Shown here: piece by piece, positions 1 to 64,000 of the stretch
How positions within the stretch are numbered: position 1 is the first letter of the stretch
How the letters are laid out: every line of letters starts with the position of its first letter
NCBI GenBank assembly: GCA_024663395.1
Contig: JANFAH010000048.1
Coordinates: 372,001-436,000, forward strand
Direction: 5' to 3'
Origin: Pisolithus tinctorius
Taxonomy: Eukaryota; Basidiomycota; Agaricomycetes; Boletales; Pisolithaceae
Length of the DNA stretch: 64,000 nucleotides
Notes under the pieces: model-generated
Told to the model about the DNA's origin: nothing
What the model saw: the letters and a program-made list of their open reading frames with translations, nothing else
The model's database searches: none
Made by a program: the position numbers and the translations under genes

Positions 1-1073
1 TCTTGGATAGCCCTGTTGTAGGCTTTCGCCTTGTCCTTATGCAGCCTGTGACTTTCGTGATTGTGAACGGCATGGAAGGCATATGAGGTTTTACTTAGCG
101 TTTTGAGTTCTTTGCGTAGGGCCATTAGCTCCTTTGTCCACCATCGTTTCATGTGCAGGTGTGGTCGTGATTTTGGTACTACCTTCTCTAGTGTGCTTCG
201 TAGTGCTGCTTCGATTCCTCTTGTTTTTCTCTGAAATTCTTGCTCGTTGGCTATTACTCTTGGGGGGCCGACCTTAGCGAGTTCGGTTTTGAGCATCTTG
301 TTGAATTCTTTCCAGTCCACATCCCGGTAGTTGTAAGTTGGGGTCACCATGGATGGGGTGAGGTTTGCTTCGAGGTATGTCAGGATCGGGACGTGGTCTG
401 TATTGGGGCCTCTGTCCTCCAGTCTTGTGTCACAGCTGACCAGGTTCTCCATTGTTGACTCTGTACAGAACACGTTGTCTGGGCGCGTCCAGTTGCCTGT
501 GGAGGACAACTGGAGGGTGGGTATGCCTTTGGGCAGCGCTTGTACTAGCCCGTAGTCTGCTATTAGTTCTAGTAGCTTCTGGGCAGATCTGAGAGCTCTT
601 GTTGTGAACAGGTGGTGGTTGCAGTCCTTGTCCCATAGGGGGTGGTGTCTGTTAAAGTCACCCAACCACAGCATGTGATCGTTCACCATTGGCCTGACCT
701 TTTCTATGTTCGTGGCGAGGAAGGTGCTTAGGGCCTCCAGGGTCTGGTCATGTGTGCAGTTGTTGTAGATGTTGAATATTGCATAGGTGCCCTTGGCGGT
801 TCTTAGTTGCATTACTACGATGTCCACGGATGGGAAGGCAATCTGTTCCCAGGAATTAGTGCTTATTCTAGAATTAATTAGAGTTACCGCTTGTGGTTTG
901 GTGTTTTGTGTTAGCTTTGTTGAGGGGTATACGACCTTCCAATGGGTGTTGGCCCGTATGTTGCCAATTTGATCGATTGGTGGTTCTTGAATGGTGATTA
1001 TGTCCCATTCGTCTGCTATTTGACTGTTTATTAGTGAGTGTAGTGCGGTGTGAGAAGTATTTAAGTTTTGCTG
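1..1073 (-). pseudogene. LINE ORF2, endonuclease domain, 3' truncated by window edge
   Basis: Reading 1073 to 1 on the minus strand gives an uninterrupted apurinic-endonuclease-like (EEP) domain. It starts QQNLNTSHTALHSL and contains ITIQEPPID (catalytic Glu region), WLGDFNRHHPLWD (Asp/Asn) and NTDHVPI (Asp-His). The RT domain should follow beyond position 1. Just upstream, the frame reads M-L-T-K-I-R-I then TGA (1074-1076) then QQN. Fungal LINEs usually have Trp at that spot, so TGG to TGA is the likely lesion. The frame can open at an ATG about 20 nt downstream of the ORF1 stop. Confidence 0.8.
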
Positions 1074-1116
1074 TCATATGCGTATTTTGGTTAGCATATT
1101 GGTGTGTGTTTGGCGT

Positions 1117-2946
1117 TCAGGCATCGATCAAGGATGGGGTGGGGTCTGGGTTTATTGGCTGTAGTGTTGTCGCAGGGGTGGGCTGGGTTGGTGCTGGGTC
1201 ACCGTTGGTGTGGTCGTTGTGTGTTTGAAAATAGCGTGTTAAGGGGCCTCCTCTACCTCCTCTTATCCTGCTGTTTTGGCCTCGCTTTGGTGGGATGGTA
1301 CGGATGTTTGCTGCCTCTCCTAGGGTCATCTGCCTGAATTGGCTTGGAGCGTTCGGTTGCATCGTTGGGGGTCTTGTTGGTATGATTGGGTTAGCCGGTC
1401 TTGGTGGTAATTCGACGTGTGTCCACTCTTCAGCGGTTGGGAAGTATGGCATGCGGTTCTCCGGGGTGTGATCATCCATTGTGTTGCATCTTCTGGCTAG
1501 GTCTGGGCAGTTTCTGTCAGTGCTAGGGTGAGAGTCACTTTGGCAGTTAATGCAGTAGTGTTTGGTGGAGTCGCAGTCCTGTGTACAATGGGTTTGTGCA
1601 CAAATGCTGCACGTGTCTTCCGTTTGTTTGCAATCTCTGGCTAAATGCCCAATACATTGGCATTTTAAGCATCTGATTGGCTCCTTCTTGTCTTTGTGGG
1701 GGCGGAGTCTGTCGAAGCCCCAGTATAATCCATCTCTAAGTAGTTGGTTAGCGACTTCAGGGGATGTCAGGGAGGCGAGTGCGTGTGCAACTCGCTGGGT
1801 GGGGGCGTGTTTAGCTGGGTCTTTTATCCATTTGATTTGAGTGATCAAGCCTTGCAAGATGTTGTTCGCACTTTCCATGTCGCAGAGGGTTTCTGGCCTT
1901 TTGGTGCCGGTTGTGATTGGGAGGAAGGGGATTACGATGTTGTATTGTCAGTCTTTGATCGCGGCTTCACCTCCTAGTCTTACGAGGAAGGTTTCTTTGT
2001 TGGGTGCTGCCTTTATCCACGCCGCTGCTTCCTGGCTGTTGAGTTTGATCAGGATGCCGTTGTTGTGGAGTTGTGTGATCGATTTTAGTTGCATATCCGG
2101 GCCATCTATTCTGTCCACTGATTCCAATGCCTGTTTGATGTGGTCGATAATGGTTTCCCTCAGGGTGGTGCTGTTTAAGAGGTGGTGGTTGCTGCCAGGT
2201 TCAATGAGTATTTGTCTTTCTTTGATGGCAGCGTGGGCCTTGGCGTATTCTGGTGAGAGTCGCTTGCCTAGGGGGATCTGGTTTGGGTTGGGGGGGGTCG
2301 ATGCTAGCGCATCTCTGTACAGCGTTGGGGGAATGGCATGGTTTTGAGTTGCTATGAAGGTTTTCATGTCTTCCAGTGATTCCTTTATCGTGCCCATGTC
2401 GGCTATCAGGTCCTGAACCTTGCTCTCTAGCTGGTTGGAGTCTGTGCTGTTGACTGTGCTGGTGAGGGATTCTATTTTTTCAGTGATGTGGCTACTTAGT
2501 GTTTTGGCATCCTCGTTGATTTTTGCTAGGTTTTCAGAGGCTGAGAGGATTTTGGCGACTTGAGGGGATATGGCTGCGATGACAGAGGTCTCTAGTCTTT
2601 CTGATATGGCTTTAGTGATGGATTCGGCAATTTCCAATGTTGCTAGGTCTCTGACTAGGTATGCTGTTGCGTGGATGGCTGATTGCAGGGTGTTGCTTAC
2701 TCCCTTTGCCTGTGAGATGTAGAAAAGGGCATGGGATATGTGTTCTGGAGTAGTCGGTTCTCCCTGTATCGTGTAGAGCTGGTCTAGGAATATTCTGGCC
2801 GATTCCGAGTCTTTTATTTCAGCGTCTGGGTCATTGACGATTTCCTCAAGGGAGAGACCACCGCTTCTGGTGGCCTTGCTGAGGTTTGACATGTGTGGGG
2901 CTGGTGGGGGTCCTGGCATGGCATGGGAACTTGACCTCGAGGACAT
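1117..2946 (-). pseudogene. LINE ORF1 (gag-like, CCHC zinc knuckles), one in-frame stop
   Basis: This ORF1 would be about 610 codons from ATG 2946 to the stop at 1117, but an in-frame TGA at 1948-1950 splits it. Reading continues in the same frame on both sides. The N-terminal two thirds look coiled-coil and helical. The C-terminal part, from about codon 426, holds one canonical CX2CX4HX4C knuckle (CLKCQCIGHLARDC) and two further Cys/His clusters starting CSIC and CINC. The tail is Pro/Arg/Gly-rich. ORF1 proteins of this type bind the element RNA. The stop replaces a position where relatives commonly have Arg, which would fit CGA to TGA. No frameshift was seen. Confidence 0.8.
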
Positions 2947-3139
2947 TCATCCTGTCGAGGTCATGTACTGGTGGGTTGTGTTGTGGGTTTGGGCAGGTTA
3001 CGGGTGAGATTGAATGCTTAAGCTTGTTCGCTCAATCTTGAGAGGGCACTGCTTTCGAGGGCTGGTCTTAGAGGTCCGGAAAATTTTTCGGGGTCCCAGT
3101 CAGGGTGCCACTTGGAGTGGAGTCAAGGAGTGTCCGACC

Positions 3140-3667
3140 TCAACGTTGCCTGCTGTAAGTGTCAGTGGTTATTGGAAAGATTTCAATTCCTTGCATACCT
3201 TCTTTTCGCAGTAACTCCCACACACAGATGACACATACAGCAGATGCTACAGTGTCACTATTTGTCGCATCTATGAATGCTGCTATACACTGCTCTCTTT
3301 GTTTGTCAGTGGGCACTTGCATATACTCCGCCCATGGTTGGGCAGTGCCCTGTTCGTGTTCACCACCACATTCATTGGCAGTCATGCTCTCTGCTTGGCC
3401 CACCCATTTGTGACGCCATCGGTCTTATCGATTCTCTTTCGCTTTACATTTGCGACTTGCACTGGCCTCTTGCTTAGCACTGGCTGCCTCATGGATCACT
3501 TCCTGCAGATTCTGTGGCAAGTGATGTACTGCCGGCCGCAATTGCGCCCATGTTCGCAAGGATTTGGAGAGTGTCCCTGTGGGAAGAGTGTCAAACAATT
3601 CCTGCCGTGTTAACAGTGCCCAGAAGTCAGTCATCCTTGAGCCAAGGTTGGCTTGTGCATCACGCAT
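3140..3667 (-). pseudogene. Probable Helitron Rep/helicase N-terminal fragment
   Basis: Two minus-strand reading frames (3667-3425 and 3403-3140) together resemble the start of basidiomycete Helitron polyproteins. A Glu/Ala/Lys-rich stretch leads to a segment ending in a CVIC pair and a Trp-Glu-Leu-Leu motif. It then stops at about 3150, exactly where the LINE begins. I read this as an older Helitron piece cut by the LINE insertion. No helicase or Rep motif is present in the surviving part, so the assignment rests on overall resemblance and could be wrong. Confidence 0.35.
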
Positions 3668-3753
3668 TTCGTCAACTCTCCTGCCACACCCCTTTCTGCG
3701 CCACCTCCTTGATGGTCACCCCCTCAAGGTCACCCCTATCGCATGTCACTTAA

Positions 3754-4954
3754 ATGCGCGTGATGTTCTGGAGATGGCCACAAACTACTTCATCCCCAGA
3801 TGAATCCTCTACAAGCATGTTGCCATTGATTGCCATTGATTCCTCAACAACTGGTAACATCAATATGTCGCTCCTCACAGGTACTGATCTGTCTGAGAGC
3901 AGAGCGGCCAGTGAGGCACCAGTGTCATCTTCCTCCATGGTGGAGAATCTCAAGGATAGTACTGTTGCTATTTACACTGCCTTGCCAAATTTGGTGGCCT
4001 GTGCTGAGTTCTTCTTCAGCAGGGCCACAGGCGACATCGCTGTGCTGAAAGATGGCACAGATGATGTCACGGAGTTGGTTCTTAGTGGCATGTTTGAAAT
4101 TGACCGTCAAGGTTTCTTTATGAGCCCAGAGGGTGGTTACACTGCCAAGAATGCGTTTGGCTGTGATTTTGTCGAAACAAAGCTCACCTGTAACCTTCTC
4201 GTGGTGCAATGTGACTCTGTTTACAGTAGTACCCAACAAGACTTTGTGTCGATCATCTCCGATATCAGGGCCTTGGAGAAGCTCGTGCCCATGAAAAAAG
4301 GAGAGACTTTGCTTTCATGCATCTGTGAAAGCCGTGGTCAGCCATGTATTTGACTCAGCCATGCTTTATTCAATGTAGGTCTGCATGGCAGCGTATCTTC
4401 CTGGTCTGACTGATCACCGTGCCCTCTGGTTCCACATAGAAAAAAGACGACCAGGATGATCTCGAGAGTATGTCCTGCAACGGTATGTATTTCCATGTCC
4501 TTGATGCTCTGGCTCTTCTCATGACTGCAATTCAGAAATGGCAACAGCCGAGTGGCCTGTTCAAGAGATTTTGAAGGACACCCTCATCCAGGCAGCATCT
4601 ACTCACTACATTTTGCCATTGCCCACCTTCAACATTGATGGCATAGCCATCGAGCCAGTTGACTACCACCACCTGTTATGTGGTGCTATCGTTCAGGTCC
4701 ACTTTGCTATTTTACACTTCTTTATCAAAGGTGATAGGAAGTCAGTGTTTACTACTGCTGCTCACGAGATCCATGTGCTGCATGCTCCACTCCAAGTACC
4801 TGTTAACCCCCTCAAATGCATGCGCCTGAGCAATGAGAGCTCTGCTACTGGTAACAAGAAGTCCTGCACGGTGAGGGAGCCCCACAACTGCAATGATGAT
4901 TTCTCATGTTTCTTGCAGATGACTCCCAGTTGTAATCGGCCTGGTGGTCTTTGA
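3754..4954 (+). pseudogene. Unrecognised multi-exon gene, probably broken
   Basis: A 199-codon open frame starts at ATG 3754. A second coding block (4536-4954) is joined to a short exon at 4440-4482 by a clear 53-nt intron (4483-4535, GTATGT...TTCAG). A further candidate intron lies at 4375-4439 (GTAGGT...CATAG). In the frame needed for that junction, TGA stands at 4351-4353, so the copy looks damaged or shifted. The second block has the look of repeat-associated agaricomycete hypothetical proteins (VHFAILHFFIKGD, then VPVNPLK). No domain is recognised. It lies directly against the 5' LTR of element A. Confidence 0.4.
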
Positions 4955-6525
4955 AGTCGCTCTGGACTTCCAATGGGTGACATGGGCTTAAGTACATCAT
5001 GTAAATTAATGTTATCCATGAGATCTGTGACTGTCACTTTAAGTGGTGTTGGTGTAACGCTTCTGCTTCTCTTGGTCATCGATGTGTGCATATTGTTACG
5101 ATGAGAATGTTGGGGTTTCAGATGAGCACTTGCACTGATTGTAAGTATCATCACTGTCACTTGTGTGCTCTGCATGGTGATTTCTGCCACCATGGGACAT
5201 GACAGTGTCACACACCAAAGGTGTTGTGGACATGGTTACAGCTGACTCTGCCTAACTCATCAACGAGTTGTGCACAATGCCCAAGCATGCAGATGAAGAC
5301 TAAAGGCCTCATGTGTAGAAAGACTGTTGGACGTTAACAGTCATCCTTTGCACAAGAACAAGTCATCAGTGCTAAAGAGAAAAGAGGAAGCGAGTTAAGC
5401 ACATGTTAAAGGTTTTTAGCACCCGTGTACAGCATTCCGGTTTTTGTCATATCTCCACCATTTCCAAAGATATCAACTCGGTTCGCATGCTTGCTTAAGG
5501 TGCTCAGCCCCACAATTCTTCCTTCCAAGTTTGGAGAGGATCCTCGCACCCTGCATGTTTCTACAGCACTCCATCCATCAGATGCTCATTTTGCTAAGTC
5601 CATCAATCATGGCCACCTCTTCGTCGATCATCTCGCTTGTCTCATTTTCCAGAGACAATGGCTACATATATCTGCCAGGTGTTCCCACCAGCTTCCATCC
5701 TGAAGCCCCCTGGTTCATCCCATCATTGTCAGCCCCATCTTGTCCCATGCAGCTTGGTCAGCATGTTCTCCTTGTCAGTATGACTTCCAGAAGGATGTTC
5801 TTTGGTCACCTCAGGTCTGTCACTCAGCTAGAAAGGTCTTATGTGGTTGTTTCAGTCTCCCCAGTTGATGAAGCATATGGATCATTCCTCCCTGCTCCCT
5901 GCACTGTCTTTGTTCCAGTCTCATCCATCATTCTTCCCACATTGCGACAGCTGCAGTATAATCTACTGTCCTCCAGCCTCCCTGATTGCATTCATGACAA
6001 GTATGACATGCATCTTGCCTTCTTACTGCAGGATCCAGCAGAAGACATCCCCCCTTCTCCTCCTCCTCCATCAGAGCCCCGCCCATGAAGTTTTTGTTAA
6101 CTTCGCTGAGAGGATGGAAGGGTGGGAGACACGATCGCGTATGCTCTCATTGCCCCACAGACCCCCAACACCCTAGCCCCCTTTGACACCTGACTCATGC
6201 CCTTCAATTCTGGAATTAATACTTCCCTGTCTGGAAACACCATCCATCTGTCATGCCATCTTTGGGTCTAGAGATGTCTCCACCGAGATCTAACTTGCAT
6301 CGCCACCCCCTAATGTGATATCAGTGTGCTTACTCAGTTTCTGATTCTGTTTGACTCATTTTGTGATATTTTGACTATCCCTGACTCATTCATTGCCAAT
6401 ACTTACCAATCCTCTTTGCTTGCTTACTTTTCATTTCTTGCTTACTCATCATGATTACTCAGTCCTTACTCATTACTTACCAAGTGTTTGTGCCTTGTTT
6501 GTCACAAGCTGTGTTCCCCCCACAG

Positions 6526-6533
6526 TATATAAA
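6526..6533 (+). promoter_or_regulatory. TATA box of the 5' LTR of element A
   Basis: TATATAAA at 6526-6533 is conserved in the 3' LTR at 18045-18052. The fold-back element inserted at 6548, about 15 bp downstream, so the presumed transcription start is separated from the TATA box in this copy. Confidence 0.5.
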
Positions 6534-6547
6534 CCCCCATGTACTTA

Positions 6548-8120
6548 CAGTGAGGGACAAAAGCGTTGCAATGTTTGTGAGGTGTGAGTTGTTGCTGATG
6601 TAGCTCAGGCTACTCTGCACAGATAATCATGATACCTATACCATTGGAAAGGGGTGACTCTAAGCTTTCCAGAGCACTAAGGTTCAGTCCAAACAAAGCA
6701 ATACATGCTGAGATACACCCTATTCTTTCTGAAAAGTGCATTGCAACGCTTTTGTCCCTGACTGGTGAAATCATGAAATGTGACTTTTTGATGGGATTAA
6801 GGGCATGGAGGATGGGAAAAAATGATTACATAATAAACCACATGATCATCCAGATGATTTGTCAGCATGTAAACAATGACAAACATTGGACTTGTACCAT
6901 TAATCCTCCCTCTTTTACCACAACTCATGAAATCATCTCTCTAGCTCACATGGTCACTTTCTCAAGGAATTCTTATCAAATACTGGTGGCCACCACAGTG
7001 CCATCAGTATAACATGCTCTCAGAACCACCAGTCTCTTAAAAAACCTGCTGTCAGTCATTTCCTGGACTGTTTCTCTCCCCATGCCTGATGTGTTCTGGG
7101 ACTAATCAGTACTTGGAAGGCTTAAAATGTTCTGGAGGTCAATCTGGCACTTCAGAACATGATGTACAAACCAGTCCCCTCTCAACCAATGCATTTTGGG
7201 CACATGGACAGTGGTATGGAAGTTAGGGCAAGACAAAATCCTCTTTACCCCTGGGTGTCATCAGAAGGATATGCTACTGAACTGCCATGGAGCAGAATCC
7301 TGTGCTTCCATCTGGCCCTGAATATTGCCTTTGGTCACATATGACCAAATAATCCTTCTCCAGTCATCTACAGTTCAGATCAGAGCAAGATCTAGTGAAC
7401 CCTCTTATGGTGCTCAGAGCACAAGGAGGTTTTGTCTCACCCCAACTTCCATACCAGTGTTCCTGTGCCTGAAATGCATTGGTTGAGAGGGGACTGGTTT
7501 GTACATCATGTTCTGAAGTGCCAGATTGACCTCCAGAACATTTTAAGCCTTCCAAGTACTGATTAGTCCCAGAACACATCAGGCATGGGGAGAGAAACAG
7601 TCCAGGAAATGACTGACAGCAGGTTTTTTAAGAGACTGGTGGTTCTGAGAGCATGTTATACTGATGGCACTGTGGTGGCCACCAGTATTTGATAAGAATT
7701 CCTTGAGAAAGTGACCATGTGAGCTAGAGAGATGATTTCATGAGTTGTGGTAAAAGAGGGAGGATTAATGGTACAAGTCCAATGTTTGTCATTGTTTACA
7801 TGCTGACAAATCATCTGGATGATCATGTGGTTTATTATGTAATCATTTTTTCCCATCCTCCATGCCCTTAATCCCATCAAAAAGTCACATTTCATGATTT
7901 CACCAGTCAGGGACAAAAGCGTTGCAATGCACTGTTCAGAAAGAATAGGGTGTATCTCAGCATGTATTGCTTTGTTTGGACTGAACCTTAGTGCTCTGGA
8001 AAGCTTAGAGTCACCCCCTTCCAATGGTATAGGTATCATGATTATCTGTGCAGAGTAGCCTGAGCTACATCAGCAACAACTCACACCTCACAAACATTGC
8101 AACGCTTTTGTCCCTCACTG
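6548..8120. mobile_element. Fold-back Tc1/mariner-like element, 1573 bp
   Basis: Begins CAGTGAGGGACAAAAGCGTT and ends with its reverse complement, flanked by TA on both sides (6546-6547 and 8121-8122). The intact 3' LTR shows the empty site with a single TA. CAGT ends and a TA target are hallmarks of Tc1/mariner. Arms of about 690 bp (6548 to about 7240, and about 7428 to 8120) are near-perfect inverted repeats around a spacer of about 180 bp. Each arm starts with a 217-bp unit (6548-6764; 7904-8120) that has its own terminal inverted repeats. A 127-codon frame in each arm is not transposase-like, so the element is non-autonomous. Confidence 0.88.
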
Positions 8121-8618
8121 TAGCTACCAAGAATCAATCCAGAAGTCAGCTCAGCTCAGCATATCTTGTCGTCGACAGTTGAGGCTCATTCGGAAGAGTC
8201 TATCTGTCTTCATTTATATCATTGGTAGTTGAGGCTCCATCAAGGGTCTATCTACCTCTATTCATCATCAGCAGTATCATCAGTGCTTAGTCAGCAACCT
8301 CTTGTTTAGTCATCCATCCACTCCTGCGTAACTTGTCATTGACTTTCGCCAGGAGCACATCTTATCAAAGTCCTTCATCCCAAGTCCTTTTGGCTGAACA
8401 CCTTCACTCTGTTCAGCATCCCCCATCCAATCATCACTTGCTTGTCTACTCCTGCGTAACTCGTCATCGACTTGTGCTAGGAGCACCTGCCATTGAAGTT
8501 TCCCCCTCTTAGGTTTCTGCACTCCAGGTTCCACAGAGGCACACCACCACTCGCTCTACATTTGTCTTTTGTGTTGGTTTTGGTTGGTTTTCACCACCTT
8601 TCCACACTTTGACTCACA

Positions 8619-8640
8619 TCTGGAGCCCACTGCAAGGGGT
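8619..8640 (+). other. Primer binding site of element A
   Basis: TGGAGCCCACTGCAAGGGG starts 2 bp after the 5' LTR, the usual place for a tRNA-primer site. The same motif, with CCACGAGGGG or CCGCGAGGGG, follows two LTRs of element C (22056 and 25643). Which tRNA is used was not determined. Confidence 0.6.
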
Positions 8641-8718
8641 GGTTATTCCTGGATCAAGAACCCTGCTCACTCAGCCTATTGAAACTTGCTTCTAAAAACC
8701 ACTTGATATCTCATTACT

Positions 8719-11700
8719 ATGTCATCCACCATCCCCACTATCTATCCCCCTACATCATCAGCAGTTCCAGTAGCTATGGCTGCTCCCCCTGCTTGCTCTG
8801 TCCTCACTATGCCCTTGCTTGGCATGAAGTCTGCCCCTGAATTATTCCAAGGAGACCATACCCATGTTCACTCCTTCTTGGACCACTATGAATGTCTCTG
8901 TGCCTACCACAATGTCACTTCTGACCAGGAAATGGTTGAATCAATCCTCCAGTACTGCAATGCTCGTGTTAGGGAGATTATTGAAGGAATGGCTCACTAC
9001 TACACTCCTGATTGGGCTAACTTGAAGGCTGATCTCCTCAAGTACTTTGATGCTGATCTGTCAGATGAAAGGTTCTTTGAAAGGCATCTCAAGAGCTTTG
9101 CTTTGGAGTCTAGGATGCAGCCCATCATGACACTTCAAGACTTTAGGGCTTACAACTGTGGCTTCATTCGCATTGGAGGTTGGTTGAAGAATAAAGGAAG
9201 GATCTTGGTTGATGAATATAATTGCTACTTCTGGGCTGGTTTGTCCCCAGTCTTTCGTGGCTTGGTTGAAACTTGTCTCAGGACAAAGGATCCCAACCTT
9301 GACATTAGCAGGCCATTCCCCTATGATGATGTATGCCAGTCAGCTGAAGAGGTCCTTCACCATGATCGCTTTGATGCAGATGACCTTGATTTCCTTGGCC
9401 CTCGTCCTGCCCCTGCTCCTCAGGCCCAGCCTAATGCTACTCATCGCTCAGATGGAAGAGATGACAGTGTTCGCCCTCTGCTCCCTTCCCATGAAGCCAG
9501 AAGAAACCTTGAAAATTTGGAGAAAGAAGGTCCTACTGCTCGCAAACAAGATGAGGTTGAGACCCTAATCAAGTCCCTCTCTTGCATGTCACTCAATGAC
9601 CCAGACTACTCCCTCCTCTACTATCATGCTATCAAGATGGATCCTGATGCTGCAAAGGTGCTTCATGCCCCTTCCCTTTGTCCTGCTCCTGCATCTACTC
9701 CTGCATCCACTGCCCCTGCTGCTACTTCCTCATCCCAGACCCATCCTGCTAGGAGGACCATCACTTGTTATGGCTGTGGTATTGAAGGCCATGGTGTTGA
9801 GAGTTGCCAGGCCATTAATGATCTCATTCAGAAGGGTTCTTTGGCATGTGATGAAAACCATCGAGTCATCTACCCTAATGGACAGCACATTTATCACAAT
9901 GGAGAAGAGACTATCCTGCAAGCCTATGAGCACACTAAAGCTGCTGCTCAGCCTGCCAATGCAGTTCGCTTTGTTATCCATGAAGAGGCTGAAGAAGAGT
10001 CTAGTGCCGAAATCTATGAGTTGGAAGAAGAACCCCTTGTTGCTGCTGTGGATCACTCTAACAAGGTTACCAAAGAAAAGAGAAAGGCTGTCTTTGACAG
10101 TGTCCTTGTCCCACCTCGTTCACATGGCAAGGAGAAAGAGAGTCAGGAACCAAAGCCTTCATCCTCTGCATCCATCCCTGCTCCACAGAAGGTACCACTT
10201 GCCCCTGCCTTTGTACCAGTTGACGTCCATCCCACTGTCTTTGATGGTACTAGAGATGATGCTATCATGGAAGATGCCTCTGTCCCAAAGCCATCTGGTC
10301 AAGCCATTGATTCTGCAGACAGGTCTAAGAAGTCCAAGCCCCCTCCTACCACTTCCCTGTCTTCATCACTTTCACAGTCTGCCAACTCTAAAGCCATTGT
10401 AGAGTGCATTCTTTCTACTCCCTTGACTGTATCTGTTGGGGAGGTCATTGGATCATCTAGGGATGTTTCTCAGCACCTTCAGGAGCTTATGCGATTCAAG
10501 AGACAGCCCCTGGCTCAGCCAGTCAGGTCTGTTACTGCCATTGAAGGAACTCCTCCTGCATCCTCCTACTTGGCCTTGACTTCTAGCCCCCTCATCACTA
10601 TCAATCTGACTTGCAATGGTCGTCATGTAACAGGTGTCATTGACTCTGGATCTACCCTCAATGTCATTCATGCTGGTATAGCCCAGTCGGTCATTCGCAT
10701 GCCCATTGATATGTCGCAGACCATCAATATGTGAGATGCAAAAGGAGGTATCTCTACTCTGAAAGGTCTGGTACAAGATGTCCCTCTCTTCTGTGGTGCT
10801 GCCAAGACTTGGACCAATCTATTTGTCACCCCAGACACTAATGCAGGCTTTGATCTCCTCCTTGGTCGTCCTTGGGCTCTTGGGAACTCAGTTAGCATTG
10901 TTGAAAGAGAGTCTGGAACTTATGTTGTCTTTGGAGCTGATTCAGATCGCCCCCTGGAGATGTGTGTTACTGAAGGCCAGCTTGGGTCTGTTGCAGATAC
11001 ACTTATGGTGACTCTAGAGCCTGTCCATTCTCAGCAAGAAGCCAATGAACCTATGAGAGATGTAGCAGTTGGTACCCCTCATCATGTTTCACCTATAGTC
11101 TTCGCTCCACCCCCATCAACTTCACAGTCACCCCCTCAGTCACTCGATTCTACTCTGCTGTATCCTGAATCGCCCCCAGATGGGTTTGATGTTGCCTCAG
11201 CCTTTCCTGTGTTCCATCCCATTCCAGTCCCAGCATTCCCACCTCCTACCAGTCCCTTTCCTTCAGAGTTTGTTGGTCAGCTTACCCAGGAGTTACAGTC
11301 CACTGATGCGAGTGGATTGGAGGATAATCCTACCCTTGCCCAGATTCATCGCCAGATCAGAAGAGAAGAGCACCAGTCACTTGTCTCACTTCTTACTAGC
11401 CTTGTTCATCGCACTCCCCATCTGTCCTCCCTTTATCTCGACTCAAACCATGCACTTGCTGGAGAAAGAGGTACTGATGAATCAGGAGTCTACTTCCAAG
11501 ACTTCCCTATGCTTGATGTTCGCTTAGTCCGACAGGTCCCTGCCCCACTCGAGCATTACCATGAGCTTGAAGGTTCTGCCTATGTCAGGTTCTATCCTCG
11601 TCTACTCCCACAGGCATCTCCCACTCAGAGCAATGCATCTCCACCTCCAGACCTGCCATCTGACTCGAGTCTACCTGCTTCATGTGTACTTTCTAATGGC

Positions 11701-12660
11701 ATTACTGCTCCGCCTCAGACTCCCTCTCCCCCATCCCCAGATCCGGTTGTCATTCAAGAAGAGCCTACCAATGGTTCCCACCAGGCTTCACTTCTGTTCT
11801 GTAGAGACACTGTCACTCCAGACTCTGAAGCTACGTTCTCCATCTTCAATACTTCCTACTGTGGTTCAGTTGCCCCTGCTTCCCATGATGCTTGCCATGA
11901 CTCTCAGTCCGCACAACTCGACGACGAGTTGTGCAGGGATCTGTATGCACCCAGTCCATCCACCCATCATCAGTCTGCACAACTCAACAATGACTTGTGC
12001 AGCCATGTGCAGTTGTCTGGTTCATCCTTGGATATAGGTCATGACTCTCAGTCCATGCAACTCATCGACGAGTTGTGCATGTCCCACCACTTGTCCAGTC
12101 TATCCCCAGATATACCCACCACACTTTCGCCACTTGACTCTGATATGTTCAACACTAGTGTTGGCTCTCGCTTCTATCTGCCTAGCCCATCCTTGCTTCA
12201 GTCTGCACAACTCGATGACGACTTATGCAGGCATCAGCATTCATCTAGTCCAACTCTTCCTATGCCATTACTACCTTCAGCTCCCCCAGCCATGTCTAAT
12301 GCTGCTGTTGGTGAAGAGTCAGTTACCATGCCAGAGCCTTACAGCAATGTTGTCATGTGTCATACCCCTACTGGATGGATCGCTCATTTGCAGGAAGCTG
12401 CAGAGGACCATTCAGGTGATGTGGATGAAGAGGACCCAGGAGCATTCCCAAACTCCAGTCTTCATATCCTTGCCAGTGCAGTCAGTTTCGCCTCAGCCTC
12501 AGCTCATCCTCCCCCTTTCGAAGCGGTTTCATACCCAGACCACTTTCCTGCTTCCACTTCCTCAGGTTCAGCTCAAGACAGGTCTGATGATCTTTTCAGA
12601 TGTGTTCCTCCACTTTCTCCCATATCTCATCATTTATTTCTCCAGCTCTTTGAAGATTGA
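8719..12660 (+). pseudogene. Element A Gag-protease polyprotein, one in-frame stop
   Basis: The reading frame from ATG 8719 runs 1313 codons to 12660, broken only by TGA at 10732-10734. The N-terminal third is a retrotransposon Gag domain. A CX2CX4HX4C zinc knuckle (CYGCGIEGHGVESC) begins near residue 350. The aspartic protease active site DSG sits near residue 642 in VIDSGSTLNVIHAG, and the protease flap/LLLGRPW region lies just after the stop. The remaining 570 residues are Pro/Ser-rich with four copies of a short SAQLDDELC-like motif, encoded by a palindromic DNA repeat. At the stop, Arg (CGA) is the likely original. The base composition is CpG-poor. Confidence 0.88.
11910..12232 (+). repeat. 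Four copies of a palindromic mini-repeat inside gag
   Basis: Copies at about 11910-11936, 11974-12002, 12054-12080 and 12203-12230 fit a perfect palindrome with half-site CTGCACAACTCGTC followed by its reverse complement. In frame it encodes SAQLDDELC or a close variant. Further copies occur at about 5250, 8321-8355, 8448-8483 and 15092-15120, and in the 3' LTR at about 16770, 18266 and 18391. Confidence 0.8.
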
Positions 12661-12790
12661 TTTGTATGTCCCCTCTTGTACTTATAGTTTTTCTTGTTCT
12701 TCATCTGCTCACTTCGACTGAGAAGTCATTAAACTCCTAAACCCACAGACATCGTTTCTTTGCTCAGATACTCCTGTAACATCACTTACT

Positions 12791-15700
12791 ATGCCTCCTT
12801 CAGTTTCAAGCTTCCAGAGCTCTTTTTATCTTGATGTCTTCTCTTCTTCATTATCTAATCCTTCAAAAGCACCAGATCCCCTTCCTATTCAGAAAACTGA
12901 AAAACAGCTTCATTTTTACTATTCTCTGTCTGACTTTCTTGATTTGTTATGTTTTAGAAAAAGCCTTGCTACAGATATGGAAGACTCAGCTGATGAAACA
13001 GTGCCTGGAGTCTATCCAGAAGATGCTCAGGTCCATCACCAGTTTCCAGAAGACCCCCTTGCATCACTCACACCTCTCACATGTCACCCTCCTGTGTTCA
13101 TTCCCACAAGGAAGCTTACTCAAGAGTGCCTTACCTCCATGAAGATTAACGCTGATGGCTTTCTCTGGCCAGAAGAGGAAAAACTTTTTTCACATGTCAT
13201 GAAGCTTAATGAGCGTGCCTTGGCGTTCGATGAATCGGAGAGAGGAAACTTCCATTCAGACTACTTTTCGCCTTACATCATTCCTGTCCTGCTGCACGAA
13301 CCATGGGAGTTTCATAACATTCCAATTCCCCCTGGCATATGAGAACATGTCATACAGCTTCTTCAGGAGAAGATCACCACTGGTCTCTATGAGCCGGCCC
13401 AATCATCCTATTGCTCCAAATGGTTCTGCATTATGAAAAAGAATGGCAAGATCCATATCGTTCATGATCTACAGCCTCTGAATAAGGTTACCATTCAAGA
13501 TGCTGGTGTTCCACCAATATTGGATGACTTTGTGGAGCCATTTGCCAGTCGTCAATGCTACACAGTCTTTGATCTATTTTCAGGATTTGATGCACACCAG
13601 CTCCATCCCAATAGCTGAGATCTGACATCCTTCATGATGCCTCTTGGCTTACTGTGCCATACTGCCATGCCTCAAGGCTACACCAACTCGCCATTGGAGT
13701 TTCAGAATTGTACAGCTTTCATTCTACAGGATGAAATCCCTCACATTGCCAACGTTTTCATTGACGATCTGCCAGTCAAAGGCCCTGTGACCTGCTATGA
13801 AGATGCCGATGGCAATGCCGAAATGTTACCTGAGAATCCCGGCATATGTCGCTTCATTTGGGAACATGCTGTAGATGTGCATAGAGTCATGCATCAGTTT
13901 GCTCATGCCAGCAGAACGTTTTCTGGCTTGAAATCTCAGATCTGCCAGCCTCGTGTTATCATTCTTGGTCAAGCATGCCATCCTCATGGTCGCTCTCCTG
14001 ATGACCACAAGGTGAAGAAGGTCGTCAACTGGCCAACGCTTGCTACACTGTAGGAAAGAGATTTATGGGAGAGTAGAAGTAGCTGAGTAAAGCAGGGATA
14101 TCTGAGGGGAGTGAGTAAGCCAAAGGGGCTTCTATAGCCTGAGACTGGATCCTGGTAGTCGTCTGAAGGCTTCTGAGGCTGTCTTGGTGCAGGGAACGAC
14201 CTGCTCGAACTCGTCTCTCGTCTCTGGTAACTCGTCTGTTGTTTTTAAAAAAAACTAACTACACCCAGTACTAGGTAGTGCTGACTAAGCGACCAAAATG
14301 CGAAATTCTAAGTACCACTAGCAGAGAAAAACACCTAGAATCAAAACTGAATAAAATGAACGAAATAAAACAATTCCCCTAGTAGGGAAATTACATTCCC
14401 TACAACGCCCAAAGATGTTTGCTCATTCCTAGGTCTCTGTGGTACTGTTCGTGTCTGGATTGCAAACTACTCGCAGTTGGCTCACCCACTCGTTGACCTT
14501 TATTGCAAGAATGCTCCATTCGTTTGGGGTCAGCCCCAGCAAGATGCGTTTGATGCCTTGAAGCTCGCCGTCTCGTCTGCTCCTGCCCTCCACCCCATTG
14601 ACTACTCATCTGACCTGCCAGTCATTCTTTCTGTTGACACCAGTAACATCGCCATTGGATTTGTTCTCTCTCAGTATGATGAAGAAGGTCACAAATGTCC
14701 TGCTCGCTATGGCTCACTCCCCATCAATGAACATGAATCCCGCTACAGTCAGCCTAAGCTCAAGCTCTATGGTCTCTTCAGAGCGCTTCGTCACTACCGT
14801 CTATATCTCTATGGTGTTCATCATCTATGGGTAGAGGTTGATGTGAAGTACATCAAAGGTATGCTCAATGAACCAGATCTTCAACCTAACGCTACTGTCA
14901 ATCGCTGGATCAAGGGTATACTTCTCTTTGACTTTAAGCTCATTCATGTCCCTGCTGTTCGTCACCGAGCCCCAGATGCCCTTTCCAGATGTCAACCTAC
15001 AGAGGAAGAGTATGAAGAAGGTGAAGCTGATGCAGAGGAAGCTGATGGGTGGTTGGAGAGTATTCTTCTTACAGATGCCCATCCGTCTTCAGTTTGCACA
15101 ACTCGTCGATGACTTGCACACGGGTCCACATATGCCATTACCCTCCCATCATTCCTTTCCAATGATACGTCTCAGGATGTCCTTTTACGTCGAGTCCTAC
15201 ACTTCCTTCGTACTACAGAACTTCCCCTGTTCCCTTCCAATACTGCTCGCAAGTGCTTCATTTGCAGATCCCTCCAGTTCTTCCTTTGTGGAGACCAGCT
15301 CTTTAAACATCGAGGTCCCCATCCTCCAGCCAAGGTTGTTTTCGATCCCCATCTCCGTGTCCAGGTCCTTGGTCATGCTCATGAAGAACTCGGTCATTGT
15401 GGAGTCTTTGGAGTCTTTCATACAGTCAGACAGCACTTTTACTGGCCTCAGATGTACCAAGATGTTGCCCATCATGTCCACTCTTGCCATGAATGCCAGA
15501 TCCGAAGCACTCATAAAGCAGAGGTTCCCATCACCATTTCTGCTTCCCCCAGAATCTTTATGAAGGTCTACATTGACGTCATGCTCATGCCCAAAGCACG
15601 TGGTTATTGCTATCTTGTCGCAGCTCGAGATGATCTTTCCCTCACTGCAGAAGGTTGTGCTCTTCATCATGCCAATGCAGACAGTCTCGCTAAGTTCTTC

Positions 15701-16591
15701 TGGGAAGAAGTCTTCTGTCATTATGGTGTTATTGCCCAGGTTGTCACTGATAATGGCAGTGAGGTCAAGGGCACCTTTGAGAAACTCATGAAGCACTACT
15801 CCATTCCTCAGATTCACATCTCCCCATATAATTCCAAGGCAAATGGAGTTGTGGAACATGGTCACTTTGTTATCAGAGAAGCTATCATCAAGGCTTGTGA
15901 AGGAGATCTTTCCCTTTGGCCATCCAAGGTCCATCATGCGTTCTTTGCAGACAAGGTCACTACTCGTTGCTCCACTGGATTCAGCCCCTACTTCCTGCTA
16001 CATGGTCTTGATCCTGTCCTGCCTTTTGATCTCTTTGAGTCTACCTATCTTGTTGAAGGATTCTACTCTGGAATGTCATCTCAAGAGCTTCTCACACTTT
16101 GCATTCGTCAGTTGGAAAAGAGAGAGGAAGATATCAGTGCTGCTTTTGCTACATTGCAGAAGTCTTGTTTACGCTCCAAGGGTCAGTTTGAGAAGAGGTA
16201 TGCTTTATGGTTGATGAAGTTGGCTTATGAGCCAGGAGATTTGGTATTGGTTCGCAACACGCAGATAGAGAAAGAACTGGATCGCAAGTCAAAGCCACAC
16301 TACCTTGGTCCCTATGAGGTCATTCATCACACCAAGGGAGGCTCCTATGTCCTTAAAGAACTCAATGGCACCATTTCTGCTCAAGGTGTCGCAGCATTTT
16401 GACTCATTCCTTATTATTCTTGCCACACTCCCTTACCCAGTGTTATGGAAGAAGAAAGAGATGAAGAAGAGGATAATAACAGCAGTAACGATGACAACAG
16501 TGATGATGATGATGATGATGAAGATGAAACAGATGATGAAAACAAAGACACCAATAACGATAATGACTATGACTCAGATGACTATTCATGA
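12791..16591 (+). pseudogene. Element A Pol (RT, RNase H, integrase), broken
   Basis: One frame carries all of pol from ATG 12791 to 16591. It is interrupted by TGA at 13340, 13616, 15110 and 16400 and by a solo LTR at 14049-14404. RT motifs include VFDLFSGFDAHQL and the catalytic box VFIDD near 13760. RNase H follows (VDTSNIAIGFVLS, then ESRYSQPKLKLYG). Integrase has an HHCC finger (HEELGHCG ... CHECQ) and catalytic Asp/Asp/Glu in YIDVML, VTDNGSE and ANGVVEHG. The frame ends in a short Asp/Glu-rich tail. At three of the stops (I*EHV, S*DLT, F*LIPY) related elements have Arg, which fits CGA to TGA. The stop at 15110 lies in a copy of the palindromic mini-repeat. Confidence 0.88.
14049..14404 (-). 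repeat. Solo LTR of family C (subfamily of the middle LTR), inserted in pol
   Basis: The 356-bp sequence is bounded TGTAGG...CCTACA and matches the C-element LTRs in reverse orientation, closest to the middle LTR at 25284-25640. It is flanked by ACAC/ACGC, a 4-bp target duplication with one change. Removing it restores the pol reading frame (NWPTLATP then KDVCSFLGLCG). Confidence 0.9.
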
Positions 16592-16724
16592 TCTTTTCAT
16601 TTTCATTTTCATTTCTTACGATACTGATTGCCTGTCATTCCTTCATTCATTTTTCTTTTTGTTTTCCCTGGGTTCCTTGCATTGGTTGCAATCAGGGACG
16701 ATTGCATTTCTTCTTGCTGGTGGA

Positions 16725-18562
16725 TGTCACACACCAAAGGTGTTGTGGACATGGTTACAGCTGACTCTGCCTAACTCATCAACGAGTTGCACACAATGCC
16801 CAAGCATGCAGATGAAGACTAAAGGCCTCATGCATAGAAAGACTGTTGGATGTTAACAGTCATCCTTTGCACAAGAACGAGTCATCAGTGCTAAAGAGAA
16901 AAGAGGAAGCAAGTTAAGCACACGTTAAAGGTTTTTAGTGCCTGTGTACGGCATTCCAGTTTTTGTCATATCTCCACCATTTCCAAAGATATCAACTCGG
17001 TTCACATGCTCGCTTAAGGTGCTCAGCCCCACGATTCTTCCTTCCAAGTTTGGAGAGGATCCTCACACCCTGCACATTTCTACAGCACTCCATCCATCAG
17101 ATGCTCATTTCGCTAAGTCCATCAATCATGGCCACCTCTTCATCGATCATCTCACTTGTCTCATTTTCCAGAGACAATGGCTACATATATCTGCCAGGTG
17201 TTCCCACCAGCTTCCATCCTGAAGCCCCCTGGTTCATCCCATCATTGTCAGCCCCGTCTCGTCCCATGCAGCTTGGTCAGCATGTTCTCCTTGTCAGTAT
17301 GACTTCCAGAAGGACATTCTTTGGTCGCCTCAGGTCTGTCACTCAGCTAGAAAGGTCTTATGTGGTTGTTTCAGTCTCCCCAGTTGATGAAGCATATGGA
17401 TCGTTCCTCCCTGCTCCCTGCACTGTCTTTGTTCCAGTCTCATCCATCATTCTTCCCACATTGCAACAGCTGCAGTATAATCTACTGTCCTCCAGCCTCC
17501 CTGATCACATTCATGATGAGTATGACATGCATCTTGCCTTCTTACTGCAGGATCCAGCAGAAGACATCCCCCCTTCTCCTCCTCCTCCATCAGAGCCCCA
17601 CCCATGAAGTTTTTGTTAACTTCACTGAGAGGATGGAAGGGTGGGAGATGCGATCGTGTATGCTCTCATTGCCCCACAGACCCCCAACACCCTAGCCCCC
17701 TTTGACACCTGACTCATGCCCTTCAATTCTGGAATTAATACTTCCCTGTCTGGAAACACCATCCATCTGTCATGCTGTCTTTGGGTCTAGAGATGTCTCC
17801 ACCAAGATCTAACTTGCATCACCACCCCCTAATGTGATATCAGTGTGCTTACTCAGTTTCTGATTCTGTTTGACTCATTTTGTGATATTTTGACTATCCC
17901 TGACTCATTCATTGCCAATACTTACCAATCCTCTTTGCTTGCTTACTTTTCATTTCTTGCTTACTCATCATGATTACTCAGTCCTTACTCATTACTTACC
18001 AAGTGTTTGTGCCTTGTTTGTCACAAGCTGTGCTCCCCCCACAGTATATAAACCCCCATGTACTTAGCTACCAAGAATCAATCCAGAAGTCAGCTCAGCT
18101 CAGCATATCTTGTCGTCGACAGTTGAGGCTCATTCAGAAGAGTCTATCTGTCTTCATTTATATCATTGGTAGTTGAGGCTCCATCAAGGGTCTATCTACC
18201 TCTATTCATCATCAGCAGTATCATCAGTGCTTAGTCAGCAACCTCTTGTTTAGTCATCCATCCACTCCTGCATAACTCATCATCGAGTTGTGCCAGGAGC
18301 ACGTCTTATCAAAGTCCTTCATCCCAAGTCCTTTTGGCTGAACACCTTCACTCTGTTCAGCATCCCCCATCCAATCATCACTTGCTTGTCTACTCCTGCA
18401 TAACTTGTCATCAACTTGTGCTAGGAGCACCTGCCATTGAAGTTTCCCCCTCTTAGGTTTCTGCACTCCAGGTTCTGTGCAGGCACACCACCACTCACTC
18501 TACATTTGTCTTTTGTGTTGGTTTTGGTTGGTTTTCACCACCTTTCCACACTTTGACTCACA
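16725..18562 (+). repeat. 3' LTR of element A
   Basis: The full 1838-bp copy runs TGTCACACACC...ACTCACA with no insertion, and shows the empty TA site of the fold-back element near 18066. Its right edge abuts an integrase coding region (element D) rather than a target duplication. Confidence 0.93.
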
Positions 18563-19705
18563 CCGGTCTTGCATGGCCTGTGCTTGGGCTAAGGTTCCCT
18601 GCCCTCAGCCTTACGGCCTCCTCAAGCAACTCCCAGTGCCAGAGAAGCCATGGAACTCCATCTCTATGGATTTCATCAAGCAGCTTCTGGCCTCATCCAG
18701 CTTCACGGCCATCCTCATTGTAGTTGACCGGCTTTCCAAGCAGGCCATATTCATCCCCACCCATGACACCATAACAGCCCCAGAACTCACCAAACTGTTC
18801 CTACTCCATGTCTTTTCTAAGCATGGAGTGCTGGCCCATGTAACCTCAGACTGAGGCTCAGAGTTCGTCTCCCACTTCTTCCAGTCACTCAGTAAGGCCC
18901 TAGATATGTGCTTACATTTCACCTCAGGCTACCACCCCAAAGGTGATGGCCAGACCGAGAGGACCAACCAAACTCTTGAGCAATACCTCCGAGTATACTG
19001 CAACTACCAGCAGGATAATTGGGCTGACCTACTACCCCTGGCCAAGTTTGCTTACAACAATGCCCCTAGCACTACTACCGGTGTTTCACCCTTTTTCACT
19101 AATAAGGGCTACCATCCCAACATCTCAGTATACCCTGAGCATGATCTTACCTCCACTCAGGCTCGCGATTATGCAGTCGATCTAGATGCACTGCACCAAT
19201 ACCTACGTGAGGAGATGACCCTCGCACAACAATGCTACCAAGGACTGGCTGATGCTAAACGCATGCCAGCCCCAGACTTCAAGGTTGGTGACCAGGTGTA
19301 TGTCAAAGCTAAATACTTCTGGTCAACCCAGCCTTCCAAGAAACTCTCAGAGAAGAACCTTGGGCCATACCTAGTCATAGCTCAGGCTGGTACCCACTCT
19401 TTCACACTGTGCCTGCTGGACTCAATGCGTGTGGTGCACCTGGTCTTCCATGTTTCCCAACTCGAGCCAGCCATCCCTAACACCATCCCAAACTGGACTC
19501 AACCACCACCCCCACCAGTCAAAGTTGACAGTGAACTAGAGTTTGAGGTAGCAGAAATCCTCGACTCCAAGGTTGACTGGCATCACCAGTGTTGGTTACA
19601 GTATCTAGTCTGGTTGACCAGCTACGAAGGGACAGATGAAGAAACCACTTGGGTACTTGCTACCAAACTGGACAATGCGTCTGAACTTGTGCAAGAGTTC
19701 CATTC
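18563..19705 (+). pseudogene. Element D integrase plus chromodomain (5' truncated)
   Basis: The frame begins inside the integrase zinc finger (CMAC pair), directly at the 3' LTR of A. The catalytic core shows SMDFIKQL (Asp), VTSD followed by TGA at 18852 where Arg is expected before GSEFVSHFF, and KGDGQTERTNQTLEQYL (Glu). A C-terminal chromodomain follows (VAEILDSKVD ... LVWLTSYEGTDEETTWV), which targets insertion to chromatin in chromoviruses. Everything 5' (gag, protease, RT) is missing, and the coding sequence is cut at codon 19701 by a solo LTR. The identification as a Ty3/gypsy chromovirus is secure. Confidence 0.9.
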
Positions 19706-20607
19706 TGTCATATCCATGACTCTCAGACTCAGTCCCAGTCCAGTCCGGACCCCTAGCCCCTATCTCCGGTCAAGTCTGGTCCTAGCCCAGCCTAGAAAAC
19801 CCAATCCCAGCCCTAGATAACTCAACTCTGGCCTGCATAACTCAAGTCCAGTGTTTTACCCCTATCTCCGGTCCATTTCAGCCTCCCAGCCTTGCGCTGC
19901 TCCACCCCAGTCCTCCCAGGTCTATGTCCAGGTCACCTGGACATAACTCCGGTCTGTTTCCCTTTGTTTGTACTATATTTAGTCTAGCCCATTCATCTGA
20001 CTTTGCTTACTGTACAAATCCTGTGTCTGACCCCAGTATGCCAGTCACCTGGACTTTGGCAATTAGCCTCGGCACAGCCACTATGGCTATCCACTCTCTT
20101 GCTAATCTTCTTGCTAATAGCTTATTAACAAGTCCGGCTCTATGTTCGTTATCCCAGACCGGCCTCATGTATTTAACCCCTGTACATACTTCGTAGCACC
20201 CCCAGTCAGAATATCAACTTAGTATTACCCTCAACTCTGTGTTACCCCTTGATCTACTCTATAGCTAAGGCCGAGCCTTAAGCTATCCCCAGCCCCTGTC
20301 CTGGACCTCTCCCTGGCTTGCATAAGGGTACAGCACATAAGCTGAGACCAAGGGAGGTAGATCCAGCCCTGGACCGGCTTCCCCTTGTGCACACTCCAAC
20401 ACTGGTCGGTTTCCCACACTACCGGTCTTATTCCCGTGCTCCCGGCCTTAAGTCTGGTCCTCCGGACTTAGCCCCTGACCTCCAGCCTTAACTCCGGTCT
20501 AACCGGACTTGGCCCCTGTCTCCCGGCCTTGATTCTGGCCACTCGGACTTGGCCCCTGTCACCCGGTCTTGAAGCCTGGTCACCCGAGGGTAAACCCATA
20601 CTTCACA
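19706..20607 (+). repeat. Solo LTR of family B inside element D
   Basis: 902 bp, TGTCATATCCATGAC...ATACTTCACA, flanked on both sides by a perfect 5-bp duplication CATTC (19701-19705, 20608-20612). Another copy of the same LTR lies in reverse orientation at 21590-30207. No internal region of family B is present in the window. Confidence 0.9.
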
Positions 20608-20775
20608 CATTCCCACTACCTCAGTTTCAGTTTCAGTTTTCTATTGGTATCTAGTGTTCCTTTGATCTCCTACTTACTTTGTTTTCTCTTTCTTGTTTTC
20701 TCTTACTGTACTATAGAAGACCAAGACCAGACACCACCCATGACATTCACAGAGAAAATACTACAAGACCATATG
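20608..20775 (+). other. 3' end of element D internal region
   Basis: Once the family-B solo LTR is removed, this continues the pol end of D and runs up to the D LTR. It is pyrimidine-rich, then holds an Arg/Gln/Asp-coding stretch and the sequence before the LTR. No separate gene is seen. Confidence 0.5.
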
Positions 20776-21349
20776 TGTCATGACTGTGCCCAGACCACCC
20801 CAGACCGGCTCTATCCTGGTCTCGACCGGTCCTGTCCAACCCTTGCCCCAGTCCCAGCCTTGACCCTTCAACCCAGAAATGTGTTAGCTCGTGAGGCACT
20901 GCAAGGCAGTGTCCAGTCGAGTTGTCCCCTCAGTTGGTACCAGGCCAGTGTAACACCCGGCCCAGCCACATGTCCTGCCCCGGTTCCCGGTAATCCCTTG
21001 TTCATAGTCCTTGCTTGATAAGATTCTTTGTAACACTACTTACCAATCATCGCTGTACCAGCGCAGACTGGTCTCCGGTGCTACGTTACACTTAGGTTAC
21101 TTCTAGTATTTAAGCCATAGGATATTCTGTTTAGCCTCAGTCTGAAATCAAACTAGTTCTCGTCTTAACCCGGTCTCTCTTGTCCTCTGTCTTCTGTCTC
21201 TTGACCGGACTATGGCCCATGCAAGGGAATAGCGTTGCGCCCTCAGTCGCTAAGTCCAATAGTCCAAACCCCTTGATATCTTGTATTACCCTCTAACCCC
21301 CGACCGGACTCCAGACCGGCCTTGGACCAGTGAAGACCTGGACTTAACA
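20776..21349 (+). repeat. LTR of family D (3' LTR of element D)
   Basis: About 574 bp, TGTCATGACTGTGCC...CTTAACA. It aligns along most of its length with the LTR at 31215-31738 (shared CAGTCTGAAATCAA and CCCATGCAAGGGAATAGC blocks) but is clearly diverged from it. The start is less certain than the end. Confidence 0.6.
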
Positions 21350-21362
21350 ATATGCTACAAAA

Positions 21363-21589
21363 CTACTCAGCCTCAGCCATAGTTTCATCCTCCCCACCAG
21401 ACTCCTCCTTGTCCTCACCATGGGCCTTCAGCCAGTTGGCCTCCTCATGCAGCTCATCAGAATCAAGCTCAGATGAGCCCAAGTCCAAGGGGGACACCAC
21501 CATCCCAAAGCTGTAGGACTTGTCAAGCGTTGCCTCGAGTGTGTCAGCAATCCTACCAGAGTTCTTGGCCATGGCCTCATGGGCCTCAA
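21363..21589 (-). pseudogene. Zn2Cys6-like protein gene, 3' part
   Basis: This is the C-terminal segment of the gene whose 5' part ends at 30208. Removing the family-B LTR and one copy of the 5-bp duplication joins Leu-Phe-Glu directly to AHEAMAKNSGRIADTLEAT. The rest is acidic (SSELDSDELHEEANWL, then GGEDETMAEAE) and ends at a stop 14 bp from the D-family LTR. The duplication reads TCGAG on one side and TTGAG on the other. Confidence 0.7.
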
Positions 21590-21694
21590 TGTGAAGTACG
21601 GGTTTACCCTCGGGTGACCAGGCTTCAAGACCGGGTGACAGGGGCCAAGTCCGAGTGGCCAGAATCAAGGCTGGGAGACAGGGGCCAAGTCCGG

Positions 21695-22053
21695 TGTAGG
21701 GAATGTAATTTCCCTACTGGGGGAATTGTTTTATTTTGATGATTTTGCTTTATTTTTGTTCTAGCTATCCCTCCGCTACTTGTTCTTAGAATTTCGCATT
21801 TTTGTTGCTTAGTCAGCACTACCTAGTACTGGATGTAGTTACTTTTTTTTTAAAAAGAATAGACCAGTTACCAGAGACAAGAGACGAGTTCGAGCAGGTC
21901 GTTTCCCTGCACCCAGACAGCCCTAGAAGCCTTCAGACAACTATCAGGATCCTTGCCCAGGTTATAGAAGCCCCTTTGGCTTACTCACTCCCCTCAGATA
22001 TCCCTGCTCTCCCCAGCTACTTCTACTCCCTCATAAGTTCTGTTTTTCCTACA
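21695..22053 (+). repeat. LTR 1 of composite C
   Basis: 359 bp, TGTAGGGAATG...TTTCCTACA. It differs from LTR 3 by two G/A substitutions. A primer-binding site (TGGAGCCCACCACGAGGGG) follows 2 bp after it. Confidence 0.92.
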
Positions 22054-22278
22054 ACTGGAGCCCACCACGAGGGGCTTCTGTCTTAGCCTGGCACCCATCC
22101 AAACCATCCCAGATTTTATTTTGCAGTCTCCAGCTTCATTTTCGCAATTTTCAGGCTCGGTTTAGCAGATTTCACCTTTCGGTCTCATTTTTGCAGTCAC
22201 TTTGCTCGCATTTTCGTGTTTTCCCACTCGCGCACACTCACTTATCAAGCATTCACACTCATATAAACTCCCGAAGTC

Positions 22279-23652
22279 ATGCTCGGCCTCAAGATTCCGT
22301 GTCGAGGCTCGCCCGAAGCACCGAGCTTCTCTGGGCGCCCCGAGGACCTTCGATGCTATTTTGATGACATAATCGACTTCTGTGATAGATTCGGCCTCTC
22401 GGACGGGCTCGCGCGCATCAAATTTGCGCTCAAATATGCGCCTTTTGAGTCAGCGGACCTCTGGTCCCACCTCGTGGAGAGTAGCAATGGAGATTGGGCT
22501 CGTTTTACCTTGGAGGTCACTCAGCAGTATCCGGAATTACAGGAGGTCGCTCGAAACAAGTTCTACAAGCTTCGCAAGGTGCTCGCAAGCTCAGACACCA
22601 TCTCGATATCATCCCTGGGCGAATATTATCGCATTTTTCGTCGCTTTTCGCTGTCTCTCGAGAAGGAACATGGGCCGCAACCCCACCTAACATCCGTCTT
22701 CTTTTATGGATTCCCGCCTGAGTTCAGACAAGAGCTTCTTGAGTTTCATGACCCACCGGCTCAAACCTTTACTCTACCTAGTCTTATAGCTGCAGCAGGA
22801 CGGGTTCTTGCACTCGGCAATGGCCTCTGGAAGAGCTGCAAGGTCAACAGTTCATGCGCGCAGCCATCACATGCCTCGGACAGCCACGCACCCCGCCATT
22901 CATATTCGTTTTGCTTTTTCTGTGGACTCTCGGGGCATATTCGGGCAGGTTGCCATTCGTTCAAGTCGTATTTAGCTTCGGGAAAGTGTCTACTCATAAA
23001 CGGCCGCGTTGTTCTACCTACAGGACTGGAAATACCATGCGAAGTTGCCGGACGAACTCTACGAGACCGTCTCGACAACTGGTCTTCGTTGACAAGCCAG
23101 TTCGAGACTCGTAGGGGCTCATCGCTTGCTCGCTCGCTTCCACCCACAGCCGCACCCTCTCGAAGCATGTTCGACACACCATCGCGTGTACCCGCTCGAA
23201 CGAGCATCATGTCTACTCGGTCCCTACCTACTCTCCAGCCCGAGCCAGTAGTACCTGACCCACCAGCCGTTCAGTCTCATCGCTCGTCAGCTGAGCGCTC
23301 TTGTAGCTCACCACATGCACAGCCACAGTCGAGGTGGCCATGTGGCCGAGGCCAGTTGCCCTCGCGTCCTCGTTCACGCTCGCGCTCGCAGACTCGAATG
23401 GGTTCGTACACACGTTCGAAAGATGATTTCATACCAGTCCAGTTGTATGCCCGCAGCTTGAAGCAGCGTCACGCTCGAAGGCGCTCATGTTCATATTCGA
23501 CCAATAGCTCACCCCCTTCTTCCTCGTCATCGTCATCCTCACGCTCGCGCTCTCGTTCACGTTCAAGGAGGGTGCATTCGTACATCCATTCCAAACCGAA
23601 GCGGTTGCGCAGCCACAGTCGCACGCCCCGGCGCTCTCGAAGAGCGCGTTGA
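22279..23652 (+). CDS. Gag of composite C, first copy (zinc knuckle, SR-rich tail)
   Basis: 457 codons from ATG 22279 (first in frame, context AAGTCATGC), intact. The N-terminal 200 residues form a retrotransposon Gag domain rich in aromatic and acidic residues (YFDDIIDFCDRFGL, FYGFPPEFRQELL). A CX2CX4HX4C zinc knuckle (CFFCGLSGHIRAGC) follows at about residues 212-225. The last 100 residues are dominated by Ser-Arg dipeptides, like an RS domain that binds RNA. There is no protease active site and no pol downstream, so particles would need enzymes from another element. GC content and CpG density are high, unlike element A, which suggests a young copy. Confidence 0.85.
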   Translation: MLGLKIPCRGSPEAPSFSGRPEDLRCYFDDIIDFCDRFGLSDGLARIKFALKYAPFESADLWSHLVESSNGDWARFTLEVTQQYPELQEVARNKFYKLRKVLASSDTISISSLGEYYRIFRRFSLSLEKEHGPQPHLTSVFFYGFPPEFRQELLEFHDPPAQTFTLPSLIAAAGRVLALGNGLWKSCKVNSSCAQPSHASDSHAPRHSYSFCFFCGLSGHIRAGCHSFKSYLASGKCLLINGRVVLPTGLEIPCEVAGRTLRDRLDNWSSLTSQFETRRGSSLARSLPPTAAPSRSMFDTPSRVPARTSIMSTRSLPTLQPEPVVPDPPAVQSHRSSAERSCSSPHAQPQSRWPCGRGQLPSRPRSRSRSQTRMGSYTRSKDDFIPVQLYARSLKQRHARRRSCSYSTNSSPPSSSSSSSSRSRSRSRSRRVHSYIHSKPKRLRSHSRTPRRSRRAR

Positions 23653-23989
23653 TGCTGCATGTCGCACAAATTCCGTTATGTTGTTTTTACTTCTTTTGCT
23701 TATGGATCTTACAGTATCTAGTATGGATCTACCTGCGTCGTAATGCGGAATTTTTGGTACATTAGATATGTTTGAATTTTCTTGTTTTTGCCCTTCGTCT
23801 TTTACCCCCCAGGCTCGAGTTCCCCACAGAACACTGAGTAGCATTGCACCTAGCACCTCCCCGCGCTCTACATGACACCTCCCATCCGCGGATACAGTTC
23901 TGACGAAATTACTGCCGACACCGCTCGTCGCTTGTCAAGACAAATGCTGCCTCCCTCGTACCGAGCGCATACCGAGCGTGTATCTCGCT

Positions 23990-24960
23990 CGTTATCACGC
24001 CGTGCCTCTCGCTTTTTGGCAGGCTCGTTCTACTCGACGTTAGCCCTCTGTTGGTACCAAGATCGCTTGCAGGCACCCAGCCGTTGAGGAGATATTCGTG
24101 TTTTTGTGGATAGGTCCATTCTCAGGGTCCTGTAGTCGTATCTCGCTCGTTTCAGCGTCATGCCTCTCGCTTTTCCGCGGACTGGTACTACTCGACCAGA
24201 GCTTTCCAGAGAGCCCAAGAATGTTCCAGCGCGCTCAGTGGTTCTGGAGTTATTTCGCATTTTTGGCGCATGAGGTCTTCTGACTGTAACTCGCGCGAAT
24301 TTGTGCCGCGTCTCTCGCCTTTTGGAATGCAGGTACTACTCGACGAGACCTTTCCAGGGATACCAAGAATGTTTTGGCGCGCGCAGCGGTTTCGGAGGTA
24401 TTCGCATTTTTGTGAGAAGGTCACCTCGAGGTCTTGCCGCAGTAGCTCGCACAGTTCTGCGCCGTTCCTCTCTCTTTTCGGGTCGTTCATCCCTCTCGTT
24501 GAGCCCTTCCTGGGGACACATGCTTTGTAAAATTCCGCACAACCGTTGTCGAGATATCAGCATTTTCGTATCCAGAGGGCTTCGAGCCAGTTTTGCGTAT
24601 AGCTCGGGATCGGCTGATCCAATCGGCTTATCTCCTCGTTCTCCCTGTTCGTCTATGGGTCCTCTACCGTCTCCCGGAGTTTCGTGTTGATTGTCCCAGC
24701 CGTTGTTGTGCGAGTTGACCCCTTCTCCCCTCCCTCGAAGTCCTCTCGTCGTATCTTGCGCACTCGGGCACCATTCCTCTCGCTTTTCTGGAAGTCCATT
24801 CCCCTTGCGTAGCCCTTTCTGGGGACGCCTCTTCTGTCAAATTCCGCACAGCTATCGTCGAGATATGCCCGTTTTCGTGGTTAGAGACACTTTCAGACAA
24901 CTCCTTGGTTATCTCACTCGTTTCTCGACCGGATCTCTCGCTTTTCAGGATCCTGATGCT
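23990..24960 (+). repeat. Degenerate ~155-bp tandem repeat array, first copy
   Basis: Between gag and the next LTR, the core CTCGCTTTT or a close variant recurs near 24007, 24165, 24313, 24467, 24778 and 24938 (a weaker unit near 24630), a spacing of 148-163 bp. Each unit also has a GAGATATTCGCATTTTTGTG-like box. Long open frames through the array are a by-product of the repeat and show no domain. Confidence 0.7.
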
Positions 24961-25283
24961 ACTATTCGACAGCTTCAGAATGGTAGCTTTTCCATCATCG
25001 TCACTGCAGAACTCGTGGCTACATTTGGTTTTTGGTGGATGAGGATACCTTTGGGCGGTTTTGTGGATATCTCAGGATCGGGCGCGTGGATTCTCTCCTT
25101 TCATTTTGCAAGGTCCTCGCTGCATTCCCTTCTGTCATCATATCTTGTATCGCGGCATTCCGAGCACCCATTTTTCGTCAACGAGTCATTGTCTCGCCTC
25201 CTCCCTCGTGACCATGGATTATTGTGTAGTCAAGCCACCTTCGGGTTGAGTGGGGACAGTCAAGATCTCGAGTACCCCTGGGA

Positions 25284-25640
25284 TGTAGGGAATGTAATTT
25301 CCCTACTGGGGGAATTGTTTTATTTTGTTCATTTTATTTAGTTTTGATTCTAGGAGTTTTTTCTGCTAGTGGTACTTAGAATTTCGCATTTTGGTCGCTT
25401 AGTCAGCACTACCTAGTACTGGATGTAGTTAGTCTTCCTTAAAAACAATAGACGAGTTACCCTAAGACGAGAGACGAAATTGAGCAGGTCGTTTCCCTGC
25501 ACCCAGACAGCCTTAGAAGCCATCTGACGACTCCCAGGATCCCTGCACAGGCTATAGAAGCCCCTTTGGCTTACTCACTCCCTTCAGACTCTACTGCCTC
25601 AGCTACTTCTACTCATCCATCTTAAATCTCATTTCCTACA
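25284..25640 (+). repeat. LTR 2 (middle LTR) of composite C, diverged subfamily
   Basis: 357 bp with the same ends as LTRs 1 and 3 but many substitutions and small indels. It is closer to the solo LTR at 14049-14404. A primer-binding site (TGGAGCCCACCGCGAGGGG) follows. Confidence 0.9.
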
Positions 25641-25866
25641 ACTGGAGCCCACCGCGAGGGGCTTCTGTCTTAGCCTGGCACCCATCCCAACCTTCCCAGA
25701 TTCAGTTTGGCAGTCTCCAGCTTCGTTTTCACAATTTCCAGGCTTGTTTTAACAGATTTTCGCCTTTCGACCTCATTTTTGCAGTCTCCTCGCTCGCATT
25801 TTCGTGTTTTCCCACTCGCGCACACTCACATATCAAGTACTTGCATTCATATTACCCACAAACTTC

Positions 25867-27252
25867 ATGCTCAGCTTCAAAATTCCGTGCCGAGGCTCGC
25901 CCGAAGCACCGAGCTTCTCTGGGCGCCCCGAGGACCTTCGAAGCTATTTTGATGACATAATCGACTTCTGTGATGGATTTGGCCTCTCGGACAGGCTCGC
26001 GCGCATCAAATTCGCGCTCAAATATGCGCCTTTTGAGTCAGCTGACCTCTGGTCCCACTTCGTCAGTAGTAGCAAAGGAGATTGGGCTCGTTTTACCTTG
26101 GAAATCACTCAGCAGTACCCAGAATTGGACGAAACAAGTCGAAGTCATGCCGCCGAGCTTGCCAGCCTAAAGGTTGGATTTGCGAGTTCAGATGACGTCT
26201 CAATGTCATCCCTAGGGCAATATTATCGCAATTTCCGTCGAATTTCGTTATCTCTCGAGAACCTACTGGGTCCGTTGCCCCACCTGACCAGTATGTTCAA
26301 GTATGGGTTCCCTCCAGAGTTCAGGCGAGAGGTGCTCGAACACCACGATGCATCAGAGTATTCTGTGCTCAGTCTAATGTCTACAGCTAAGGAGGTCCTG
26401 AGGTCGAGCAGCGGCCTCTGGAAGAGCAGCAAGGTCGACAGTTCGCGCGCGCAGCCACCACATGCCTCAGACAATCGTTCCCCCCGTCGTTCATATTCGT
26501 TCTGCTTCTTCTGCGGACTTTCGGGCCATATTCGGGCAGGTTGCCATTCATTCAAGTTGTATTTAGCTTCGGGAAAGTGTCTACTTGTCGACGGCCGCGT
26601 TGTTCTACCTACAGGTCAGGAAATCCCGCGCGAGGTTGCCGGACGGACTCTACGAGACCGTCTCGACAACTGGTCTTCGTTGACAAGCCAGTTCGAGACT
26701 CGTAGGGGCTCGTTGCTCACTTGCTTGCTTTCGCCCACAGCCGCACCCTCTCGAAGCGTGTTCGACACACCATCGCGCGTACCTGCTCGAACGAGCATCG
26801 TGTATCCTCAGACCCTACCTGCTATCCAGCTCGAGCCAGTAGTACCCGACCCGCCAGCTGTTCAGTCTCGTTGCTCGTCAGCCGAGCGCTCTTGTAGCTC
26901 ACCGCATGCGCAGCCACAGTCGAGGTGGCCATGTGGCCGAGGCCGATCGCCCTCGCGTCCTCGTTCACGCTCGCGCTCACAGACTCGAACGGGTTCATAC
27001 ACACGTTCGAAAGATGATTTCATACCAGTCCAATCGTATGCCTGCAGCTTGAAGCAGCGTCGCGCTCGAAGGCGCTCATGTTCATGTTCGACTAGTAGCT
27101 CACCCCCTTCTTCCTTGTTGTCATCATCATCCTCACGCTCGCGCTCTCGCTCTCGCTCACACTCGAGGAAGGTGACCTCATACATCCGTTCCAAGCAGAA
27201 GCGGTCACGCAGCCGCAGTCGTGCACCCCGGCGCTCTCGAAGAGCGCGTTAA
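25867..27252 (+). CDS. Gag of composite C, second copy
   Basis: 461 codons from ATG 25867, the start aligned with the first copy (MLSFKIPCRGSPE against MLGLKIPCRGSPE). An upstream in-frame non-ATG extension is not needed. Same plan as the first copy: Gag domain, zinc knuckle CFFCGLSGHIRAGC, and Ser-Arg-rich tail ending RRSRRAR. The two proteins are near-identical in the N-terminus and tail. They differ strongly around residues 90-185, so they are different subtypes rather than a recent duplicate. The frame is intact, with no protease or pol. Confidence 0.85.
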   Translation: MLSFKIPCRGSPEAPSFSGRPEDLRSYFDDIIDFCDGFGLSDRLARIKFALKYAPFESADLWSHFVSSSKGDWARFTLEITQQYPELDETSRSHAAELASLKVGFASSDDVSMSSLGQYYRNFRRISLSLENLLGPLPHLTSMFKYGFPPEFRREVLEHHDASEYSVLSLMSTAKEVLRSSSGLWKSSKVDSSRAQPPHASDNRSPRRSYSFCFFCGLSGHIRAGCHSFKLYLASGKCLLVDGRVVLPTGQEIPREVAGRTLRDRLDNWSSLTSQFETRRGSLLTCLLSPTAAPSRSVFDTPSRVPARTSIVYPQTLPAIQLEPVVPDPPAVQSRCSSAERSCSSPHAQPQSRWPCGRGRSPSRPRSRSRSQTRTGSYTRSKDDFIPVQSYACSLKQRRARRRSCSCSTSSSPPSSLLSSSSSRSRSRSRSHSRKVTSYIRSKQKRSRSRSRAPRRSRRAR

Positions 27253-27589
27253 CGCTGCGTGTTGCACGAATTCCGTTATGTTGTTTTTTACTTCTTTTGC
27301 TTATGGATCTTACAGTATCTAGTATGGATCTACCTACATCGTAATGCGGAATTTTTGGTACATTAGATATGTTTGAATTTTCTTGTTTTGCCCTTCATCT
27401 TTTACCCCCCAGGCTCGAGTTCCCTGCAGAACGCCATTTCGCGGCGCACCTAGCGCCTTCCCGCGCTCTACACAACACCTCACATCCACGGATACAGTTC
27501 TGATGAAATTACTGCCAACACCGCTCGTCGCTTGTCAAGATAAATGCTACCTCCCTTGTACCAAGCGCGTACCAAGCGCGTATCTCGCT

Positions 27590-28720
27590 CGTTATCGCGC
27601 CGTGCCTCTCGCTTTTTGGCAGGCTCGTACTACTCGACGTTAGCTCTCTGTTGGTACCAAGCTCGCTTGCATGTGCCCAGCCATTAAGGAGATATTCGCA
27701 TTTTTGTGGATAGGTCCATTCTCAGGGTCCTGTGGTCGTATCTCACTCGTTTTCGCGTCGCGCCTCTCGCTTTTTGGGAGGATTGTAGTCCATGACGAAT
27801 GCTCCATGTTGATATCTGGGTTGTTCTGATAGGTCCAGTAGCTCCAGAGATATTTGCGTTTTTGTGCGAAGGCCATCCTCAAGGTCATGCTGCAGTAGCT
27901 TGCGCAGTTCTGCGCCGTTCCTCTCGCTTTCCGGGTCGTTCATCCCTCTCGCTGAACCCTTCCTGGGGACACCTGCTTTGTAAAATTCCGCGCAACCGTT
28001 GTCGAGATATCAGCATTTTCGTATCCAGAGGGCTTCGAGCCAGTTTCGCGTATAACTCGGGATCGGCTGGTCCAATCGGCGTGTTTCCTCGTTCTCCGTG
28101 TTCGTCTGCAAATCCTCTACCGTCTCCCGGAGTTTCGTGTTGATCGTCCCAGCCGTTGTCGTGCAAGTCAAGCCCTTCTCCCCACCCTCGAAGTCCTCTC
28201 GTCGTATCTCGCGCACTCGGGCACCGTTCCTCTCGCTTTTCTGGCAGTCCATTCCCCTCGCATAGCCCTCTCTGGGGACACTACTTTTGTCAAATTCCAC
28301 GCAGCCGTCGTCGAGATACACTCATTTTTGTGGTTTGAGGTGCTTTTGGACAACTTTGCGGATATCTCAGGCCCGCGTAGACAGATTCCCTCCATCTCTT
28401 TTTCAGCGTGTTCGCTATGTTCCCCTCCATCGTTACTGGCAGTTTCGCCGCATCCCGAGCGTCCGTCGTTGGTCTGCAGTGTTCCCTTTTCAGTCAACAA
28501 CGCTGTATGCATGATAACTCGCCCATTTCACCGCCGGACCTCTCGCTTTTCGGGAACTTTGTACTACTCGTCGAGGGCTTTCTGACGGTATATCATACAT
28601 CGCTCTCGCTGCTGCCGTTGTGGAGATACACGCCATTTTTGTTGTTGCAGACACCTTAGGACGACTCTGCGAGTATCTTGCCCGTTTCTCGACCGGATCT
28701 CTCGCTTTTCGGGATCCTGA
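27590..28720 (+). repeat. Degenerate ~155-bp tandem repeat array, second copy
   Basis: The CTCGCTTT core recurs near 27607, 27764, 27922, 28231, 28541 and 28698. The gaps are 155-158 bp or twice that, implying eight units of which two lack a clear core. Parts are nearly identical to the first array (for example GATATCAGCATTTTCGTATC). Confidence 0.7.
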
Positions 28721-29047
28721 TGCTACTGTTCGATAGCTTCAGAACGGTACCTTTTCCGTCGTCGTCGCTGCGGAACTCATGGCTATGTTTGGTTTTTGGT
28801 GAATGAGGATACCTTTGGGCGGTTTTGTGGATATCTCAGGATCGGGCGCGTGGATTCTCTCCTCTCATTTTGCAAGGTCCTGGCTGCATTCCCTTCTGTC
28901 ATCATATCATGTATCGCGGCATTCCGAGCACCCATTTTTCGTCAACGAGTCGTTGTCTCGCCTCTTCCCTCGTGACCATGGATTATTGTGTAGTCAAGCC
29001 GCCTTCGTGTTGACTGGGGACAGTCAAGATCTTGAGTACCCCTGGGA

Positions 29048-29406
29048 TGTAGGGAATGTAATTTCCCTACTGGGGGAATTGTTTTATTTTGATGATTTTG
29101 CTTTATTTTTGTTCTAGCTATCCCTCCGCTACTTGTTCTTAGAATTTCGCATTTTTGTTGCTTAGTCAGCACTACCTAGTACTGGATGTAGTTACTTTTT
29201 TTTTAAAAAGAATAGACCAGTTACCAGAGACAAGAGACGAGTTCAAGCAGGTCGTTTCCCTGCACCCAGACAACCCTAGAAGCCTTCAGACAACTATCAG
29301 GATCCTTGCCCAGGTTATAGAAGCCCCTTTGGCTTACTCACTCCCCTCAGATATCCCTGCTCTCCCCAGCTACTTCTACTCCCTCATAAGTTCTGTTTTT
29401 CCTACA
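29048..29406 (+). repeat. LTR 3 of composite C
   Basis: 359 bp, nearly identical to LTR 1. It is preceded by the same pre-LTR sequence as LTR 2 (GAGTACCCCTGGGA), the likely polypurine-tract region. It is followed by CTGG, which pairs with CCGG left of LTR 1. Confidence 0.92.
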
Positions 29407-30207
29407 CTGGTTAGACCGGAGTTAAGGCTGGAGGTCAGGGGCTAAGTCTGGAGGACCGGACTTAAGGCCGGGGGCGTGGGAACAAGACCGGTAGCATGGG
29501 AAACCGACTGGTCTTGGGGTGCGCACAGGGGGAAGCCAGTCTGGGGTTGGATCTACCTCCCTTGGTCTCAGCTTATGTGCTGTACCCTTATGCAAGCCAG
29601 GGAGAGGTCCAGGACAGGGGCCAGGGACAGCTTAAGGCTTGGCCTTAGCTATAGAGTAGTCTCGGGGTGTAGTATGGAGTTGAGGGTAATACTAAGTTGA
29701 TATTCTGACTGAGGGTGCTACGAAGTATGTACAGGGGTTAAATACATGAGGCCGGTCTGGAGTAAAGAACATGAAGCTGGACTTGTTGATAAGCTATTAG
29801 AAAGATGATTAGCAAGAGGAGGACAGCCATAGTGGCTGTGCCAAGGCTAATAGCTAAAGTCCGGGTGACCGGCATACTGGGGTCAGACACAGGATTTGTA
29901 CAGTAAGCAAACTCAGATGAATGGGCTAGACTAAATATAGTACAAACAAAGGGAAACAGACCAGAGTTATGTCCGAGTGACCCGGACATAGACCTGGGAG
30001 GACCGGGGTGGAGCAGCACAAGGCTGGGAGGCCGAAACGGACCGGAGATAGGGGTAAAATACCGGACTTGACTTATGCAGGCCGGAGTTGAGTTATCTAG
30101 GGCCGGGATTGGGTTTTCTAGGCTGGACTAGGACCGGAGTTGACCGGAGTTAGGGGCTAGGGGTCCAGACTGGGCTGAGTCCGAGTCCAAGAGTCATGGA
30201 TATGACA

Positions 30208-31077
30208 CTCGAAGAGACCCACCAGGTTATTTGCGATAAGCCCAGCGATGTCGATCAAGTGCTCAAGCTTGTCTTCCAAGCCCAACAATGCTGCCACACC
30301 AGGCCCCCTCAGTCTGCTCCCACTGGTCTTGCCTTCATCAACATCCAGCACCTCCAGCAGCTTGTCAACGGCCTTCACCTTCTTCTTACTTGGCCCAGGC
30401 TCAGGCATTTCATCATTGGCCTTCCTCTTTTTCCCCTTGTTGGCTTTTGGAGCAGCCTTAGGAGTGGCCTTGGCATCCTTCCCGTCTCCCAGCCACTGGC
30501 ACTTGCCTTTGGATTGGTTGCAGTGCATGCAGGCAACCCTTTTCTTGTTGCTGTCTACATGGAACTTGCAGACAACCTGCACCCAAGTGCAATGGGTGCA
30601 GCTAGAGGGTGTTAGATGAAAAGAGCACAGGTGGTAGAGAAATACTCACCTGGGGTCCATCACCACCCTCTTCACTTCACCCCCAGCCTCACCACTAGTG
30701 CCCCCAGTGCCAGCCTCATCACTCTTACCAGCCTTGGCCTTGCACTTGTGCTCGGCCTCCCACCTCTCCTCCTCTTCATGCACTCTCCTCTCCTCAGCCT
30801 CCTGTGCTGCCTTCTCGGCCTTGGCCTTCTCCCTCTCAGCCCTCTTGGCCTCAATCCACTCCCTCTCCACTCTCTCAGCCTCCAGTCATGCCTGCTCTTC
30901 CTGCCGGGCTTGCTCTGCTGCCTTTCGCCTCTTCCTTTCCTTCAACTTGGCCTTCATCACTTCCTCCTCATTGTCAGTGTCATATCGAATGGCATCATCT
31001 GACACCTGGGTCCAGTCAATGACAACCCAGCCTTCATCATTCTTGTCTGTCACTGTGATCGGCCTCGATTCAGACAT
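30208..31077 (-). pseudogene. Zn2Cys6-like protein gene, 5' part
   Basis: Exon 1 runs from ATG 31077 to 30650 and exon 2 from 30601 to 30208, with a 48-nt intron (GTGAGT...CTAG). Exon 1 opens MSESRPITVTDKNDEGW and becomes a long Lys/Glu/Arg coiled coil. An in-frame TGA at 30886-30888 sits where Arg is expected. Exon 2 encodes CTHCTWVQVVC, 12 residues, then CMHCNQSKGKC, which is the CX2CX6C-X12-CX2CX6C spacing of a fungal Zn2Cys6 DNA-binding cluster. A basic stretch (KGKKRK, PSKKKVK) and a helical region follow. The gene is then interrupted after Leu-Phe-Glu by the family-B LTR and resumes at 21589. I associate this family with many copies in ectomycorrhizal Boletales, from memory. Function unknown. 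Confidence 0.72.
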
Positions 31078-31214
31078 GATGGTTAGGATGAGGAAGAAAG
31101 ATGCAAAGGGCTTAGCAAGCCACAAGTATCATTTTTTCAAACTCAGCTGATTTTCAGACTCAGCCTACCACCCTCACAGGGGTCTCATGGGTTTGACCCC
31201 TAAGAGGGGGATAC

Positions 31215-31738
31215 TGTCATAGTCATGCCTCGACCCTGGCTGGACTCAGCCTTGCACTCATCCAGTCTGGCCTCAGCCTCACCTGTCCTCTATCCCCAGA
31301 TGTCCTAGCATGGTAGACACTGCTTTGCAGTGTCTGTCACTCCAGTTAAGTCCTGCCCAGTCCTGTCCCCAGTCCACCTGTCCTGGTCTCCATTGTCTTT
31401 GTCATACCTTACTAATACTTGTCTTACCAATCACCTTAGCAATCTTTGCAAGACTGGCATTACCGGTCTCCATACTATAGATACTCTAGTATATAAACTC
31501 ATAGATACTTGGCCTGTACCCCTCAGTCTGAAATCAACTAAGTTATCCTGATAACCCCGCCTCGGCCTCAGACTCAGACTGAGACCCATGCAAGGGAATA
31601 GCACTGTACTCTCAGTCACTAAGTCCAAGCAGTCCAACCATCTGTATCCTCATCTACCCTCTTGATCCCAACCCCTCAGCCTCACGCCCACTTTGGTCTC
31701 CGGTCCAGCCTCAACCTGGACAATCCCCAAACTTAACA
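31215..31738 (+). repeat. LTR of family D with preceding polypurine tract
   Basis: About 524 bp, TGTCATAGTCATGCC...ACTTAACA, related to the LTR at 20776-21349. AAGAGGGGGA lies just before it (31203-31212), the expected polypurine tract of a 3' LTR. The sequence further left is the antisense Zn2Cys6-like gene, with no pol. Confidence 0.6.
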
Positions 31739-31959
31739 GTGTACTGTTACAGTCTGTAGCTTCCAACAGTAGTATTCCAGACCATTTCCTAAATACCTTC
31801 CATGTAAATGATAGATAGTGTTGTGCTGTAAAATATCTTCGATGATCTTTCTCCTGAGCTGCCTCATCACATTCTGAGCTGAAGATCTGCACATGATTGC
31901 TTTACATGTGTTACAGTTCACCACTTTCCCTTCAATTTTCCTCCCAAGTCTGCCTTGAA

Positions 31960-33481
31960 CCACACCACTTGTGCTTCCAACCAATGCTTCTTGGTCCTTC
32001 CAAGTTCCAATGAGTTTTCTCACCCATTTTGCACTGCATCCTGCCTCTGAGTCATTGCCCCCAGGACCTGCTGTATCAATGGACCTAGGGAGTTCACAGA
32101 ACGAGCTGGATGGTGAGGATTTCTTGGGCCAACATGCACCTAGCAAGTCACTAAGTCCCCCATCAACCCCAACCAGCTGCTGAGCATGATCAGAGTCTCT
32201 TGATGCAGAACTTGCATGTAGGGAGAATGAAGTTAAATGCCACAAGAAATATGGAGTTATTCTCTGCAAAGAGCATGGGTTAGCTGAGGGGTCATTGGAT
32301 GACTTTGCAGAGGTACAGACTCACAGTGTCATCAGTGAACACTCAAAGAATGCCTCCATTGCCAGCTGGATGAAGTAAGAATGCTCATGTGCCTCCATGC
32401 AAGTCTATTGGCTAGGAACAAGGTAGAAAGAAAGTCAGCTGCTACTGCATTCATCAAGTCCAAAGAATTCAAGGTAAATAGAATCTGTGGACATGGACAA
32501 CTACTCACCATTCCACACAGGAAATTCTGAAAGACTGGCTTCATGCATGCTTGCTGTCCCCAAACTTGACTGCTTATGTTCTTGAGCTGGCAAACAATGT
32601 CTTTGTGAGTGCATGACAATAAGTCATCCACATACCAACTAACTTTCTCCATAGAGCTACACAAAGAAGATCCTTGAGATGTTCAAAATTCCAGTGGAGG
32701 CCATCAAGGACCCCAAGATGTCTGACTCCATTAGCACTCTTATGAAGGACATCCTTACCTCACAGCAATCCAACATGAAACAGAAGGTGAGAGGCATCAG
32801 CAATTCAAAAGGATGTCAGTAGCATTAACTATGCACCTAGATTGCTGCCAGTATCCAGAACATGGTACACATATCCATCCTTTCAAGGTCACTGGCACCA
32901 GGGGGTTCATATGAAGTCATGATGGCACATTGGGGTCACTTTGCCTTTCTGGTAAGTGATCCCCCTAAGCAGCCCAACCCTACAGCAATTAATACACCAA
33001 TAATGCAGCACACAAGCATGGTGATCTTCAACACTGTTGTTGAGGAATGCAAGGAAGCTCAGGCAGCTCACAAAAAGGCAGGATTGGATGGCAGGCAGCA
33101 ATTGACCCTGGATGCAGGCAATGATGAGGATGAAACTGAGGCAGCTGCTGGGGAGAGTCTGCCAAACCCCACAAGGATCTGGGCATCAAGTGAATACTGG
33201 GAGTTCTTGGATCTTCTTCTCTGTGATGTCAGGAAGGCTGCTTGTAAAGTGGAGGAAACACCCCATGGCTGCAAGAAGCATGTTCAGGCATAGGATTTTT
33301 CTGGCTCCACCACATTTTTGAAGCTGATTTATGACAAATCCTACCTACAGGTTTTTCACTGATTGCTTACAGAAGGATCTGTGGAAGTTCCCTTCCAAAG
33401 CAGTGCAAGTGAACAATCCCCCATATGAGAAAGTGTCTGTTCAGTGGCAAAAGGCTATACACACCAAGCTCATCTGGTAAT
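31960..33481 (+). pseudogene. Decayed multi-exon gene of unknown, repeat-associated family
   Basis: Coding blocks joined by plausible introns (for example 32474-32520, GTAAAT...CACAG; about 32604-32655, GTGAGT...CATAG; about 32788-32840, GTGAGA...CCTAG) give an order of segments. They run MDLGSSQNELDGEDFLG, HKKYGVILCKEHGL, LLARNKVERKSAATAFIK, KILEMFKIPVEAIKDP and SRSLAPGGSYEVMMAHWGHF. The last is FTDCLQKDLWKFPS, ending at a TAA near 33481. Two TGA codons stand in frame near 32182-32190, and a one-base shift seems needed near 32378, so this copy is probably dead. The family looks like a common agaricomycete hypothetical protein; no domain recognised. Confidence 0.45.
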
Positions 33482-34380
33482 GGTATTCATTAAAATGCTT
33501 GCTATAATGTTCTGTGCTACACAATCATGTACCTACATTATGGTCAATAGCAATTAGTTTTTGAAGATTTTTCACTGCAAAAATTAGACCCCAGTAGGAG
33601 AGCATCACTGACAGGACAGTATCAGCACCATTGTTGCCATTCACCAAAACTACAGCTGGTCATCAAGCCACCATGCAGGACAGGACAGTGAAAGGTTAGT
33701 TGTGGCATTCAAACTAGGTTTGTGCACTGGTTGATGTTGGCTGGTAGAGTCTACCATAGATATGATGCTTCAGCAAAGCACACATAGAGAGGTAGTCAAA
33801 CATCATCAATGCATAAAATCTGACCTCAGATAGGCCTTTGGCCAATTGCTGTCCAAGCCGCCAGCTTGCAACATATGTAGAGTGCTCAAGCCATGAGCAT
33901 ATGGTAAGTGCCATCTTTGTTGACAACAAATCATGTGAAGTGAGACGGCAGGGACCCCTGGTGTTAAGGCTATCATTGATGCTGCTGACTACACTAATGT
34001 GTCATTTGACAAAAATTCCCTCAAGAACCACTCCCAGACCCTTGCTAGACCTCGACCCCCACTAGGGTCAATTTGACCCCCCACACAACTGACTGTGTAA
34101 GGAGTGGAAAACCCCAATATACCGCAAAGGAGACCTATGCACGTGACCGGAGCCCGCAGACCGGTATGATCGGCGGTCACAATTAAGAGTTTACAGACTT
34201 GGGCCTAACGGTGTCCAGGGGTATTACGTACACACTTCCGTCTTGCAGGCCTCCATGTCCGTCTGGTGTGGGTTTGCGGTGACTCCTGCTACAAGCCGCA
34301 CACCTTTTGTCCACCGTTTCGCTTCAAACAATCGTGTAGGTTGAGCAGCGATTTCGATTGCGTTCAGGCTAAGGAGTCAA
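33482..34380. other. No gene supported
   Basis: Between two decayed genes. A minus-strand stretch near 33720-33930 (GLSEVRFYALMMFDYLSM) may be a fragment of a repeat-borne coding region, but it is too short to name. Confidence 0.4.
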
Positions 34381-34650
34381 AACGGTGTTATGGATCCAAC
34401 TGAACCAAGGGAATCCAGTGTAAGGGTTCAGGAGGGTACAATGAAGGCGTTGACCACAAATACTTAATTCTAGTTCATCAATAACCTGTTACCACCAAGA
34501 CCATCCAGTGACATCCGGATCGGACGTGGTCTCGAGTCGGAAACGAGCAAAGTTGGACAAATTGAATGGGTCAAGGACGATGAAGTCCGTACCAAACATG
34601 TCGATACTCCTGGCTTCGACGACGGCCGCAGGACCGCAACGTTCCCAAAG
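34381..34650 (+). pseudogene. P-loop GTPase remnant (N-terminal G domain)
   Basis: Two exons flank a 54-nt intron (34420-34473, GTAAGG...TCTAG). This intron sits at the same position as in the intact GTPase at 39317-40330, between the P-loop and the Phe-Ile that follows. Downstream the sequence reads GRGLESETSKVGQIEW and then HVDTPGFDD, a G3 motif. The P-loop itself is ruined: the segment reads MDPTEPRESS where GPxGxGKST is expected. The rest of the GTPase is absent. It lies directly upstream of X1, mirroring the intact GTPase-X2 pair. Confidence 0.6.
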
Positions 34651-34819
34651 AAAGAATATAATATAGGTTCGCTCTTTTGTGCTTCCCGGCATGTCTGCCT
34701 TAGCTATAAAGCAAAAACGTCCAAAAGCCCTGACTTTCTCAACCGCTCCTCAGGCGGGAACGGGTGGGTGGTTTCTCTCCAAAGAATATTCATCTCGGGA
34801 ATGACTGGATGGTACCAGG

Positions 34820-35763
34820 GATCACCTCTTGAATGCGACGGTGGATCCTGGCTTCTGCAATCAGGATCACTTCGAACCCGTTTCCATCCACCAGTCTGAA
34901 TGGGGAAGATTCCAGTCGTCTTCAATGAACACCCTCCCTTTCTCTGAATCACAATGTATCACGAACTGTATCCAGCTCCTTCACCTCGCAAACTGCGTAC
35001 CAGACGTTTCTTCCATGATACCTACCGGCGATGACATTATGTTTCAGACAATCGCTTGGATTCGCAATTTCGCCTGTCACGTAAAAAAGAGTCTTGGGAA
35101 TGCACAACATGGATATGTCACTTTGAAAAACATACTGCGATTTGGAAATCCACATGAGCTACAAATTTTCACCAACGACTTTGTAAATGCCGTGACAGCT
35201 ACTCAAGACGATTGGAGGAGTTCTCAGTCATCCATGGAAAAGGTGAATCCCCTTGAAACGTGTGTATATTCGTATGCTGCCCGTTATCTCCGGATGTACC
35301 ACGAATACCGGTCCTCTCTACGTGCAAGGCCCAGGAGACTATCGAGGTGGTTGAATGGTAGGAAAGTAAGAGAGCGCCTCAGTGAGAGATGTTTATATCA
35401 AGCTAGGTTATCCAACTGATCGGATATAAATAGATGTTTTGTTGATGATTGTTGGGACGATGAAGCTCTTGCTCGGAGATATCACCTCTGCAATAGGCTG
35501 GTGGACGAGCCTCCGCAATACGTTGAAAATATGGGAGGATGCTGCCTGTCTTCTGACGTCAGGGCATAGCTTCAATGGCGGTCTCGAGAATGAGTTGATA
35601 CATCTCATCAACGTATTAGACTCATATTGTGTTGCGGTGAGTTCGGGAGTGTGCTGACAAGTTATATAATCTAACTCGGTCGAACTTACAGTATCAAGGT
35701 CTTTCGGGGCGGCTAGGCAGGTTGGTTGATAGCATGTCACAAGACCGACTGGGGGATCTGTGA
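34820..35763 (+). CDS. Unknown protein family X, copy X1
   Basis: The main exon holds CITNCIQLLHLANCV, IAWIRNFACHVKKSLG, ELQIFTNDFVNAVTATQDDW and SSMEK. After an intron (about 35384-35434, GTGAGA...AATAG) come MKLLLGDITSAIGWWTSL and LKIWEDAACLLTSGH. After another (GTGAGT...TACAG, to about 35691) comes a short last exon ending at 35763. The protein is predicted helical with paired Cys/Trp. The start is unclear because no ATG opens the first exon in frame, so an upstream exon is likely. One expected acceptor after SSMEK is missing, so this copy may be partly decayed. Its paralogue X2 lies 3 kb away in reverse orientation. Function unknown. Confidence 0.5.
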
Positions 35764-38312
35764 TTCGAAATTCAAAGAGTTGGTGATCTCTGCTCGTTGA
35801 TCTGTTGTTTATCGCCCATAGGCGACTTCATATTTATGCGGTCGGACCATGATTGCGTGACAACCGCCTTTCTTAATGATCGAGGAGAGGAAACATAAGA
35901 TAGGAAAAATGTGAAAGACGGGCACAACAACACGAAACGCGCCACAACCCTATCAGGGTCATTGACCCACTGAATGAGCCTCAAGTCCTTGCCATTGACT
36001 GGTCTCTCGCACTCACCGTAATGCCCCCTTGCGTATCCTTTGTTGGCCTGTGCAACAGTAGCATCATCTCGACGTTTTCGATGCGGATGATGGAAGTGGC
36101 TGAACTGGGGCGAGAAGCGAGTGGTCAGTGGGCGACGTGCGGCGGTTTTCCTTGTTGACCGTAGGGTCGCAAGAGTGGTCAACGTTGGTCCCTTGTTTCC
36201 AGCTCGAGTTCTCTCGCTAGGACTGTGAAAAGCCTAACATTTGTTTGTATTTTTGTTCAACGTCCTCAAGAGTACTTCCTGAACTTTACGGCAGATTTCT
36301 GATCTAGTGAGTCCTATAAAACTGATTTGACTGACTTGACCTTTAGCCTGAGTGCTTTCGAGCGAGGTATTTGACCTATCCGATTCTGGGATGATGAATA
36401 TGTAGTATCCCCATATCCTGCCACAGTCAGACATGACATCAATTCGTCAGAGTTGCAACTCGCTGCCAAAGCTCTTCATAGCTCAGGCACATCGTCGCTG
36501 CCATTGCTATTCTGCTCGCCACCGACCACCTGGCAGGGCCTTGTCGTGTCTGGCTGGTTCCTGCGATGGTCATCACTCTCCAGGCGGGTTATTCTACATG
36601 TGCTGCTACTTGCGGCCATTTCGCGGTATCGACTCTGTGGCAATTTCGTATGGCTTGTGATTCTTGCCTCTCGCAACTTCTCTGGCCTCTGCAGCTCACC
36701 AATAGGGTCTTCATGACCGTTGTGTATTGTCTGGACGCCGTACGGGGCATGTTTCTGTGGTGTTTCGCCCTTGATGTGAGCGTTCTTTGTCCCACGATCT
36801 CTCCGTGTGTGCGAACTAATCTCATGCTTCCCTCACCACAAATATGTATGGACCGCTCGATGGGTGGACTAAAGCATTTGATATGGATGCTGGGTGGATT
36901 TGCTATGTTCACAAATGTCACGTCATGCCTCTTGATGCGCTCATCATACTCCGTAGCTCTTTGTGTTACGTTTTCGACGGCATGGGCTTCGGTTCAACTG
37001 GCGTGGATATGTGAGTCAACGTGTGCCCAGTGTCTTGCACTCTTGTTCAAGTATGTACGCCGGCCGCATTTGTATGGTTGTTTGATCTCCTTGTATCCAC
37101 GACATGGTGACTTACAGCTACTGTGACAATTTTTTCGTTCGCGTAATGGGATAGCATGTTTGGTGTATTCATCGGCAAGGTGCGTTCCCTCTCTGCAACC
37201 ATCCACAAGCAGCAGCGCATCCTCGGCACCAGTTTGGGCTTCTCGTACCCTATCGTGACTTGTGTGTGGTTGCCTGACTCCATTGGACACTGCTTTGCAG
37301 CTGCAGTGTCAGTGCATTCACTGGTACGTTTCTCGGCACCACGAGCTCTTGCAGCACGCTTGTGGCATCTCTCCCGTACCTGGTGAACAAAATCTCGCTG
37401 CACTTTAAATCTTGGCGTGAAGTATGACCATTGTCGTGGAAGGCGTGTATCTAACTAATCACAATACATGCTCTATTTCTGGTTCTCGGTATACTGCAAT
37501 ATGCTCGGTTTGGATAACTGGACATTCCCATCATCACTGTCCTTAACTGAAGCTATGGCACAGTGCTTCTAGTTTTTTTTTGGGTGGCATTGTAACAGGT
37601 TTTATAATACAACGAGCTGCAGGGCAGGTAGGCCACCGAGCGCGCGTCTCGTGTTACCAACCCCCGTCATTTCCACTTCTCTTCTCCTAGTTTCCCTCTC
37701 CCCGATCATTAACCAAAGGCACAATCACTAGAAGACAGGGCCGTCGGGGACGGCAGGCACCTTGTTTATGGATGCTGACATAGATCCCCATAATTTACAT
37801 GGATCGCGAGATTTCAATGTCTAAAGATCATATACCGCTCATATTGCTCCGCTGTCAACTTCCCTGTCTCCGCAGCATCTCCCCATCCTCATTCGCAAGT
37901 ACATAGCGCAGCAGTGCATTGGCATTGAGCTTGGACGGGCTAAGCCTACAATCCTACATAATTACATGCCTACAATTCATTGCCACCATGATTCGAATCG
38001 GACTTTGTTTTCAGGAGGATCATGGTTGCCGAAAAATGTGCGACGAATTTCGGGGTGCAGTAACCTTGTAAACAAGGTGACTCGTATATGGGTGACCGAA
38101 CTGCAATAAATATAGAGGCATCTATGGCAATGGGATATGCCGGATATGCATGCATGGCGATAATCAACATATTGATAAGAAACGACGCCTTAATTTTCCA
38201 ATCACAGGTTCCCCACTCGAATCTCGTTCTCGCACCGCGCTATCGACTGACGTGCGTAGTACTTCTGGGAACTGTTTATGCTACATAGTGTAGAGTTAGG
38301 TTATACAGGGTA
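35764..38312. other. Spacer of 2.5 kb, possible unrecognised minus-strand gene
   Basis: Minus-strand frames near 37403-36590 and 36434-36234 look more coding-like than the plus strand (for example IGELQRPEKLREARITSH, IGLTRSEICRKVQEVLL). They could be exons of one gene, but no domain or consistent splicing was found. Nothing is seen in 37500-38300. Confidence 0.25.
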
Positions 38313-39160
38313 TTAACCATCCTTTGTAGAACTCACCGCATTATGATAAGATTCTAATTCAGTGATGACGCTTGTCAACTTATGTTTGACGTTCTTGAAG
38401 TCTTGCTCTGACGTCAGGATACAGGCAGAAACGTCCCATGTTGACAATACACGGCGAATGCTTGTCCACCATTGGACTGTGGAGGACATGTCTTCGAGCA
38501 GCTCCTTCATGACCTCAACAATCTTTGACACTACGTCTGTTTATATCGAATTAGTTATGCGACTGAACGATACGACTGAACCCGACAGAAAAACATCCCC
38601 TACCGAAGCGTTGTGTTACTTTATCACGCCTGAAGAACCCTCCCCTTGGTTTTCCGAGTAGAATGAGCTTGTATTCACACCGCATCTGCAAGCAACGATC
38701 AAAATATGGATGGGCACGTATTGAAGCCAAACTAACCTCTGTCATGGTTGTGTACGAATTGCTCCAATGGCCCAGAGTATCCCTTATGGCATTTGAAAAA
38801 CCATTCACCAAGTTCTGCAGTTCAGGTAGGGTTTCACACTGCAATAAGGCAACAGATCCGCTCCGCGCATCTTTGAGACTCTTTTCTACGACATTGGCGA
38901 AGTCGCGAGCCCAGGCGATTGCCCGGCCCATCAAAAGATTGTGGTTTGAGTTTGCACCAGAGATTTTCTGGATACGGTGTATGAATTGAAGGAGGTGGAT
39001 ACAGCACGTGATACTGTCACCACGAAAGGAGGGCGAAAAGCTCGTCGGGGATGGCTGGGGATTCTGCCGACTTCGTTGATCCACGAAAGAAGGCCCCGGA
39101 ACGTCTGGATAGTGAGCTGAATCAGGGGGAACCACCGGCGCATACGGGACGCGGACTCTG
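38313..39160 (-). CDS. Unknown protein family X, copy X2
   Basis: The first clear exon reads ITCCIHLLQFIHRIQK, AIAWARDFANVVEKSLKD, LPELQNLVNGFSNAIRDTL and SNSYTTMTE. Introns with good signals follow (GTTAGT...TTGCAG and GTAGGG...AAACAG). The next exons read EYKLILLGKPRGG and VVSKIVEVMKELLEDMSS, then WWTSIRRVLSTWDVSACIL. It aligns throughout with X1, including both Cys positions and the Trp-Trp-Thr-Ser motif. No ATG opens the first exon; a stop lies immediately upstream, so the true N-terminus is unresolved. The intact GTPase at 39317-40330 precedes it on the same strand, and the pair may act together or be one longer transcript. Function unknown. Confidence 0.55.
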
Positions 39161-39316
39161 AGACTGGCCAGTTATTCCCGCTAGTGATAATCTTTACAGA
39201 AAAACACGCACGTGTCGCCTGTTGAGGGGTGATCGACACTCCCGCCAACCAAGGCTGAAGTTGGCATTCTGTTTGATCATTTTGTCAGCTACCACGGAAA
39301 AAGGAACCTTTGTTCA

Positions 39317-40330
39317 TTACTGTGCATGGGGGTCAGACCGCCATTCCAAACCACCAAGCTGCTGTTGCAGTATGAATATTTTTTTTCTCACTTCCCACCT
39401 CTGCACGCTCACTTCCCTCCTGACCACAGGAGCTGTTAGTAATCTCAGTTGAATTTCCAAGGCCTCTAATTCTCGTTGGTGCGTCTGTAAGGCAGCGCGG
39501 AGTTCGCCCTGGCGTTCTTTGGCCGCTTCTGTCTCCCCTAGAACCTTCCGCTCGTGCACAAACCCGCGAACCGTCGTCGTATTCCCCTTTCCTAGAAGGT
39601 AATCGACGATCGCAAGTGCAGACTTTTGTGCGCTATCATGGCGGTACATGACAGCTCCCTCGTCCACTAGGAGCTTGAAGAGGTTCTCGTTCGATAGTAA
39701 CTCTTGCTCTCTGCGCTGCCCTTCTTCTGGTGTAACCTTGTCCCACATGGTTGTCGCGATAACAACATTCCTCAGAGAGTCCTGACCGCAAAGCATAGAG
39801 AACGTCTTGATATTCTGCTTCAATGCTTCCCCCACTCTAGTATCACTGATCCGATGCATGTATATGAGACCAGCGAGCTTTAACCTCTGCCCTCTATACC
39901 TAAAGGGTGCGTATCAGAAACTGCAACAAAAGCAAAACCACGCATACCGTACTCTCTCTGGAGAAATGCTGCGACCATGGCGAGGATATCGACGTCAGTC
40001 AGTTTTTGTAGGGTGGGGTCAAATCCTGGAGTATCTACAAGTTTGATCCGGGCGCCATTGTTGTTAACCCACTCGACGTGTTGAACCTCAGTCGTTCCTG
40101 GCTGGAGGCCATGTGTGACCTGGATGAAACTGGATGACTCTGGGACTAAAGCCGTGATGAACTAGAATTCCAAGTAGTTGTGGTCAACATACTCGATCGT
40201 ACTCCCTGGCCTGAATACTCACGGTTGATTTCCCTGATCCAGCGGGACCCACAATGCTGTTTTGGCCTTTAACCTCAATACAACATTGCGGAGGGAATTG
40301 TACGGCTTACACAATTGTTTGATATGCCAT
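39317..40330 (-). CDS. P-loop GTPase (AIG1/septin-like G domain)
   Basis: Four exons: 40330-40313, 40273-40223, 40161-39953 and 39899-39317, with introns of 39-61 nt, give about 286 residues starting MAYQTIVKGQNSI. G1 is GPAGSGKST. G3 is DTPGFD. A conserved LAGLIYMHRISD follows. The usual TKxD position reads VIATTMWDKV, a non-canonical G4 typical of this fungal family. The C-terminus is a coiled coil (Gln/Glu/Arg-rich). Such proteins bind and hydrolyse GTP; the cellular role in fungi is unknown. The first tiny exon and the 39-nt first intron are the least certain parts. It is followed on the same strand by X2 and preceded by a degenerate paralogue. Confidence 0.8.
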
Positions 40331-40890
40331 GGTATATCGAAGATATGCGGGTTATGGCAGGGGGGGAGTCGCCGCCGTGAAAGAATAAGACGTCCTCAGA
40401 CCCTGCTCAAAACAAGGAGTGCCTTTTCGATGGCATCCGCGGGCCCCTCTTTTCTCCAACCACATACTTACATAATGCGGTCTTGACAGCATGCGCAATA
40501 CACGTACTTCAAATTTTACGTACTAATTCATATGTTCACTCCCTCGGCATACTCCGGAGGCCTTGATCGACAAACTAAAACTATCATATGGACTTAGGTG
40601 CTTTACAAAGAGAAGTAAGAATTCAGACTTATTTATTTTCCATCCTCAGAGGACATCCACTTTGGTTTGATATTGTTGTCCAATAACTGAGGTATGTGTG
40701 CTCGTTACTTGCAGATATGAATAGGTACATACCTCCTTGTACTTCCTTGCATTTCTGTCGTAGTATACTTATGTAACACCCTTATGTACGTACACTGTTG
40801 CACAGGACCAATACATAATACGTGGCAGATTCTCCGTCTTCGGCTGGCTAATTCACCGAGTAAATCCAATCTGACCGTGTATTGCAGTAA

Positions 40891-41686
40891 TTATCGGCGA
40901 GCCATGTTTGGGCCAATAAGTAGGGCAATCACGTCCATAGCCAAGTCAGGGTTCCTGAAGGGAAACACTCTGGCGCCCCTACGGATCAGAACCCTCCACA
41001 ACCCGTTCTCATAGTCGGCAAGCTTGGCCCACCAAACGCCAGTTATCCTGCTCCACCCTGTAGCGACCAAGACAATAGACGAGTAGAAGTTAATATCTTC
41101 ACAAAGTCCGCTTAAGGATTGAATATCGGACAGCACAGGTTGTGTAGCGTCCATGTTTTGAAAGTAGAGTATACCAGCCAGGAAAAGAAAACAAGTGTGA
41201 CAATTTGAAACCGACCTGCATAGTTATCACCCTCACCTCGATCTCATACACCAGTCCCGTACGGGGCGGAAAACGTGATATATAGTTATCTCGCTGCCAT
41301 CCACGAAGGAACCGATCTCGGGTGTGTAGAGGAGGGTGGCTTTGACACCCCGTATATTCATCCTTGTTGCTGTGAGCCGAGGTGTTGGGTGATTCAAGAC
41401 GGATGCCCTCGCCAGAGCATTATTCGTGATCTGCTGTACAAAATGTCAAATAGTTGGGAGTGGTTGACTTCATAGGATCTCATCAAATCTCACAGAAGCC
41501 ATCTCTGACCCCACGAGCCCGATCCTTGCAAGTAAAAAAGTGTGAATGACTCCCTGTTCTACGAGCGCATGCAACTCACGCAATGATCTTCTCATCTTCG
41601 AGATCAACTATAGGACTCAGAACAGTTAGAAGAGGCGCAACAGACGATGGAAGGTATTGCCATCCACACGGCGCAAACCACAGCAT
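40891..41686 (-). CDS. GTPase paralogue without nucleotide-binding motifs
   Basis: Four exons (41686-41580, 41524-41494, 41430-41237, 41215-40891) keep the plan of the small GTPases at 60006 and 62073: start, P-loop exon, G3 exon, C-terminal exon. All junctions keep the frame, giving about 218 residues from ATG 41686. But the P-loop exon reads GLVGSEMAS with no GKT/S, and the G3 site reads LYTPEIG instead of LDTPGIG. The C-terminal exon (LAGILYFQNMDATQ, FYSSIVLVATGWSR, RRGARVFPF) is well preserved. It either encodes a pseudo-GTPase or is early in decay. No stop or frameshift is present. Confidence 0.65.
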
Positions 41687-41689
41687 AAC

Positions 41690-42270
41690 CAGGAAAAGGT
41701 CAGTAAAAAGATGCGACACTTATAAATGACCGAATTCACCATCACTGGAATATCTGCTTCAGTTGAGGATTCGCAAGAACAAGGTCTGGCTTTACAGATT
41801 TAACGCACGTTGGTTTTCCAAGTGGCCTGATGAGTAGCCCTAGAACAAAGGCGTGGATAACACGCGACGTGGACGAGGCTTCGGGCTTCTGTACACATTG
41901 CGTACCTTCCACATACAATTTCCCATAGGGGACCCATGTCGACCCACTCCACCTTCGTTGTCACATTTACCGTGGGGCGCTGCCCGTTTCTGCCTATTGA
42001 CGGACGGTAGGGCCATTAATTATGCTAGTGGACAGCAGCAGCCATTCTATGATTGTTAGCGAAATACGGACGAATCAATCACCTAAGTAACACTGTTACC
42101 TGTGTCGAGCAACGATCGAACGACATGCAGTAACTTACTGAAGAGGCCATAATGGCAACTTTGTACCAAGAGGACTTCCTCAGAGGTGACTACTCAGAGG
42201 ACGGAACACATGCCTCGAGGGGCTGTGCACGTGCGAAGTGCGGGAAGCATTTGTTATTAGAACCACACCG
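41690..42270. other. Intergenic, no gene seen
   Basis: Lies between the start of a minus-strand GTPase-like gene and the 3' end of another minus-strand gene. It would hold the promoter of the former. No motif is convincing. Confidence 0.4.
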
Positions 42271-42274
42271 GTGA

Positions 42275-43569
42275 TTATTTGGGCCGACGGACATGAAACT
42301 TCGATACGATCAACAGAATATGGGGCGGATTTAAGGCGTCGAGCAGTGAAAAGATTCTCTGAATCTCTGCATCTCCAACGCTCGACACATCGACTTTGTG
42401 CCATGGCATCCACACATCCACATCCCCGCCCTCAGCGAATAATTCAGCACCACTACTGATAACCGAACCGCCGCTGCCATTGGTAGACGCGAAGCTGAAG
42501 AGCACGACGTACGTGCCAGTCGTGAGATCACCCGCAAACTTGTGTCGGCCCGTGAGGCGACAAAGTGCCAGGCCAGAACGCAAGACAGGTGCAGAACGCG
42601 GCTTCTCAGGTGTCTTTATGACCTGAAAGATCTTCAAGATACGGAGTCGCATGTCAGACGCGACGGTTGAGTTCGACTCCAGCTTTTTCTCTATCTGACG
42701 TTTCCACAAAGCAAAGTCGGTCTGCTTAGACGAAAGATGGCGTTGAGCACGCTCCGCAAGCCCTCCGCTACCGTACATGACGCAATGAGATATTGTCGTC
42801 TGCGACCAATAAATTTGACTTACCGAATAAATTTCGGATCCTTGCCATGTGACCGCTTTCTCGGACTCACCATGATACCCCTTTGTAATTCTCGGTCGGT
42901 AGATGAAGTAAACGTATGTCCGTGCTGCTGCAGAAATAACGCGAGCAATTCCGCTCCCGTACCATCCTTGGTGGGATCAATAGCCTGTGCAACGCTAGTG
43001 GTCAATATCGTCCTCATGTTCTTTGACGGCGATGGGGGTTGTTGGGCTGGGACGGGATGAGGAAGTGCGAGAGGCCTGAGAGGCGCGGTCGGTTTAGAAT
43101 GGGTTGGGAGGGGAGGGGGCTTTGGGATTGACCTAAGCTTTTCAGGTGTCGACGTCGATGGCGGCTTGAACGTCGCACGTAGCGTCGTCAGGCTTGTAGA
43201 CGCTGTGGCCTTGTCTTCAGCATGAGTTAGCTCGGTGAATGCTGGAACTCTCAGTGGCTTAAAGGCAGCGTCGCTTGGAGTTCGTGGGCGATGTCCTGTG
43301 GAGAGAGGTTTTGGTTTCTTGGTGAAAACGCTCGGCTTGCTTGGCCTAGCCTCATCAGATGGCTCTAATGCGAAGGGATTCTGGGGTCGGTGAGCAGAAC
43401 TGGGTTTCGAACGATGTTCGTTGCTCTCATTTTGCGGTGGCCCAACTGAAGGAGCAGATTTGAATGACGAGCCAGGCTTTGTGATGCTCTCTGGTGGCTT
43501 GTACGAAGATTTAGGTTTCTCAAACCCATCTGGCCCTCGTAGACGTGTTTTCTTGGTAGGAGGCTCCAT
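42275..43569 (-). CDS. Conserved basidiomycete nuclear protein, unrecognised
   Basis: Exon 1 runs from ATG 43569 to 42824 and exon 2 starts at 42767, joined by a 56-nt intron (GTAAGT...GGTAG). The protein opens MEPPTKKTRLRGPDGF, a likely nuclear signal. It then has 170 residues of Pro/Ser/Lys-rich disordered sequence. The ordered part includes NMRTILTTSVAQAIDP, AELLALFLQQHGHTF, KDPKFIRGGLAERAQ, GLALCRLTGRHKF, TGTYVVLFSFAS and GGDVDVWMPWHKVDV. The last segments look like beta strands of a compact C-terminal domain. One more intron near the end is likely, so the C-terminus is uncertain. It lies head-to-tail with ATP14 (137 bp). I do not recognise the family. Confidence 0.6.
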
Positions 43570-43705
43570 ATGGACACAGTTTGAAGTTGTTCACTCAATT
43601 GTAGATTTACTCGTATATTAGTTCAGCGAGGGACTCCAGCCCGACTGTGGTAGTGGATTCACGCGGAGGCACACAGATACAGTCTATCCTCGATCACATC
43701 TACGC

Positions 43706-44238
43706 TCAGTGGTGTGCTTCTGCTGGTTTCACGTCGGCCTCTAAAAACGTCAAGAATGCCTCTGCACCCTGTCCAAATTCTCCTGTTGAACTTGCGGTTG
43801 CAAGCTCGTCGGCTGTGGTAGGCTCGATTGCGTCGTAGGCTGCCAACTCGGCAGCGAGATCTACCGGGAGCGTGGGTGGTTTGGGTGGCTGTATCGGGGA
43901 GAATGGCTTGACGGCGCCGAGGTGAGCATCTTTTGCCTGCGGAGACACGGTATTAAAGGATGAGTAACTGGAGAAAGGGTGCGATACATACAACGGGGGT
44001 AGGCTTGTAGGCTTTTAGTTCTCTAATATAGAGATCCTGGACGATGTCTGTACAAGCAGAACGCGTCGTGAGCTGTACTGTAGGTCGGCGAAAAGCGGAA
44101 CTATATACCTCTACGACTCGCAGTCGAGGTAGAGAATGACCGTGCAGAGCAAGCCTATAATCGCAGTCAGTTAAATGGTGGACTGCCCGTCTGTAAACCT
44201 GAACTCACTGCTTGTCTGAGCAAACGCAAAGAAGACAT
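43706..44238 (-). CDS. ATP14: Mitochondrial F1Fo-ATP synthase subunit H
   Basis: Four exons (44238-44209, 44154-44109, 44047-43992, 43936-43706) with introns of 54, 61 and 55 nt encode about 120 residues. The start ATG 44238 gives a mitochondrial presequence (MSSLRLLRQAACSARSFSTS). The mature part then reads DIVQDLYIRELKAYKPTPV, AKDAHLGAVKPFS, LAAELAAYDAIEP and EAFLTFLEADVKPAEAHH. This is the fungal subunit H, a peripheral-stalk component needed for ATP synthase assembly and coupling. Length and the acidic His-His tail match the family as I know it. Splice sites are all GT-AG. It is divergent from INH1. Confidence 0.88.
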
Positions 44239-44350
44239 GGCTGGAGTCGAGGACCAAGTCGAGGCAAGAGTGAAGGCAAGCGTGACTACGTGACATACCA
44301 GCGTCACGGGACAACACGGCCCTCGCAAGTCTTGACTTGGACCATTCGAC
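44239..44350. promoter_or_regulatory. 112-bp shared promoter between ATP14 and INH1
   Basis: Only 112 bp separate the two start codons, so both genes must use this stretch and each other's 5' region for promoter elements. It contains TGACTACGTGACA, an E-box/CRE-like sequence, near its middle. No TATA box is seen. Joint control is inferred. Confidence 0.6.
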
Positions 44351-44844
44351 ATGCTCGCTCGTGTAACTCGTGCTGTCTCCACAAGACGTGTACCCCTCGG
44401 AATGAGGGGTTATAGTGGACGAAGTGAGGGTACAGTCGCTCAGACAAAAGAATTCGGGTAGGTACTCAGTTGTACGACCTTTGGTCAGTTCGTATGAGTT
44501 TGAACGTTATCCTCATAGGAAGAAGGAAAGAGCCCATGAAGGTGATCATCAGTCTCATGCTTTGCAAGTTTGGGACTAACACTCGTCAGAGGAGTATACA
44601 CGCAGGCATGATGCAGAGTTGTTGCGCAAACTCAAAGCAGACGTACGTATACCCTCGTCCCGGATCCGTTTGTGAGCGTGCCATACTTATGCCGGGCCTA
44701 GGTAGAGAAAAAGAAGAAGGAAATTGTGCGTTGCCGCTCACAAAAAAGAGCTGATTATTTCATCACACGTCGAACAAGTAAGCTGACCTCAAAACCCAGG
44801 CCGATCTCGAGGCAAAGGTGGGGGAGCATGAACAGACCAAGTAG
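44351..44844 (+). CDS. INH1: Mitochondrial ATPase inhibitor (IF1 family)
   Basis: Five exons (44351-44457, 44519-44541, 44590-44642, 44702-44725, 44800-44844) encode about 83 residues. The start ATG 44351 gives an Arg/Ser-rich mitochondrial presequence (MLARVTRAVSTRRVP). The mature protein has the IF1 signature FGKKERAHEEEYTRRHD followed by a Lys/Glu coiled coil (LLRKLKADVEKKKKEI, then ADLEAKVGEHEQTK). IF1 blocks ATP hydrolysis by the F1 part when the proton gradient collapses. Introns are 48-74 nt with GT-AG ends, and every junction keeps the frame. Together with ATP14 this makes a head-to-head pair acting on the same enzyme. Confidence 0.87.
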
Positions 44845-44964
44845 TTCTGCAGTCGTTGTGTGGCCTGTTTCTTTTTCTGTTCTGCTGTGTACCCGTCCAT
44901 CCTGTCTCCAATCAATCTATTCGGTGTGACGTAGTCTGTTCCGTTTCCGATTTGGTGACTGACC

Positions 44965-47341
44965 ATGTCCCAAAACATCCGAGTGTCGTCGCTATCGAGC
45001 ATGGCAGCCGACCCATCCGCTGTCATTAGAATAGCTGTCGTAAGTATGCGAATGTGCGTGTGGTGCTCGCATTTCACGGTAGCAGGCATTCGCAGCTCTC
45101 AAACACAAGCCAAGGGACCAGTCGACCGCATGTCAGTAACGCGAATGTCGTCTTCCACGCACTAAAACAGTCCTGTGTAGCATACGTCCTAGACCTCCAG
45201 TCGCAGTTTCCGCTTGTCAATCAGGCCATCTCTTCGCAGACACAAGACAGCGCTGAGAAATGGAGGGCTCATGCAATACGTCTCGAGGGCCAGCTCAAGG
45301 ATCTCCAGGTAAGACAGGACGCTGACCAGCAAGGTACGCATCGCGCAGCTACTCGCCGTACGCAGTGTCCTACCCCACCGTAGAGCTCGTCCAACTTCGC
45401 CACGACGTCGCACAAGCTCAGGCTCAAGTACACGAAAAGGAGTCGTCCCTACAACCTCCCAAAAAGAAAGCCAAGAAGAAACACAAGGAACAACATCTTG
45501 ACGAATCTGCTTGGAAATGGGAGTTGGTGCGCACAGGTGAGAAATCAGATTTTTAGACGTTACTGTGTGTCCCATACATATGGTCTTCTACCTCCACGAA
45601 CGAGTTTCTAGGCTGGTCCAACTTCATTCACTCCCTATACCCGCCTGGACCCTCGCTACTTATCGCATATACTTCTCTACGTGGGGCCCTTCTGTCGTCG
45701 TGTTCCCCGTCGGCATCGGAGACAGGCAAGGAAGCTCGTATGAAGACCTACATCCATCGTCTTGCAGACGCAATGATCCGCGCCACTGAAGCCATATATG
45801 CGTTTCTATTCGTCAAGAATGGGGCCAAATCCATGACTACTGAGAGGCCTTCTCCCCCCATAGGTGGCCTACCAGCGCACTCGGCCTTAACACCTTCACC
45901 ACCAACACCATCACGAGGACGATACCAAAACCTAACTTGTGCCTCCATAGCTATGTGCTACCCTCTCCTCGCGTACACCCTAACTACTGCCTTCCCTGCC
46001 CTTCTTAAAGCCTGTGAGGATTTATCGTCCTCATATGCCAAGAACGACGCATTGCGCGGGACAATCCCACTCTCTTCAAGCGAACAACCTGAATATCATA
46101 GAGAATCTGGCTACCATCAAATCGATAGAGTCATAGACGTTTTGTTAGAACTGATCCTGCTTCCGTTCGTGCGCGCATTTCGGCCACTCTGCTGGGCACG
46201 TCTTCTTCCTGTAATTGAAGGCGCCAAAAGTGGCGTTGTCGATGTCGATACCAACGCCAAGACTAAACCCGGCGTCAAAGCTAAGGGAGGATCTAGTGCT
46301 TTCGCGAAAGGTGCAGTGAAGGAGAAAGGCAAGGGCCATGAAAAACAACCAAAAAGCAATTCCAAGGAAGATGCCACAAAGACGAAGGGCGGAAGTGGGA
46401 AGACGAACCAGAAAGCCAAAGATAAGGGAACCTTTCACCGCGATGCCGCGGATGCAGATCCAATGGGAAATTCTATTCCTGCCCCCTCTGGCTCTCACTC
46501 CTATCCGTCCGCGGCGAATGTATGCACAGACATCCTAGCACTCCTCGGGACGGCAGCCCGTGCTCTGGAATCACTCTCTTCGTCCACCTCACACGCGGAT
46601 TCACTGGCCATTGCACGTGGTGTCAGTACCGGTGTCAGGGAACGTCTAGGCCTTGAGGCGATCCGCGAACTCGCCGCGCTGTATGAGGACCCAGTCGGTC
46701 ATGCTACCAGTCCCTTGGATTATAGACCACCGGAAGGGAACCACCCCTGTACTCACACTACGACCACGACCACGGCCACGACCACACCCTCTCTCACCCC
46801 TGCGCCGCCAAGGAACGCACAAACACATACAATTTTCGCATGTGAGAGCACCGCCACCCGCAATGCAACGGACGCCGAGCATCCAACCGTAGTGTTGCAA
46901 GCGTCCATGCACAAGGCAAAAGAGGCCCTCCGTGCGAGCCTCTTCCGGACGCTCTTCAACAAGGATACAGCATGGTACCTCTGCTCAGTTCTCCACCTCA
47001 CTATTTCGTCATCAACGGGCTCGGTTATATCAGGCGATGTTTCTGGATTTGGAAGTATGCCTGTGGCCAGCTCGACTTCTCTTCGGGGTGCTGAGAATCC
47101 TCAAACGGCAGGGAGTGCATCACCTCCGTCATCGCCCCTATTGGCGCGAGCTGTAGTAGCAGGCATTGGGAGACTCTTGCGCCTCGCAACCCCTGAAGGC
47201 AGTATTGGCGATGCGGCGGACAATTTCCAGAAAACCAGCACCAACACACTTATCGACCCCATCATCCAAAATATCTTCTTAGCGATATGTGAGCAAGCTT
47301 TGAAAGGGTATGCAGAGATGGACCCAGAACTGCTCGAGTAA
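44965..47341 (+). CDS. Possible MEI4/Rec24-like meiotic protein
   Basis: The start ATG 44965 gives MSQNIRVSSLSSMAADPS, then AVIRIAVAFAALKHKPRD. After introns at 45040-45085 and 45132-45180 comes SYVLDLQSQFP, then SAEKWRAHAIRLEGQLKDLQ (to 45308). The Leu/Ala helix with a Lys-Pro turn, then a short helix and EKWRxxxxxLExxL resembles the N-terminal signature of Mei4 proteins, which help form meiotic double-strand breaks. Later exons contain a basic patch (PPKKKAKKKHKEQ). A long last exon from about 45720 has helices, a Lys-rich linker, a Thr/Pro-rich stretch and a conserved C-terminus (IDPIIQNIFLAICEQALKGY). Exons between 45308 and 45720 are only approximate. The function is a hypothesis. Confidence 0.4.
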
Positions 47342-48228
47342 CGAATGAATCGGAGAAGACGTTCTCAGTCTGACTACATACGTATTACCCCTTTAGCACG
47401 CTTCACGGAATTGACAGCTTTCACGGGATTGACTGCAATAGATTTTCCAACAATTCAGAAGTTCAGCCTTCATGCATTAGGGAGGGGATACAGCCTTAGA
47501 CACGTCCTTGAAAGTTGGAAGGCGCCCTCCTCCCCCACGATGGAAGGGCTCTCTGGCAATGCTGTAGTAATGGGGTTGCAGGTCCACACAAAGGTGGTTA
47601 AGGGCGGACCGCCATGGGAGGGCTCGTGCCAGTATTGTGTAATCTAGAAATCCCCAACGAACATGGTCGAGCGTCTGATGAGAACATCACTGCAATTGGT
47701 CCCATTTAATTTCGCCATACCATATCTCGCCCAATGACCAGTAGTGGTTGAGAACTCCAAATGATGACAGGCTCTTGCCTACCTGTAGTGGCTGACCTTG
47801 CCGTCGTGTGTAGGCCATGGCACGTAGCTCAAGGAGTGCCACAGCCCACGTGCCGTATGTCTGTAATATAAACTCTCGAGGTCGTCTAGATTGCCTTTGT
47901 TTTACGTCCGAGTCCAACCAGACACCAATTGTGTTTAATAGGTGTACCACAGAGGTAAGCAGCATCGATCATACTCCATCCTCTTGGCTGACCCCCTCCG
48001 TCAGATCACTCATCAACCCGAAACGTTTTACACTCCTGGTAGTCTTCTATGAATTTGGCTACAGAAGAAGCTGAAGTGCGTGAAGCGTAGGTTCACCCAC
48101 ACCGTGATTGCTCAAACAAAATAAAGGTAGGAAACACAGTAACTCCCAACGCAGGGCCCAAAAACACAGTACGCATCGTTCAGTTTTGCAATTTGTGGCC
48201 TGTTTTTTGACGCCACGTGTTTGCGTAG
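47342..48228. other. Intergenic, no gene seen
   Basis: A GC-rich imperfect hairpin region lies at about 47520-47640 (GCCCTCC ... GGAAGGGC), related to one near 61190-61280. An unrecognised 5' exon of the following zinc-finger gene may lie near 48100-48170. Confidence 0.4.
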
Positions 48229-48896
48229 CCTCATCGTGTTGATGGATATGCTGACTGCGTCCAGCAGCCGTGCCTCTATCGCAATGCAGATGGGAGTCAT
48301 TGTGGAGAACTGATCAGCTGTGGCGCTGTTCCGGATCATTTCGAGAGTCATGGAGTAAAGGCCATTTGCCGTATGTCGGCGGTTATCTGTCGATGGGATG
48401 GGTGTTTGGAAAATTGTTTGCGTCACAACTTTGTACGCCACATACGCGAGAAACACCTCGGACACACAAGGAGATCAGCTGTCCACAACTCCGAGAAAGG
48501 TCATCGACAACACACTTCTTTGCAAAGGGAGACAGATGGTGCAAGGTCCCAAAACGAAGTAAGTAACATTCGCTTTATTTATGTGACCTGTTTTTACGCC
48601 ATTTTTCCGTATAGCCTCGGGTTGATGAGCATGCCGGCAACACGCCACAACTATGCAAATATCAGGATCCCGACGGTGAACCCTGTATGCAGGAGATCAC
48701 ATATGCCACCGTTCCGAAACACTTCGCGACCTGTCATGGGGTTAAAGCTATATCCCGCGAGCAGCGAGTTACCTGCCGGTGGGTTGGTTGTATGGAAAAA
48801 CAGGTGCGGCGACACAGTTTTGTCCGTCACATCAGGGAAAAGCACCTTGGGTACACGAGGGGATCAGCTCTCCGAAAGTTCGGAAAAGCTCGCTGA
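48229..48896 (+). CDS. C2H2 zinc-finger protein made of two duplicated exons
   Basis: Exon A (48229-48558) and exon B (48615-48896) are joined by a 56-nt intron (GTAAGT...TATAG) that keeps the frame. Each exon encodes two fingers. The first is of the form C-X9-C-X12-H-X4-H (CLYRNADGSHC ... HFESH; CKYQDPDGEPC ... HFATCH). The second is C-X4-C with HIREKH (CRWDGC ... FVRHIREKH; CRWVGC ... FVRHIREKH). The intron ahead of exon A resembles the one ahead of exon B, so the duplication copied an exon with its intron. The start lies in an upstream exon that I could not place. A role as a DNA-binding regulator is inferred only from the fingers. Confidence 0.6.
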
Positions 48897-49239
48897 CAAC
48901 ACATCTCGGCATCGTCTTCCACGGAAAGGCTGATACATTCGTTGCAATGTGAGATGGCCATTGATTATGCCATTAGCTTGGATATGACCGTTACGTATAT
49001 TTGACTGACTGAACTATTAGATAAGAACATGTGTCGGGGGTTCAGAATGTACACCACAGGAGTCCTTGTGTTCGTTTCCGTTTCCGTTTTCCATTCTTCA
49101 AACGCACAGCCGAGGAGTGGTCTCGTCCGTCACGATATCAGCGCCAAGGGACCGGTCCGATCTCTTCATCCATACACTGAACAGGTAGGTGGTGTGCATG
49201 ACACGTGTGTAGCTACAGAGAAGACGACCGACGGTACAA

Positions 49240-50010
49240 CATGCGTTGCCCGACTTGGTGGATGTATGCACAGAGGAATCACTCTCGTCGTCCACTTCGC
49301 AGGTGAGCTGGATGGTCATTACACATTGTGTGAGTACGGGTGTCAGGGAACGTCTGGGCCTCGAGGCACTGTATGGCGTCCCAATCGGAAATGCTAACAG
49401 TTCCTTGGATTATAACCACATACTCGAAAAAAAAACCATTCCTGCACTCCACACACTACAAACGGGACCGCATCCTCTCTTACTCCTGTTCCGCCAAGGA
49501 AGGCACAAACACTTCATATGGCTTTCGGATGGCATCGCTACCTGCAACACAACGAACACCGAGAATCCAACCGCAGTGTTGCAATCGACCACGCACAAGG
49601 CGAAGGAGACCCTCCATGCAAACCTCTTCCGGACGTTCGCCACCAAGGATGCAGCACGGTACCTCTGCTCGGTTCTTCACCTCCCTATTTCGTCACCAAC
49701 GGACTCGGCTATATCAGGGGCTGTTTCTGTACCTGTGGCTGGTTCGACTTCTCTTCGAGCTGATGACAACCCTCGGACGACAGGGAATGCATCACTGTCG
49801 TCACCCTTGTTGATGTGAGCCGCAGTAGCAGGCGACGGAAGACTCTTGCGCATTGCCACTCCTGAAGTCGGTGTTGGCGATACGGTGGACAATTCCCACA
49901 GACCTAGTCCTAGCTCGCTCATCGACCCCATCACCCAAAACATCCTCCTAGTAATGTGTGAGCAAGTTTTGAAAGGGTATGCGGAGATAGACCCAGAACT
50001 GCTCGAGTAA
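49240..50010 (+). pseudogene. Truncated copy of the MEI4-like gene's last exon
   Basis: From VSTGVRERLGLEA to the shared C-terminus KGYAEIDPELLE and stop at 50010, this matches the last 240 residues of the gene ending at 47341. It has deletions (no Thr/Pro stretch), at least one in-frame TGA (49816-49818) and shifted segments. No promoter or 5' exons precede it. It is a 3' fragment left by a local duplication of about 2.7 kb spacing. Confidence 0.75.
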
Positions 50011-50701
50011 CAAATGAATTGGAGAAGGCGTTTACAATCTAACTCATTCCCCCTGACACTCTTCATGATATTGACGGTTCCCTGAGCGAGCAAGTTAGGG
50101 TGACCGTTAATTCCCAAGGTTCTATATTCGCAATGACAAGGTGTATGATACGTGAAGGGGAGTTGGGTTATACTGGTTCCCGGGCTTGAGCTCCCGGCTC
50201 CCCTGTTGAGGGCTGAGGCCCGGAAAACACTGCCACTGGCACCGAAAGCAATTGGAAAAGAGGTAAAGCAACTACATAACTTATAACGAAGCCAAGTGGA
50301 ACCCTCCATGCGTTACTGACTGTTTACATGACCTTCAATTTTTGCCCTTCTTGGAGGCAGTGCAGGGCAGTGTCCGGCCGTACTTTGAAGTGTCTGGGAG
50401 GTAGACTTTTGCAGAAGCGGTCATGTAAGATGAAAACAAGCCTAAGAGCTACATATGTGGTTGGAATCGCTAGTACTACATTGCCTGAACACGGAGAAAA
50501 GTCACCGTTTCGGTGTTTTGGGACTAAAGTGTTATTAGGTGCAACAGCTCGATGTCAAAGTTTCCCAAACAACGACAACTGTGAGAAAGGTTGGTTATAG
50601 TGCGGCCAGCAACTCCGTTACCTCGAGTGAGCTAATATTTGTCAACTATATGATTCCTATCAACCACAATGTCACGGTCCTTGTTCATGACTCGAACTCC
50701 C
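50011..50701. other. Intergenic between a pseudogene and HET1, no gene seen
   Basis: Convergent 3' flanks. Nothing else recognised. Confidence 0.4.
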
Positions 50702-53700
50702 TCAGATGTTTCCAGTGTACAGAGTCCGCGGAGCCGTGGATGTATGGGCATGCTCGGTGAAGTGTGCCGAAATAGTAGGGGGGTTGCCTCTGGACGCAGG
50801 TGTACTTGACCATTTGTTTTGCTCTGCCGCCCGAGCATCAAGCCATGACCGATGTTTCGATATACCTGCGCCTGCGTCAAGCATAATCCTAGCAACGAAA
50901 GGTGTTGTTCATCAACTTATACCGATACCATGTGCAGAATGACATTGCCTACCGTCGTAAGTGAGCTAGATCATCATCCAGGTATACAGGAGATGTTTTC
51001 TTGATAATATTCCCCATATCAAGCAAACATCCGCGAAATCGGCCACGAACTTCCAGGGCCATCGAGTTCCTTTCCCTCCGAATGTAGCTCACAACCTAAG
51101 CTATCTCAAATGGTATTCACGCAAAAATCAGAGTTGACTTGCCTCTGGTAATAGTTGCTGCACTTCTGAAAGGATTCCACACCAAGAGACCCATAAGATC
51201 TAACAACAAACGAACAACCAGCCAGGGTTGTTATAACTTGACGACAAACTTACCTTTCCTGTTATATCTTCCTCCAGTGCCCGCTGTTCGTCTTCGTCCT
51301 CCATTGCATCGAGTGCCGTTTGGAGAGCCGTAATCTCCCGCAGCGTGGAGTGGATGTCTACCTGCCTGCGTACGGCGTTCGATGGACCTTGTGCATGTTA
51401 GAAGGTGCTGACTTACCGTGCATAGGCAGTGTCCTGGATGCCATGCCTGAAACCAGAACATAAATATCGTAGAAAGAGAAGACAATACGAAAGGAAAGGA
51501 AAGAACTCACGTTTCATCCTGAGATGCATCGAGGATTGCAATATAGATGTGCTCGAGTAACTTTTCATGACTAGAATCACCTTCGAGACCGCTCCACTGA
51601 TTGTAATGCTTACCCTGACACTGAGCGTCTGTGATATAAACTTTACCTCACGCCGCGCCTTTTGTCTCGCAACAAGATATCTACGCCGTTCAACCAGTTC
51701 GTTAAGAGCTTCGCACTTCCCGAGTAAGGGAGGGACCACTACTTCATGGCTTGGGTTCTTCGTTGCTCTGGATTTGAAAGGATTCCACGGCGATGGGGCT
51801 AGGCACACAAATAAACCGTCTCCTACGTCCGATGTAAGTTCGCAGAAGAATATGTTTCACGTGACAGTCTGGTTTTTGACAATACCTGCAGAGGTCTCAC
51901 TGCGTGGCTGGGTTTCGACGATCAAAGGGAGCTTTTCAAAGAAGGTTATCTGGCCGACCTAGGTTTTGATGGTGGGAACAGGCTGACGTATTGAAAGAGT
52001 AAATACGTACATATTCTTTCAAGTTCTCGAAACCGAACATATCTGAGAGGAACTTGACTGCTTCATGCTTCGCCCGTCTACTCTGTTGTCATCATAAGCA
52101 TGTACTCATGCACTTGGTACAGTTGTCCAACTCACCGCCGGTCTGTGGCCAGCTTCCGCTCGATGCTGCGGATCACGTGGTGGATCAGATTAGTCCAGTG
52201 TCTGCAACATGTTTAATCGGAACTGATACCAGATTTACCAATGCGTAAAAGTGTTCCCTCAAAACAAAGGTCAGCGACAGAATACGACACGAACTCCAAT
52301 GGACTCACCGGATAGATCGGAATTGTTCTCTTCTCTGTGCGCAAACCGGTTCTCGTCGCCAAACATGTGGGCTAGCAATGGTACATAAAGGAATAAAGGT
52401 GGGTGGCGCCGTGGAGGGAACACCGGTCCCAAATGCCGAGGCTGATGCTCAAGATCAAAACGAAGGCAAGACACCACCCTTGAAAATGCTCATCACCTTT
52501 CGCCTTCCGACCTCTCTCTCCCTCCGCTCTATCAAGATCCGAGCATTGTATGATTGTTGTCACTAGATGTTTGCCTGCGAGACGAATAGAAAAAGCTTTC
52601 AGCAGCAGCACGAGTTGTTGATTGTTCGGAAGTGAGAAGCCCTCCGGTGAATGAAGTGTCAGGCGCTCGTCAAACTCCACTGTAAGCCCTTGATCCTGCC
52701 GACGATGCAATACGTCCGCATCGCTGGATACGCGGGAAGCCGCGGGGTGATAAGCTGGGTCGATGTCAGATACCTGCATGTCTTTAAATATGTTGCCGTA
52801 AGGTCTGAAGGTGCCGTTCGAGTAGTCGCCGTAGTCACCCAGCTGATTGTACTTATCAGGCTTGCCGCAAGTGCGAGGACAAGTATTATGACCCACTGCA
52901 ATCTTTTGATTGGCACATTGATAAACCCACACAAGCTTTCCATCCAGCTTCAACCCACGAAATTGATGAACCGCCTTCATGAACCCCGGCATATCAAGAC
53001 CGTCTCCATCATTCTACGGTCATATGGATGATCAGGGCTGCACTCAAGTAGAGAAGAAAGTACTAACAGACGCAGAAATGCGTTCGTGCGGTCCAATACA
53101 ACACCCGGAGCATCGTTGGACGTCAACCATCACGTTGGTCTGCATGTTCCCACTGTACCAAACAACTCTCGCATCCCAAATAGCCCGCGGAAGGTGAGCA
53201 CACTTGACGCCACTGACAGAGCAGTCTTCAACAGGTGCACTCCATAACCTATCAGATACTTTCTTGGCAAAGTCTCTCCATGGGACCTCGTCAGTTGCAG
53301 AGTATTCGTCATAGGCCACGTGCACGTATCCCTGGCCAAGGTAGAAGCCGATGACAACTGCAAAGCGAGATTTAGCGCCGTCGTTGGCATAAACTATGAC
53401 GACGAGATCATTTGTGAGGGATGAGACTGTGATAGTATCGCCTGTGAACTCGCGCGGGAAGGTGCCGTGTCGAGAGAAACGGTGATACAATGTGTGCCTA
53501 TCGTCGACTTTGAAATGGTGGTACTCCTTAGTGTCTGGAGCTGAATAAGCGAGACAGAGTGTCCTAAGTTCCGGACCCCAGTGTCGAAAGCGCCTACCGG
53601 AAGAAATCCGGAAGGAGCTTTGAAGTGGGTCGGGAGACGTCAAGTCAATGGTGATGAGATCTCCATAGTAGTCTCGACAGGCCAATATGGCTCGGAAGAC

Positions 53701-54804
53701 CGACGCAGAGTCGCAATGGGGTATGACAGGCAAGCAAATTTGAATGCTACGTGCATCATGGAATATGGCAGGCCGTCGCTGAAGTAGTTGTTGGCGAAAT
53801 GTACGGTCGCGAGACCTTACGAGTCTACCGCTGCCCGGGTTCCTGGTCATGCTAAGTCCGCTCTGGTAGTAATCCATTACTTCGTCGACGAACTCGTCAA
53901 GTTCCACCTTTTCGATGTCGTGGCAACCGCGAAAGTGGTTCGGGTCACCTGCTAGGGCGCCGCCAAGACAGCTAAACTGACCCTTGGAATTCCATGCGAA
54001 GATGCTGTGATCGTTGAATTTCCCTATGATTTCCAGCTGCAGCCTGTGAAATGCCTTTTCCTTCTCATCATAGTATATCGGCATGTTCACGCCAAACAGT
54101 CCCAACAGCGAATATGCACGGTCCTCCACTCGCGTCGTCTTCCGATCCGCTGCCCAAGACATGATTTGTGCAACGCAGAAACGCCTCGAAATCTCCGAGG
54201 CGTCCTTCAAAACATCAATAGGAATCTGGGTAACTTTCTCTAATGTGTTTGCAAGATTCTGCTTGCCCCCGATGTGAACCCAGTCCTTGTTGAAGAACTC
54301 GACTTGTTTCGGAGCGACGAGTTCTTGGAGCGTCCAGCCCCGCGAGAACCACTCTGGCCAACCGTTGAACTTGGTAAACTTGCTGAAGTCTTGCTTAGTA
54401 GGAAATATCCGGTCTTCGACGTCGTCGAGATATGCGTAGCATTTCTGCGATTTACTGTACCACCGATACATTGATCTAATAGCCCCTGACAGCTCAGGCT
54501 CGTTCCGTTTGTCGATGCAGCACGTATCGATCCAAATCCACATGTAGCCGTCCTGCAGGGCCTGTTCGCAGCTCTTTATGATCTTCTCGTAGCCAGAGCG
54601 CCGCTTGATTTCATTCCTGTCCGGCTCGGCCATTTTCACGAGCGATGACATTTCATCATAATCGACCTCGTCTCTCCAACGATGCGACAGTATCGCATAT
54701 TTTGTGGTCCCATCATCATGTTCCTCGAAGATTTTAATTTGGCGCCCAGCTCGCTGGGTGTCCTTTTCCCTGTGAAGGACGGCTTTCGCGCTTAGCAGGC
54801 GCAT
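50702..54804 (-). CDS. HET-domain protein, tandem copy 1 (HET1)
   Basis: The first exon is 1737 nt (54804-53068, 579 residues, ATG 54804). It holds a HET domain with YAILSHRW at residues 36-43, MWIWIDTCCID around 88-98 and SRGWTLQEL around 154-162. The segment AYSLLGLFGVNMPI follows, typical of agaricomycete HET proteins. A 54-nt intron (53014-53067) leads to smaller exons down to the stop at 50702: PGFMKAVHQFRGLKLDG, LGDYGDYSNGTF, PEGFSLPNNQQLVLLLKAF, ALQTALDAMEDEDEQRALEE. The last exon starts IMLDAGAGISKHRSWLDA. HET proteins trigger cell death after fusion of unlike strains. Exon borders after 52600 are approximate; one acceptor conserved in HET2 (cacag) is changed to cacat here. Confidence 0.8.
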
Positions 54805-55514
54805 CTTTCTAAGATGTGAGCGGCAAGCTCAGGCTGGATCACCAACTACAAGTCATCACACGTACTGTCTATTTGTCCGAGATTACAAAGTGGCTCTTCA
54901 AATGGTGTCCTTCGTGAGGTCTGGGGATAAATGAACGAAGGATTCGAGACGACTTCCATTGCGGGTTGTGGGTCCTAATAAAAGGTACACATATCAAACA
55001 CGAGGCCCGGTCTTAATGCTATTCAGCGGAGCGTCGGGAAGCATCATACTCATGAGCGCTCGACGAGAACATTTGGCAAGTATTATCATGTGGCTCAGTT
55101 CACTTAGTTTACGTATGGTTAGTCTGGACACCAGCCTTGGACGGATCTGGTATCCAGACTAACTCATGCTTACCATCAAGCAACAAAGTCCTTCCAAATC
55201 TGTTCTTTTGTTCTTCCTCCGGCCCACTGACTAGGTATCATCCCTACCCTGCCATCCCCGACCAGCATACATGGCAGAGCAGAAATAACATGTTGTGGGG
55301 TAATGGACAGTGGTCAGAATAGCACTGATTACAACGAATTTTGAATTGCCGGATCATTACAATACAATCATCATTGGTGGGTATGTACATCCGCACACCG
55401 CTGACCATCTCGTTCATCTGGTCTGAGTAAGATTTTTCCGCAGTGAGCCCTACAATCAATAAGTCGGAGATATCTGTTTTCAGATAGTGTCATTTCAAGT
55501 TCTCTGGACTCGGC
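54805..55514. other. Intergenic between HET1 and HET2
   Basis: Should contain the HET1 promoter and the HET2 3' flank. No other gene is recognised. Confidence 0.4.
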
Positions 55515-58500
55515 TCAGAAGCGTTGGGTAACAGGAACTCTTGTCCACTTGGTTTGCTCCACAGCACATGCAGCAAGCCATAGCGCATGTTTCGATATGC
55601 CTGTACTTGCATCAAGCATAATTCTGGAACAATAGACGTTCAGTAATTTGTGTCGATACGACGCGCAGAATGACATGGCCTACCGCCGCAAGTGAGCTAG
55701 ATCATCGTCCGGGTCTGCACGGGATGTTTTCTTAACAATCTTCCCCATCTCATGTAGGCGTTGGCGAAATCGATCTCGGCCTTCCAGCGTCATGGAATCC
55801 ATTTCCTTCCGAAGGTGATTCACAACCTATGCCATCTCAAATGATATTCACACATAAATCAAAGTTCACTTGCCTCCGGTAATCGTTGTTCCACTTCTGA
55901 AACGATTCCACACCAACAAAACCATAGGATCTATTAATAGCGACAATCAACCTTGAGTTGTTATGACTTGAGGATATCCTTACCTTTCCTGTTATATCCT
56001 CCTCCAGTGCTCGCTGTTCATCTTCGTCCTCGGTTGCATCCAATGTCGTTTGGAGAGCCGCTATCTCTTGCAGCGTGGAATGGATGTTTACCCAACTTGT
56101 GTCGTCCAAGAGGTCTACTGTGCGTTGGTTGTCCCTCAGGTGAGCAGTATCTCGGATGCCATGTCTGAAACCAGAGCGTAAATACCGTAAAAGGAGACAA
56201 TACGGGGTAAAAGAAATTCACGTCTCATCCTCAGACGCATCGAAGATAGCAGTAGAGATGTAATCGAGTAACTTTTTGTGACTAGAGTTAGCTTCGATTT
56301 CCTTTTGGGTGATAGTAACACTTGCCCCGACACCGAGTGTTTGTGATATGGACTTCACCTCGTACCGAGCCCGATCCCTCGCAGCAAGATATCGAGGCGA
56401 GTCAACCAGTGGGTCAAAAACTTTACACTTCTTGAATAAGGGAGGTACCACCATTTTAAAAACCGGGCCCCGCGCTACCCTGGCTTTGAAAGGATTCCAC
56501 GACCATGTCGGTGCAGGTGCCGACGGACCAACGTTAGCACGGACCAACAGGCTTCTACTGTCCGATTGTGATTCCATCATCAGGGAGAGCTCTTCGAAGA
56601 ACGTTATCTCGCCGACCTATATTTTGAGGGTGAGAACCGGCTGAAGTATGTACTCGAAGGGTCAATACATACATAATTTTTCAAGCCCTCCAAACCGAAT
56701 ACACCTGAGAGGAACTTGACCGCACCACGCTTCGTCCGTTTACTCTGTTATCATTGTAAGCGCATCTTCGTGGCCCCGTGATGTTGTTCAGCTCACCGCA
56801 GAACCATGACAAGCTTCGGCTCCTGTAGGCCGATGCTGTAGATCACGTGATGAATCAGACAGATCCGGTACTCGCAGCATTGTTAATTGAAACAGATACC
56901 GGTGCTATAGTGTAAAAGTTTCGCCTATACCCCAAAACATGTCATGAGGGATACAGTAAAACATAATCAACGGACCCACCGAATGCTTCTGAAATGTCCC
57001 CTTCTCCTTACGCTGGGAGGTTCTCTTCGCCAAACCTGTGGACTCGCAATGGTGCAGAAAGGGACACAGCTGCTTGGCTTTGTGAAAGAATCGTTACTCT
57101 TAGATACGGAATCTGATACTCAAGGTCAAAACGGAAACAAGACACAGTCCTCAGCGAACACTCACCACTCTCCGAGTCTCTCCGTCCTCCCTCCCCGTCA
57201 CCTCCGGAGATGTCCGAGCATCGTATGACTGTTGTCACCAGATGTTTGCCTGTAAGATGCGAAGAGAATGCTTTCAGCAGCAGCACGAGTTGTTGATTTG
57301 TCGGAAGTGAGAGGCCCATCGGTGAATAGCACGTCAAGCATTTGTCCTGAAAGCGAAATTCCATTGCAAGGCTGTCGTGTTTGCCATGCAATACATTGGA
57401 GTCACTGGATACGCAAGAGACCACTGGGCGGTAAGCTGGGTCCACAGGGTCGATGCCAAGTGCTTGCATATCTTCAAATATGTTACCACAGGGTTCGAAA
57501 GTGCCGTTGGAATAGGCACCATAGTCACCCAGCTGATTACATCAGGCTACTGAAAGTATGAGCGCGTGTATTATGACTCACTATAGTCCTTTGATCAGAA
57601 CACTCGTAAAGCCACACGTGCTTGCCATCTAGCTTCAACCCACGAAAATTGTGAACTGTCTTCATGAACCCTGGCGTATCAAAATTATCCCAGTCATTCT
57701 ATGGTTATACAGATGGTTAGATCTGCATTCAAGAAGAGAAGAAAGTACTAACAGACGCAGCAATGCGTTCGCGTGGCCCAATACAACACCCAGAGCATCG
57801 CTCGACGTCAATCATCACGTTGGTCTGTTCATTCCCACTGTACCAAACAACTCTCGCATCCCAAATAGCCCGCGGAAGGTGAGCACACTTGACACCACTG
57901 ACAAAACAATCTTCAATAGGTGCATTCCACAACCTATCAGATACTCTCTTGGCAAAGTCTCTCCATGGGACCTCGTCAGCTGCAGAGCAATCGTCATAGG
58001 CCACGTGCACGCGTCCTTGGCCAAGATAGAAGCCAACAGCAACTGCAAAGCGAGATTTGGCGCCGTCATTGGCATAAACTATGACGACGAGATCATTTGT
58101 GAGGGATGAGACTGTGATAGTATCGCTTGTAAACTCGCGCGGGAAGGTGCCGCGTCGGGTGAAATCGTAGTATGACGCATGTCTGTCGTCGAGTTTGAAA
58201 TGATGGTACTTCTCGGTGTCCGGAGCCGAGCAAGCGAGATACAAAGTCCTAAGCTCCGGACGTGAGTGTCGAAAGCGTACAGCAGCAGAAATCCTGTAAG
58301 AGCTTTGCAGCTCAAGGGATGTCAAGTCAATGGTGATGAGATTTCCATAGTAGTCTCGACAGGCCAGTATGGTTCTGAAGACCGATGAAGAGTCGCAATG
58401 GGGTACGACAGGCAAGCAAATTTGAATGCCCGCATTCGTGACGACGAATAGCTCCAAGGAAAGCTGTCGGCGAAGCAGTTGTTGACGAAGAGTAAAGTAG

Positions 58501-59489
58501 CAAGATCCCAGACAAGCGAATTTGCGGCTGGCGGCCATGCTAGGTCCGCTCTGGTAATAATCCATTACTTCGTCGACGAACTCGTCAAGTTCCACCTTTT
58601 CAATGTCATGGCAGCCGCGAAAGTGGCTCGGGTCACCTGCTAGGACGCCGCCAAGCCAGTCAAACTGTCCCTTGGGATTCCATGCAAAGATGCTATGATC
58701 GTTGAAAGTCCGGATGATTTCCAGCTGTAACCTGCGGAAGGCTTTCTCCCCCTCCCCGTACAATATAGGCATGTTCATATCAAACAAGCCTAACAACGAA
58801 TATGCACGGTCCTCTATTCGCGCCGTTTCCCGATCCGCTGCCCAAGACATGATTTGCGCAACGCAGACACTCCTCGGGATCCGACCATCCTTTAAAATAC
58901 CAGGAGGGATGCGTGTAATTTTCTCCAACATGCCCGCAAGATCCTGCTTGCCTCCGATGGGAACCCAGTCCCTGTTGAAGAACTCGACTTGTTTCGGAGC
59001 GATGAGTTCTTGGAGCGTCCAGCACCGCGAGAACCACTCTGGCCAACCGTTGAACTCGGCAAACTTGTTGAAGTCTTGCTTAGTAGGGAAGGTCGAGTCT
59101 TCGACGTCGTTGAGATATGCATAGCATTTCTGCGATTTATGGTACCACCGATACATGGAATTGACGGCCTCTGACAGTTCAGAACTTCTCCGCCTATCGA
59201 TGCAACACGTATCGATCCAGATCCACCTATAGCCATCCCGTAGGGCTTGTTCGCAAGTCTTGATGATCTTCTCGTAGCCAGCGCGCCGCTTGATTTCGTT
59301 CCTGTCAGATTCAGTCATCCTCATGAGCCGAGCCATTTCATCGTAGTCGACCTCGTCTCCCCAACGGTGCGACAATATCGCATATTTTTCGGTCCCGCCA
59401 CTACGCTCCTCGAAGAACTTAGTGTGGGGTCCAGCTCGCTGGAAGTCCTTTTCGATGTCGAGAACAGTTGCTACATCGAGTAGGCGCAT
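55515..59489 (-). CDS. HET-domain protein, tandem copy 2 (HET2)
   Basis: Paralogue of HET1 with the same exon plan. The first exon is again exactly 1737 nt (59489-57753), with ATG 59489 chosen because upstream sequence starts with an intron-like GTGAGT. It has HET motifs YAILSHRWGDEVDY, RWIWIDTCCIDRR and SRCWTLQELIAPK (Cys in place of Gly), then LLGLFDMNMPILYGEGEKAF. Later exons match HET1, including LGDYGAYSNGTF, LPTNQQLVLLLKAFSSHL and ALQTTLDATEDEDEQRALEE. The last exon, MLDASTGISKHALWLAA, stops at 55515. The HET domain is expected to drive incompatibility-type cell death. What it senses is unknown, since no WD, NACHT or ankyrin part is seen. Confidence 0.82.
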
Positions 59490-60005
59490 CTTTCCAAGAG
59501 GTGAAAGGCTGGATCGGCAACTGTAGACCACTATACTCACTGTCTAGGACTACTCCGTGGCCGCTATAGAGGGTGGTTCAGTGAAGAACAAACGAAGGCT
59601 CGGGACAGCCTGGTTGCTGGTTACGGGCATTCGGACACCACATCAGGCAACAGTTTCGAATCCCGACCCCCGACCCCCGATTCCCGACTTACTTATATAG
59701 ATAACGGATCTTGCGTTCTCCCCTCGCTTCTGCGACGCTCGTCGAACCCACGCGGCGAGACGACACACGGCCTTCCCGCCTGCTTGATCATATCTACAGT
59801 CTCCGTTGCATTCCCGATCACTTGCACACTATTATCTTTACATAATTCCCGACGCTGTGCGCCTTTTCCTCGACTGGCTCCATTCGGCAAGTCACTCCCT
59901 CTATGCACACACTCGCTACTGATCTTACCCAAGGTCCTCCCCTCTTGAGTACATTACTTGATCACCAAAGCCGGTCTATTCAACTTGACCCCAGTCATTA
60001 CTATA
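59490..60005. other. Divergent promoter region of HET2 and a small GTPase
   Basis: HET2 (minus) and the GTPase (plus) start 516 bp apart. A short CCCCGA-rich run lies at about 59660-59690. No gene seen. Confidence 0.4.
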
Positions 60006-60772
60006 ATGGTCGGCTCGGTGAAATGTTCAGTTTTGTCGTCATTAACCGACTTCTCTCAGGGCAATAATCTTTCGATCCTCAATAAATCCACTGTATATTC
60101 AGAAGATGTGAAGATAGTCGCGTAAGTTACAATCGTGGCATACAAAACAAACCCCAAAATCTCGCCTACAGGTTGATAGGGCCCAAAGGCTGCGGAAAAA
60201 CCTCGGTGAGATTGGACGAACGCCGGGTCACCCGTCCTAACTATTGGATAGCTAGTGCGCAAGCTCACGAGGGATTCGTTACACCAAACTAGCCGGAATC
60301 CAGTGTCTTCAACACGTCGGGTCACCCACACGGAGATAAATTTGCGGGGTATCCGCGTCGTCGTTCTTGACACTCCTGGCATCGGTTATCTCGGGAACTG
60401 TAAAGAGTTCTCCGAGCGTGATGTTCTCGATCTCGTAGAGAGCTGGTTGCGAAAACATAGGTGAGAATGTCATCATAATGAACTACACCCTGCGATTCAA
60501 GCCGTCGCAGACGCAACGCTCGCCTTACTGGGATACTGTATGTGCAAAACACAGATAGACGGGTCATGCCCACCATCGACTCCTTTCGTGAAATTTGCGA
60601 GTCGAATGACTTCTACTCGTCCGTCGTACTAGTCGCAACCGGTAATCCAGACAAGCTCCGGGAGCTTAAAACCGGTATATGGTCGGAGGTATTGTCCCGA
60701 GGGGCGAAGGTGTTCCCCTTTACGGGCACGAAAGAGTCCGCGGAGGAAGCCGTAGCGCTAGTCGCTCATTAA
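60006..60772 (+). CDS. Small P-loop GTPase, plus-strand copy
   Basis: Four exons (60006-60121, 60172-60205, 60252-60460, 60511-60772) give about 205 residues from ATG 60006. Introns are 46-50 nt with GT-AG ends. The second exon is just the P-loop, LIGPKGCGKTS. The third (209 nt) carries G3 in VVVLDTPGIGYLGN. The fourth reads RLTGILYVQNTDRR, FYSSVVLVATGNPDK and LSRGAKVFPFTGTKESAEEA. G4 is not the canonical TKxD. An alternative acceptor 9 nt upstream of exon 4 is possible. The gene is convergent with a paralogue at 62073-62818 and sits between two HET genes. GTP binding is likely; the role is unknown. Confidence 0.78.
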
Positions 60773-61619
60773 TCCCCATCGCCCAGCGATGAGCGAGGTC
60801 CACGGTAGTAGTTATCACTATCAATGGAAGAACATTACAAATACTCACCTACAAACCTCCAGACTGCGCCCGGGTCGAAGGTTTTACCGTGCTACTGCTC
60901 AGTGAGTAACACTGAATGGATACAAGGAACCCTTAAAATTCGAACTTTCCAGTTACATTGTGCGCCGGGCCTCAGTAACTGACAGTACTTTCAATGTTTC
61001 ATTCTCTTGGACGATAAACCCAGGAAGGCACTTACAGTCGTCGTCCAAGTGCTATGCCTCATTTAGAAAAACTGAACGGCGCTGCGAAGGTCTTTTGTAT
61101 CATTCCAACTGTTTAGAAGTTCAAAGGTTCATTGGTGAAACCTAAGGATGATGGCAAAGGATACGCTTACATCCGTCTTTGGGAGGCACCCTCGGAACCA
61201 TATACGGGCCCTCCACGCCACCATGGAGGGCTCGAGCCAATGTTTATATAATTGTGGCATGGAGGCCCTCCATGAGAAACTCCGAACGAGAACTTCATTT
61301 ATCCGAGGCTGCTGGCTGGATGAGGGCTATGATTCCTTTATATGGTTCCGATTGCTTATCGTGAGTTGGCGGTCACATGATCTAGTAGCTCTGTTGTCGA
61401 ACCATCAGAGTTGTGTAACTCAGTTCGAGGTGGACACTTGTATCATCCACTTCGGTCTCGTACCTTGGTGTCACAAGGTCGGAACCTGTAGTATGTAGTT
61501 GGCATGGATGCACGGGGCTCCGTCAGCCCTGAGTGAGCCCGAAGTGGTGCACTGGGGCCCAGAGGAGCCGCAAGGTGAGGATACCATTTCCATATCAAGC
61601 AATTTCATTTGAGGACCGG

Positions 61620-61830
61620 TCTACTATCAATGTTCCATGCTGCCATATCAAGCTATTCTCTTTGAGGGCGGTCTAATTATTGATAACCGGTGCCTCCTGG
61701 TCAATATATATTAAGATTCCATGCAACTATATCAAGCAATTTTCTTTAGGGGCGGTTTAAATGTTGATAACCGGTGGCAAATTCCTTTAGGGCCGGTCGA
61801 AATGTTGATAACCGGTCATGCCAAATCCGA
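61620..61830. repeat. Short direct repeats around TTGATAACCGGT
   Basis: The motif TTGATAACCGGT occurs at about 61680, 61764 and 61806, preceded by variants of ATATCAAGCAATTTTCTTT and GGGCGGTC. The units are 40-85 bp apart. Possibly the remains of a small repeat element. Confidence 0.5.
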
Positions 61831-62072
61831 TTCAAACTCGCAGCCCTTCACCACGTTCCGCTATTTTGGCACGCTTAAAGGATGGAGTGGAAGGAGGGCC
61901 TCAAGCCCTCCAATTCTCCAATGACTTAGCCGTTAAGCTTTCACAGCAGGACATTCAAATCGCTTGTGAGTCTTTGAAAAGTGGTGCGACAGTGATCTCT
62001 AATTTGGGGGCAGTTGGATGTTTGGCAGGCTGCACTGAACATGAATTTTAGAGGGAAAAATATTCATACAAA

Positions 62073-62818
62073 TCAGTAGCTGGCCACGTGAGTGACCATA
62101 ATTATTGCCTCTTCTGCCGACTCCTTAGTGTCGATGTAGGAGAATGGTTTGGCACCTCGAGACATTGCTTCCCTCCACAGACCGATTTCAAGCTCCGTGC
62201 GCTCAACAAGCTGTTCACCGGTAGCAACCAGGACAACAGACTGGTACAAATTGTTAGATTTGCAGATTTTGCTGAAGCAGTTGATATCCAGTTGTGCGCC
62301 TCTTCCAGTGACCGTGTTTTGGAAATACAGTATACCAGTCAGGAGAGTGTTGTGTCTTTTACAACTGTAAGTCCCAGGTTGGTTCATAAACCTTTCATCC
62401 TCACCTTGATTTCAGTAACCATGTCCGTATGAGATTGAAGATGTCGTGTTCAGATAACTCTTGGCCATTCATGAGGGAACCAACACCCGGAGTATCAAGG
62501 AGGGTGACCTTGATATCCCCTAGGCGCACTGTCGTTGCTGTTATCCGAGGCTTTGCATAGGGGAAACCATATGCAGCCGTGTGTAACAAGATGCCAGTGA
62601 ACTGGTTCATGAACTGTTGAATAGCTACAGCAGTTGCTTTCATGGGACATCGTTAGAATTTACTGAGGTTTTTCCTGACTCTGATGACCCGACCAGCCTG
62701 CAGGTGAGGTTTGTCTTGCAGTTTACTTGAATATGTGCAGTACTCACGCTATGATTATCTCGTCTTCTGCATTTTCTGTTGAAAGTGCCATGTGTCGCAG
62801 CAAGACACTATCTTTCAT
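62073..62818 (-). CDS. Small P-loop GTPase, minus-strand copy
   Basis: Four exons (62818-62748, 62697-62664, 62613-62405, 62364-62073) with introns of 40-50 nt encode about 201 residues from ATG 62818. The plan equals that of the gene at 60006-60772: a 34-nt P-loop exon (LVGSSESGKTS), a 209-nt exon with G3 (VTLLDTPGVGSLMNG), and a C-terminal exon (LLTGILYFQNTVTG, LYQSVVLVATGEQLV, MSRGAKPFSYIDTKESAEEA). All signature residues of G1 and G3 are intact. A second in-frame Met lies nine residues downstream. It lies between HET2 and the next HET gene. Confidence 0.78.
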
Positions 62819-63682
62819 GCGTGAAGAGATTAGTCCCTAAGAAAAGTCAGCAAAAGGCAGTTGAAAAATTCACTGTTGATCGAGCTGACCATGTCTAATG
62901 TTTAGGAGCTGAATGGTGGTGATGAATGTCGAGGGGGGGGGGGACACAAGTAGAACGGCAGTTCCGCTCTTTGGCCATGTGTAGGCGTCTCACCATGTTG
63001 CAATTGCTACACGTGTTGTACATGTGATTTTCGGAGATATCCTTCTTACCAGCACTGTCCAAGTCCTTCCCCAATCATACAGTCTACGAAGTAGCGGTTG
63101 GTGTGACCAACGATCTTCATCCCACCCTTTTCCCACCAAGCATGGCGACAGACCTGTCTATTTGACCTACAGGTGAGATCCTATATGCTCTACTACCTTC
63201 CAGAGTAACTGTCTAACGTGATCCAGTGGTGCTGGGCTACAATCGACAGAGCAGATCAGTGCACAGTGTAGGATGTAAAAGTGATGGGCGAAAAGTCATA
63301 AAAATGTAAAGCATCCATGATTGTATTCCACAAATGACCTTTCAAAGTGAAACCTGCTGTATATTTCACTGACTGCTCATTTGCATAGCCTTAAGTTTCT
63401 CCCCTCTTTGGAGGCGGAATAGCCACACAGATCTCACTGTCTGGTCAATATCAGCTCAGCTCAGCAAACTGTTGACATGCCCAGTTTCAGCAGCAGCAGT
63501 GTCATGATGTTCATCACAATTCAAACAAGGAAGCTTTACGGACACCATTACAATGAAGACAAGCCTATTTGAGTTGCATAACATGTGATCAAAATTATTA
63601 TCACTACATTGCCTGCCAATGAAACGATTCAATATGAAGCTGCTCAGATGAACCAAGGTCCTTGTTTACAAGTTGAACCTAC
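62819..63682. other. Intergenic, no gene seen; 11-G run
   Basis: A homopolymer of 11 G lies at 62933-62943. Otherwise this is flank of a GTPase promoter and of a HET gene 3' end. Confidence 0.4.
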
Positions 63683-64000
63683 TCATATGGCGTCCAGAGT
63701 TTGGTGAGCCAGGGATGTGAGGACATGTTCGGTAGGGTGCACAGGAGCAGCAGGGTGGTTGTCCCTCGCAGTACATATGCTTGACCACTTGTTTTGCTCT
63801 GTCACCCGGCCAGCAAGCCATAACTGGTGCTTTGACACGCCTGCTGCTGCATCAAGCATGATCCTAGGAACAATAGATGTTCGTGTTCAGCAATGTATAT
63901 CGGTTCCATGTGCGGAATAACATCACCTACCGTTGCAGGTGAGCTAGATCATCATGTACGTGGGGTGTTCTCTTAATAATCTTCCCAATCTCGTTCAAAC
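63683..64000 (-). CDS. HET-family gene, 3' end only (HET3)
   Basis: The last exon reads IMLDAAAGVSKHQLWLAG, then EQNKWSS, and stops at 63683, matching the last exons of HET1 and HET2. The preceding intron and exon end (DDLAHL then Gln-Arg, splice GTAGG) and the start of the earlier exon (near 63960-64000) also match. The HET domain itself lies beyond the window edge, so this is named by homology of its tail. Confidence 0.65.

Follow-up and report, generated by a model that had tools for sequence, protein, structure and literature searches.

A two-unit tandem of a gag-only LTR element in a Pisolithus-like fungus, probably formed by template switching between two RNAs

Introduction

Among the non-autonomous LTR elements of plants, TR-GAG and LARD elements have LTRs and a gag-like ORF and lack pol. 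In yeast, tandem Ty5 elements reportedly arise by homologous recombination of cDNA, to go by the title of the 1997 paper of Ke and Voytas.

Template-switching LTR complexes have been described in Triticeae, rice and maize, among Angela-like (Copia), maize Opie and rice Squiq elements, and a jump between the R regions of two RNAs, giving chimeric LTRs, was proposed for them (Sabot and Schulman 2007; PMC1950507). In ~7 Mb of Triticeae sequence, Table 1 of that paper counts 2 such complexes alongside 400 LTR insertions. Tandem LTR-retrotransposons of rice and other plants were reported more recently as mostly gypsy-related (82% of 28 selected, with conserved protein domains), and the discussion of that work leaves open the origin of tandems with a common internal LTR, DNA recombination and reverse transcription both being possible (Morales-Diaz 2025; PMC11899658).

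We analysed a stretch of 64,000 nucleotides (hereafter the window), in which positions 21695-29406 (7.7 kb) have the layout LTR-gag-LTR-gag-LTR. This tandem, from what looks like a Pisolithus fungus, is probably a heterodimer of a non-autonomous gag-only LTR family, made by template switching between two RNAs and inserted as one piece. The element resembles TR-GAG and LARD by description only, in its LTRs and gag-like ORF without pol, and is fungal. It is, like the Ty5 tandems, a tandem element in a fungus, those being formed through the LTR according to their title. With the plant complexes (PMC1950507) it shares three LTRs, two cores, a flanking duplication and highly similar outer LTRs; unlike them, it belongs to a fungal gag-only family with at least six tandems among about 89 listed elements with the exact 3' junction, one of which has a traced relative and switches inside the LTR. 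The rice and other plant tandems (PMC11899658) likewise have units with a common internal LTR and a single target duplication, whereas most of those selected there are gypsy-related with conserved protein domains and the window family is gag-only. The tandem structure is of a known kind; in this genome it is frequent and partly traceable.

Architecture and Insertion Site of the Tandem

The features of the locus, in window coordinates, are the following.

19706..20607, minus strand: intact inverted-repeat arm, which shows the empty site (the element sits in the other arm)
21691..21694, plus strand: left target-site duplication CCGG, single in the intact inverted-repeat arm
21695..22053, plus strand: LTR1, 359 bp
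22056..22072, plus strand: PBS-like stretch 1, read from the sequence, beginning TGG 2 bases 3' of LTR1
22279..23652, plus strand: gag-like ORF 1, 457 aa, CCHC knuckle
23653..25284, plus strand: 3' part of unit A, degenerate ~150 bp repeats, ending CCCCTGGGA at the LTR
25285..25640, plus strand: LTR2 (internal LTR), 356 bp
25643..25659, plus strand: PBS-like stretch 2, read from the sequence
25804..27252, plus strand: gag-like ORF 2, 482 aa from GTG (461 aa from the ATG at 25867), CCHC knuckle
27253..29047, plus strand: 3' part of unit B, ending CCCCTGGGA
29048..29406, plus strand: LTR3, 359 bp, 2 differences from LTR1
29407..29410, plus strand: right target-site duplication CTGG, C>T at CpG

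LTR1 and LTR3 are identical at 357/359 positions, both differences being G in LTR1 and A in LTR3. LTR2 agrees with LTR1 at 306/348 aligned positions (~88%) and with LTR3 at 304/348; each of these alignments has 19 gap columns. Between units A and B, the internal regions show 89.3% identity over aligned columns. The tandem has both cores complete and an LTR between them, as expected of a template-switching complex.

The intact arm aligns with the joined flanks of the element over 904 columns at 91.5% identity and carries CCGG once, at the insertion point. The 7.7 kb therefore occupies one target site, and the CCGG/CTGG mismatch reads as C>T at CpG, so that one target-site duplication, with one CpG transition, surrounds the whole tandem. 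When the left flank was used to look for an empty allele, 44 matches came up, most spanning only the inter-arm part and none recognised as an allele. These alignments bear out the earlier note, which had reported end LTRs differing at 2/359 positions, a strongly diverged middle LTR and CCGG/CTGG flanks around the 7.7 kb, and had concluded that the whole had integrated as one piece. Two neighbouring insertions, a class defined by the lack of a common duplication and by differing outer LTRs, were rejected on the single duplication, the empty site and the matching outer LTRs.

The Gag-Like ORFs and Their Family

Each gag-like ORF of the window contains one CCHC knuckle, and ORF 1 has 33 relatives, all named from Pisolithus; the assignment to gag is based on position, the knuckle and the source names of these relatives. 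Pfam searches gave no match for either ORF, nor for the four downstream frames (two per unit) scanned for known domains. A PDB sequence search yielded 6 matches, with E-values of 0.12 or worse and none credible, and the fold model of gag 1 (mean pLDDT 39) was too weak to use. Judged by its sequence, with LTRs and a gag-like ORF and without pol, the window element would be classed as a non-autonomous gag-only LTR element.

With up to 2 mismatches allowed, the genome has 433 places with the LTR-end/PBS pattern (100 of them listed). The exact 3' junction points to about 89 elements among the matches listed (95 exact and 5 one-mismatch of 139 places), which may be an overcount because paired equal-score matches on C71/C161, C26/C139, C17/C181 and C47/C150 are possible duplicate contigs. 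Most of the family copies were selected non-randomly, for their likeness to the window. Left out before counting were L047, L050 and C2:1555k/L026 (5' LTR missing or truncated), L058/L060 (3' LTR truncated beside an inverted copy) and the C9 pair L079/L080, whose two stretches do not align.

Other Tandems in the Genome

At least six LTR-gag-LTR-gag-LTR tandems were found: the window tandem, L039, L040, L041, L042 (on C80) and one on C10. All six have a 4-bp duplication, identical in four and one CpG transition apart in two. Near-identical outer LTRs with a different middle LTR recur in 4/6: the window tandem, L041 (outer LTRs 349/349, middle LTR 328/342), L042 (355/358 and 322/348) and the C10 tandem (342/351, the 9 differences all being transitions, and 288/339). 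L040, whose three LTRs agree up to position 158 and all diverge beyond it, and L039, in which LTR1 equals LTR2 and LTR3 is different and damaged, do not fit a simple heterodimer scheme.

The partners differ from tandem to tandem. No whole unit is common to any two of the six; the tandems are therefore not copies of one another, and a copied dimer as their common source was rejected on this ground. The best internal identity between tandems is 91.9% (five tandems compared), and unit A of the C10 tandem is no more than 86.1% identical to any of the ten other units. Shorter patches, up to 99%, are common to different tandems. Against the other family copies compared, the tandems are strongly mosaic, including L041 with its identical outer LTRs; such mosaicism would fit template switching before integration. 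The earlier note had envisaged that all other copies might be single units, and this is not so. It had also suggested a search for copies of the same arrangement with the same internal junctions and different flanks: copies with different flanks do exist, whereas their internal junctions differ, since, in a search with window 24900-26000 that scored the best 40 of 400 candidates and listed 41 matches, every other full-length match stayed at or below 89%.

Switch Points in the C80 Tandem

In L042 the unit boundaries lie within LTRs and one relative could be traced. A stretch that runs from position 184 of LTR2 through the whole of unit B to position 139 of LTR3 matches a separate element, C2:5299-5303k, with 6 differences over ~3.57 kb; 737 columns at the 5' end of the internal region are free of differences. 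The second unit corresponds to the presumed R-to-U3 RNA span of that element. All 17 differences between LTR2 and the 5' LTR of the C2 element fall before position 184. With 14 differences, another element, L055, matches the 3' 1.3 kb of unit A and LTR2 as far as position 164. From position 83 onward LTR3 equals LTR1. The switch points thus lie at 83-139 in LTR3 and 164-184 in LTR2, and a crossover within the internal region was rejected for this tandem. These chimeric LTRs, with R placed presumptively, show one anomaly: the outer pair differs only at positions 25, 72 and 82, where LTR1 carries the states of LTR2 and L055 and not those of LTR3, which needs a further switch or conversion. At 98, 105 and 114 the state of LTR2 is found neither in LTR1 nor in the 5' or 3' LTR of the C2 element; between 137 and 156 LTR2 agrees with the 3' LTR of that element.

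This sequence pattern fits a reverse transcriptase jump between two single RNAs, as in the proposal of Sabot and Schulman (2007), a pre-existing two-unit RNA not being required. It favours switches during reverse transcription, in contrast to the homologous cDNA recombination named in the title on the Ty5 tandems.

Origin of the Window Tandem

In the reading that we consider probable, two different single RNAs, A and B, would have been packaged and reverse transcribed together. Minus-strand synthesis would begin at the 5' end of A and move to the 3' R of B, copy B through PBS and U5 to its 5' R, jump to the 3' R of A and copy A. The product, U3(B)-R-U5(A) / intA / U3(A)-R-U5(B) / intB / U3(B)-R-U5(A), would carry two identical LTRs at its ends and a different one in the middle, and the heterodimer would have integrated once, with a 4-bp duplication. 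The best other matches of the 5' and 3' ends of A are 92 and 98%, and those of B 92 and 96%; with no close parents among them, A and B are putative as whole RNAs, and the mechanism in the window, including an origin like that of L042, is one that we infer.

The earlier note had held that the RNA template necessarily contained the internal LTR and two gag genes. This is not required, since a single round of reverse transcription yields such a structure also from two single RNAs joined by an R-R jump. An older tandem locus, transcribed into an RNA with both units that was then reverse transcribed and inserted in the window, would also regenerate identical outer LTRs, and structure alone cannot separate the two. 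We nevertheless hold such a template to be improbable: no sign of a copied dimer RNA emerged, the other five tandems lack the window's units and have no whole unit in common with one another, the junction search described above gave nothing above 89% among the matches listed, and the C80 unit matches the presumed R-to-U3 span of a separate element. Less probable still, and in our view barely plausible, is that unequal exchange or neighbouring insertions made the two units and gene conversion later equalised the outer LTRs. LTR exchange does occur in the family, but the one duplication and exact empty site speak against this origin, as do the ~11% internal divergence, too much for a recent unequal crossover, and the recurrence of matching outer LTRs in 4/6 tandems, which chance conversion does not favour.

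A more serious competitor, though still unlikely, is a resident single element A into which a one-LTR circle or linear cDNA of B recombined by homology, much as is reported for Ty5 in yeast, a crossover in the internal region keeping the outer LTRs of A and the middle LTR of B. Such an event gives A-B-A with one duplication, and the window's internal regions supply >3 kb of 89% homology for it; L039, L040 and the single copies with mismatched LTRs described below show that some LTR exchange is common, and the three differences between LTR1 and LTR3 of L042 are the expected remnant of a crossover in the last LTR. Against it, the traced unit of L042 is a full span from within one LTR to U3, with both switches in LTRs and none in the internal region. 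One LTR crossover would moreover switch LTR2 where LTR3 switches (83-139), and LTR2 switches at 164-184. The states of LTR2 at 98, 105 and 114 are also foreign to both supposed sources, although the stretch from 137 to 156 does agree with the C2 3' LTR.

Single Copies with Mismatched LTRs

LTR pairs were compared in 29 elements, 24 singles and 5 tandems (the C10 tandem not among them). Clearly mismatched pairs occur in 7/24 singles despite matching or nearly matching duplications, so another LTR exchange also happens, for which R-mediated completion and heterodimer collapse were both considered. It is possible, and we propose it tentatively, that RNA-to-RNA LTR jumps are routine in the family, that several percent of copies are one-round heterodimers, and that LTR-LTR collapse turns some into singles with matching duplications and mismatched LTRs. 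If so, LTR divergence would not date such elements, and parent tracing could settle the old dispute on the origin of tandem LTR elements. The gag-only family is high in copy number and strongly diverged and includes at least six independent tandems; its markers suffice for tracing switch points, which in L042 already appear inside the LTR. The mismatched singles are in any case a warning against dating such copies by LTR divergence.

Each of the seven pairs is either the same and then different, or different nearly throughout, the first differences lying at LTR positions 268, 198, 170, 111, 56, 47 and 23. These positions suit heterodimer collapse at varied points (n = 7, too few for a polarity test). 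The outer pair of L042, with differences only at 25, 72 and 82, shows the reverse order.

Structure and Target Site of the Tandem

The genome (92.5 Mb, 221 contigs) contains the window at C48:372001-436000, and the tandem in it is composed of three LTRs, each of the first two followed by a unit (A after LTR1, B after LTR2), within a single target duplication:

21691-21694 and 29407-29410, target duplication, CCGG/CTGG
21695-22053, LTR1
25285-25640, LTR2 (middle)
29048-29406, LTR3

The outer LTRs are identical at 357 of 359 positions, whereas LTR2 matches LTR1 at 306/348 and LTR3 at 304/348 (19 gap columns in each alignment), in agreement with the near-identical ends and diverged middle reported in the earlier note. 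Two uninterrupted frames of 457 and 482 aa, with a CCHC knuckle, lie downstream of LTR1 and LTR2. No pol was found: neither the two gags nor the four downstream frames scanned had any Pfam match. Scoring of the 7992 candidates sharing most words gave 33 protein relatives, all named from Pisolithus, the best being from P. tinctorius (90% identity, 89% of the query covered); CCHC-type and retrotransposon gag are among their source names. The noncoding 3' half of each unit contains degenerate direct repeats, each about 100-150 bp long (23980-24880 and 27580-28770). On the minus strand at 14049-14404, the family is also represented by a solo LTR between GCGT and GTGT.

The left flank of the tandem ends inside one arm of an inverted repeat. 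The opposite arm (19706-20607) aligns with the joined flanks over 904 columns at 91.5% identity and carries CCGG once, at the point corresponding to the window's CCGG and CTGG. Because this intact arm aligns across the joined flanks, the latter are directly continuous and the 7.7 kb sit within one duplicated 4-mer, as had been proposed; the CTGG copy reads, from the sequence, as a C>T change at CpG. The inverted repeat as a whole spans 19706-30207, and its arms are each about 900 bp long; what lies between them occurs many times in the genome, and the arm end adjoining the element few times among the places listed.

Other Tandems in the Genome

It had been suggested that further copies of the LTR-gag-LTR-gag-LTR arrangement be sought in the genome. 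With the internal junction (24900-26000) as query, four other full-length tandem junctions were identified among the 41 matches listed; they belong to L039, L040, and L041 on C2 and to L042 on C80. A fifth tandem besides that of the window was found on C10 by the spacing of LTR ends. The 3' junction occurs at 139 places with at most one mismatch, 95 of them exact, and six same-strand neighbor pairs among the latter are tandems, of which C2 carries three and C10, C48, and C80 one each; a further pair on C27, 17.7 kb apart, was left out of this count. Of the elements whose 3' junction is exact, about 89 when each tandem is counted once, at least 6 are thus tandems; some contigs may be duplicates. 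The LTR-end/PBS pattern occurs 433 times in the whole genome (up to two mismatches) versus 139 for the 3' junction, so that many of these ends may come from decayed copies or from relatives of the family that have a different 3' end.

In the C10 tandem, the last two LTRs are 13.4 kb apart, the second unit being interrupted by a piece with a helicase frame. From their sequence appearance, we take such frames to be Helitron-like:

L059, 5532-8700, helicase frame in the second unit of a tandem
L043, 2824-4053, helicase frame in a single copy

At L058 (2547-3250), two family copies in inverted orientation adjoin; the 3' LTR of the first is truncated.

Outer LTRs are again closer to each other than LTR1 is to the middle LTR in L041 (349/349 vs. 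328/342), L042 (355/358 vs. 322/348), and the C10 tandem (342/351, the nine differences all being transitions, vs. 288/339). Two tandems depart from this pattern: in L040, the outer LTRs match at 326/344 and the middle one matches them at 327/348 and 324/347, all three being alike as far as position 158; in L039, LTR1 equals LTR2 (355/355) and LTR3 is of another type, with an A-rich stretch. The two internal regions of the same tandem are 80.9-89.4% identical (n = 5 tandems). No whole unit common to two tandems was found among five tandems (91.9% at most), and C10 unit A has no close match in the other ten units (at most 86.1%); shorter patches are shared between different tandems at up to 99%.

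Origin of the Tandems

Part of L042 could be traced. Over about 3.57 kb, from position 184 of LTR2, through unit B, to position 139 of LTR3, it corresponds to the element at C2:5299-5303k with six differences, all in 5502-8186; LTR2 after 4612 and the 737 columns at the 5' internal end show none, whereas the remainder of LTR3 has 36. In the C2 element, the match runs from the 3' half of the 5' LTR across the internal region to the U3 of the 3' LTR, presumably the span of one transcript; the two LTRs of this element are otherwise dissimilar. The 3'-terminal 1.3 kb of unit A, together with LTR2 as far as position 164, matches a different element, L055, with 14 differences, and LTR3 equals LTR1 from position 83 onward. 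From these matches, the middle LTR reads as U3(A)-U5(B) and the last as U3(B)-U5(A), the composition predicted if reverse transcription jumped between the R regions of RNAs A and B. One misfit is that LTR1 shares the states of LTR2, not LTR3, at positions 25, 72, and 82. Whichever of the two loci is older, unit B was transferred as an RNA-like span.

A heterodimer formed by template switching is the best reading for L042, for which it is shown in outline, and by inference for the window tandem. Recombination of a circle or cDNA into a resident copy is also possible for the window, since a crossover at any point of the internal region would likewise leave matching outer LTRs. The earlier note had argued that the RNA template already held an internal LTR and two gag genes; such a dimeric RNA may have existed but is not required, and among the tandems and junction matches listed the window's pair of units did not turn up a second time. 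The same kind of complex, with the same model of template switching, is known in cereals (Sabot and Schulman, PMC1950507). Morales-Diaz et al. (PMC11899658) describe tandems as common in plants and leave the mechanism open, and Sanchez et al. (PMC5668417) report high recombination rates within an LTR family during bursts. Among the open-access titles listed, in one case 12 of 5,768 papers, none names this Pisolithus family.

Single Copies and Target Duplications

Among the 24 single copies in which both LTRs were read, 17 have matching pairs (0-13 events) and 7 clearly mismatched ones (16-51 events), with duplications identical in five of the seven and differing by one mismatch in two. Four of these seven pairs are identical in the 5' part of the LTR, with differences beginning at 268, 198, 170, and 111. 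In comparisons between elements, 1180 LTR pairs have 10 or more events beyond 183, and only 10 of these have none in 1-137. Mismatched singles could, we infer, arise when heterodimers collapse by LTR-LTR recombination or when the 5' LTR is completed through R.

Among 30 elements (24 singles and 6 tandems), the duplications are identical in 20 and differ by one base in 10, nine of these differences being transitions at the central CG. At least one duplication copy has a central CG in 27 elements, the other 3 having CA or TG; the CG rate of the window is 4.1%. The 4-bp duplications of these elements reflect a strong CpG target preference. Tandems and singles are alike in target type, as expected if both were inserted by the same machinery.
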